A stretch of 43,438 nt of DNA, taken from contig JAFWGA010000023.1 in the NCBI GenBank assembly GCA_017515325.1, forward strand, positions 1-43,438, given 5' to 3'. Under the pieces are notes generated by a model. It was not told the origin of the DNA. It did no database searches and saw nothing but the letters and a program-made list of their open reading frames with translations. Source of the stretch: Blautia sp. (GTDB lineage: Bacteria > Bacillota > Clostridia > Lachnospirales > Lachnospiraceae). Shown here one piece after another: positions 1-43,438 of this stretch. The position numbers were made by a program, and so were the translations under genes. Position 1 is the first letter of the stretch. Every line of letters begins with the position of its first letter.

Positions 1-238
1 AGTGTTTGTCTGATTCGGGATAACCGTTTGGCTATCTCTCGTCATTACTGTTTGGGTCGCATTTCATGCTTTCCCAAGAATAAAATGTAAAGAATTTTCG
101 AGAATCGTATGTGTTTCACTGTTCAGTTATCAAGGTTCTGTTTTCCTTATTTATCGAAACAATTCAAAGAATCGATAAAAGCTGTCACTCTTCGCTACTC
201 TTTTTTTCTCTCTCAGGAGCATCTGTATCAGCGACAAC
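1..238 (-). promoter_or_regulatory. Leader of a probable rRNA operon lying off the left edge
   Basis: Read leftward, this stretch is the transcribed leader downstream of the strong promoter at 245-273. It carries an inverted repeat at 151-177 (TATCGA and TCGATA arms) that encloses a boxA-like CTTTGAA. At 117-136 is the motif CTTGATAACTGAACAGTG, which resembles sequences found next to rRNA genes in Clostridia. No rRNA body lies inside the window and no convincing open reading frame fills this stretch. That a 16S gene starts just beyond base 1 is inference. Confidence 0.5.
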
Positions 239-244
239 TATGAC

Positions 245-273
245 AGAATACCACCTGATCTTTGGTTTGTCAA
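245..273 (-). promoter_or_regulatory. Strong sigma-A-type promoter with UP-like A/T tracts
   Basis: On the minus strand there is TTGACA (268-273), a 17-bp spacer, and TATTCT (245-250). Directly upstream (274-306) are A- and T-runs that resemble an rRNA-type UP element. Transcription would start near 238 and run off the left edge of the window. Confidence 0.65.
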
Positions 274-408
274 CAACTTTTTTTATTTTTTTCAAAGTTT
301 TTTTCAGGGATAACTATGCTACAATATGATCAGGGAAAGATGCCGCCAGAGGCAACGCAAATCCGGCACATTCTTCTTCAAACGCCAGTAACGACAAGCA
401 CAGAATAC

Positions 409-414
409 TATAAT
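409..414 (+). promoter_or_regulatory. Candidate -10 box for the first MATE gene
   Basis: A perfect TATAAT lies 37 bp before the start codon at 451. No good -35 hexamer is seen 16-18 bp upstream, so this is a tentative call. The ribosome binding site AAAGGAGC at 439-446 sits at normal distance from the ATG. Confidence 0.3.
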
Positions 415-450
415 ACATGGTACTGCCATATCCAATTGAAAGGAGCAAGC

Positions 451-1800
451 ATGAAAACGCAGGAAGCCCGCTATGAATACCTGACTCAGACTCCCGTCCC
501 CAGGCTGATCCTCCAGCTCTCGGTTCCGACCATCATCAGTATGCTGGTCACCGGAATATACAACACGGCAGATACCTTTTTTGTCGGTCAGATTTCCACT
601 CAGGCCTCCGCAGCCGTAGGACTGGTATTGTCTGTCATGGCAGTCATACAGGCTCTCGGCTTTTTTGCCGGGCACGGCTCAGGCAGCTGCCTGTCCCGTC
701 TGCTGGGAGCCGGAAAAATACAGGAAGCAGAGGAAACGGCAGCAACAGGCTTTGCGTTAGCTTTGGTCATGGGCACTGTCCTGGCTGTAATGGGCAACCT
801 GTTTGCAGAGCCTATCTGTCTTCTTCTCGGCGCATCGGAGGCTTCCCTGGCCGATACCATGATCTACATGAGAATCATCCTGGCCGGAGCCCCTTTCATG
901 ATGGGACAGTTTGTTGTCAATAATCAGCTGCGCTATCAGGGAAACGCCTACTATGCCATGATCGGTCTGATGGCAGGTGCCATCATCAATATCGGGCTGG
1001 ATCCGGCTTTGATGTTCGGTTTAAAGCTGGGAGTGGCCGGGGCTGCCATTTCCACCGTATGCGGACAGCTGATCAGCTTTACCATCCTGCTGGCCGGAAG
1101 CAGAAGGGGCGGCAGTATCCGGCTGCGAAAAAGAAATGTCCGTTTCAGTCCTCATTATCTGAAGGAGATCACAAACAGCGGCCTGCCCTCTCTCTTCCGC
1201 CAGGGACTGGCTGCCCTGGCCACCTTACTTCTGAATCTGCAGGCCGGTAGGATGGGCGGTGATGCCGCCATCGCCGGAATGAGTGTGGTGACAAAGGTGC
1301 TGATGCTGCTCTCCTCTGTGCTGATCGGTTTCGGGCAGGGGTATCAGCCGGTCTGCAGCTTCAACTATGGCGCCGGACTCCACAACCGGGCCAGGGAGGG
1401 CTACTTTTTCTGCGTGAAATACGGGACGGCTTTTCTGACTGCCGCCGCCGCTGTCTGTTATACCTTTGCGCCGAAAATCATTACCCTGTTCCGTGACGAT
1501 CCGGATGTCATTGCAGTCGGAACAGCGGCAATGAGAGCGCAGGCGATCTCATTGCCGCTGATGGGTGTCATTGTGATGACAAATATGATGCTGCAGTCCA
1601 CCGGGAAAGGATTGAAGGCATCGATTGCCTCTTCCTCCCGCAACGGCATCTTTTTTATTCCTCTGATATTGATCCTTCCCCGGCTTTACGGCTTATGGGG
1701 AGTAGAAATCACCCAGGCCTGCGCGGATGTCCTTTCCTTCTTCCTGGCCATTCCACTGGCCAGCTCCGAGCTCAAAAAGATGCATGCCCGATCAGTTTAG
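451..1800 (+). CDS. MATE family multidrug/Na+ antiporter (MepA-like)
   Basis: A 449-residue membrane protein of the multidrug and toxic compound extrusion family, which exports cationic drugs or metabolites in exchange for Na+ or H+. The N-terminus ([20 protein letters not shown], then [12 protein letters not shown]) is the standard first-helix signature. About twelve hydrophobic helices follow, and the two-fold internal repeat is visible (second half from about residue 235). The ATG at 451 was chosen because AAAGGAGC lies just upstream; an open frame runs back to 262 but has no ribosome site and no family similarity. Its stop codon lies 29 bp inside the end of the convergent permease-kinase gene, so the two 3' ends overlap. 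The substrate cannot be told. Confidence 0.9.
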
Positions 1801-4705
1801 TCAAGGTTTCGTAAAGCCGGTCCGGCTCGATCGGTTTGGAGAGATGAAAATTCATCCCTGCCTGCAGTGACCGTTCCACGTCTTCATCGAAGACGTTGGC
1901 GGTCATGGCGATGATGGGAATTGTCTGAGCATCTGGCCGCTCTAAGCTCCTGATCCTCCGGGTGGCGGTCAGCCCGTCCATGACGGGCATCCGGACATCC
2001 ATCAGAATGGCGTCGTAATATCCCTCCGGCATTTCCTGAAACATCTCTATGGCGATCTGTCCATTGGACGCATGATCGGAAAGAATTCCCTCCAGATCCA
2101 GGAGATCCTCCAGAATCTCGGCGTTGGCTTCTACATCCTCCGCGATGAGCACCCTGCAGTCGGCCAGAACATTTTCCGCAGCTTGATCCTCATTTACAGA
2201 AAGGCCTGACTCCGCCTGGAAACGACGGTCTGAAAGCCCCAATTCGACAGTGACGGTAAAGACAGAACCAACCCCCTTCTCGCTCTCCACCTTGATGTCG
2301 CCATGCATCATCTCGACAAAATTCTTGGTGATTGCCATGCCCAGGCCGCTTCCGCCGTACTGGTTGGTCGTGGTGGCGTCCTCCTGGGAAAAGGCCTCAA
2401 ACAAACGGGGAATATATTCCTGATCCATACCAATACCGGTATCCTGAATGATAAAGCGGAGCCGGCAATGAGTATCGTCCTTTGCCAGATGGTCAACCTG
2501 CAGGGAAACCGTACCAGGAGCCTCTGTAAACTTTACGGAGTTTCCGATGATATTGATCAGAATCTGCTTGAGCTTCATGTCATCGCCGTAGTAATAATCC
2601 TGAATCCCTTCGCCGGCATGATAAACATAGTCCAGTCCCTTATCCGAGCACTGGCCGTTCATGATGCTGTTAACCTGATGGATGAAATCCTGGAAAAGGA
2701 ATTCCTCGTCCTTGAGGAACATTTTTCCGGATTCAATGCGGCTCATATCAAGGATGTCATTGATCAGGCTGAGAAGGTGCCTGGCACTGGCATTGATTTT
2801 TTCCAGCTGTTCCCGGGTGCGCGGACTCAGATCCGGGTTCCTCAGGGCAATATTGTCCAGGCCTATGATGGCATTCATAGGCGTACGGATTTCATGGCTC
2901 ATGTTGGAAAGAAAGCTGGTCTTGGCCCGGCTGTTTTCCTCTGCCAGAGCTTTTTCGATTTCAACCTGCCGTTCTCTCATCTGGATCCGGGAATAGATGA
3001 GGAAGAGGATGACAAGAGCCATAATGATCAATCCGATCTGGATGAAGGAGGCGGTTGCCAGAGATAACTCCACTTTGGATAAAATCTCCGTCAGATGAGA
3101 AAACATCGGCTTAGTTGCGCCCGAAGCCACATCAGCACCGGCTTCCTCCAGCCGATCGACATAATAGGACTGAATCGGAACAACCGATTTTTCAATGGCT
3201 CTGCCCGTTGTCTGCCTCATCCAGACTGTGGAAGTAAAAATAATCAGCCCCAGCAGAACTATCCACACGACGGTAGAACGCCCCAGCCGCTTTTGCGTAT
3301 CCCTTTTCATTAAAAAGTGAAACAGCCCAAAGCCCAGAATCCCCCAGGATGCCAGGATCAGATAGGATTCCGTAGCCAGTGTCTTGACAGAGGTAATATT
3401 CGGAACCAAAAACTCCAGGGCAAATAAAAGAGAAACAACTAAGCCGGCTCCCCCCGTCATGACAGCCACTCTGTTACCCATTTTCCTGGCGGTTTTGTAT
3501 GCCGCGGCAGAGGCAAATGCATATGCAATGGTGGCGCCAATGGTGGTAACATCAACGATCCAGCTGATCGCCGTCCTTCCCAGGAAAGGAAAGACGGAGG
3601 AGATGAAAAAAATACAGAGGATAGCATGTCTGGGAACCTTGTTCTTATCCAGCTCCCCCATCCATCCGGAGACCATCCCGTCATAGGACATTGACTGCAC
3701 CAGGCGGCTCAAGGCGATGTAATTTCCGATCAGACCTGTAAAAATGGCGCCAAGCGCAGAAGCTCCCAGCAAAAAAGAGCCGAAGCTGCCTAAGGCTGCA
3801 TTGGCGGAATAGAAAGTGGGCTGGGAGGCAGTTCCCGTATAATCTCCCAATTTTGCCAGATAATCAGGCCAGTCCTTACAGCCCTCAGGAAGGGCTGTGA
3901 CAGCCAGAAGGGCCAGGAAAATATAGGCAGCCCCAGCAGCAATAAGCGCTATAAACAGGATACGAAAGGTCCGTTTCAGTGAATAGGCAGCCTCCCCCGC
4001 AGAATGAGAAATCGATTCAAAGCCGACATAAGCCCAGGGCGCCAGGGCAAAAATGGTGAGAGTACCGCTGGACGCACTATGACCGGGAGCAAATGCCGGC
4101 CGGAACGTCGGAAAATCTGTTCCCCTCCTGCTTAAGGCTGCCAGAAAGCAGACCAGGGTTCCCACCAGGAGTAAGACCGCCATGAAAATCTGGACACGCT
4201 CCGCAAGCTTCCTGTTCAGACAGACACAGGCCCCGATCAGGAGTGAGGCGACAGCAAGCAGAATTTCTCCCATATAAACGTGAAAGCCAGCGATCTCATA
4301 GTGAAAACCGAATTGAAAGGTTCCTCCAAGGAGGGTTCTCGCTATGAGCGGAAGGGCCGAAGCGTTAGCCCAGATAATGGCAATATAGGTCAGGATGAGG
4401 AACCAGGCGCTGAGAAAACCATGATCGTAGCCAAAGCACTTCTTGGTATAGGAATAGGTGCCGCCATTGTCGGGAAACTGGTTGATCAGGAAGTGATAAT
4501 TATAGGCGAGAATCAGCATGACCAACGCACCCAGCCCAATTCCCAGCGCGGTTCCTATGGGACCTGCAATTGGCAGAAATGTCGTGCCGGGCATGACAAA
4601 GGCTCCCCATCCCACACTGCAGCCAAAAGCAAGCGCCCATGCACCGGTGGCAGATAAATAAGGAGTGGCAGCCTGCCCCCTCGTGTCGGCAAAAGGTTTA
4701 TTCAT
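1772..4705 (-). CDS. APC amino-acid permease fused to a hybrid histidine kinase
   Basis: A 977-residue fusion. Residues 1 to about 465 form a full APC-superfamily amino-acid permease; helix 1 holds the [13 protein letters not shown] substrate-site loop and about twelve helices follow. A further helix, a short outside loop (about 491-540) and another helix (about 548-567) lead into a short cytoplasmic linker. Then come HisKA with phospho-acceptor His604 (SHEIRTP), HATPase_c with an N box near 718 and the GGSGLGMAI box near 785, and a REC domain with acceptor Asp903 ([11 protein letters not shown]). The layout recalls CbrA-type kinases, where a transporter is the sensor, but those carry an SSS-family transporter. 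The likely role is sensing or co-sensing of an amino acid or amine by a transporter-like domain and passing phosphate through a phosphorelay. It has no output domain, so a response regulator elsewhere is needed. The start overlaps the end of the Hpt gene by 8 bp, a sign of coupled translation. Confidence 0.85.
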
Positions 4706-5060
4706 AATTTTGAATCTCTCTCACAGCATTCTCGAACATGTCATTGATTCTGGTTACTTTTTCCTGAACCTCAGCGTCTGTCATCTTGCGCGGGTTTCCC
4801 GGACGGAATTCCTCGGAGATATCCGATGCTATTTCCGCCATCTGAACCAGCCCAAGGTTGCTGCACACACCCTTGATGGCATGCGCGTTTTCAAAGAGGG
4901 CAACAGAATCCATCGATTTTCCCGCTTCGGCAAAAGCCGGAAAAATTTTATTATTGGGAAGCTTCCGGATATGCTTGTCGATTAGCTTCTCCACACGAAG
5001 AATCCGTAAAGCCTGATTGTAGTCGCCCCCCATTGCCTGGTATAACTCTTGCAGTGTCAT
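4698..5060 (-). CDS. Stand-alone Hpt phosphotransfer protein
   Basis: A 120-residue soluble helical protein. The motif [11 protein letters not shown], with His60 as the phospho-acceptor, is diagnostic of the Hpt family, which carries phosphate between receiver domains in multistep relays. A GGAAAGGAAAA-type ribosome site precedes the ATG at 5060. It lies between two hybrid kinases and overlaps the start of the downstream permease-kinase by 8 bp, so the three genes probably form one operon. It could take phosphate from the receiver domains of both kinases and give it to an unlinked response regulator. Confidence 0.88.
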
Positions 5061-5093
5061 GTCCTTATTTTCCTTTCCTTTCCCATGAAGGCC

Positions 5094-5126
5094 CTGTAAT
5101 GATAAGACTAAGTTATTTCATTACAG
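5094..5126. repeat. Inverted repeat between kinase and Hpt genes
   Basis: Two perfect 9-bp arms (CTGTAATGA at 5094-5102 and TCATTACAG at 5118-5126) are separated by 15 bp in the gap between the hybrid kinase and the Hpt gene. No T-run follows on either strand, so it is not an ordinary terminator. It may be an mRNA-processing hairpin or a protein-binding palindrome. Confidence 0.45.
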
Positions 5127-5162
5127 TGCCTAAATGTTTTATTCCTTCCTGATGATATCCCT

Positions 5163-6638
5163 TTAACCTACAGTGTTCTGCCAGATCAAAGTTTTTAATG
5201 TAGAATACAGCAGATCGGCATCGGCCGGCTTTGCCAGATGAACATTCATTCCGGCACTCAGTGATTGCCTGACATCACTTTCAAAAGCGTTTGCCGTCAA
5301 AGCAGCGATCGGAACCGTTTTCGCGTCCGGATGATGGGAAGCCCTGATTTCCCGGGTAGCGGTAAGGCCATCCATGACAGGCATCCTCAGATCCATCAGA
5401 ATCACATCATAATACTTGGGAGGAGAACTCAGAAACATATCAAGAGCGATCTTTCCGTTTTCGGCATGCTCGGTGATTACCCCCTCCAATTCCAGAAGAT
5501 CCTGGATGATCTCTGCGTTTTCCGGAAGGTCCTCCACGACCAGTATCCGTTTCCCCTCCAAAGAGATACTGTCAGTGGATAAGGGAATTACTTCTTCCTC
5601 CGCTGCCAGCAAGGGAAGAAGAATCGTAAATACAGAACCGACATTCTTTTCGCTGCTGGCTGTGATGGTTCCCCCCAGCTGCTCCACGATTTTTTTAGTG
5701 ACCGCCAGCCCTAATCCGCTCCCACCATAAAGAGTCGTGGAACTGGCATCCTCCTGGGAAAAAACCTGAAATACCCTTGGCAGGAAATCCTTGTCGATCC
5801 CTACGCCGGTATCCGACACGGTAAAGCGGAAGGTGTCCTTTCCCTCACCGTCAGAATCCTCACATGCGATGGAGAAATCCACGTTTCCAGGTGCCTTGGT
5901 ATACTTCACCGCATTATCCAGAAGGCTGAACAGGATCTGTTTAAGCTGCAGTTCATCGCCGATGTAGCTTTTTCTTAAGTCATCCAGTGCGGAAAAATGA
6001 TAAGTGAGACCCTTCTCTTCACAATTGACGCTGACAATGGCATTGACCTGATCCACAGTATCCGCCAGGGAAAAGGTGGATGTCTGCTGGACAGCCGAAT
6101 CCATATCAAGGCTGTTCATGACAAGAATATTGTTGATCAGGCTGAGCAGATGCCTGGCACTCGCGCCAACCTTTTTGAGATGCTCCCTGGTTTCCACAGT
6201 CAGGGTCGGGTCTTTGAGGCAAATGTCATTTAAGCCGATGATGACGTTCATCGGCGTGCGCATCTCATGACTGACACTGGCCAGAAAGGTATTCTTTGCA
6301 TGATTACTTGCTTCTGAGGCGATTAATTCCGCCTGAATATGCTCTTTGTCCTGGATTTGCCGGGCAATCTTTTCCAGAAGCTTACAGACGATAAAAACGA
6401 ATATACTTCCGCCAAAGAGAATCCCTGCCGTCATAAGATCCGGTATGCCCAAAATACCGATCGTCAGATATCCGAGGAGAAAAAATACCAGCAGGATGAC
6501 AGTGATGGCTAAAATCCGGTCTGCCTTCTCCCAGCTTCCCTGATTGCCAAATTGCCGGCCAAAATGGATGAAACCATATATATTGTAAACCATCAATGCA
6601 CTTCCGAGATAAATCATCCCGTGTATCAACCAGCTCAC
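5163..6638 (-). CDS. Membrane hybrid histidine kinase
   Basis: About 491 residues. Three hydrophobic helices at the N-terminus are followed by a short coiled linker, HisKA with His124 (SVSHEMRTPMN), HATPase_c (GGSGLGLAVTKK G box) and a REC domain with Asp416 (LMDLRMPVMDG). There is no sizeable outside sensor domain, so the signal is probably sensed in the membrane or comes from a partner. Its HisKA-REC part is closely related to that of the permease-kinase two genes downstream, which suggests duplication. I chose GTG at 6638 because AAGGGAG lies just upstream and it starts right before the first helix. A TTG at 6698, a GTG at 6647 and an ATG at 6617 are other possible starts in the same frame. 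It is first in a leftward operon with Hpt and permease-kinase. Confidence 0.85.
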   Translation of the reverse strand: MSWLIHGMIYLGSALMVYNIYGFIHFGRQFGNQGSWEKADRILAITVILLVFFLLGYLTIGILGIPDLMTAGILFGGSIFVFIVCKLLEKIARQIQDKEHIQAELIASEASNHAKNTFLASVSHEMRTPMNVIIGLNDICLKDPTLTVETREHLKKVGASARHLLSLINNILVMNSLDMDSAVQQTSTFSLADTVDQVNAIVSVNCEEKGLTYHFSALDDLRKSYIGDELQLKQILFSLLDNAVKYTKAPGNVDFSIACEDSDGEGKDTFRFTVSDTGVGIDKDFLPRVFQVFSQEDASSTTLYGGSGLGLAVTKKIVEQLGGTITASSEKNVGSVFTILLPLLAAEEEVIPLSTDSISLEGKRILVVEDLPENAEIIQDLLELEGVITEHAENGKIALDMFLSSPPKYYDVILMDLRMPVMDGLTATREIRASHHPDAKTVPIAALTANAFESDVRQSLSAGMNVHLAKPADADLLYSTLKTLIWQNTVG

Positions 6639-6786
6639 CCTGCTCACTCCCTTCTCTTCCGAAATATCCAAGGACGGTTTATTATATGATATCGTCAACG
6701 ACTCATGTATTCATCATGCAGCATGCTGCCGTGCAAATCCGGCGCAGCAAACAACAAGGAAAAATTGGCTCTTTTCATTTCTATAT

Positions 6787-6816
6787 ATCATAACTCGCAG
6801 AAGATATCACCGTCAA
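6787..6816 (-). promoter_or_regulatory. Predicted promoter of the phosphorelay operon
   Basis: On the minus strand there is TTGACG (6811-6816), an 18-bp spacer and TATGAT (6787-6792). This places the transcript start about 140 bp before the chosen start codon of the hybrid kinase. Confidence 0.5.
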
Positions 6817-6887
6817 GTTTGTCCTATAGTTTTTTCCCAATTCCCCATACCACCTGCACTTTTTCGTCCGGAACGACTTTATCAATA

Positions 6888-6972
6888 GGGTAGAGGGAGG
6901 CGCAGCCGACTCTCTACCCCAGGCGGGGCGCCGGTCACCGTCAGGTGACATCTTCCTTTCGGCGCCCCTGCC
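6888..6972. repeat. Structured intergenic element with nested hairpins
   Basis: This lies in the 495-bp gap between the kinase start and the reductase end. One hairpin pairs GGGTAGAG (6888-6895) with CTCTACCC (6912-6919). A second pairs GGCGGGGCGCCG (6922-6933) with CGGCGCCCCTGCC (6960-6972) and holds an inner stem GTCACC/GGTGAC with a four-base loop. The right part of the second hairpin is repeated at 9314-9342. It matches no riboswitch family that I know. It may be a small mobile or REP-like element. Confidence 0.45.
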
Positions 6973-6980
6973 ATAAAAAA
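6952..6980 (-). repeat. 29-bp direct repeat, copy 1
   Basis: Identical over 29 bp to 9314-9342. In both places, read on the minus strand, it begins within the T-run of a terminator and continues with ATGGCAGGGGCGCCG. Here it is one arm of a larger hairpin; in the second copy the partner arm is missing. Confidence 0.7.
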
Positions 6981-7024
6981 GAATACGGCATAACCAGAGC
7001 TCTCTGATTATGCCGTATTTTTAT
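6975..7024 (-). terminator. Rho-independent terminator after the reductase gene
   Basis: Stem AATACGGCATAA (6982-6993) pairs with TTATGCCGTATT (7008-7019). On the minus strand a T-run follows; on the plus strand there is also a T-rich tail, so it may work both ways. It lies about 110 bp after the stop of the reductase. Confidence 0.8.
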
Positions 7025-7133
7025 TGATACCCTTTATAATCGTCTGCCGGAGCAGACCTCATACCTGTCGTAAGGGTTCAGTCATGCACTCCTGCACAGC
7101 TGCTGTTTCTCTTCAGGCAGAGCGGAAAAACCA

Positions 7134-9164
7134 TCAGCCTACAGCTTTGGACAGAGCGTCGTTGACGGCCTCTTTATACCCATCCATGGTAACGGTGGCG
7201 CCAGTGATCACATCGATATCCAGGCCCTGCTTTTCCAATGTCTGGCTGACATATTCCGGCAGCGCAACGGCGCCGATGCCCTCTGTCTCTTGCTGGTTGA
7301 CAATTTCAACATTCTCGATCTTGCCATCCTTGATGATAACCTTGACATCGATCTTCCCATTTATCCCGTTGCCTGAGCCTTCATACTCGCCATCGATGAA
7401 GGTACCGGTGACATCCTCAGCGGCTGCATCCACCTCACTGGCCGGTCTGGTCGTACCGTCGGCATAGATCTCACCGACAAAGGTTGTGACCGGCTCTTCT
7501 TCGCTCTTGAACTCACCCTTGGCCCGTTTGGCAGCGTTGGTACCGGAGATTCGGCCAAAGACCATGGTCTCGCCCAGGTTGCCGGAGCCATTGTACATAT
7601 CGCAGAAAATGGAGCCCATTTCGCCTGCCTCAAACAAGCCCTCAATCGGCATGCCGTCCGTATTGATAACCTGGCCAAACTTATTCTTGCGGGGACCGCC
7701 CTGGGTATTAAAGTAGGTCGGACCGATCTTGGTGGCATAGAAGGGACCTGTCTTAACGGGTACCATGGTGTCGAAGGGACGGCCATAATCGGCATCTTCG
7801 CCGGCATCATAGCGCTTGTTGTAGGCATTGACCGTTGCAACGAAGCGTTCGGTACTGAAATCGGGAGCATCCTTCCCCCCTTCGGACTGACGGATGGCCT
7901 CAGCCAGGTCCTCCAAAGTCTCGCCCATCAGGACTTCACCGGTGGCAATCTCATCGGCATAATCATCGGAGAAAGCACCGACCAGCTTATTTCCGGCAGC
8001 CAGCTGATCGGAATCCTGTACCAGGTAAGCCGGCAGAGGCATGGGGGTAGAGATCCAGCGTCCGCCGATATAGATCCGTCCATGGCGGGTAGCGCCGGAC
8101 TCATCCATGAAACGGTCACCGCCAAGGCCGACATAGATGCCGCTCTTGGCATTCGGGCCGCCGAACAGGCTTACGGTATCCAGATGGGGACGCTTGTGGG
8201 TCCAGGTGAAGCCGGCAGAATTGGACATATGCCACAGATCCGCACCAGCGCCCAGAGCCATCTTGATCCCGTCTCCATCGTTGTAGAGACCGCCCTGCTG
8301 GTGAACATAAGGCATCTGCAGATAGCTGGCGATCATCTCCTGGTTGTGTTCAAAGCCACCGCAGGCGAGAACGACACCGCCGTTGGCTTTAATCTTGAGT
8401 TCCGTGCCTTCCTTGTTGATGATGACACCAATCACGGCGCCTTCTGCGTCAGTGATCAGCTTTTTGCCGGGAGCAGAGAACCATACATCGATAGGACGAG
8501 CCTTCACCGCCTCCTGGCACAGGTTGTAGTAGCCCCGGTCAAAGCGGGTGCCCGTAGCAGTCAGGCACAGGCAGTGTATACTGGAAGGGATTTCCGGAAA
8601 CTCTGCCCAGTTGTAATACCAATAGTCTGTCCTCCCGATCTTATAGGGATCCTCCAGGCTTCCGTCACTGCCGTCAGCCAGCTTCCAGTCGGGATTGGTC
8701 GCCTCCATGCCTGCTGAAGGATGCTCGGTAGGAGAAATAATATCAGGATCTCCCCCCATCGGACCCGTCATCCAGTTGTAGTTCTCTGCACAGCCTTCAC
8801 AATATGCACGGACAGCCTCCGGATCCCAGTTCTGGAATTTGCCCATCAATGTGGTCAGGTAATCATAAAGTCCGTCAGCATCATCCGTGGCCATAACAAA
8901 CTGGCCGGAAACAGCCGTGTTGCCGCCCTCAGCGCCTTCCGGTGCTTTCTCAGCCAGCAAGACCTTTGCTCCCTGTTCGTAGGCTGCTACAGCGGCATTT
9001 GCGCCAGCCCCTCCATAGCCCAGCACGACGACATCATATTCCTCATCCCAGGAAATCTCGGGAGTTTCAGCACGAGCCACACCACCCGGCAAAGCTGCCA
9101 GCGCAACGGCGCCCAGACCAGCAGCAGTGCCTTTCAAAAAATCTTTTCTGGTGACATTTTTCAT
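7134..9164 (-). CDS. Exported FAD-dependent fumarate-reductase-like enzyme with C-terminal FMN-binding domain
   Basis: A 676-residue flavoprotein. The N-terminus (TRKDFLKG, a hydrophobic stretch, then ARAE) looks like a Tat-type signal with RK in place of RR. An FAD-binding Rossmann motif (GYGGAGANAA, about residue 49) opens the fumarate reductase/succinate dehydrogenase flavoprotein fold, which is related to urocanate, cinnamate and other alkene reductases. A C-terminal FMN_bind domain (about 590-675) ends in DVITGATVT; by analogy with RnfG/NqrC, Thr657 would carry FMN covalently attached by an ApbE transferase. Such enzymes use outside electron acceptors in anaerobic respiration; the acceptor cannot be told here. 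ATG 9164 was chosen over a longer frame from 9242 because it begins the signal peptide, has a GGGTTGGGG ribosome site, and because the promoter lies inside the longer frame. Confidence 0.88.
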   Translation of the reverse strand: MKNVTRKDFLKGTAAGLGAVALAALPGGVARAETPEISWDEEYDVVVLGYGGAGANAAVAAYEQGAKVLLAEKAPEGAEGGNTAVSGQFVMATDDADGLYDYLTTLMGKFQNWDPEAVRAYCEGCAENYNWMTGPMGGDPDIISPTEHPSAGMEATNPDWKLADGSDGSLEDPYKIGRTDYWYYNWAEFPEIPSSIHCLCLTATGTRFDRGYYNLCQEAVKARPIDVWFSAPGKKLITDAEGAVIGVIINKEGTELKIKANGGVVLACGGFEHNQEMIASYLQMPYVHQQGGLYNDGDGIKMALGAGADLWHMSNSAGFTWTHKRPHLDTVSLFGGPNAKSGIYVGLGGDRFMDESGATRHGRIYIGGRWISTPMPLPAYLVQDSDQLAAGNKLVGAFSDDYADEIATGEVLMGETLEDLAEAIRQSEGGKDAPDFSTERFVATVNAYNKRYDAGEDADYGRPFDTMVPVKTGPFYATKIGPTYFNTQGGPRKNKFGQVINTDGMPIEGLFEAGEMGSIFCDMYNGSGNLGETMVFGRISGTNAAKRAKGEFKSEEEPVTTFVGEIYADGTTRPASEVDAAAEDVTGTFIDGEYEGSGNGINGKIDVKVIIKDGKIENVEIVNQQETEGIGAVALPEYVSQTLEKQGLDIDVITGATVTMDGYKEAVNDALSKAVG

Positions 9165-9222
9165 TTCAAATCCCCAACCCTTCTTTAAAATTTCTGAAGT
9201 TTTAGAGTTACTTGACGGAATA

Positions 9223-9251
9223 ATAATAACACTTCTCACCATTCAAGTCAA
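9223..9251 (-). promoter_or_regulatory. Predicted promoter of the reductase gene
   Basis: TTGACT (9246-9251), a 17-bp spacer and TATTAT (9223-9228) are present on the minus strand. The transcript would start near 9216, about 50 bp before the start codon at 9164. This also argues against translation from 9242. Confidence 0.65.
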
Positions 9252-9313
9252 TTGGTTAGTATAAACCTATTGAAGGAATCCTATCGTATGCGCAGAGATT
9301 TGCTATCTAAAGC

Positions 9314-9342
9314 CTTCCTTTCGGCGCCCCTGCCATAAAAAA
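9314..9342 (-). repeat. 29-bp direct repeat, copy 2
   Basis: This is the second copy of the 29-bp sequence at 6952-6980, again directly joined to the T-run of a terminator on the minus strand. The partner arm that makes a hairpin in copy 1 is absent here. Confidence 0.7.
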
Positions 9343-9365
9343 AATCCCTGCCGAATCGGCAGGGA
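9337..9365 (-). terminator. Rho-independent terminator after the DUF362 gene
   Basis: A near-perfect hairpin of CCCTGCC and GGCAGGG arms (9345-9365) is followed on the minus strand by eight T residues. It lies about 40 bp after the DUF362 stop codon. Confidence 0.88.
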
Positions 9366-9403
9366 GCCACAGTTATCAAAAGCTCTTCCCATACAGGATA
9401 CTC

Positions 9404-10528
9404 TTATTTCATGATCACCAGCTCATAGTCCCGACTGCCGACCCCGATCTTCTCGGCGTGCTCCAGAGTTTCCTTCCAGCGCACATTGGGGTTGCTGTCA
9501 AAGAAATGGTCATGATGATGGTGCCAGTCCGGTCTGGCCAGATTGTCCGAAAGCTGGCTGTTGGGCATAGGCTGGGACTTCAGGCAGGCATCCACGCAGG
9601 CCTGATCCAGCGCTACCGGGTCAAAGGAAGCAAACATACCCACATCCGGCAGAATGGGCGCGTCGTTTTCTGCATGACAGTCACAGTTCGGAGAGATGTC
9701 CACCACGATAGAAATGTGGAAGCAGGGCCTGCCATGGCAGACAGCCGCAGAATACTCAGCGATCTTGCAGCCCAGCACCTCGTTGGCGTTTTCGTTGTCA
9801 TTCTCAATGGCATCAAAGGCACAGGCGCCGATACAACGTCCGCAGCCCTTGCAGATATCCTGATGAATCACAGCCTTGCCCGTTTCATAGGCGATCGCAT
9901 CAGAGCCGCATTCCTTCGCGCATCTCTTACAGCAGACGCACTTACTCTCATCCACACTGGGCTTGCCGTCCTTATGCTGCTGCATCTTGCCGGCCCGGCT
10001 GCCGCAGCCCATCCCGATGTTCTTCAGCGCCCCGCCAAATCCCGTAGCCTCATGTCCCTTAAAATGGTTAAGGGAGATAAAGACATCCGCGTCCATGATG
10101 GCATGACCGATGTAGGCTTCCTGGCAGTATTCCCCGTTCGGAACAGGAACAGCCACGTCATCCGTACCGCGCAGACCGTCTCCAATGATGAGCTGACATC
10201 CGGTACTTATCGGATTGAACCCGTTGATATTGGCACAATCCAGATGCTCCAGGGCATTTTTCCTGCTGCCAGGATAAAGAGTATTACAGTCTGTCAGGAA
10301 AGGCATTCCACCGTTATCCTTGACCAGTTCCGCCACGGCACGCGCATAATTCGGACGCAGAAAGGCCAGATTGCCCAGTTCCCCGAAGTGCATCTTGATG
10401 GCGACAAACTTCTTCTCCATGTCGATCGAGTCAATGCCTGCCTGACGGCAGAGTTTTTTCAGCTTTTCCGTAATCGGCACGTCGATTTTCGTTCTGAAGT
10501 CAGTAAAATATACTTTTGATTTTCCCAT
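9404..10528 (-). CDS. DUF362 domain protein with two [4Fe-4S] clusters
   Basis: A 374-residue soluble protein. The DUF362 fold is recognised by the KMHFGELGN and NHFKGHEATGFGGALKNIGMG-type segments. Near residues 193-235 two ferredoxin-type motifs are inserted (CVCCKRCAKEC and CKGCGRCIGAC), each of the CxxCxxCxxxC kind that binds a [4Fe-4S] cluster. A His-rich stretch (HHHHDHFF) lies near the C-terminus. Members of this family are widespread in anaerobes and their reaction is mostly unknown; an electron-transfer role is likely. AAGGGAG precedes the ATG at 10528. The gene has its own terminator, separating it from the reductase downstream, though a shared redox role is possible. Confidence 0.85.
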   Translation of the reverse strand: MGKSKVYFTDFRTKIDVPITEKLKKLCRQAGIDSIDMEKKFVAIKMHFGELGNLAFLRPNYARAVAELVKDNGGMPFLTDCNTLYPGSRKNALEHLDCANINGFNPISTGCQLIIGDGLRGTDDVAVPVPNGEYCQEAYIGHAIMDADVFISLNHFKGHEATGFGGALKNIGMGCGSRAGKMQQHKDGKPSVDESKCVCCKRCAKECGSDAIAYETGKAVIHQDICKGCGRCIGACAFDAIENDNENANEVLGCKIAEYSAAVCHGRPCFHISIVVDISPNCDCHAENDAPILPDVGMFASFDPVALDQACVDACLKSQPMPNSQLSDNLARPDWHHHHDHFFDSNPNVRWKETLEHAEKIGVGSRDYELVIMK

Positions 10529-10560
10529 TCTGTTCTCCCTTTATGTTTGTTCTGTTCTGT

Positions 10561-10579
10561 CAAACCGTCTTCATATGAC
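10561..10579. repeat. Short repeated motif, copy 1
   Basis: CAAACCGTCTTCATATGAC here matches 16616-16634 at 17 of 19 positions. Both copies lie just upstream of the start of a leftward gene (DUF362 and the second MATE). A hairpin at 10595-10612 (GCAGGCA and TGCCTGC arms) lies beside this copy. The role is unknown. Confidence 0.35.
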
Positions 10580-10630
10580 GTTTTTGTTGTTCCAGCAGGC
10601 AGAGATGCCTGCCAATCATCCATGCCCCAT

Positions 10631-11494
10631 CTACTTCTGCATAAACAGGGCTCTGTATTCTCCCGGTGCCATCCCCTTCTCCTCCCGAAAGACCCGGTTG
10701 AAGCTGGGAATACTCTTGAATCCGGAAAGCATCGCCACCTCAGTCAGGGTTCTTCCCTCCTGGGTCAGCAGCTCTGATGCCTTCTCAAAACGTATCATGT
10801 TCAGCCACTTGCTGTAATTCATACCTGTGACGCTCTTGAACATCCTGGAAAAATAATCCCTGCTGATTCCTGCCATTCTAGCCATCGCAGCCTGCGACAG
10901 ATCATCTGCAGTCAGGTTATTCTTGATATAGTCGGTCACCATGATCAGACGCCGCACAACATCATCGGTATAGCCGTAATGCTCGCCCGCCTTTAATTCC
11001 TCATCCAGCTCGCTCCTGTACTCATCCAGTGTCAGCATAAACTCCATCACAAGCATGCAGCACCTGATCTCGCGGTCTGTCCGGTCGGAGTAAAAAATCT
11101 CCTTCATTCTGTCCGTCAGCTCCTTCAGCTTTGCCGCAAGCTCCGGGTGGGAATTGATGCAGATCACATGAAGGTTCCGGTAAAGGTGCATGATCCTTTG
11201 CAGGCCAAACATAGAATTCACAAAGGCATTACTGAACTGGATAACCATGGACTCTTTCCTGTCCGCGTCAATGATCGCATGCATCTCCATCGGCCAGATC
11301 AGAACGAAATCGCCCTCGACAAGGTTATAGGTATCCTGATTGACCTTGAAAATATTGATTCTGCCCGGCCCTACGAGCAGGATCTCCCCGTAGGAATGCC
11401 AATGCATCTGGTAGCTTCTCTCCTTATATCCCGTGGACATATTGAAAGCGCTGATATTGTTAAAATCATAAATCTCGTATTTGCTGTAATCCAT
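10631..11494 (-). CDS. AraC family transcriptional regulator
   Basis: About 287 residues. The N-terminal half is a cupin-like sensor (MHWHSYGEILLVGPG, then DFVLIWPMEMHAI), which usually binds a sugar or other small ligand. The C-terminal 100 residues hold the two helix-turn-helix motifs of AraC/XylS proteins (LSQAAMARMAGISRDYFSRM, then TEVAMLSGFKSIPSFNRVFR). The ATG at 11494 was chosen over a GTG at 11515 in the same frame; neither has a strong ribosome site. It lies 102 bp before DUF362 and downstream of the flavoprotein, all leftward, and may control these genes. Two copies of ATTACTTTTCG (11551 and 11652), 101 bp apart, lie upstream and could be its sites. Confidence 0.87.
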   Translation of the reverse strand: MDYSKYEIYDFNNISAFNMSTGYKERSYQMHWHSYGEILLVGPGRINIFKVNQDTYNLVEGDFVLIWPMEMHAIIDADRKESMVIQFSNAFVNSMFGLQRIMHLYRNLHVICINSHPELAAKLKELTDRMKEIFYSDRTDREIRCCMLVMEFMLTLDEYRSELDEELKAGEHYGYTDDVVRRLIMVTDYIKNNLTADDLSQAAMARMAGISRDYFSRMFKSVTGMNYSKWLNMIRFEKASELLTQEGRTLTEVAMLSGFKSIPSFNRVFREEKGMAPGEYRALFMQK

Positions 11495-11550
11495 AAAACC
11501 CAATATCCGATCCACTCAAGGACCACATCTTTATCCATTCCGCTTTCTTC

Positions 11551-11662
11551 ATTACTTTTCGAAGTCGAAGGCCTCTTTGCAGCTTCTGATCCTATCAGCT
11601 ACTATACCTTTTTTTCATTATGCTGACTTCTTATCATTCGCCCTGTCACATATTACTTTTCG
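11551..11662. repeat. Two direct copies of ATTACTTTTCG upstream of the AraC gene
   Basis: Identical 11-mers at 11551-11561 and 11652-11662 are 101 bp apart in the gap upstream of the AraC-type gene. AraC regulators often bind direct repeats and form loops, so these may be autoregulatory sites. This is inference. Confidence 0.3.
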
Positions 11663-11673
11663 TTGCCGCCTTC

Positions 11674-12300
11674 TCATTTCCCATCCGGGAAGCTGGTGAA
11701 AACCCCACTCTCCTGCTGAGGCAGCCCATATTCAGCCTTTGCGTCCGCGATAGCCCGCATCATAAAAACCATATTTCTCGCCAGGTTCCGCATGGTCTGC
11801 AAACCCTCCAGATCCTTTAGCACATCTGCCGCCGTAAAGCCATGCACCTGATTCCAATAGGTGCTTGTCGCGATCGGCATTCCACTGATGGAAAAATATT
11901 TATTCAACACATCAAAGCTTGCCGTATTGCCGCCCCGCCTGCAGCTCACCACCGCAGCGCCAACCTTCATCTGCTTGGAAAAGGAAGTGCTGTAAAACAG
12001 TCTGTCCAGAAAAGAGAGGATTGTCCCATTGGGAGACCCATAGTATACCGGACTGCCTACAACCAGGCCATCCGCCTCCTTAAATTTCTCCGCTGTCTCA
12101 TTCACCAGGTCATCCATCACACATTTGCCTGTCCTGCTGCAGGATCCGCAGGAAATGCAGCCGCGGATGGCCTTGTTGCCCACATGGATTACCTCTGTCC
12201 CGACTCCCTCTGCCTCAAAGACCTTGATCATCTCCTGCAGCGCAGTCGCTGTACAGCCCTTCTCCTTCGGACTGCCATTCAGTATCAGTACCTTTGCCAT
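11674..12300 (-). CDS. Flavodoxin-fold NAD(P)H:FMN oxidoreductase / iron-sulfur flavoprotein
   Basis: A 208-residue soluble protein. The start MAKVLILNGSPKEKGCTATA is the FMN phosphate-binding loop of the NADPH-dependent FMN reductase family. CISCGSCSRTGKC (C-x2-C-x2-C-x5-C) resembles the cluster-binding region of archaeal and clostridial iron-sulfur flavoproteins (Isf), and GSPVYYGSPNG is the second flavin loop. It probably moves electrons between reduced cofactors and small redox partners. GGAGGG lies ahead of ATG 12300; a GTG one codon earlier is less likely. The promoter region holds paired AGTAAACG half-sites just downstream of the -10 box, so it is probably repressed by the same factor as the SDR/isomerase pair. 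Confidence 0.83.
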   Translation of the reverse strand: MAKVLILNGSPKEKGCTATALQEMIKVFEAEGVGTEVIHVGNKAIRGCISCGSCSRTGKCVMDDLVNETAEKFKEADGLVVGSPVYYGSPNGTILSFLDRLFYSTSFSKQMKVGAAVVSCRRGGNTASFDVLNKYFSISGMPIATSTYWNQVHGFTAADVLKDLEGLQTMRNLARNMVFMMRAIADAKAEYGLPQQESGVFTSFPDGK

Positions 12301-12340
12301 CACTTTTCCCTCCAGTCAGATTGCTTTTGTGCGCATCTAC

Positions 12341-12379
12341 AGTAAACGAATCCAAATGCAAGCATTTTAACCGTTTACT
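12341..12379. promoter_or_regulatory. Putative operator: inverted AGTAAACG half-sites (site 1)
   Basis: AGTAAACG at 12341-12348 faces CGTTTACT at 12372-12379, separated by 23 bp. The pair lies between the -10 box and the start codon of the flavoprotein gene, a place fit for repression. A similar pair at 13404-13439 lies between the isomerase and SDR genes. Confidence 0.55.
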
Positions 12380-12381
12380 AT

Positions 12382-12410
12382 AATATACAATACTTTCTTT
12401 GATAATTCAA
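12382..12410 (-). promoter_or_regulatory. Predicted promoter of the flavoprotein gene
   Basis: TTGAAT (12405-12410), a 17-bp spacer and TATATT (12382-12387) occur on the minus strand. The first AGTAAACG half-site begins 3 bp downstream of the -10 box. Confidence 0.6.
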
Positions 12411-12465
12411 AGAGAGATTCCTGGTAAGGCTCCAATCCCATACCCCTTTAAAGCCTTCAGGCATG

Positions 12466-13290
12466 TTAATACAATCCATCGAGCTCTTTTTTCAGATAAT
12501 CCATATATCTGATATATTCTTCATCCGTATGAAGATGCTCAAGGATGACAGGCATATCCGGATCAATCTCATTCATCCTGGTCGCATAATATCTGAGCGG
12601 AAATTCCCCATCTCCAGGTCCGCATTCCTCCAGCCTTATGGTATAACGGCTGTCCAGATGGACATCCTTGATATGGCAGCTTCTGATCCTGCCGCCCAGT
12701 ATATCGGCACACGCATCGATGAATTCTTCCGGGTGAAAATACCTGTCGGCCGAGTTGATCATGTTGATCACATCCATGTGAACCCCAAAGGCTTCCCTGT
12801 CCACTGCCTCAATGAGCTTTGCGTATTCGGAAGGGCTGGTCGGTATCATCTACGGCATGGGTTCCATGGTAAAAAATGTATTCTTAACATTTGCCCTGTC
12901 AATAATCTCCTGGATCATTGCCACGGTCTGCCGCCAGGCTTCCAGCGTGAAATTCTCTCTGTATCCCCCGTCCCACACAGGCCCGAAGGCACCAGCAACA
13001 TTGACGGCGCATCTGGCATGAAGGTAATCCGCCATCCGAAGCTGTTCCACGCAATAGTCTCTGTTGGCCTTACGCTCCTCAGAATCCAAAGACAAAGCAT
13101 TCCGCCAGATCCCCACCTCGGCTATCGTCAGTCCCGCCTGGTCGGCAGCCTCCTTATAGGCAATAATCCTTTGCTCCGGTTCATTGCTCTGAACAGGAAA
13201 AACAACAGCCCTGCAGCCAAGCCTGATCTGGTTAGCCGCCCATTCCTCCGGAGAATGATGATCCAATGGCGACGAAGTGCCTAAACGCAT
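12466..13290 (-). pseudogene. Sugar-phosphate isomerase/epimerase-like TIM barrel, broken by one in-frame amber codon
   Basis: The two halves lie in the same frame: 13290 to 12850 ends in EPMP then TAG, and the next codon is ATG, continuing IPTSPSEYAKLIEAVDREAF. Family members (AP-endonuclease 2 / xylose-isomerase-like barrels) have Trp after EPMP, so TGG to TAG is the likely change. Joined, the product is about 274 residues with conserved metal-site-like parts (TMEP, GVHMDVINM, HIKDVHLD, LEHL). It would isomerise or epimerise a keto sugar or polyol in the cytoplasm. An AAAGGGG ribosome site precedes ATG 13290. It is divergent from an SDR gene, a common pairing in sugar or inositol catabolism. 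It could be a recent pseudogene, a readthrough gene or a sequencing error. Confidence 0.8.
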
Positions 13291-13403
13291 GATAAATATC
13301 CCCTTTCCTCTATGATGCTTCCTTTGAAAGTACATCTTTTCATTTATTATGTTCCTTGACTATTGCATCATCCTATCCTGTATGCTATATTTTCTTTAAT
13401 TTT

Positions 13404-13439
13404 AGTAAACGGTGAAATGTTTCTTTTTGACTCGTTTAC
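13404..13439. promoter_or_regulatory. Putative operator: inverted AGTAAACG half-sites (site 2)
   Basis: AGTAAACG at 13404-13411 faces CGTTTAC at 13433-13439, separated by 21 bp, in the gap between the divergent isomerase and SDR genes. Upstream on the plus strand are TTGACT (13356-13361) and TATATT preceded by TGC (13386-13391), at imperfect spacing. It matches the site upstream of the flavoprotein. Confidence 0.55.
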
Positions 13440-13502
13440 GCTGGCTGCCGGCGGCAGCTGCTCCGGCCAGCAGCAGATTTACAGAAAGGGAGGACAGAAA
13501 AC

Positions 13503-14255
13503 ATGAATGTCAAAGGTAAAAGCATATTGATCACGGGTGCCGGCGGCGGTCTCGGCAGTGTTATGGCATCCTTGCTGGCGGAAAACGGTGCACAGGTGCT
13601 GATCCTGGATATGGATGCCCAAAAAGGCCAGGCAGCAGCAGATGAAATCAGCGCCAGGGGTCTGAAGGCATGGTTTTTCCCCATGGACGTTACCAGCGAA
13701 GACGACTGGAAGGCTGCGATTGATTTTGCCCTGGAAAAAACAGGCAGGGTTGACGTGGTGGTCAACAATGCCGGCATCAATATCCGCAAGCCTGTGGAGG
13801 AAATGACCATCGATGAATGGTGCACCATGATGAAGGTCAATACCGGATCCGTATTTCTCGGCTGCAAATACGCCATTCCCGTCATGCGCAGGCAGGGCGG
13901 CGGATGCTTTATCAACACCTCCTCCGTCTGCGGCCTGATCGGGCACAAATACACTCCGGAGGCCTATACCGCCTCCAAGGGTGCGGTAACCATGCTGACC
14001 AAGGCCATAGCCTCCCGCTATGCCAGGGATGGCATCAGAAGCAACTCCATCCATCCCAGCACGGTTTACACCCCTCTGGTGGAAACCCTGTTCAAGGATC
14101 CCCAGCGGAAGGCGGAACGGCTGGGCGAGGTTCCCCTTGGCCGATTGGCCACGGCCGAGGACGTCGCCAATGCGGTACTGTATCTGGCCAGCGAGGAGGC
14201 AAGCTTCATTAACGGCGTGTCCCTCCCGGTAGACGGCGGCGTAACCTGCTATTAA
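13503..14255 (+). CDS. Short-chain dehydrogenase/reductase (SDR)
   Basis: A 250-residue classical SDR. It shows the cofactor loop TGAGGGLG (residues about 11-18), NNAG, the active-site Ser141 (NTSSVCG), Tyr155 and Lys159 (YTASK), and the C-terminal PVDGG motif. The LDMDA after beta-strand 2 places Asp near residue 38, which favours NAD(H) over NADP(H). It would oxidise a secondary alcohol such as a sugar, sugar acid or polyol in the cytoplasm; gluconate 5-dehydrogenase-like enzymes look similar. GGGAGGA precedes the ATG. The divergent isomerase-like gene and shared operator suggest one catabolic pathway. Confidence 0.9.
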   Translation: MNVKGKSILITGAGGGLGSVMASLLAENGAQVLILDMDAQKGQAAADEISARGLKAWFFPMDVTSEDDWKAAIDFALEKTGRVDVVVNNAGINIRKPVEEMTIDEWCTMMKVNTGSVFLGCKYAIPVMRRQGGGCFINTSSVCGLIGHKYTPEAYTASKGAVTMLTKAIASRYARDGIRSNSIHPSTVYTPLVETLFKDPQRKAERLGEVPLGRLATAEDVANAVLYLASEEASFINGVSLPVDGGVTCY

Positions 14256-14286
14256 AACAGCAGGGCAGCAAAATATCTGTACACAT

Positions 14287-14339
14287 GGAACGGTTCTGTT
14301 GCTACGATCACAGATTGTAACAACAGAACCGTTCCTTTT
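14287..14339. terminator. Bidirectional terminator between SDR and VOC genes
   Basis: Perfect 15-bp arms GGAACGGTTCTGTTG (14287-14301) and CAACAGAACCGTTCC (14321-14335) are followed by TTTT on the plus strand. It lies between two convergent genes. Confidence 0.8.
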
Positions 14340-14408
14340 CTGCCTTTGTCACTTCATTTCCGTCAGCCGTTCTGTCACAGGCTCTTTCGCATTCCCGCTT
14401 CCACCGTC

Positions 14409-15005
14409 TCAGTTATAACTTTCCAGCAGCTCGATCCGGCAGGCCAGCTGCTTGTGCAGGGAAAGATAGATATACTGTCCGCTGCCATCGCCATAGGTAC
14501 CCTGCTGCTCCACGACGGCATCAAACTGTTCAACCAGCTGCCGGATTACCTCTTCACTGGTACCGCTTTTGATCTGGAAGGCTATGTGATGAATCCCCTC
14601 GCCATACTGATTCAGATGATCCCGCCAGACGGAGGGCGCTTCATTCGGCTCAATCAGCTCCAGCTGCACTCCCGGTGTCAGGTCAAAGAAAGCCAGATGC
14701 ATGAGCCCCTCGCCATGCTTTTCCAGAAAGGTCTTCCATGGGCTCGGCTCAGGTCCCGGCTCAACTGCTTCAAGAACCAGGTTATCCAGGTTGATCACCG
14801 AAATTCTGCACTGGCTGTAAATCTCAAGCTTTCCGTCCGTATAAGTCGGGGCCGTCTCCGGCCCGGGTATATACCAGATCCTCGGAGTCTCAGCCAGGCC
14901 CAGCAGCTCCTGCCAGGCATGCATAAGCTTGTCTCTGAGTTCCCGGTCACAAACCGCGCCTTTTCCGTCACGGCTTCCGGTCCTGCTGCCTGTCTTATTT
15001 ACCAT
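14409..15005 (-). CDS. Rearranged VOC (glyoxalase-fold) family protein, probably 5'-truncated
   Basis: A 198-residue protein of the vicinal-oxygen-chelate superfamily. The part from WQELLGL onward fits the family, but the usual first strand with a metal-binding His (pattern HIGxVV) is absent. The first 30 or so residues (KTGSRTGSRDGKG) look unlike the family. A segment is duplicated: VLEAVEPGPEPSPW with GEGLMHLAF is followed by QLELIEPNEAPSVW with GEGIHHIAF. Two incomplete VOC modules thus appear joined. About 30 bp upstream begins a headless AraC remnant on the other strand, which points to a deletion that removed both 5' ends. It may be a non-functional relic; if active, it would be a metal-dependent isomerase or epimerase. 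Confidence 0.6.
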   Translation of the reverse strand: MVNKTGSRTGSRDGKGAVCDRELRDKLMHAWQELLGLAETPRIWYIPGPETAPTYTDGKLEIYSQCRISVINLDNLVLEAVEPGPEPSPWKTFLEKHGEGLMHLAFFDLTPGVQLELIEPNEAPSVWRDHLNQYGEGIHHIAFQIKSGTSEEVIRQLVEQFDAVVEQQGTYGDGSGQYIYLSLHKQLACRIELLESYN

Positions 15006-15032
15006 CCGCCAGATCTGTCGTCAGATCCACCA

Positions 15033-15218
15033 CCCGCCCTGGCCCTGCTACTGCAGGAAAATATTTCCATCACCGACGTAGCCTACCTGTCCGGCTTTCA
15101 GAGCATCTCGAATTTCAGCAAGGTCTTCCGCAGCACCATGCACTGCTCCCCCATGCAGTACCGCAAAAAACACAGCCTGCCATCGGAGAATGACAGGCTG
15201 TTATACAAACAAACGTAA
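15033..15218 (+). pseudogene. Remnant of an AraC-type regulator (C-terminal HTH only)
   Basis: The frame ending at TAA 15216-15218 encodes a helix-turn-helix tail: LLLQENISITDV, YLSGFQSISNFSKVF, then SPMQYRKK, typical of the last 50 residues of AraC/XylS proteins. The frame upstream of about 15033 is antisense to the VOC gene and shows no AraC similarity, and no start or ribosome site lies near. It is the truncated partner of the damaged VOC gene. A hairpin (ACAGCCTG and CAGGCTGT, 15172-15201) lies in its last codons. Confidence 0.65.
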
Positions 15219-15231
15219 TGACACAAACCGC

Positions 15232-16578
15232 CTATTTGGTCAGGTTTTTCACCCACCTGTACTTGCGGAACCGGTACATGACCCAGGGGATCTTGCCCAC
15301 CTCATCCAGACAGGTACAGGCGTAAACCAGCAGGACAGGCCAGTGGAATACAAAAGCGCCAAGCAGAGCCAGGGGGATTGCGATCCCCCACATACATACG
15401 GCCAGGCTGTACATATCAAACAGCGTGTCTCCGCCTCCGTCCAGAACGCCGTTGATCGTCACGGTGTTGACACAGCGTCCGATCATATAGAAAGCCATGA
15501 TGACCATCATCCCGGTCAGATAACGCTGTGCCTCATCCGAAAGAATCACCAGGTGTACGATCAGCGGCGTGATCGCCAGAACCAGGGCTGTCGAGGAAAA
15601 ACCGATCCCATAGGACAGATTTTTCAGCTTGATGCCGTATGCCCTGCCGCGTTCCAGATTGCCCGCTCCCAGCTCATTGCCGACCATAATTCCGGCTGCA
15701 CTGGCGACACCGTTGCAGACACAGCAAATCAGATCCCTTACCACCGCGGCAACAGAATTCGCTGCCGCCGCATCCGCCCCAAGATGCCCCATGATCGCTG
15801 TATAGCTGGTAAATCCCACTCCCCAGAACAGGCTGCCGCCCATCAGGGGAATGCATTGCCTCGTGAAATCCCGGGACAGCTCCCTGTCTCTTCTGAAAAA
15901 ATCCTTCCAGGCCGGCTGGATATAACGCCCCTTTCCGGCTATTCCCAGACACAGACCCAGCTCGATCACACGGGCCATCGTCGTCGCAAGAGCAGCTCCT
16001 CTGGCCTCCATCCTGGGAGCCCCAAGAAGTCCGAAAATAAAAACACTGTTCAGCAGGATATTCAGGACCACCGCGCCGGAGCTGATCCAGGCGCAGGGCG
16101 TGACATGCTCCGTCACCTTCATCATCGTCAGATAGCATTGGGATATACCGGTAATCAGATAGGACCATCCGGCAATCCGCAGATAGGCGCTCCCTATCTC
16201 AATCAGGGCAGGGTCATGGGCAAAAATCCGCATCAGCCCCTGAGGCGCAAACTCACACGCCGCAAAGAACAGCAGAGAAACGGCGCCCACCGTGCGAAGA
16301 ATAATGGTAAAGATCTTCCTCAAGGTCTCCTTGTCCTGCTTCCCCCAGTACTGCGCCCCCAGAATGGAGCCTGCCGCTGTGATGGAAGCAATAAACATAT
16401 TCTGGACAAATTGTACCTGGGTTGCCAGGGAAACCGCCGTCATTTCCACCTGCGCCACCTGGCCCAGCATCAGGGCGTCCGCCGCGGCAACCAGAGCCAG
16501 CATCAGACTCTGAAAGGCGATCGGCAGGGAAATCTGTAAGAGCTTCCTGTAAAACACTTTGTTATCATACACCTGCAT
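15232..16578 (-). CDS. MATE family efflux transporter (second copy)
   Basis: A 448-residue membrane protein of the MATE family with about twelve helices. It begins with LLQISLPIAFQSLMLALV and AAADALMLGQV, the helix-1 and helix-2 signatures. It is only distantly like the MATE at 451 and belongs to another subgroup (NorM/DinF-like). ATG 16578 was chosen over TTG 16596 because GTGAGGAAA lies just ahead of it. It stands alone, after the AraC remnant, and probably exports organic cations or other toxic compounds in exchange for ions. Confidence 0.88.
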   Translation of the reverse strand: MQVYDNKVFYRKLLQISLPIAFQSLMLALVAAADALMLGQVAQVEMTAVSLATQVQFVQNMFIASITAAGSILGAQYWGKQDKETLRKIFTIILRTVGAVSLLFFAACEFAPQGLMRIFAHDPALIEIGSAYLRIAGWSYLITGISQCYLTMMKVTEHVTPCAWISSGAVVLNILLNSVFIFGLLGAPRMEARGAALATTMARVIELGLCLGIAGKGRYIQPAWKDFFRRDRELSRDFTRQCIPLMGGSLFWGVGFTSYTAIMGHLGADAAAANSVAAVVRDLICCVCNGVASAAGIMVGNELGAGNLERGRAYGIKLKNLSYGIGFSSTALVLAITPLIVHLVILSDEAQRYLTGMMVIMAFYMIGRCVNTVTINGVLDGGGDTLFDMYSLAVCMWGIAIPLALLGAFVFHWPVLLVYACTCLDEVGKIPWVMYRFRKYRWVKNLTK

Positions 16579-16615
16579 AAAACTTTTCCTCACCAAAACG
16601 CAAGCTCCGATCCGA

Positions 16616-16634
16616 CAAACCGTCTTCGGATGAC
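16616..16634. repeat. Short repeated motif, copy 2
   Basis: CAAACCGTCTTCGGATGAC matches 10561-10579 at 17 of 19 positions and has the same position upstream of a leftward gene. Confidence 0.35.
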
Positions 16635-16664
16635 AGGGTTACTGCCTTTCTCAGGCTGATTGCC

Positions 16665-16705
16665 GAAAAAACAGCCCTGCTTTCCATAAAAAGCAGAGCT
16701 GTTTC
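16665..16705 (-). terminator. Rho-independent terminator after the VanY-like gene
   Basis: On the minus strand, ACAGC-x2-TGCTTT-type arms form a long stem with two small mismatches, followed by six T residues. It lies 46 bp after the carboxypeptidase stop codon and probably ends the pheS-pheT-vanY-like transcript. Confidence 0.8.
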
Positions 16706-16750
16706 AATCCCTTCATCACAAGCTCAGAAAGGATGACGGCAAAGTCCTTC

Positions 16751-17698
16751 CTACGGCTCAACCTGCTCCAGGGCATCCTCGGCTTTGACTGCATCCGTCT
16801 CATCCACTGCGTCCGCAGCATTGACGGCATCAGCCTCCTCTGCGTCCGAAGCCCTGGCAGCGTCAGCCTCATCCTCTGCGTCTGCAGCCTTGACAGCGTC
16901 AGCCTCATCCTCCGCGTCCGCTTTTGAACCATCCTCTTCGACAGCATCCCCGGCAAACTCAGCGCCGAGATACTCCTCCAAAGTGATGTCGTCAGCCATG
17001 ATCTCCTCGGCTGCCCAAATGTCATCCAGATAGCGGATATGCCAGGGCTCATAGGCATAGCCGGTAATATACTCCTTCCCCTCCGGATAGCGCAGAATAA
17101 AGCCATAATCCGCCAGCCTGGCATGGATTCTTTCCCAGACCGGTGAAGACGCTTCCGCATCCTCGCTGTCGCCCTCGGATCCATCTGCCAGAATATAGTA
17201 AATGTCCAGCGCCAGGCCGGTCTGATGTTCGGAGTAGCCAGGCTCAGCCGCCAGCATTTTCGCCTCCTCCGCTCCGTACTCCTCGACATAGCTGTTCATA
17301 ATTTCCTGCTGCTGTTCCGTACTGCGGTAGGCAGAGCTCACTCCCAGAATGATGCCCTCCTCTGACTCAAGGTCCGCCTTCAGGGCCATAAAGGCAGCGT
17401 AGGTTTCTGCCTCGACCTCCACGTCATAACCCTCGGCATTGGCCACGCTCACCGTCTCAATCGTATCCTCCCAGCCGTCCGGGAGAGGATTCAGCTTGTT
17501 TACCAGCACCATATAGTCAAGGCCGGTACCTTCCCAATCCTGGCCCTCGTATGCCTGTTCCGGCTCTTCCCAGTCCTGTGTTTCCTCTGCCTGTTCATAG
17601 TCCATCCAGGCTTCGTCTAACAACTCCGCCTCAGAACCGAGTACCGTCACCGGCAGCACCAAAGCTGCTGCCACCATCATACCGATTAACCTCTTCAA
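16751..17698 (-). CDS. VanY-like D,D-carboxypeptidase (peptidase M15B) with acidic repeat tail
   Basis: A 315-residue secreted protein with an N-terminal signal peptide (MKRLIGMMVAAALVLPVTVL). The M15 zinc site is visible: SAYRSTEQQQ, SEHQTGLALDI (His and Asp ligands) and EPWHIRYL (catalytic Glu and His ligand). Family members trim the terminal D-Ala of peptidoglycan stems outside the cell. The last 60 or so residues form an odd low-complexity tail of DAEDEADAVKAADAE-type repeats made almost only of Asp, Ala, Glu and Val, encoded by near-repeated 24-27-bp DNA units. The tail probably is unstructured and could change length by slippage. The gene begins 30 bp after pheT and may be co-transcribed with it. 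Confidence 0.87.
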   Translation of the reverse strand: MKRLIGMMVAAALVLPVTVLGSEAELLDEAWMDYEQAEETQDWEEPEQAYEGQDWEGTGLDYMVLVNKLNPLPDGWEDTIETVSVANAEGYDVEVEAETYAAFMALKADLESEEGIILGVSSAYRSTEQQQEIMNSYVEEYGAEEAKMLAAEPGYSEHQTGLALDIYYILADGSEGDSEDAEASSPVWERIHARLADYGFILRYPEGKEYITGYAYEPWHIRYLDDIWAAEEIMADDITLEEYLGAEFAGDAVEEDGSKADAEDEADAVKAADAEDEADAARASDAEEADAVNAADAVDETDAVKAEDALEQVEP

Positions 17699-17728
17699 AA
17701 TGATATACCCCCCTTGTAATAAACTCCC

Positions 17729-20173
17729 TTACTGTGTTCTCAATGCTCCCCCGGTCTTTTTGCCTAATTTAACCATGACCTGGGCGGCGGCTTTCTCAAT
17801 ATCCACCGAGGTCAGCGTCTTCTCATCAGAGCCTATGGTCAGCCGGATCGTCACGGATTTCTTTCCCGGCGGTACCTGCCTGCCTCTGTATTCATCAATA
17901 AAAGCGGCGGATTTCAGCAGAGCCGATGCCTTCTTTTCGCCAAGGATGGCATCATATATTTCGTCCCATGTCACATTGACATCAAAGAGCATGGAAATAT
18001 CATAATCCGTCTCCGGATACTCTGCCAGATGCGTAAAGCGGTTTGTTCTGGAAATGAAAGGCCTGAATTTCGTGGAATCCAGTTCAAACAGCATGGTCGA
18101 AAGGTTCTTGATTCCACAATCCATGGAAACCTTCTTGGCCAGCAGGCCCAGGCAGCCGATGATCTCATCGCCCAGCAGGACATTCAGCCACACGGTATTG
18201 TCAGCCCATACCGGTTTTTCCCTCTTTTCAAAGCGGAAGGCTTCCATATGCGTGTAGCGGGGCATATTCTCCAGAACGCCCTTGGCTTCACGGAAAAGCA
18301 GATTGACCGTCTTGGAATTGCTGGCAAAAGCCGCGGAAATAAAGCGTTTCTGTTCCGGAAGCCATTCCGATTCATCATAGGGCGATGTGTAATTCCCGTC
18401 TTTAAAAACCTGAGCCTCCTCGAAAATGGAAAACTCGTCAAAATATCTTTCATTCCTGGCCACTGCCTCACAGAGATTGGGAAGCAGGGAGGAACGGATA
18501 TAGCTGAGGTTGGGAGCGGGCGGCGTTGACAGCCTCAGTACACCCTCTGTACTCTGGAGAACGGCATTTACGTAGGTGTCATTCATCCAGGGGTAGGTAT
18601 ATACCTCCTGCATCCCGCAGCGAACCGCCAGGAATTCCTTGATATTTCTGACCAGATCGATGTCCTTCTGGTTGATGGCTCCATCGAAGGTCGTCTTGAA
18701 GGGAGTCGCCTCAAAATTGTCATAGCCATACATTCTGGCGACCTCTTCCATCATATCGTCCTTGATGGAGACATCGCCGGTGGATCTCCAGGTCGGAACC
18801 ACGACATGCATGTTGGTTCCTTCGATCTGAACCTCAAAGCCCAGCATCTGGAGCTTCCCCTTGATCTGGTCATCGGTAAGGTGCTTGCCCAGTCTCTTTT
18901 CCAGCCAGATCAGGTCAACATCAATCTCTGCTCTTTTCAGCCTGTTAACGTATTTATCACAGAAACCGGTCACCTTCAGCTCCGGATAGATCTCCTGGAA
19001 ATACTGCATGCTCAGCGCCAGGGCCTGGTCACACCTTTCCGGATCGATGGCTTTTTCATATCTGGAGGAGGCTTCCGTACGGTTGTCATAGCGCAGCGCC
19101 GTTCTTCTGATCCCGGTCGACTCAAAATTCGCCACCTCCAGGATTACGCGCTCTGTCTGCGGAAGAATGGAATCCTTTGCGCCGCCCATCACACCGGCCA
19201 GGGCAACCGGCCCTGCCGCATCCGTGATCACCAGATCGTCTTCCGAAAGCTCCAGCTCCTTTGCATTCAGCAGCTGAAGCTTCTCCCCCTCTGCCGCACG
19301 TCTTACCACGATGTGACCCTGGATCATGTCCGCGTCAAAGGCATGCGTCGGGTTGCCCGTCGCCAGCATAACGTAGTTTGTGATATCCACCAGGGCGTTG
19401 ATGGGACGCATGCCCACCTTCCAGATCCGGTTCTGCATCCGGTAGGGAGCCGGCTTTACCGAAAGGCCGCTCATTTCAAGGCCGATATACCGCGGGCATC
19501 TTTCCGGATCCTCAATTTCCACATGAAAATCAGACGGAACGTCCGTCTCAAAGGGTTTGATCGGCGCAAGCGGCAGATTGTATAATGCCGCGATCTCACG
19601 GGCAATCCCGTAGTGCCCCCACAGATCAGGCCTGTTTGTCATAGACTTGTTATCGATTTCCAGGATCACATCGTCCAGATCCAGGGCAGCGGCAAGAGAA
19701 GTCCCTGCGGGCACTTCAAAAGCGGACAGGTCCAGGATCTCGGCCTCCTGTGTCGCCGGGAAAAGATCGCCAAGTCCGATCTCGCCGGATGCGCAGATCA
19801 TACCGTAGGAGGCGACCCCGCGCAGCTTGGAGTTTTTGATCACCACCGGCTCTCCTTCCCCATGCCAGCGCACAACCGCGCCCGGGCAGGCGACAGCGAC
19901 ACGCATGCCTTCCTTCAGGTTGATGCCGCCGCATACGATTTCCCTGACCTCACCGTCCCCGATATTCACCTTACAGACGCGAAGCTTGTCGGCATTGGGA
20001 TGCGCTTCGACGGCCTCGATGACGCCGACGACCATATTGTCAAAGCGCCGGGCCATGAACTCTACATCCTCGACCTCAACCGTATCCATGGTGAGGTCGT
20101 AGGCCAGCTGCTTCAGGTCTGTATCCTCGGGAAGATTCACATAGTCCTTAATCCATGATAATGATAATTTCAT
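17729..20173 (-). CDS. Phenylalanyl-tRNA synthetase beta subunit
   Basis: An 814-residue protein of the usual length for bacterial PheT. It starts MKLSLSWIKDYV, has the tRNA-binding OB-fold (AHPNADKLRVCKVN) near residues 40-150, then B3/B4 (editing), B5 and the catalytic-like core, and ends with the ferredoxin-fold anticodon-binding domain (FDX-ACB: YPETDYDISMLFD, then LTIGSDEKTLTSVDIEKA). With PheS it forms the alpha2-beta2 enzyme that charges tRNA-Phe. It begins 10 bp after pheS. Confidence 0.97.
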   Translation of the reverse strand: MKLSLSWIKDYVNLPEDTDLKQLAYDLTMDTVEVEDVEFMARRFDNMVVGVIEAVEAHPNADKLRVCKVNIGDGEVREIVCGGINLKEGMRVAVACPGAVVRWHGEGEPVVIKNSKLRGVASYGMICASGEIGLGDLFPATQEAEILDLSAFEVPAGTSLAAALDLDDVILEIDNKSMTNRPDLWGHYGIAREIAALYNLPLAPIKPFETDVPSDFHVEIEDPERCPRYIGLEMSGLSVKPAPYRMQNRIWKVGMRPINALVDITNYVMLATGNPTHAFDADMIQGHIVVRRAAEGEKLQLLNAKELELSEDDLVITDAAGPVALAGVMGGAKDSILPQTERVILEVANFESTGIRRTALRYDNRTEASSRYEKAIDPERCDQALALSMQYFQEIYPELKVTGFCDKYVNRLKRAEIDVDLIWLEKRLGKHLTDDQIKGKLQMLGFEVQIEGTNMHVVVPTWRSTGDVSIKDDMMEEVARMYGYDNFEATPFKTTFDGAINQKDIDLVRNIKEFLAVRCGMQEVYTYPWMNDTYVNAVLQSTEGVLRLSTPPAPNLSYIRSSLLPNLCEAVARNERYFDEFSIFEEAQVFKDGNYTSPYDESEWLPEQKRFISAAFASNSKTVNLLFREAKGVLENMPRYTHMEAFRFEKREKPVWADNTVWLNVLLGDEIIGCLGLLAKKVSMDCGIKNLSTMLFELDSTKFRPFISRTNRFTHLAEYPETDYDISMLFDVNVTWDEIYDAILGEKKASALLKSAAFIDEYRGRQVPPGKKSVTIRLTIGSDEKTLTSVDIEKAAAQVMVKLGKKTGGALRTQ

Positions 20174-20183
20174 TTTCCCCTCC

Positions 20184-21221
20184 CTATCTGAACTGCTTCA
20201 GGAATCTTAAATCCGCGCTGTGGAACAGTCTGACGTCATCCACACCATAGCGCATCATAACCAGGCGGTCCAGACCAATATTGACATAAAAGCCGGTATA
20301 CTCATCCGGATCCAGCCCCGCCGCGCGAAGGACATTGGGATGCGGCGAGCCGCCGGGCATAACCTCGATCCATCCGACATGCTTGCAGACACTGCAGCCC
20401 TTGCCGCCGCAGACCTGGCATTCCATATCAATTTCGAAGCCCGGCTCTACAAAGGGGAAGAAGCCGGAACGCATCCTGACAGGGACATGTTTGCCGAATA
20501 CCTTGCTGAGGATGGTCTGAATAAGTACCTTACCGGAGGTAAAGGTGATATCTTTATCCACAATTAAGGCTTCATACTGAAAGAAGGCTCTTTCATGGTG
20601 GGCGTCTGTGGTCTCATTCCGGTAGACCCGTCCCGGATAGATAAAGCGGTAGGGTGGCTTGTGGGTCTGCATATAACGGACACTGCCGCCTGTCAGATGA
20701 GGACGCAGACACAGCTTTTCATTCGCCGCGCCTTTATCATGCCCCTCAATCCAATAGGTGTCCATGCTTTCACGGGCAGGATGATTGGCCGGGAAATTCA
20801 GTTTATCGAAGGCGTACAGTTCGCTTGTGATATCGTCCTCCTGATATACCTCAAAGCCCATGGAGCGAAAAGCGTCATTCAGATCGTAGCACATCTGGGT
20901 GATGGGATGCAGTCCCCCTGAAGACGGCATGATCCCAGGGACAGTCACGTCAAAGTCCGCCGGAACCTCCGAAGCCTTCAGCTTCAGGGCTGTCCTCTTT
21001 TCATCGATCAGCACCGTCACCTGGTTCTTGACCTGGTTTAACAATTGTCCCATCTCCGGGCGCATAGAAGCGTCCACCTTGGGAAGCTCCTTCATCAGAA
21101 GACTTAAAGCCCCCTGCTTGCCGACAAAGCCGGTCTTTACATTCTGCAGTTCACTTTCGCTGGCAGCTTCAGAAATTTTTTTCCTCACTTCTTCCCAGAT
21201 GCCATCGATTCTGTCTTTCAT
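20184..21221 (-). CDS. Phenylalanyl-tRNA synthetase alpha subunit
   Basis: A 345-residue class II synthetase subunit. It has an N-terminal coiled coil (about 1-85), motif 1 near HPITQ, motif 2 (GRVYRNETTDAHHERAFFQYE), and motif 3 (GLDRLVMMRYGVDDVR), plus a Cys-rich CQVCGGKGCSVC insertion common in Clostridia. It binds Phe and ATP and makes Phe-tRNA with PheT. GGAGAG precedes the ATG. The 176-bp upstream region has GC-rich hairpin-forming segments but no T-box motif that I can see. Confidence 0.97.
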   Translation of the reverse strand: MKDRIDGIWEEVRKKISEAASESELQNVKTGFVGKQGALSLLMKELPKVDASMRPEMGQLLNQVKNQVTVLIDEKRTALKLKASEVPADFDVTVPGIMPSSGGLHPITQMCYDLNDAFRSMGFEVYQEDDITSELYAFDKLNFPANHPARESMDTYWIEGHDKGAANEKLCLRPHLTGGSVRYMQTHKPPYRFIYPGRVYRNETTDAHHERAFFQYEALIVDKDITFTSGKVLIQTILSKVFGKHVPVRMRSGFFPFVEPGFEIDMECQVCGGKGCSVCKHVGWIEVMPGGSPHPNVLRAAGLDPDEYTGFYVNIGLDRLVMMRYGVDDVRLFHSADLRFLKQFR

Positions 21222-21397
21222 ATTTTTACTCTCCTTGGCTGTTCGATATTAGCGGCTCATGCCGCGGTTCAGCGGCTTGCGGCACTCTTGCCAGGTCCAC
21301 AGGCCGCCGAATCATAATTGATGTCAATCCAATAGCATTTACTAATAGCACAATCGGCAGGTTTTGTCAATTTTTCCGGACTGTCCGGCTCTTCTTT

Positions 21398-24300
21398 TCA
21401 CTGCCCGCACTGTTCCAGCAGATGCCCCCAGATCTCCTGTGCCATACCCTCATTCACGATCTCCGGCATCCCGGGATACAACAGCTTCAGAACAGTCTCC
21501 CGTCTGGCCAGCCAGCTCCCGAAGGCTGACCGTTCGGCCGCGACCGACTTTCTTCCCTCTTCGTCCTGAGCAAGATAGCGCTCATTGGTAAGCGTATCCA
21601 ATTCTGCCAGATACAGTTCTTTTGCCTTCTCCCAGGTCTCGGCAAGGTTCTCCTTCGAGCTCGCCTTCTCAAGCAATGCATCCACGGAATCGTCGCAGGA
21701 CCGATGGCTGCCGCACACAATTTCCTGAATATATACCGCTTCATCCCTTTCTTCCCGCGTCAGCAGACAATCCTGTAACGAGGGCTCTGCCTTCAGCTCC
21801 GCGAAGCTCCCGGTTACAAGGCTGTCGCACCTGGCTCCCGGAGCCGTGTGGGTTTCATAGCAAAGCATCAGGCATCTGTCCCTGATTGCCTCAGCCACCT
21901 TCTCGGCAGGCCAGAGCGGATGATCAGCATATGTGACTTCCAGTAATTCCTGATAGCGGGTCAGCCAGGTAAAGAAGAGGTCACGTTCCTCGGTAATGAT
22001 AGGCTTTTCTGCCTGGGCTGCCTGCGCCACCCATTTGTCGTATTCCTCATTCAGATCCTGGGTCCAAAGGTCAATCACATTTTTACAGGCAGCCAGCATG
22101 GCAGCGTCTTTTTCCCTATGATTCGGATACTGCCGGTTGGACACCACCGTGAGGATATGGTTTGCCTTCTTTGCGGTTCTGCCATGCCGCTGGCAATACT
22201 CCAGTTTATATTCCCGCACGCCTTCCCCCTTTCCTGTGAGAATGGGTCTGCAGGAATCATAACTCTTGCTTTCCGGAACCGGTGTCGGCGTTGCCAGCCG
22301 GACTACCGAAGGTGTCCGCTTCACCGGCGGCACCACGGGCGGCAGCAGCGTAACCGGTTGGTATGCTCCTGTGGGGCTGATCACTTCGTTCGAATAGGTC
22401 AGGTGGGAGATCCCATCCGCCAGCCTCCAGTCGGCATAGGCTGTGTTGATGACCTTTCCCGCCGCCACATCGGCTTTGGTGACAATATAATCAAAATGAT
22501 AGTCACGAGAGCTGGTCGGATACAGATTCATCTCGCTTCCCACTTCATCCCCGCCCTCAACCTTCAGTGTGTCATGAACGATAATGTCATTTATCACCGT
22601 ATCTGAGATATTTTTCACATGGATGGCATAGGAGATCTTCTCCCCTTCACGATAAAATTTTCCGTTCGCAGGACTGCTGGTCTCCTCTTTCCAGATCGAT
22701 ACCCCCTCCCTGGTTCCCTCTTTTCCCGTGGGTACGGTGACAGGATTGGAGAAACAGGTTCCGGGATCTCCGTTGGCGTAATTCCACCATATGGTTGCCA
22801 CATTTGTGACGCTTTTACTGCTCACATTCGGGCCGGTCACCTTGTAGGGAAACTCCACATAGGTGGAATGATGTGCAGCCAGCAGGGGAATCGTCCCAAC
22901 CAGCTTGGAGGAGCTGTCCATCAGGGGATCATATATCTCTACATTGGTAAAATCCTCGTCTGATACATTCTTCACATAAATGCGGAAAAGTATGATCTCA
23001 TTCTCTGTAAAGAAGACCTTATTGGCAGGCGGATGGACGACCGTTTTCGTAGAAATAATGGTTCCTGGTTTTTCTTCCGCGGAGACGGTCACCTTCACCG
23101 GATCCGACAAGACATCCGGATAGGCAGCATCCTCACTGCCCGGCCAGACTCTGGCATAATTTTCAATATACCCTCTGTCCACATCCTCCTGGGCGACATA
23201 ATAGGTAAAGGGAAATTCCCTCGTCTCATGCGGACCGAGGTTCAGGCCTGAAATGATCTCCACCCCCAAAAGCGAACCGTTGATATGATCATACACACCG
23301 ATGTTGTACCAGGGAACATCGTTGGGATTGCCCACCCGGATGACATAATGAACCGCTTCGTTTTTGCGGTAACCGTCGGTGTGATCCGGTTTGCCGGAGA
23401 CCTCCTTGGTCAGCGTAAGAGGAGACAAGGCATCAGCGGGCGGCTTCCAGCTGTATTCCTCTTCCTTCTCTGCCACCTCATAGTGGAAGGACACCGTTTT
23501 GGAAAAGCATGCCCACTCCTTGCTTCCTGACACAAAGCCGGCCGTCACAAAATCGGCATCGATCACCCCTGGCAATGAGGGGGAAATATTCCCCTCCTCC
23601 ACAGCCAGGCTCAGGCTGAAGGGATAGGCTTCGCTGGGTTCGAGCGTGACGGCCGAACCAAAGTCCAGAGCGACTACAGAGGCTTCTGTGTCGGGATAAA
23701 GGTAGAGGTATACGCCGTAAATATCTGTTGTCAGATTCCCGGTATTCATAATACTGCCGGAATACTCGATACTTCCCAGCTGCCCGGACGCATCAGCCGG
23801 CCCGACCGATTTGCCTACCGGTGCTGTCTGCGTCATAATCAGCGTCAGATCATAGAAATCTCCCTCCAGGGCGGTGATCGAAACTGTTGCATCTGCAGAA
23901 AGCGCTTCGCCTGTTTCCATTTCTATGGCCTTCACCATAACCGTTCTCTGCGCTTCTTTCTCTTTCAGATCTTCTTTGGTAATCTGAACCAGCTGCTCAT
24001 ACGTGAAGGATTTTCCCGGCAAAAGCACACCGTAGGCTTCCGGTGGAAAAACATACCCTTCATTTGTCTCCTTGCCATATTTATCCTTGGTTTTGACCGG
24101 TTCGGCAGGAAACACCAGATCCTTTGAACCGTTATTGGTCACTGTCATCTGAACCGAAACCGTCTCCCCAATCTTTCCGGTAAGGCCGGCGGTATCCTCT
24201 GCCGTCAGAAGAACAGACGGGCCTTCCTCCGCAGAGCTTTTCCCGGTTCCGATCGCCGCCACGATATGATCCTTTTCCCAAAGTGTTTTTCCGGACTCCT

Positions 24301-26581
24301 TATCTATGGCGGAGATCTCAAACATACGGTCAAAAAAGCCGCTGTTCTTTTCCGCATAATCCACATCATCCTTTCCCAGGACAATGTAGTCGGTAAAGAC
24401 AAAGGAAGCACCGGCCGGGAAATCCGTGAAATATTCCGCCGGGATATCATGATAATCCCCGGTCATCACAGCCCCTGAACAGCCGCTTGCCAAAAACTGA
24501 TCCAGTGCCAGGTCCGTGTTTCCGTTATTGAAAACATAGATGGACAGCGGCCGGGCTTCTCCCTCGTTGACGACCAGCCCCGTGGAATCCTGGGCAGCAA
24601 TAAAGAGGGAAGGCTCTTCCTTCTGGACAGCAAACACCAGCAGCACATTCGCGGTTATCGTTTCGCCGGTGGAAGGATCTTCCGCCTCGGCCGTCAGATA
24701 GCGATGCCCCCACCCGGAGGAAACTTCATCAGACTGAACGCGGATCTGATAGGTGAAGGCATTGTCGGAGCCTGCCGCCAAGGGCGCATGCATCCAGCCT
24801 TCATCCCCATAAGCATCACTCTCGCTGCACTTGATTTCCTTCAGATTCAGTTCCTTGTCGGAAGCGTTCCTGAGCAAGGCGGATACCGCAATCTCTTCCC
24901 CCTCTTGATAGGGCTTCGCCGGTATATCCTCAGCCAGAAGAACCAGATTCCCCCCGCCGCCCTTTCCGGCAGCATCCGGAAGCTCTCCTTCCGGCTCATT
25001 GGGGCTGACGGATTCCTCTTTCGGAGCTCCCTTTACTTCCTGGCCGGGTTCGGCCGACTCCTCCTGACCGGGATCGGCAGGCTTCTCTTCCGAGGACACA
25101 TCCTCGTCCTGGCCGGGGCTTGCGGGCTCCTCCCCGAACAGCAGAGCCTGCAGACCGGGCCACGCAATTCCGTCCTCCTTCATACCATGCTCTCTCTGCA
25201 TTTCCGTGACCGCAGCCTCGGTTCTTCCGCCGAAGTCTCCGTCCGCAGTCCCACAGTCATGGCCGGCTCCGTTCAGGCCCTCCTGCAGCCTCTGGACCTG
25301 ATCCCCCTTGTCGCCTGGTCTGAGGGTTCCCTCCGGATACACCTCTTCTGACTGGGTATACCCGCATTTCACGCAGGAACGCTCCCGCAGCCCGGCTGAG
25401 AAAGGTGTCATCTCCTGAATCACCTTCCATTCCCCGAATTCATGGCGCAGATGATTTATCGTCTGCGGCCAGCCAATGCCGCCTGCCTCCAGGCCATGAT
25501 CCAGCTGATATTGATTCACGGCTGCCTCGGTTCCCGGACCGAAAGCACCATCCGCGCCTCCTTCGCTTAAATAACCCTGGTCGATCAGAAGCTGCTGCAT
25601 CTCCTGGACCGCTTCTCCCTGGTCTCCTCGGCGCAGCGTCCCATCCGGATCATAGCCTTGCTTCTCCTCAAGCCCGCAAACCGAGCAGACACGGTGACGC
25701 TCACCGGAGGAATGATCCGTCGCAGCAATCGAAATGACCCACTCGCCAAAGCGATGAGGGAGCATCTCCAGGACCTCCTGCTCCTCATTTCCACAGACTG
25801 TACAGGTGCGGCTTCGCAGCCCTGGCTGTGTACAGCTGGCTTCTGTTACCGTTCTCCAATCTCCAAATGAATGGGCTTGCATCGGTATCGCCCGTGTCTG
25901 TACGTTACCGCACACCTGGCAGGTGCTGGTCTCGGTCCCTTCCGCAGCACAGCTGGCTGCCCTTGTGACGGTCCAGGCTCCCCAGACATGCTCTCCCGTA
26001 GGGGGAATCTCCTGGTCCTCCCTCGTTCCGCAGACCGTACAGGTATGAGACTGCAGGCCGCTTTCCACACATGTCGCTTCCCTTGCTACGATCCATTCGC
26101 CCCAGCTGTGCTGCCCTGTCGCGGCAACCGGCCGGGTTTCCCTCACTCCGCAGACAAGGCAGGTATGAGCCTGAGAGCCTTCGTTCACACAGCTAGGCCA
26201 GGTGATATACTCCCACTCACTCCAGCTGTGCTGCCCCGTTGCCGGGACCGACTGGCTTTGACTCTCCCCGCAGACCAGACAGGTACGGGTCTGGATGCCC
26301 TCATTCACACAGTTCGGCCAGCTTGTGTACTCCCATCCGCTCCAGCTATGCCCGGCCGGAGGCAGATCCTCCTCCATCATAAGACCGCAGGCAGAACATA
26401 CATATGTGACCAGCCCGTATTCCGTGCAGGATGGCCTGCTCTCCCTCACCTGCCAGCTATGCATGCCGTCCGGGCTCATCTGGCAGCCGCCGCTGTCAAC
26501 CGCCCAGGCTTCAGAGGAAAACACGTTAAACAGCATGAAAAAGACCACCAGTAATGTCGTCAGCTTCCCTTTCACTTTCAT
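21398..26581 (-). CDS. Giant secreted repeat protein: Cys modules, peptidoglycan-binding domains, DUF11-like repeats
   Basis: A 1727-residue exported protein with a signal peptide (KLTTLLVVFFMLFNVFSSEAWA). Eight tandem modules of about 40 residues follow (about 25-390), each of the form H-S-W/F-G-x-W, then C and CxxCG; modules 7 and 8 have lost the first Cys, and each is followed by a peptidoglycan-binding (PG_binding_1) domain (GDQGEAVQEMQQLL and GDKGDQVQRLQEGL). A Pro/Glu-rich linker leads to several beta-sandwich repeats of the CARDB/DUF11 kind (TKEVSG, YAIHVKNISD), then a duplicated helical Cys-containing C-terminal region (DUF1311-like, tentative). No LPxTG or membrane anchor is seen; the PG-binding domains probably hold it in the wall. 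The role is perhaps a surface scaffold or adhesin; I do not recognise the whole protein. Confidence 0.8.
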   Translation of the reverse strand: MKVKGKLTTLLVVFFMLFNVFSSEAWAVDSGGCQMSPDGMHSWQVRESRPSCTEYGLVTYVCSACGLMMEEDLPPAGHSWSGWEYTSWPNCVNEGIQTRTCLVCGESQSQSVPATGQHSWSEWEYITWPSCVNEGSQAHTCLVCGVRETRPVAATGQHSWGEWIVAREATCVESGLQSHTCTVCGTREDQEIPPTGEHVWGAWTVTRAASCAAEGTETSTCQVCGNVQTRAIPMQAHSFGDWRTVTEASCTQPGLRSRTCTVCGNEEQEVLEMLPHRFGEWVISIAATDHSSGERHRVCSVCGLEEKQGYDPDGTLRRGDQGEAVQEMQQLLIDQGYLSEGGADGAFGPGTEAAVNQYQLDHGLEAGGIGWPQTINHLRHEFGEWKVIQEMTPFSAGLRERSCVKCGYTQSEEVYPEGTLRPGDKGDQVQRLQEGLNGAGHDCGTADGDFGGRTEAAVTEMQREHGMKEDGIAWPGLQALLFGEEPASPGQDEDVSSEEKPADPGQEESAEPGQEVKGAPKEESVSPNEPEGELPDAAGKGGGGNLVLLAEDIPAKPYQEGEEIAVSALLRNASDKELNLKEIKCSESDAYGDEGWMHAPLAAGSDNAFTYQIRVQSDEVSSGWGHRYLTAEAEDPSTGETITANVLLVFAVQKEEPSLFIAAQDSTGLVVNEGEARPLSIYVFNNGNTDLALDQFLASGCSGAVMTGDYHDIPAEYFTDFPAGASFVFTDYIVLGKDDVDYAEKNSGFFDRMFEISAIDKESGKTLWEKDHIVAAIGTGKSSAEEGPSVLLTAEDTAGLTGKIGETVSVQMTVTNNGSKDLVFPAEPVKTKDKYGKETNEGYVFPPEAYGVLLPGKSFTYEQLVQITKEDLKEKEAQRTVMVKAIEMETGEALSADATVSITALEGDFYDLTLIMTQTAPVGKSVGPADASGQLGSIEYSGSIMNTGNLTTDIYGVYLYLYPDTEASVVALDFGSAVTLEPSEAYPFSLSLAVEEGNISPSLPGVIDADFVTAGFVSGSKEWACFSKTVSFHYEVAEKEEEYSWKPPADALSPLTLTKEVSGKPDHTDGYRKNEAVHYVIRVGNPNDVPWYNIGVYDHINGSLLGVEIISGLNLGPHETREFPFTYYVAQEDVDRGYIENYARVWPGSEDAAYPDVLSDPVKVTVSAEEKPGTIISTKTVVHPPANKVFFTENEIILFRIYVKNVSDEDFTNVEIYDPLMDSSSKLVGTIPLLAAHHSTYVEFPYKVTGPNVSSKSVTNVATIWWNYANGDPGTCFSNPVTVPTGKEGTREGVSIWKEETSSPANGKFYREGEKISYAIHVKNISDTVINDIIVHDTLKVEGGDEVGSEMNLYPTSSRDYHFDYIVTKADVAAGKVINTAYADWRLADGISHLTYSNEVISPTGAYQPVTLLPPVVPPVKRTPSVVRLATPTPVPESKSYDSCRPILTGKGEGVREYKLEYCQRHGRTAKKANHILTVVSNRQYPNHREKDAAMLAACKNVIDLWTQDLNEEYDKWVAQAAQAEKPIITEERDLFFTWLTRYQELLEVTYADHPLWPAEKVAEAIRDRCLMLCYETHTAPGARCDSLVTGSFAELKAEPSLQDCLLTREERDEAVYIQEIVCGSHRSCDDSVDALLEKASSKENLAETWEKAKELYLAELDTLTNERYLAQDEEGRKSVAAERSAFGSWLARRETVLKLLYPGMPEIVNEGMAQEIWGHLLEQCGQ

Positions 26582-26676
26582 AGCCGTCTCCTTTCCTAAA
26601 TCCCTTTGTCATTGCAAAGCTTTCCTTTTTGTCACTGTTCCATCATGTATCTCACCACAGCTAACCCATTTTGACA

Positions 26677-26705
26677 ATTATAATATATCTATAGTGGGAT
26701 AACAA
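26677..26705 (-). promoter_or_regulatory. Predicted promoter of the giant repeat protein
   Basis: TTGTTA (26700-26705), a 17-bp spacer and TATAAT (26677-26682) occur on the minus strand, about 95 bp before the start codon. AAAGGAG precedes that ATG. Confidence 0.55.
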
Positions 26706-26824
26706 GAATATTCGAGCCGGAAGCGTAGGCTTTCCCCCCCCTTACGCCGTTTTGCAAATGTCGTTGGCATAGTTGGGAAAGGGAAGCGAGTATCCCTTCA
26801 TTTTTCCGATCCCGCGCAAGCGTC

Positions 26825-26853
26825 TTGACAGTATCAGGGTAGTGACGTAAAAT
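26825..26853 (+). promoter_or_regulatory. Predicted promoter of the SpoIIE-type phosphatase
   Basis: TTGACA (26825-26830), a 17-bp spacer and TAAAAT (26848-26853) lie 61 bp before the start codon. Confidence 0.7.
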
Positions 26854-26914
26854 CTTATGATATATGAACGGATTTACCGAACTATGATGCTGGCTGGGTT
26901 GGGAGGAAACCGGG

Positions 26915-29068
26915 ATGAAAAAAATACTGGGATTTACGGTAGGAGGTCTGCAGCACAAGACCTGGCATCTTATACTGGTCATGCTGTTGCTGGTGATTGC
27001 CTCGTTTGCAGGAATCTCTGTCTATCATAACAAAATGCTGGTTCAGGTCGTGGAAAAGGCCAGAAAAGACCAGCAGGAATCCATTTCCCAGACATCAGAG
27101 AGATCCATGCATCAGCAGCTGGAAAATTCCCTGGTCAACACCACAGCCTTACAGGCGGAAATGGCCGACAATGATTTTTCGGAAGTCATCAATGACATCT
27201 GCATCATGCAGACAATGGCGCAGGGGCTGTTTGAAAACCAGGATCTCATAGAACCGGGCACAGTCAACCCCCCCGATCCTTCCCTGGACGGAACGCCCAC
27301 CGTCCATGTTTTGTTTGAAGAGGGAGTCGACTATACCAAATCCGAATACCTGGGAATTGTCGCCCATATGGGAGAACTGCTGCTGGCTTTGGACCGCAAT
27401 TCCACCAAGATTGCCAGCTGCTATGTCGGACTTGCGGACGGAACACATCTCAGCGTGGATGCACACCTGGCGAACAGGTTCGATGAAAACGGCAGACAGA
27501 TCCCTTATCCTGTACGGGACCGGCCATGGTACAAAGGCGCGGTCGAGACCAGGGGGCTGTTTTTTACCGGGATAGAAAAGGATGCCTTCAGCGGGGAAAT
27601 CGGGATCACCTGCTCCGCGCCTGTTTTCTATCAAGGGGAGATTGTCGCGGTGGTAGGCGCTGACATCAACCTCGACAGCATCAACAATTTCGTCCATACC
27701 TCCAACGAACGCAGCGGTTATTCCTTTGTCATCAACGACCATGGCCAGGTCATCCTGGCCCCGGACGATAATCCGATTTTTGCTGTGGCTACGGCAGATG
27801 AAGCTCCGGATCTGAGGCTGAGCGACAATAAAGAGCTGGCCGCCTTCATCGATAAAGCCCTTGAAGCCAGGACAAGACTGACCGACATTACCATCAATCA
27901 CCGCCGCTTCTATATGGCCGGCGCACCGATGAAAACCATGGGCTGGGCTGTCATAAAGCTGGTTGAAAGGGCAGTTACAGAAGAGCCGGAACGGCTCCTG
28001 CAGGCCAGGTTTGCCTCCATCAATGCAGATGCCAGCGCTGTTTTTTATCAGGGCACCTCCCGTGTCCGCCTGACGATTTTTCTGATGATTGCAGTCATTA
28101 TGGTGATCGGCACCCTGGCAGCACATTTTGGGGCGGGCAGGATCGTCCGGCCTATAGAGGAGATGACACGAAACATCGTCGAAAGCGGAAAGACCGGCCG
28201 CCCCTTCGAGATGAAGCCCTGCTACAGAACCAATGACGAGATCGAGGTACTGGCTGAATCCTTCGACGACCTGTTTCACAAGATCCAGCAATACATAACG
28301 GATATCACCGCGATCACCCGGGAAAAGGAAAGGATCAGTACAGAGCTGGATCTTGCCCGGAAGATCCAGGCCGACATGATGCCCTATATCTACCCGGCAT
28401 TTCCGGATCGCAACGAATTCGACATTTATGCCACCATGAATCCTGCCAAAGAGGTCGGCGGCGACTTCTATGATTTTTTCCTCATCGATCGGGACCATCT
28501 TGGCATGGTGGTGGCGGATGTTTCCGGTAAGGGCGTGCCTGCTGCCCTCTTCATGATGATGGCCAAAATCCTGATCAATAATTTCGCTATGATGGGCAGC
28601 TCTCCGGCTAAGGTTCTTGAACAGACCAATACCGCGATCTGCCAGAATAATGAACAGGAAATGTTTGTCACGGCATGGGTCGGCATCCTGGATATCCCCA
28701 CAGGTCGGCTCATTGCAGCCAATGCCGGCCACGAATATCCCATCATCAGGAAAGGCAGCCAGGGTTTCAGACTGCTCAAGGACAAACATGGATTTGTACT
28801 AGGCGGTTATGAAGGCATGCCCTACAAGGACTACGAAATCCAGCTGAATCGGGGCGACCTTCTTTTCCTGTATACAGACGGGGTTCCCGAAGCGGCCAAC
28901 GAGAAGGATGAGCTCTTTGGCACAAAGCGCCTGATCGAAACCATGAACCGGTATCAGTCCTGCGGACCCTTTGAGCTGCTGACGGCAGTCAGAAACTCTG
29001 TCAACGATTTTGTCGGAGATGCCGAACCCTTTGACGACCTGACCATGCTAGCTATCACCATGAAATAG
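26915..29068 (+). CDS. Membrane-bound PP2C-type phosphatase (dCache-HAMP-SpoIIE, RsbU/IcfG-like)
   Basis: A 717-residue signalling protein. TM1 (about 17-37) is followed by a large outside sensor domain of dCache type (about 40-380; RPWYKGAVE and GADINLDSI are typical), TM2 (about 384-403), HAMP (about 404-460), a linker with the LDLARKIQADMMP signature (about 475) and a SpoIIE-type PP2C domain (VGGDFYDFF, DVSGKGVPAALFM, YTDGVPEA, DDLTMLAI). The metal-binding Asp residues are all present. Such proteins dephosphorylate anti-sigma-factor antagonists in partner-switching pathways in response to an outside ligand. No partner genes are nearby. GGGAGGAAA precedes the ATG. Confidence 0.92.
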   Translation: MKKILGFTVGGLQHKTWHLILVMLLLVIASFAGISVYHNKMLVQVVEKARKDQQESISQTSERSMHQQLENSLVNTTALQAEMADNDFSEVINDICIMQTMAQGLFENQDLIEPGTVNPPDPSLDGTPTVHVLFEEGVDYTKSEYLGIVAHMGELLLALDRNSTKIASCYVGLADGTHLSVDAHLANRFDENGRQIPYPVRDRPWYKGAVETRGLFFTGIEKDAFSGEIGITCSAPVFYQGEIVAVVGADINLDSINNFVHTSNERSGYSFVINDHGQVILAPDDNPIFAVATADEAPDLRLSDNKELAAFIDKALEARTRLTDITINHRRFYMAGAPMKTMGWAVIKLVERAVTEEPERLLQARFASINADASAVFYQGTSRVRLTIFLMIAVIMVIGTLAAHFGAGRIVRPIEEMTRNIVESGKTGRPFEMKPCYRTNDEIEVLAESFDDLFHKIQQYITDITAITREKERISTELDLARKIQADMMPYIYPAFPDRNEFDIYATMNPAKEVGGDFYDFFLIDRDHLGMVVADVSGKGVPAALFMMMAKILINNFAMMGSSPAKVLEQTNTAICQNNEQEMFVTAWVGILDIPTGRLIAANAGHEYPIIRKGSQGFRLLKDKHGFVLGGYEGMPYKDYEIQLNRGDLLFLYTDGVPEAANEKDELFGTKRLIETMNRYQSCGPFELLTAVRNSVNDFVGDAEPFDDLTMLAITMK

Positions 29069-29108
29069 GCCTGCTTTTCCTGATACACTGCTCTTTCCTC
29101 TTTGCACA

Positions 29109-29157
29109 GAAAAAGCCCGGCCCCGGACACATGTTGTCCGGGGCCGGGCTTTTTTAT
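29109..29157. terminator. Strong bidirectional terminator
   Basis: AAAAAGCCCGGCCCCGGAC pairs with GTCCGGGGCCGGGCTTTTTT around a short loop. It lies between the convergent phosphatase and rhamnosidase genes and can serve both. Confidence 0.92.
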
Positions 29158-29258
29158 CGTCAGCGACAAATGGTATCTGTCATGCGCAGCCAGGCCGGAG
29201 ACTGTCCCGTCCGGCCGCACAGGAAATCAGGCAGTGATCATACTGTACCCATTATGGT

Positions 29259-32200
29259 TCAGAAGTCAAAATGGTAGGATCCGGCCTTCAGGCTCAGAAC
29301 AGCATGATCCGAGCTGTTTCGCTGTGCCTGTCCCTCATAAGCGGCTCCCTCGGGAAGGGTAAGGGCCTGTGCCTGTTCCTCCGTGATCGGCAGGTAGAGG
29401 GTGGCGCTTGTGTTGGCGGGAACCCTTGCGTCATACGATGTGATCCTTCCGTCTTCCGCGGTCCAGCCGCTGTAGATGGTTCCGTAAGCCGACTCAAAGG
29501 TCCCGTTCGCGTAGGTAAAGCTTCCGCCCACAACCGGGGCAAGGACAAAGTCCCTATAGCCTGCCAGATCCGTCCGGATGCCCAGCTGGTATGAGGTCAT
29601 CCACTCGGAGATCGCGCCCAGGGAGAAGTGGTTGAAGGAGTTCATGGAGTTGTTGCCGTTGAATCCGCCTTCGAGGGTATAGGAATTCCAGCGCTCCCAC
29701 ACGGAGGTTGCGCCGTTGACGACCGGATAGAGCCAGGAGGCGTACTCTGTCTGTTCAAACAGCTTGTAGGCATCCTCAGTGTAGCCGTATTCGGTCAGAA
29801 CCGGAACCAGGTTTGGCGTACCGGAAAAGCCGGAGGTAATGGTGTAGCCTGCGGCACGCACGGTTTCCACATAATTTTCCACAGCCTTTTCGATATACTC
29901 GTCCGCGATCACACCGTAGCGGAGCGGGGTCGCGTAGGAGGCCTCGGTATCGTCCGCTGTCTTTCCGGTCTCCGGGTCGATATAGCAGGCGTTCCAGTCG
30001 GCTTTGACTTTGTCATGAAGGGCAGCGTATTTCTCCGCCAGGTCATCGCGTCCGATCACAGAGGCCATCTCGCTGGCGATACCCGCGAGGTAGCAGTATA
30101 CGGCGTTATTGATCATGGCCGCGTCGGTGTCGTCGATGCTCAGCCAGTCTGCCAGAATTCCGGTCTGGCTGGTCAGATTGGGATAGCTTTCATCCATAGG
30201 GTTGGCCATCAGGTAATTGAAGTATTTATCAATCGCTTCGATGTTGTCTTCGATAATAATCGGATTGCCGTACTGCCTGTACATGTTGTAGGGGATCGCG
30301 ATCAGGGCGGCGTCCCAGGAAATGCCCGCGAAGCCAAAGCCCAGAAGCGCTTCCATAACCGGTGCCGCGGTCGGATTGTAAACCTCCAGAGAACCGTCCC
30401 CGCGCTGGCAGGCACGGACAGAATCCAGCCAGTTGCGATAGAAATTGTAGACATCGGCGTTATACGACGCGGCCATGGAGAAGACCTGCGCGTCACCGGT
30501 CCAGCCCAGGCGTTCATTTCTCTGCGGACAGTCTGTCGGCAGAGAGAGGAAATTGCTGGTCTGGGAATTCAGGACATTCTGGAACAGCCGGTTTGCAAGC
30601 TCGTTGGAGCTGTCATACTGGGCCGTCACTTTCACGGAAGAAAGGACCTCCGTCTGAATGCATTCCGCGGGAAGCTCTTTCTGCAGGCCTGTGATCTCCA
30701 GGTAACGGTAGCCGTGGAAGGTGAAATGCGGCTCAAACACCTGCTCGCCTGCTGTGGCGATGTAGTAATCCGTACAGAGCGCTGCACGGAGATTTTCGAC
30801 CATCATGCTTCCGACCAGATCCCCTTCCTCATACTCCGGAAGGTCCGGATAAAGGATCTCCGCATAGCGGAAGATGATCTCGTCGCCCTCTTCGGCATAG
30901 CCCTCCGGGATTGTGACCCGCGGTACGCCGATGACATTCTCGCCCATATCATAGATGTACGAGCCGGTTCCCACTCCGTCCTTGACAACCTCTCCCAGCG
31001 CTTCCTTCACCGGAAGCTCCTTGACCACTCCGGCTTCGGCGTCATAGCGCACAGTAAAGGCAAAATCGTTCATTCTTGGCAGAAGGACAACGGGCGTCTC
31101 CCAGTCGCTGCTTTCTTCAAAGCCTGGGCAGTCCCAGCCGGCATAGGCTTTTGCAGTTACCGCATTGTAGCGCTCTCCCATATAATGGGACTCGGATTCG
31201 ACCGGGCCGTGGATACTGACCTTCCAGGTGTCCGGACTGGTATAAACCGTATCCGTGCTGCCGTCCTCGTAGACCAGATCCAGACGCAGCAGAAGAGCCT
31301 GCCTGGTTCCATAATAATTGTAGCTGGTATTCGTGTAATTGACATGGCCGCTCCACCATCCCTGTCCCAGCTGGGCGCCGACCGCGTTTGCTCCTTCAAG
31401 CACCAGATCGGTCACATCGTAGACGTGATAGGGCATTTTCGTGGAATACTCTTCGTTGCCGGGGTTAAACCAGCCGTCCGTGACAGCCTGTCCGTTGAGC
31501 GTGATCTCATAGCTGCCCTGGGCCGTTACATACATCCTCGCGGAAGCGACCGCTTTGTCCGCTGTCTCAAACTCCGTCCGCAGCACGGGGGCGGAGCCAA
31601 AGGAGGGATCCGCGTAGGCGACGACGCCAGCCTCACCGCCGTCAACCGTGATCACGCCGTCATCGCCGACGGTCACGCCGTCCAGGCCCTCAAAAATGCC
31701 GTAACCCGCGCCGGTCTGCGCGTCATAGAGAATACCGTCGAGCTCCGGCACACCGCTCACATTGTATTCGTGGAGAGTGAGTCCCTCATAGGACGCGCTC
31801 TGGCCTGCAGGCACCGCGAAACCGATGGAGCACAGATTCGGGAAGCTGTTGTAGTCGTGGGAGCCGCCCAGGGGATTGAGCTGAATCCCCTCAATCACAG
31901 GCATACCGTTAACCGTAAACGTGAGTGTGTTGATGGTGGGCGTCATAACCCGGAAATCGATCCCCCCGCTGAGATCCGCGACAGCTTCCGCGGGGATCGG
32001 GAAGGACATGTAGGGTTCCGTAACCGGATCCTCCACCTGCTTTGTTTCGTAAGTATAGCTCTCTCCGGTCCAGCCCTGCTGCATGACCGGATTCCCGTCC
32101 TCATCGAGTACCAGGGCTACGCTGGGCATCCCGACGACATACAGGCGAAGCTCCGGATCCTCCTGATCCGACAGGTCGATCTCGGCCTGGAAATAGTTTT

Positions 32201-32813
32201 CATTTGCCGCGTTCCATATATTGAAAGCCTTGTTCTGAAGACGGTCGTCATCCGCGCCGAAAATCACGGAGGCCTTCGAGCTGCCCTCAGCCAGAGTAAT
32301 CTTCACATCCATGTCAAAGAAATCTGCCGAGGCAGCGTCCAGGTTCTTTCCGGCAGCGCCGATCCACTCCGCGTCTCCCCAGGACTCGTAGGTCTTGTCC
32401 ATAAAAGAGGTCTCAAAAGTGCCCTCTTCCGACGTCCACACATTGCCGTTTTCATCTGTGACCGAAACAGTCCAGCTGTAGGACGTTTTGGGCTGAAGGG
32501 GAAGTCCGTCATAATAAATGTTCTGGGATACGCTGTCCTCGATGAGTCCGCTGTCCCACATCACGGCTCCTTCCGCATCCGTCACGACGATCTGATAAGC
32601 CGTCTGCTCGGCTCCGACCGCGTCGGACTCCATCTTCCATCCAAAGAAAGGCTTCTCGCTGTCAATGCCAAGGGGATCGACCAGACCATTGGTCGTCAGG
32701 GATACGATATTTTTTTCCGTATCCTCTGACTGGGCGAAGGCCGGTACTGCCGCCATCACTGCAGTGGCGGCAAGTACTCCGGCCATGAGAAGTGAAAGCA
32801 TTCTTTTTTTCAT
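29259..32813 (-). CDS. Secreted alpha-L-rhamnosidase (GH78)
   Basis: A 1184-residue exported enzyme with signal peptide (MKKRMLSLLMAGVLAATAVM, then AVPAFA). The N-terminal half holds beta-sandwich domains, including the Bac_rhamnosid_N type (YVTAQGSYEITLNGQAVTDG). The catalytic (alpha/alpha)6 barrel has the GH78 signature TDCPQRNERLGWTGDAQ, whose Glu is the general acid, and the later VWERWNSY Glu fits the general base; a C-terminal beta domain follows. It would free L-rhamnose from plant polysaccharides or glycosides. No wall anchor is seen. AAGAAAGGAAAAGG precedes the ATG. No rhamnose catabolic or transport genes lie nearby. Confidence 0.93.
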   Translation of the reverse strand: MKKRMLSLLMAGVLAATAVMAAVPAFAQSEDTEKNIVSLTTNGLVDPLGIDSEKPFFGWKMESDAVGAEQTAYQIVVTDAEGAVMWDSGLIEDSVSQNIYYDGLPLQPKTSYSWTVSVTDENGNVWTSEEGTFETSFMDKTYESWGDAEWIGAAGKNLDAASADFFDMDVKITLAEGSSKASVIFGADDDRLQNKAFNIWNAANENYFQAEIDLSDQEDPELRLYVVGMPSVALVLDEDGNPVMQQGWTGESYTYETKQVEDPVTEPYMSFPIPAEAVADLSGGIDFRVMTPTINTLTFTVNGMPVIEGIQLNPLGGSHDYNSFPNLCSIGFAVPAGQSASYEGLTLHEYNVSGVPELDGILYDAQTGAGYGIFEGLDGVTVGDDGVITVDGGEAGVVAYADPSFGSAPVLRTEFETADKAVASARMYVTAQGSYEITLNGQAVTDGWFNPGNEEYSTKMPYHVYDVTDLVLEGANAVGAQLGQGWWSGHVNYTNTSYNYYGTRQALLLRLDLVYEDGSTDTVYTSPDTWKVSIHGPVESESHYMGERYNAVTAKAYAGWDCPGFEESSDWETPVVLLPRMNDFAFTVRYDAEAGVVKELPVKEALGEVVKDGVGTGSYIYDMGENVIGVPRVTIPEGYAEEGDEIIFRYAEILYPDLPEYEEGDLVGSMMVENLRAALCTDYYIATAGEQVFEPHFTFHGYRYLEITGLQKELPAECIQTEVLSSVKVTAQYDSSNELANRLFQNVLNSQTSNFLSLPTDCPQRNERLGWTGDAQVFSMAASYNADVYNFYRNWLDSVRACQRGDGSLEVYNPTAAPVMEALLGFGFAGISWDAALIAIPYNMYRQYGNPIIIEDNIEAIDKYFNYLMANPMDESYPNLTSQTGILADWLSIDDTDAAMINNAVYCYLAGIASEMASVIGRDDLAEKYAALHDKVKADWNACYIDPETGKTADDTEASYATPLRYGVIADEYIEKAVENYVETVRAAGYTITSGFSGTPNLVPVLTEYGYTEDAYKLFEQTEYASWLYPVVNGATSVWERWNSYTLEGGFNGNNSMNSFNHFSLGAISEWMTSYQLGIRTDLAGYRDFVLAPVVGGSFTYANGTFESAYGTIYSGWTAEDGRITSYDARVPANTSATLYLPITEEQAQALTLPEGAAYEGQAQRNSSDHAVLSLKAGSYHFDF

Positions 32814-32942
32814 TTTCCTTTTCCTTTCTTAATCCGTGTTCTCTTTGTTTTCCCTGAAAACAAAAGGTGCTTTCCAGATCGCTGGAGTGAAATCGGTTGA
32901 CTCAGGCAAATATCACAAACAAACATGTGTTACGCGCCTTAA

Positions 32943-32970
32943 ATTATAGCATATTTACCAGATTCCGCAA
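32943..32970 (-). promoter_or_regulatory. Predicted promoter of the rhamnosidase
   Basis: TTGCGG (32965-32970), a 16-bp spacer and an extended -10 TGCTATAAT (TATAAT at 32943-32948) occur on the minus strand, giving a 5' leader of about 120 bases. Confidence 0.6.
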
Positions 32971-33031
32971 GGTCTTTTTCACCCCACCTCCCAGCCCACC
33001 AGCTTCCTTGTCTTTGGCACAGCTGGTTTCA

Positions 33032-34471
33032 TCACATTTTCAATCCAAAGAGCACCTTCAGATTGTCCATATCCTTCTGCTTATCCTCTTCGGAAAGCTC
33101 TTCATTCGGCACCAGAAGCGGATGGGTGCGATTGACCTTATCCTTCTTCCCTTCCCCTTTTCGCCAGTTGTTCAGATAATGATATCTTGTCCAGCGGATA
33201 TGCTCCAGCTCAGCATACCTTCTCAGCGTTTCCTCTCCCTCCTCCTGAAAGAGGAATTCCGGTGAAATACCTTCCGCGGCCAGCATCATCCTCTGGATAT
33301 CATGGTAATCCGCCGAACTGATATTGGAATAGCGGGTAAAGGCATCCAGCTTTGCCCACTCCTTTTCCGCATTCTCCTGCGTCTCTTCCATGTCCTCTGC
33401 CCCATAGAGTCTGGCATAGTGCAGATTGATTTTTTTCGCGTTGCGCAGGAGATTCTCCCGGATCACATCATCGATCCGCAGCGCCTTTTCCTTCCAGTCA
33501 AAATAATCCAACCGGCCTGAATCCGCAAACAGGGAAAGCGCCTCCTCCTCGCAGGTCATGACATCGATCCTGACAGCCGGCACCGCCCTCAGAATGCCCT
33601 GGATCGTATCCACATTTGTTTCACAGGCGATCACTCTGTCTGCCTGTGAAATGACATCAAGCCTTTCGTACCAGGGTACCCTGTGAAAATATACCGGATC
33701 CGAAATATTCCCCAATTCATGGTAGACGGCCTGGAACTCCTCCGATTGACCAAAGACATGATATTCTATCCTTTGATCCCTTCTGAAAATATTATCCAGC
33801 AAGCCGTAGACCAGAAGATTCTCACCCAGCTCTGAGAAACCCAGAATACAGACCTTAAGAGAAAATCCCTTTTCCCGGCCCAGCTGATAAAGAGAACGTT
33901 CCTTCCAATAAATCCGGGCAGCTGTCTCCTCCGCATTAAACAGGTAAACATTGTCCTGGGCGCACAAGGAAAACAGATTTTTGCTGGACAGATGGACAGG
34001 ACGGTTTCCGATCCGGGATCGGAAGCTGCTGTATTTCTCGATATTCTCATTCTCCTCTCCCGCAAAAATATACCTGTCTGCTTTCACAAAATCCCCTTCT
34101 CCACTGATTCCACGGCGGCCAAGCTGAAGCAAAAGCTTTTCCTTTTCTTCCCCATTCCCATAAACAGCGACCGATCCCCCACCCAGGAAAGCGCCTATAT
34201 TATGAAGCTTCCTTCGCATACTCCGGAACAGAAGCATTATGGAGCTTGCCGTCACCATCGGCGCCATCCAACGGGCAATCTCCTGACAGAGATTGGCCGG
34301 AACATCCTGATTATTCAGCGTATAATAATTCAGCGACATAAAGGCAGAATTTAAAAACGGCTCCTTTTCCAGGACATAATAACCGATGATGCCCAATGCC
34401 ATGGGTAATACAATGAAAACAACATGCAAAAGACCAGCCAAGGTCTTCCCGGCATCTCTTCCCTTCTTCAT
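33032..34471 (-). CDS. Membrane protein with channel-like helices, TrkA-N-like Rossmann domain and RyR domain
   Basis: A 479-residue protein. Two N-terminal helices (about 10-32 and 66-86) flank a pore-loop-like segment (SLNYYTLNNQDVP) that lacks the K+-filter TVGYG. A soluble part follows with two Rossmann-like stretches: GGSVAVYGNG (about 97), and KVCILGFSELGENLLVYGLL (about 205), like TrkA-N nucleotide-binding domains of ion channels. The last 80 residues hold the RyR domain pattern (ELEHIRWTRYHYLNNW, then RTHPLLVPNEEL). RyR domains in bacteria have been proposed as nucleotide-derived ligand sensors. It is likely a ligand-gated membrane effector, but ion passage is unproven. It begins 49 bp after the PP2C gene, with GGAGGGAAG ahead of the ATG. 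The same Rossmann-RyR pair occurs in the 1494-residue kinase. Confidence 0.75.
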   Translation of the reverse strand: MKKGRDAGKTLAGLLHVVFIVLPMALGIIGYYVLEKEPFLNSAFMSLNYYTLNNQDVPANLCQEIARWMAPMVTASSIMLLFRSMRRKLHNIGAFLGGGSVAVYGNGEEKEKLLLQLGRRGISGEGDFVKADRYIFAGEENENIEKYSSFRSRIGNRPVHLSSKNLFSLCAQDNVYLFNAEETAARIYWKERSLYQLGREKGFSLKVCILGFSELGENLLVYGLLDNIFRRDQRIEYHVFGQSEEFQAVYHELGNISDPVYFHRVPWYERLDVISQADRVIACETNVDTIQGILRAVPAVRIDVMTCEEEALSLFADSGRLDYFDWKEKALRIDDVIRENLLRNAKKINLHYARLYGAEDMEETQENAEKEWAKLDAFTRYSNISSADYHDIQRMMLAAEGISPEFLFQEEGEETLRRYAELEHIRWTRYHYLNNWRKGEGKKDKVNRTHPLLVPNEELSEEDKQKDMDNLKVLFGLKM

Positions 34472-34520
34472 ACCCTTCCCTCCTGATCAGATTTGCAGGC
34501 TGACTAAATAGTCGGTTTTA

Positions 34521-35237
34521 CTACCAGTGAACTATCATAGCATAACTTGCATCATCTTTCCATATCAGTGATTTCATTCTTTGATTTAACAAGCGGATAT
34601 TTGTATTCATTTCCACATGATTCATATCTGCAGGCCTTCCACTTTCAGCCGGTAAATGCTCTCTCATTCCGTCCGTGCAAAGTATAACGGCTTCCCCTTT
34701 CGCAATACTCTTCTGTTCGATCTTCATCATTTTATATGCCTCTGGTGTTGTAACGAAACGAGGATGGCCAAACAGGGTAAGCGGAGACATCAGGCATTGA
34801 ATCTTCCCCTTTTTGAGCGAATAGATGTTTCCATCTCCAAGATGAATGATCATAGCTTCACAGGTTACCATATCCAGACATACCGCAGAAAGGGTACAGG
34901 CGAAATCTGTTACATCCGGTTTTCCCTCCTTTGCCGTTACCGGTTCAACCTGTGGAAAGCCTTTTGTCTCAATAAAATAGAGGATGTGTTCGGTTAAGAG
35001 ATAGGCTGTTTTTTCTTTTTTATATTGAAACAATCTGCCCCCTTCGAGTCTCACAAAGTCCTGAAACGCCTCACAGGTCAGGGAAGCGCCAAGCGCCCCA
35101 TATAAGCTGGCGGAAACCCCGTCAGCAATAACCGCCAGGCCATAACGCCCCTTTTTCCCTGCATATACGGCATCCTGACAGGGCAAATGATTCCTCAGAT
35201 GATATAATCCCGTTGTCTTATAAGTATAGAATTCCAT
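34521..35237 (-). CDS. PP2C-type Ser/Thr protein phosphatase
   Basis: About 238 residues, the length of a bare PP2C domain. Metal-binding and family motifs are visible: LPCQDAV, VIADGVSAS, DFACTLSAV, HLGDGNIYSL, LCTDGM and DDASYAMIV. It should remove phosphate from Ser or Thr residues in the cytoplasm. ATG 35237 was chosen; a GTG at 35318 opens a longer frame but has no ribosome site and no family similarity. It is divergent from the operon of the 1494-residue kinase and upstream of the RyR membrane protein in one leftward unit, so it most likely reverses phosphorylation made by that kinase. Confidence 0.85.
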   Translation of the reverse strand: MEFYTYKTTGLYHLRNHLPCQDAVYAGKKGRYGLAVIADGVSASLYGALGASLTCEAFQDFVRLEGGRLFQYKKEKTAYLLTEHILYFIETKGFPQVEPVTAKEGKPDVTDFACTLSAVCLDMVTCEAMIIHLGDGNIYSLKKGKIQCLMSPLTLFGHPRFVTTPEAYKMMKIEQKSIAKGEAVILCTDGMREHLPAESGRPADMNHVEMNTNIRLLNQRMKSLIWKDDASYAMIVHW

Positions 35238-35393
35238 GGTGTCTGTGTTCGTTTCCTTTCGTTTATAATTTTCATTTTGTCCTCCATATCTGAAAATGTC
35301 GGTTTTTAGCACCTTCACTCCACAATTATCTTACCCCTGTGAATCATCGAATATAAAGGGGGGGAAATATTTTCCGGATGTCCGCGCAATCTG

Positions 35394-35422
35394 TTGAAGC
35401 TCACTTTCCCTTTAGGTATAAT
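35394..35422 (+). promoter_or_regulatory. Predicted promoter of the unknown protein-kinase operon
   Basis: TTGAAG (35394-35399), a 17-bp spacer and a perfect TATAAT (35417-35422) lie 44 bp before the start codon. The gap of about 230 bp also must hold the leftward promoter of the PP2C gene, which I could not place. Confidence 0.65.
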
Positions 35423-35466
35423 AAGAATAGCATTATCAATGGAACAGGATTCCTGGGAGGTATCAC

Positions 35467-37377
35467 ATGGATATTACATCAAATGCCGTCAGGCTGTTTA
35501 AAGATGAGATGAGCGGGATTAATACCTTCTACTGCAGAGAAGATGTAGAAGATGCCCTCCATGAGCTGAAGGAAGCGACTCCGGATGCAGCGCCCAGCCG
35601 CAGGCAGGAGTTGATCCGGCTATGTACCTGGATTGGAGGACCGTCCGGGGAGCAGATTCTGCAGGATCCTGAACTGATCCGGCAGATCCCTTCCCGCCAG
35701 GAGCAGAACAGACGGCTGTATCAGGCTTTTCATTCTCTGTACGCAAAGCTTCCGACCGCGGTATCATACATGAGACGGATCGTGGACCGCCTGGTTCCCG
35801 GATACTCAAACCTTCCCTTACGCGTTGCCATCCTCAGGCAGTTCATCCGCGGTGCCGGAACTGACTGCAAAACCTTTCCCCTTGTCCAGATTGAAGCACG
35901 GATTCTGAAACAGTTAAGCCCGGAAGAACAGTCCTTCTGTCAGCATCTGTCGGCCGAAGACAGAATCACATTCCTGGCAGACCATGCGGACGATTCTCTT
36001 TTCGAAGCAAAACCAGCCTCTTCCCCTTTGGATGAAGAGGCAATTCAGTCGATCGAAAAGGGCGTCCTGGACAAGCTTGCGTCAAAGAATCTGAGAGACA
36101 AAAAGAATAATCCCGTTTCTTATTCTTCGCTTTGCCAGATATACCAAGACCCGAACAGCAATTTTACAGGCTCACTCCGACAGATCTTTTATCTGACAAG
36201 AAACGGCAGCTGGGCTCCGGCTTATGAGATTTACAAGACAGACATACGGGATGCGCGGCGCAGATCACTGCGTACCACAGGAGCTGATATCCCCGAGATT
36301 CTGACGATCTGCCAAAACCTGGCTGAAGGAAAGTTTCTTACCAATAACGGACGGACAAGGGCATATCTCTATTATTTTGCCATGATGTTCGACATGGACT
36401 TCAACCCGGATAAAGATACAACCGGCAAAACTGTCCCCCAAAAAGACTTTGAAGATGATCTCTTCCATGATTACTACTCAGACCACCTGCTCCGCTTTCT
36501 GCAGACGAGCACGAGTGATCAGGAAAAGGAGCCGACAGGGGAAGGCATCAACTACAAGAACTATGCGGAAATGGTCTATCTGTATTATCTGTATCGAAAA
36601 GATCTTCCCCTTACCCCTGGGCAGAGGATTGACCAGGCGGAGAAGACCATCTCGGATATATTCGGGAAGGCAAAGAAGGATCCGGCCCGTCCCCCCCACA
36701 TGAACCAGTATACCAGCGCATATCGTGACAATGTTATATCCTCTATGCTAAAGCTGCCGGAGTGTGAACTGCCTTCCTATATTCTGAAGAATTTTCAGAT
36801 TATTCCTGACGAGCGCTTTATTGTCCATATCGGTGTCGCTGCCGAGGAAAGACGGGCTCATGCCCTGACCATGGAAATCCTGGAAAAGCTGAAAAGCTAT
36901 TATTTTTATTCTTTTGAGGGGATTGACGACGATCTGATAAAACTGAAAGAAACCTGGGACAATTTTGGGGATAGACTGAAAGAAGAGAAAAACTGGATAC
37001 AGAAAAAAGATGACTCCTTTGCGCAGGCGCTTAAGGCAGCATATCCGGAAGATACGGCGTTTATCAATATCGTTGACAGGCTTGAAAAACGGATTTCCAC
37101 AGCGTTCAGCTGGACGAAAGGGGAGGATATGGGAGATACCGTTCCACGCCGTGTCACGCGCAATCAGTTGGTTTCCGCTTTTGCCCTGATGTACCAGGCA
37201 TCAATCTACGAGATAAACGGGCTTGATACTTTTCCTGACATCTATTTCAATTTCAAGAAGGAAATCGATCCCTATCTGACTGCGTCAAGATTTCAGACTT
37301 TCAGTGAAAAGAACCTGTTAGATCTCTATCTGCTGCTGTCCATCTACCACTATCTGATCTGTAATGGAAAGGAGTAA
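35467..37377 (+). CDS. Unknown 636-residue protein, partner of the kinase
   Basis: I do not recognise this protein. It is soluble, without signal peptide or membrane helix, rich in charged residues and predicted largely helical. Long amphipathic helices are seen at about 470-535 (KLKETWDNFGDRLKEEKN), which may form a coiled coil. There is no visible nucleotide-binding loop or catalytic motif. GGGAGG precedes the ATG. Its TAA is two bases before the ATG of the 1494-residue kinase, and the ribosome site of the kinase (GGAAAGGAG, 37366-37374) lies in its last codons, so the two are translationally coupled. It may be a scaffold, substrate or regulator of the kinase. Confidence 0.8.
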   Translation: MDITSNAVRLFKDEMSGINTFYCREDVEDALHELKEATPDAAPSRRQELIRLCTWIGGPSGEQILQDPELIRQIPSRQEQNRRLYQAFHSLYAKLPTAVSYMRRIVDRLVPGYSNLPLRVAILRQFIRGAGTDCKTFPLVQIEARILKQLSPEEQSFCQHLSAEDRITFLADHADDSLFEAKPASSPLDEEAIQSIEKGVLDKLASKNLRDKKNNPVSYSSLCQIYQDPNSNFTGSLRQIFYLTRNGSWAPAYEIYKTDIRDARRRSLRTTGADIPEILTICQNLAEGKFLTNNGRTRAYLYYFAMMFDMDFNPDKDTTGKTVPQKDFEDDLFHDYYSDHLLRFLQTSTSDQEKEPTGEGINYKNYAEMVYLYYLYRKDLPLTPGQRIDQAEKTISDIFGKAKKDPARPPHMNQYTSAYRDNVISSMLKLPECELPSYILKNFQIIPDERFIVHIGVAAEERRAHALTMEILEKLKSYYFYSFEGIDDDLIKLKETWDNFGDRLKEEKNWIQKKDDSFAQALKAAYPEDTAFINIVDRLEKRISTAFSWTKGEDMGDTVPRRVTRNQLVSAFALMYQASIYEINGLDTFPDIYFNFKKEIDPYLTASRFQTFSEKNLLDLYLLLSIYHYLICNGKE

Positions 37378-37379
37378 AC

Positions 37380-40300
37380 ATGATTACACTGGAAAATGCC
37401 AATGTCGGTTCGGAAGCCGATGAACGCAGATTTCTCCGGAACGGAGATGTCCTGCTTCTTTATTCAGAGGGGGGAGAAGCCATCTCCTATCGCATAGAGA
37501 GTGTCCTGGGCGCCGGTGCTTCAGCGGTATGCTATGCGGCAGTCCGTGAAAGGGATGGAAAGGCAGGGAAACTGAAGGAATTCTATCCCCGCGATATGGA
37601 AGCCGACACCCGGCAGTGGTATTACTCCCTGGAACGAACAACAAAGGGACAGCTCGTCCCCAGAGGAGGGACAATCCGGCAGTTTCACGACCTGTGTGAG
37701 CAGTACCTCGAAAACTACCGGAGGTTCAATCATCTTGTCGCGGAAAATCCACAAAATGAAATCCTGAAGAACTATATCCAGGATTACGAAATCCTCTACG
37801 GAAAAGTCACAGAAGAAAAAAATGCCTGGAACCGGTTTTTCGCCAGATTTCAGCCAGATCCTGAGCCTGTCTCCGACGACGCCACAGTGTATGTCTGGAC
37901 CTCCGGAATAGCGGGAGAAAACTATGACAGCTACCTGAATCAGGTCAGACAGTCCCCTCAGATTAACCCTGACCGCAGGCTGTATGAGATTCTTCAGACC
38001 ATGACCGTCCTTACCGATTCCATCGCTGCGATGCATAGGGCAGGACTTCTTCACCTGGACATCAAGCCCTCCAACTTTCTCGTAGGCTACAACAGCAGCC
38101 ATGACATCGATCCCTCCAGAATTTCCATGTTTGATATCGATTCCATTTACAGGGTTGACGACCCTTTCCCCAAGATTACAGGGACCGAAGGGTACCGGGC
38201 TCCCGAAGTAATGCGGGGAAAAGCTGATAACCGTTCTGATATATACTCCATCGGCGCCCTTCTTTTCAAAGCTGTCGTCATCGATGAGAAGCTCGGGAAG
38301 GAAGGCATATACCAGGATTCCTATTATGAACATATTGATCGGTATCTGCGGAATTCTGTCCTGATAACCGGCAGCACGGCCGGACAGAATCCCGGTCTGG
38401 TGGCCGTTCTGTCCTGGATATTACAGAAATGTCTTGCCCCCGTGCCGAAAAAGCGCTATCAGAACTGTCCCTCCCTGATGGAGGACCTTCGAAAAGCCTT
38501 GTCCTTCTGTACCCTGCCTGTGGTAGGCTCCCAGATTGTCGGGGATAACCAGAAGCTTGCTGTTATTCCAAAGAATGAGCAGGGGATCGTCAGTCCGGTT
38601 CTTGCCATCCAGAAGCTTCTGCACGACCATCCGCTTTACAGCGGACTAAAACCCCAGGAAAAGGCTGTCAATATCCTTGTCCTGGGTTCCGGCACCTATG
38701 GGCAGCATTTCATGGACCTATGCCTGCAGGTGGCGCAGATGCCAGGCTATGTCTGCAATATTTTTTCTGTTTCGGACCAGGCCACCCAATTCCGTAATGA
38801 ATATCTTTCCGCACGACCTGCCATGGAACGCTTTGTGAGCATCGATGGGTCTTTTGCCGATCCTCTGGATGAGGCTTATGGAAGCCTTCATTTCATTTCC
38901 TATTCTGATGCCGCAGGACAGGAGGATGCTGGGGACAGCCGTTTTCTTAAAGGAAATGGCATCAATGAAAATGCCTTCAACGCCAGTCTGGCCGGCAGGA
39001 TCCTTTCCCATCTCCGGACCAGCGGCTATCCTGTCTCTTATATATTTATCGCTTTGGGCTTCGATTCTCTGAACCGCAGTGTGGCAGCGGCATTTTCAAA
39101 GTGGAAAGGCGAGGGAGTGCTTGAAGAGCCTGTGCCGATTGCCTATGTATCTGAGACAGACCAGGAAGCATTGCGTAAAAAGCCTTCGTCTGAAATTGTT
39201 CTTCCCATCATGGAGCCCATCACCTGGGAATCCATCGATCCACAGCTGCTGCAGATGGCCTTTAATACCCACCTGTCCTGGATCAGCTCCCGGAATATTG
39301 ATGTGGAGAAGACCTATCAGGAGTTTCTCCGGTCGCGTTATGACCTGAATGCTTCTGTGGAGTATGCCCTTTCGATTCAGTATAAGCTGTATGGAATCGG
39401 CATCAGGATCCGGTCGGAGGAAAACGAGGAAATGCCAGTCTCCGAGGGCTTCTGCCTGGCAAGGGATTATACGGATGCTGCTCTTTGTTTTGACCGGACT
39501 GTCCTTTCCCGCCGTAAATACAGCCCGGAAGCTCAGAAGACATTCGATGAACTGGTAGCCTTTGAACATCGCCGCTGGGTGGTGAGCATGATTGCGAAGG
39601 GGTGGAATGCACCGCTGGATCAGGCCGGAAACCTGGATCTTAATCGGTGCGTATCTGCAGGAAAGGTGCGGAACGAAGTGGATTTCACCCATCCTTGTAT
39701 GGTTCGCAGCAGGGAAGGAAATCCTTTGAGCGGTGCCGAATATCAGAAAGACAACCATGCCAGATGGGAAGCCGTTCCCATTGACCCCAGTCTGGATGAG
39801 CTTGATCAGATGAGTCTTGGCCTCCATCAGGCCTTTCAGGCGGAAGCGGACCGATACAGAAAACAGGATCCCTTGTATATGGGAGAGATAAAAGCCCTGG
39901 ATGCTTTGATTTCTCCTTACGGAGATCGTGTCCGCCTGGTCTTTAACGAATTTCGGTTCTGTCTGAAAAACATCCTGGAGGAAGTAGAAAGCTACAGCCG
40001 GCAATACCGATATTATGAAGACGAATTAAGCCGTGCTCTCAAGGGATTGCCCATTGAGGACAAGGCAGCGGAAAAGCTCAGACAGATCAGAAGAGAATTT
40101 TTCCCTGTCATTGAGGCAAACCTGTTCCGGAATTACAAAGAGAACGACGTGATTCTTTTGGAGAACACTCCCCTGATTATGACTTACCGGTCAGTCGGTA
40201 TCATGGTTGTCCCTTTTGAGGATGCCCGAACCATAGCCGCGAAAAATGAAGCCGTTTTTTCCAATGTTGCCAGCGCAACGATGCTCAGCCCTTCGAGGAT

Positions 40301-41864
40301 ACTGTATCTGTACCGCTTTACGAATGACAGTGAAATAACCAACCTGATAGAGAAATTATCCCATGTTCTGAACTATCTGGATCGGCGGGAGGTACATTGC
40401 GATATTGCTTTTGTGATAGGAATCCAGGATAGGCTTTGGTCAAAGGTACAGGATCAGCTGGAAGCTGCTTTACATTATCTGGCAGAGACATCCTCGAAGA
40501 ACACATATTCCAGCCTGAAAAAATTCCGTGTCATGTCCTACGCAGATAGCGTGGAGGAGGAAACTGCTTTCGCTAAGCTTCTGGCTGATGCCAAAAAGGA
40601 TGGGCTTGATCTGCTCTTCGACGCAAGCCATGGATTGTTTCCCACCAATCAGGAGAATGAACAATTCTCAGCCGCATTACGGAAAATGAGAATCAACAGT
40701 TTCGGCTTCGATCCAAGGACGAAGAAATTCAGTACCTCCGAAGGATGCAGTTATCTGAAATATGTGAAAAACCATTCCTGTCTTCGGGTCAATGATATCT
40801 TTACCCTTTTGGGATCGAAGGATGGCGCCGCGTCTATCCCGGAATATTTCCAGGACTATGAGCCCCTTTGGAATATTTACTGTGGAAATTATACCGAAGG
40901 GAAACCAGTCTCCGCAAGAGAAGGAATGGAAGCCTGGAATACTCTGGCCAAAACTCTGGCTAAGTATTTTTCCGAAAACGATACCCTGACTACCTTTTCC
41001 GTGGCTGACCGGAACAAATCATCAAATCTTGTCCACCATACCTTCTATCTGCCGGAGATGACCTTTACTACAATGTCCGACATCATCGATGCGCTGAAAA
41101 GGGAGAATATGTGTGAAAAAGACTCCATGGTTGAGCACTATACCAGCCAGGAAATGAAAATTTCCCTCCACATTCGCGAAGGGTTATTGCAGTCGTTTTT
41201 TACCTTGGTTAAGAAAGCGGATAAGCTTTTACCCTACTATGGAATAAAAGTCAAAAAAGAAAAGAACAGCGATATCAGCATCAAGGCTGATTCCCTCTTT
41301 GTTCATGATCTCAGCCTTACGGAAATAAAGAGTTCTTCTGTGCTGCAAAATATACTCTCCATTCTGAAGACTCTGCGAAGCGAATATTATCTGCGGAATC
41401 TGCAGATAGAGCCAAAAAAAGATCCGAATAAGGTCTCCTTCCTCATCTGTTCTCCCAGAATCCGAAAGGTACTGACCCAGGAAGGTATGCTCCTGGAAGT
41501 CTATACCTACTACCAGGCCCTGAAAACCGGCTATTTCGATGACGTAGCCTGCAATTACAGATTCTCATATGGCGACGGCAGGCTCGTAAACGAGCTGGAT
41601 GTCATTCTGACCAAGGGATTCCGGACCATCATCATGGAGTGTAAGGGAAAGACAGAGGTGAATGTAGATACGATATATAAGCTGGACAGCATCGTTTGCC
41701 AGATCGGCATTGCACCGGTCAAGGTACTCGTTACCAAAGACCGCAGCGCAATGAAAGGCGGAACCGCTGAAAGGGGAAAGCTTCTTCAGGTGATAACAGT
41801 CTCAGACGAAGAGATCAGCAAGATAGGAGAAATATTGATCAAAAAGCTTGAGGCAATGGCATAG
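37380..41864 (+). CDS. Multidomain Ser/Thr kinase - Rossmann/RyR - CARF-like - Card1-like nuclease
   Basis: A 1494-residue protein. Residues 1 to about 375 form a Hanks-type kinase: glycine loop GAGASAVCY (44-52), probable Lys66 (LKEFYP), HLDIKPSN with Asp227, Lys229 and Asn232, Asp252 in DID replacing DFG, then GTEGYRAPEV. At about 430-620 is a Rossmann-like domain (VNILVLGSGTYGQHFM), followed by a RyR domain (about 722-800; AFEHRRWVVSMIAKGW, then FTHPCMV). Residues about 930-1150 look CARF-like (ASATMLSPSRILYLYRF, LLFDASHGLFP, LRVNDIFTLLG). Residues about 1350-1494 carry a PD-(D/E)xK nuclease core: Glu1373 (LLEVYTY), Asp1407 (VNELDVIL), Glu1420 and Lys1422 (IIMECKG), as in DUF1887 Card1/Can2 enzymes. 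The role is probably a ligand-controlled effector in defence. The kinase and nuclease calls are firm by motif; CARF is tentative. Confidence 0.8.
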   Translation: MITLENANVGSEADERRFLRNGDVLLLYSEGGEAISYRIESVLGAGASAVCYAAVRERDGKAGKLKEFYPRDMEADTRQWYYSLERTTKGQLVPRGGTIRQFHDLCEQYLENYRRFNHLVAENPQNEILKNYIQDYEILYGKVTEEKNAWNRFFARFQPDPEPVSDDATVYVWTSGIAGENYDSYLNQVRQSPQINPDRRLYEILQTMTVLTDSIAAMHRAGLLHLDIKPSNFLVGYNSSHDIDPSRISMFDIDSIYRVDDPFPKITGTEGYRAPEVMRGKADNRSDIYSIGALLFKAVVIDEKLGKEGIYQDSYYEHIDRYLRNSVLITGSTAGQNPGLVAVLSWILQKCLAPVPKKRYQNCPSLMEDLRKALSFCTLPVVGSQIVGDNQKLAVIPKNEQGIVSPVLAIQKLLHDHPLYSGLKPQEKAVNILVLGSGTYGQHFMDLCLQVAQMPGYVCNIFSVSDQATQFRNEYLSARPAMERFVSIDGSFADPLDEAYGSLHFISYSDAAGQEDAGDSRFLKGNGINENAFNASLAGRILSHLRTSGYPVSYIFIALGFDSLNRSVAAAFSKWKGEGVLEEPVPIAYVSETDQEALRKKPSSEIVLPIMEPITWESIDPQLLQMAFNTHLSWISSRNIDVEKTYQEFLRSRYDLNASVEYALSIQYKLYGIGIRIRSEENEEMPVSEGFCLARDYTDAALCFDRTVLSRRKYSPEAQKTFDELVAFEHRRWVVSMIAKGWNAPLDQAGNLDLNRCVSAGKVRNEVDFTHPCMVRSREGNPLSGAEYQKDNHARWEAVPIDPSLDELDQMSLGLHQAFQAEADRYRKQDPLYMGEIKALDALISPYGDRVRLVFNEFRFCLKNILEEVESYSRQYRYYEDELSRALKGLPIEDKAAEKLRQIRREFFPVIEANLFRNYKENDVILLENTPLIMTYRSVGIMVVPFEDARTIAAKNEAVFSNVASATMLSPSRILYLYRFTNDSEITNLIEKLSHVLNYLDRREVHCDIAFVIGIQDRLWSKVQDQLEAALHYLAETSSKNTYSSLKKFRVMSYADSVEEETAFAKLLADAKKDGLDLLFDASHGLFPTNQENEQFSAALRKMRINSFGFDPRTKKFSTSEGCSYLKYVKNHSCLRVNDIFTLLGSKDGAASIPEYFQDYEPLWNIYCGNYTEGKPVSAREGMEAWNTLAKTLAKYFSENDTLTTFSVADRNKSSNLVHHTFYLPEMTFTTMSDIIDALKRENMCEKDSMVEHYTSQEMKISLHIREGLLQSFFTLVKKADKLLPYYGIKVKKEKNSDISIKADSLFVHDLSLTEIKSSSVLQNILSILKTLRSEYYLRNLQIEPKKDPNKVSFLICSPRIRKVLTQEGMLLEVYTYYQALKTGYFDDVACNYRFSYGDGRLVNELDVILTKGFRTIIMECKGKTEVNVDTIYKLDSIVCQIGIAPVKVLVTKDRSAMKGGTAERGKLLQVITVSDEEISKIGEILIKKLEAMA

Positions 41865-42185
41865 AGGCTAAAGACAAGACACAGGGCTAAAGAATGCGCA
41901 CGAATTTCCTATAAAATAAACTACTTATTCTTTCAGCATATAAAAGGCATAGTACAACATGGTCAACTCGAAGCTTTGATCTTTGAGCGTCCGCTGCGGC
42001 GGGCGCTCTTTTTTAGTTACTCCGGAAGGCATCACGGTAGCCGAAGTATTTTCGATTTAGTTCATCCTTCCTTCGACAAACCGCCAGCCTCACACCCCGT
42101 GGGATTACACTTGCTATTGATTCCCAATTCGGGAAATATACATTTCCATGAGCTTCCTGTGGGTGAAGGAAATGCAGCCGAAATC
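41865..42185. other. Gap between kinase operon and CRISPR array
   Basis: 321 bp. Apart from the terminator at 41985-42014, it holds no gene, no cas remnant and no further degenerate repeat that I can see. It is at the leader-distal side of the array if the array is read leftward. Confidence 0.6.
41985..42014 (+). terminator. Rho-independent terminator of the kinase operon
   Basis: Arms GAGCGTCCGC and GCGGGCGCTC (one G-T pair) close a TGCG loop and are followed by six T residues. It lies 121 bp after the kinase stop codon. The minus strand has no T-run, so it acts rightward only. Confidence 0.88.
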
Positions 42186-43293
42186 ATGTCAATGCCCTGT
42201 TGCGGGCGATTTCATTTCTACCCTCAAACAATCTTCAACATCCTTACTCTTTCAATGTGTCAATGCCCTGTCTCGGGCGATTTCATTTCTACTACGAGCA
42301 ACGTACGGTAAAAGTACAAAATACTTGTGTCAATGCCCTGTCTCGGGCGATTTCATTTCTACCAACCATTTGTTAGCTTCAGCCTGCGAATGCGGGTTGT
42401 GTCAATGCCCTGTCTCGGGCGATTTCATTTCTACGTATTTGTTTCAGGTACAAGAGCAATTTGAAACTTGTGTCAATGCCCTGTCTCGGGCGATTTCATT
42501 TCTACCCGTTAAAATGCTTGGGGGTTGTCCAGTAAACTATTGTGTCAATGCCCTGTCTCGGGCGATTTCATTTCTACGGAAATACTGCGAATGGACATGA
42601 GGTTTATGTTATTGTGTCAATGCCCTGTCTCGGGCGATTTCATTTCTACGGGATATAACGTTTTTAACTATTGAAATACTTTTTATGTGTCAATGCCCTG
42701 TCTCGGGCGATTTCATTTCTACCAGTTTTTCGGAGCTCATCTCTGGGGCGAATGGCTTGTGTCAATGCCCTGTCTCGGGCGATTTCATTTCTACAGGAAA
42801 TCTGCGGTATCCCTGTCACCTCTACCGAATGTGTCAATGCCCTGTCTCGGGCGATTTCATTTCTACAAACTACCGCACTTACCGCACTCCCGTATTGTTC
42901 TGTGTCAATGCCCTGTCTCGGGCGATTTCATTTCTACTGAACTTATGGAAGAAATTTTTTCATAAGTTAATGTGTCAATGCCCTGTCTCGGGCGATTTCA
43001 TTTCTACGGGAACCCTTTAGGATTGATAACCAAATGAGATCTGTGTCAATGCCCTGTCTCGGGCGATTTCATTTCTACTGTGGAGTCAACCATAGCCCTA
43101 GTAGGGTTAGCATGTGTCAATGCCCTGTCTCGGGCGATTTCATTTCTACGGATAAAAAAATGAAAAAAATTGCTTTAATTATTGTGTGTCAATGCCCTGT
43201 CTCGGGCGATTTCATTTCTACATTCCGTTGGCTTTAAAGTATCACCACGAGTTTATTGTGTCAATGCCCTGTCTCGGGCGATTTCATTTCTAC
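42186..43293 (-). CRISPR. CRISPR array, 16 repeats and 15 spacers, probably read leftward
   Basis: The 36-bp repeat starts GTGTCAATGCCC and ends ATTTCATTTCTAC (plus-strand view), with GCCC/GGGC arms able to form a hairpin. Repeats start at 42186, 42257, 42327, 42399, 42470, 42542, 42614, 42687, 42759, 42831, 42902, 42972, 43043, 43114, 43186 and 43258. Fifteen are identical; the first (42186-42221) differs at position 1 and in the loop (TGTTGC for TGTCTC). Spacers are 34-37 bp and all differ. All 15 spacers end in T, so the true unit may be 37 bp. The degenerate copy marks the leader-distal end, and on the minus strand the repeat ends in ATTGACAC, like the ATTGAAAC handle of type I and III crRNAs. 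Both argue for leftward transcription from a leader at 43294-43438. No cas gene is in the window; a type III-like repeat is a guess. Confidence 0.97.
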
Positions 43294-43438
43294 AAAAAAA
43301 AGCATTCTGGTGATATGTCAATAGAAATTTGAAGGAATTTTCAAGGATATTTCCTCAAAAAGGGTGCACTTCACCAAGGCTCATATATTCCGAATTAACA
43401 GATAATTCAGAATATATCAACCCTCGTTGCTATCCGTA
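43294..43438 (-). promoter_or_regulatory. Probable CRISPR leader
   Basis: An A/T-rich stretch directly next to the last perfect repeat, beginning with nine A residues. It holds an inverted repeat at 43383-43417 and no open reading frame. It is the leader if the array is read leftward; the window ends inside or just beyond it. Confidence 0.55.
43383..43417. repeat. Inverted repeat in the CRISPR leader region
   Basis: ATATATTCCGAATTA (43383-43397) faces TAATTCAGAATATAT (43403-43417) across a 5-base loop, with one mismatch in 15 pairs. It could be a regulator site for leader transcription or the terminator-like end of a gene to the right. Confidence 0.65.

Follow-up and report, generated by a model that had tools for sequence, protein, structure and literature searches.

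The window analysed here is a stretch of 43,438 nt from Blautia sp. (Lachnospiraceae; contig JAFWGA010000023.1). Between positions 33032 and 41864 it encodes four proteins, namely a membrane protein with Rossmann and RyR parts (A), a PP2C phosphatase (B), an orphan (C), and a 1494-aa multi-domain protein (D). The features are listed below; genomes are denoted by G and a number.

33032..34471, reverse strand: protein A, a 479-aa membrane protein with a TrkA-like Rossmann part and a C-terminal RyR domain (Pfam RyR, E 1.3e-7; PDB)
34521..35237, reverse strand: protein B, a PP2C phosphatase (Pfam PP2C_2, E 2.2e-20; ATG start chosen by homology)
35238..35466, no strand: divergent intergenic region of 229 bp (sequence)
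35467..37377, forward strand: protein C, a 636-aa orphan (homologues in G466, G336, G239, and G704)
37380..41864, forward strand: protein D, 1494 aa, kinase-Rossmann-RyR-CARF-nuclease (Pfam and profile-profile matches, alignments)
37986..38462, forward strand: kinase catalytic part of D, residues 203-361 (Pfam Pkinase, E 3.4e-16; alignment)
38667..39479, forward strand: TrkA-like Rossmann part of D, approximately residues 430-700 (hhalign, aligned jointly with the RyR part to the A family)
39522..39869, forward strand: RyR-like domain of D, residues 715-830 (hhalign to RyR profiles, 92.8% and 86.3%)
40227..40829, forward strand: CARF part of D, approximately residues 950-1150 (hhalign to Card1-like CARF)
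41481..41846, forward strand: Card1-type PD-(D/E)xK nuclease of D, residues 1368-1489 (Pfam Card1_endonuc, E 3.8e-8)
42186..43293, no strand: CRISPR array of 16 repeats of 36 nt, a neighbour judged to lie outside the system

The genes of A and PP2C are separated by 49 bp and lie on the strand opposite to C and D. The stop codon of C and the start codon of D are two bases apart, and co-transcription of these two genes is therefore very likely. For PP2C, the sequence-only reading of this locus had used a GTG start at 35318 (34521-35318); the relatives point to the ATG at 35237. The same reading had described a PP2C phosphatase with an RyR membrane protein, facing an orphan gene coupled to a multi-domain kinase. 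All of these parts are present and the observation of the gene set is confirmed, the membrane protein being real but situated just outside the interval that had been delimited. It had also recognized no named system with such a composition: the individual parts are of known kinds, and the combination itself was found in no library searched, since PADLOC, Pfam, and NCBIfam hold no counterpart and no model that covers the gene set as a whole. No description of the set was found in the literature searched, and an earlier mention is possible.

Both the kinase and the nuclease ascribed to protein D were recovered by profile search. Residues K66, D227, N232, and D252, which presumably have their usual kinase roles, are invariant in all five long D proteins aligned, and the best PADLOC match of D (PD-T4-6 kinase, E 8.1e-21) covers the kinase part only. 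The central Rossmann-RyR part aligns with the A family over 253 columns (hhalign probability 97.4%, score 87.3); 299 of 300 column-shuffled controls scored 26.3 or lower, and the remaining one, which at 134.5 exceeded the real score but extended over 21 columns, was taken for an end-gap artefact. The RyR-like domain alone scored 34.5, compared with 15.6 for the best of 100 shuffles. Thus, the RyR claim holds for A at the level of Pfam (32.2 bits, PF02026 cut-off 27.4) and for D by profile-profile comparison with shuffled controls, D itself staying below the Pfam cut-off (one of seven members reaches E 0.063). The CARF-like part, which has no Pfam match, is co-linear with the CARF of Card1-like proteins (score 46.6, probability 88.6%; best of 50 column shuffles 21.4), although its loop reads FDASHG in the window instead of LTGGSEL, so that the TGG is not kept. 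The nuclease aligns with Card1-like proteins at 98.8% (hhalign) and with DUF1887 and Can2 chains in PDB (E 2.8e-4 and 3.5e-3, respectively; entries 8bao and 7bdv), and its NELDV...MECKG motifs have a counterpart in every D that reaches this point, the G466 contig stopping earlier. A single-sequence AlphaFold2 model of residues 930-1494 had a mean pLDDT of 34.3.

The RyR residues of both proteins can be compared with those of phage RyR domains, which bind TIR-made cyclic ADP-ribose according to the available part of a May 2026 preprint (PMC13232231). There, the phage protein RyDEP cleaves 2'/3'cADPR via H, W, H, and D residues, which by our count by eye are spaced +3, +25, and +42, and six of eight homologues bind the ligand (PMC13232231). 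Three of these four positions are invariant in all seven D proteins (H730, W733, and H771). The fourth likely corresponds to D806 or D809, also invariant in 7/7; this position was matched by eye, and the profile alignment ends near H771. In the window A protein, the spacing is H, W (+3), H (+26), and D (+43), again counted by eye, and the H..W, H, and D positions are seen by eye in all ten rows of the A family. The module RyR domain thus resembles RyDEP in its H..W and H ligand positions, as far as these are given in the available part of PMC13232231, and differs in being bacterial and fused to effector domains, whereas RyDEP is a phage counter-defence enzyme or sponge. Among PDB entries, A also matches ryanodine-receptor chains, starting from E 2.9e-10 for an RyR1 chimera.

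Protein C is the most variable in length of the C, PP2C, and D proteins (537-1162 aa), with a repeat expansion in the G466 homologue. Window C matches nothing in Pfam, PADLOC, or NCBIfam at E ≤ 1, and in a Pfam scan that took in the window C and its G704 homologue, the latter had no match at 0.1. The PHROGs collection gave nothing convincing (best E of the window protein 0.035), and the best E in a PDB profile search was 0.41. A low-confidence single-sequence AlphaFold2 model (mean pLDDT 37.5) is helical, and C is a candidate sensor or scaffold. The aspartates of PP2C, which we take to be functional, are kept in all six aligned proteins.

Relatives of D were found in six other genomes at 25-40% identity, four in one family, one in the window's own family, and one in a third. 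The genome samples searched overlap. A search with D residues 385-1494 matched 30 of 295 genomes of the order, including five strong relatives besides the window (G321, 40% identity; G466, 36%; G425, 31%; G336, 30%; G239, 27%); the other 24 matches concern the C-terminus of D only, their open frames being roughly 380-440 aa long. The C profile matched three of 391 class genomes, i.e., the window genome, G239, and the newly found G704, whose D is 28% identical. The D-core profile gave two matches in 398 phylum genomes, both already known, and five in a family of 48 genomes, comprising four known modules and G292, which carries no more than a TrkA-RyR gene; in G466 there is also a second matching place, of TrkA type. 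A search for C in 200 family genomes returned the window alone. Neither the D core nor C has a relative in the viral contigs or plasmids searched, and the D core has none in the phages; the plasmids gave one weak RyR-domain match to A. The module is rare and patchy. A contig scan yielded clustered FHA, PP2C, and kinase-like genes (names assigned by eye), which match in the kinase only and were set aside.

Gene order is retained beyond a chance neighbourhood, in agreement with the idea of a conserved multi-gene set: C, PP2C, and D follow each other on one strand in G466, G336, G239, and G704; in G336, C and PP2C are separated by an additional frame of 193 aa. The G425 contig ends beyond PP2C and the G321 contig begins inside D. 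The window arrangement differs in that PP2C is inverted and paired with the RyR-bearing A. The RyR membrane protein, which had been counted as part of the set, belongs to it in the window but is not constant, as four of the five relatives with a visible 3' side (G425, G336, G239, and G704) instead carry after D a stand-alone RyR gene of 93-96 aa; none was found in G321. In all four small proteins, T replaces the second ligand histidine.

The interpretation of the locus as a conflict system is partly supported by its neighbourhoods, since immune-type genes (TIR, TIR-NB-ARC-TPR, and DUF4062) adjoin the module in four of six relatives. A search for TIR_2 (PF13676) in the seven module genomes gave 13 matches in five of them. 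In the three genomes where linkage can be assessed, every one of the nine TIR_2 genes detected is less than 16 kb away from the module: 3/3 in G239 (1.1-7.0 kb), 2/2 in G336 (2.4 and 4.9 kb; each of the two also matches NB-ARC and TPR), and 4/4 in G704 (0.65-15.7 kb). The probability of such proximity by chance is about 1e-6 with each genome counted as one cluster, a figure that ignores the clustering of defence genes, and the co-location may just reflect a shared defence island. In G425 (three genes) and G466 (one gene), the TIR_2 genes are on other contigs, the module contigs of 5.3 and 10.9 kb being too short for linkage. G321 has no TIR_2 match. The one DUF4062 match of this genome is found 5.3 kb from D, and the frames after it match AAA/STAND and beta-propeller models weakly, with scores under the cut-off. 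One glutamate, presumably catalytic, is invariant in 13 aligned TIR domains, an alignment that left out the four TIRs of G425 and G466. The window genome (87.7% complete) has no PF13676, PF08937, or PF13271 match. The source of a signal in this genome is accordingly in doubt: it may be missing, encoded in the missing 12%, or not a TIR.

The association of RyR with TIR is the new lead from this analysis, and it was also observed outside the module. Matches to A occur in 13 of 246 genomes of the order, and the nearest homologues share its TM-Rossmann-RyR layout. Nine of the 15 known TrkA-RyR loci outside the module were opened, and in four of them a Pfam-confirmed TIR gene is located within 2 kb: at about 10 bp in G308, about 100 bp in G272, about 0.9 kb in G292 (two small genes in the gap), and 1.9 kb in G306. 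The G306 gap holds one TrkA-type membrane gene with a weak RyR match (profile 6.9e-5, no Pfam match). The other five loci, all from one genus, are surrounded by housekeeping genes (alr and yebC were recognized by eye), and no TIR was seen in the 19 kb fetched. Hence, single homologues in housekeeping contexts, which had been named as evidence against a dedicated system, do exist for TrkA-RyR, whereas the set C-PP2C-D recurs together. No discussion of bacterial TIR-RyR gene pairs was found in the available part of PMC13232231.

Several known systems share parts with the module. Receptors of Thoeris contain SLOG/STALD or Macro parts, for which D gave no Pfam match (E ≤ 1 in the window; E ≤ 0.1 in G466, G239, and G704). 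The likeness to Thoeris lies in the TIR genes that adjoin the module in G239, G336, and G704 and in the binding of 2'/3'cADPR by a phage RyR domain (available part of PMC13232231); the differences are that the module receptor would be RyR, that the effector is a kinase-nuclease, and that the window genome has no TIR match. As in Card1/Can2 (DUF1887), a CARF precedes a PD-(D/E)xK nuclease, established for D by two separate profile alignments, but in D they are fused behind kinase, Rossmann, and RyR parts, the CARF loop differs, and Cas10 is not seen in most module genomes. PD-T4-6 shares the kinase and is not known to include a PP2C, RyR, or nuclease. The TerY-P triad consists of a kinase, a PP2C, and a vWA protein. 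The module likewise has a kinase and PP2C with a third gene at one locus, but its C has no vWA match (window C, Pfam E ≤ 1; G704 homologue, 0.1) and its kinase carries nuclease and RyR parts. A kinase-PP2C linkage similar to that of the triad is described in the part of PMC7159879 available to us. Known kinase-AAA+-CARF-wHTH fusions (PMC4012209) also join a protein kinase to CARF; they have a Zn ribbon and AAA+ where D has Rossmann-RyR, and a nuclease is not stated in the available part of that paper.

The reading that we tentatively place first, at somewhat less than even confidence, is a self-limiting, abortive-type immune module in which an RyR-gated, phosphorylation-tuned nuclease answers an ADP-ribose-type signal. 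Protein C would detect or relay an infection cue, and the RyR domain of D (in the window, that of A as well) would receive a cyclic ADP-ribose-type signal, TIR-made or otherwise NAD-derived. The kinase of D may phosphorylate D itself, C, or the RyR partner, and PP2C would erase the phosphorylation and thereby set the threshold. Activation would free the Card1-type nuclease to cut phage and host nucleic acid, with A in the window acting at the membrane, and CARF would be kept as a dimerisation or allosteric part of the Card1 unit rather than as a canonical cA4 receptor. The core of this proposal is visible in the sequence: C, PP2C, and D are conserved, and the kinase, phosphatase, and nuclease motifs are kept together with the RyR ligand-type residues. 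We infer the link to a nucleotide signal, its specific form being suggested by the ligand residues in RyR and by the linkage to TIR genes. Against it we count the threonine in the four small RyR proteins, the lack of a TIR match in the window genome and G321, and the five housekeeping TrkA-RyR loci.

The main rival, which we regard as unlikely, is a phospho-switch conflict module that dispenses with the nucleotide signal. Here C would sense the cue directly (e.g., a phage protein), the kinase/PP2C pair would transmit it, the nuclease would execute, and the TIR genes would belong to separate systems of the island. Its strength is that C, PP2C, and D form the constant core wherever the contigs allow a view, that C varies most in length, with a repeat expansion in one homologue, and that two module genomes have no TIR_2 match; it leaves unexplained the invariant ligand-type residues in 7/7 D proteins, the second RyR gene in four of five relatives, and the fact that other TrkA-RyR genes are paired with TIR. 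Non-immune phospho-signalling in stress or housekeeping, similar to the kinase-PP2C-vWA triads, appears improbable. Kinase and PP2C pairs are common in ordinary signalling, and five TrkA-RyR homologues have a housekeeping context; the sparse distribution (C in 1/200 family and 3/391 class genomes, the window in both), the strong divergence, the immune-type neighbours, and the nuclease domain argue against such a role.

More improbable still is an accessory of type III CRISPR, whose nuclease would be switched on, as in Card1/Can2, when the CARF of D binds Cas10-made cyclic oligoadenylate. The homology of the CARF and nuclease to Card1-like proteins would fit, and so would the array, which begins 321 bp after D as the sequence-only reading had reported. 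Its membership in the system was not upheld: no array is present in the fetched flanks of any of the six relatives (5 to 40 kb each), and the window genome has two further cas loci, whose repeats differ, so that we judge the linkage incidental. The array consists of 15 identical 36-nt repeats and one copy with three differences on the D side, which suggests that its old end faces D. Twenty larger frames of the window gave no cas match, eight of them screened only at E ≤ 1e-10. A Cas10 palm scored above the cut-off in G336 and G425 and weakly, below it, in G239; the other five of the seven module genomes, including the 87.7% complete window genome, had no match above the cut-off. The palm model may lack full specificity, as the control also matches in an E. 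coli genome. The loss of the TGG loop likewise speaks against an oligoadenylate receptor.

If the immune reading is true, nucleotide-signal immunity and reversible protein phosphorylation would be joined in one operon, a function would be assigned to bacterial RyR domains, and the module may represent an undescribed way for bacteria to recognize infection and respond by shutting down. The old question of whether ryanodine-receptor domains read cyclic ADP-ribose would also be reduced to a simple binding test on small bacterial proteins. A broader possibility, which we consider doubtful, is that bacterial RyR domains act generally as receptors of TIR-made ADP-ribose signals and gate varied effectors; these would, equally doubtfully, include K+-channel-like membrane proteins and, here, a CARF nuclease tuned by a kinase and a phosphatase. 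In that case, bacterial immunity and animal ryanodine receptors would have in common an ancestral logic of nucleotide-gated channels. The N-terminus of A is hydrophobic and, by comparison with homologues, of a degenerate K+-channel type; channel activity of A is uncertain because the filter is not seen in the window protein. The G306 homologue has kept the TVGYGD filter of K+ channels (Ion_trans_2, E 1.5e-12), and a TIR paired with such a channel-like TrkA-RyR protein would make an immune system out of the two parts of the animal receptor, the channel and the RyR domain.

Outside the kinase module (the 636-aa protein C, PP2C and the multidomain kinase D), TrkA-RyR or K+-channel-RyR genes are adjoined by TIR genes in four genomes, and these four loci are considered candidate small TIR-RyR immune systems, distinct from the module.

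L080, 6771-10082: TIR gene with TrkA-RyR or K+-channel-RyR neighbour
L081, 6010-10442: same pairing
L093, 8151-13757: same pairing
L095, 4400-10366: same pairing

Besides the membrane protein A, the Blautia genome encodes a second RyR protein, an AAA ATPase-RyR protein, whose gene is followed by a metallophosphatase-like gene (identified by eye).

G000:C11:74108-74317 (L001; L094, 6386-9132): AAA ATPase-RyR gene region (Pfam)

An additional phosphatase-type gene in the window, dCache-SpoIIE (26915-29065, 4 kb from A), is of an ordinary kind.

Two further contigs of this genome carry cas1: G000:C19 (L047), in a cluster with a repeat array (spacing ~62 nt) that we take to resemble type I-E, and G000:C66 (L046), where a separate cas1 accompanies a different repeat. 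The window CRISPR repeat is absent from both stretches, and thus cas genes for its array were not found.

Among module relatives, D of G321 is interrupted by a single in-frame TAG (L035, near 1863). JAB/Mov34-like and FtsZ-like frames (L061, 6081-6512; L062, 2215-3000), recognized by eye, lie near the G704 and G239 modules. A model of a ~60-aa unit, built from five of its six copies in the G466 C homologue, had no match in the four other C proteins; within the G466 protein the unit was matched six times, each with iE of 7e-13 or better.

L036, 2527-6015: G466 C homologue, repeat units at residues 174-653
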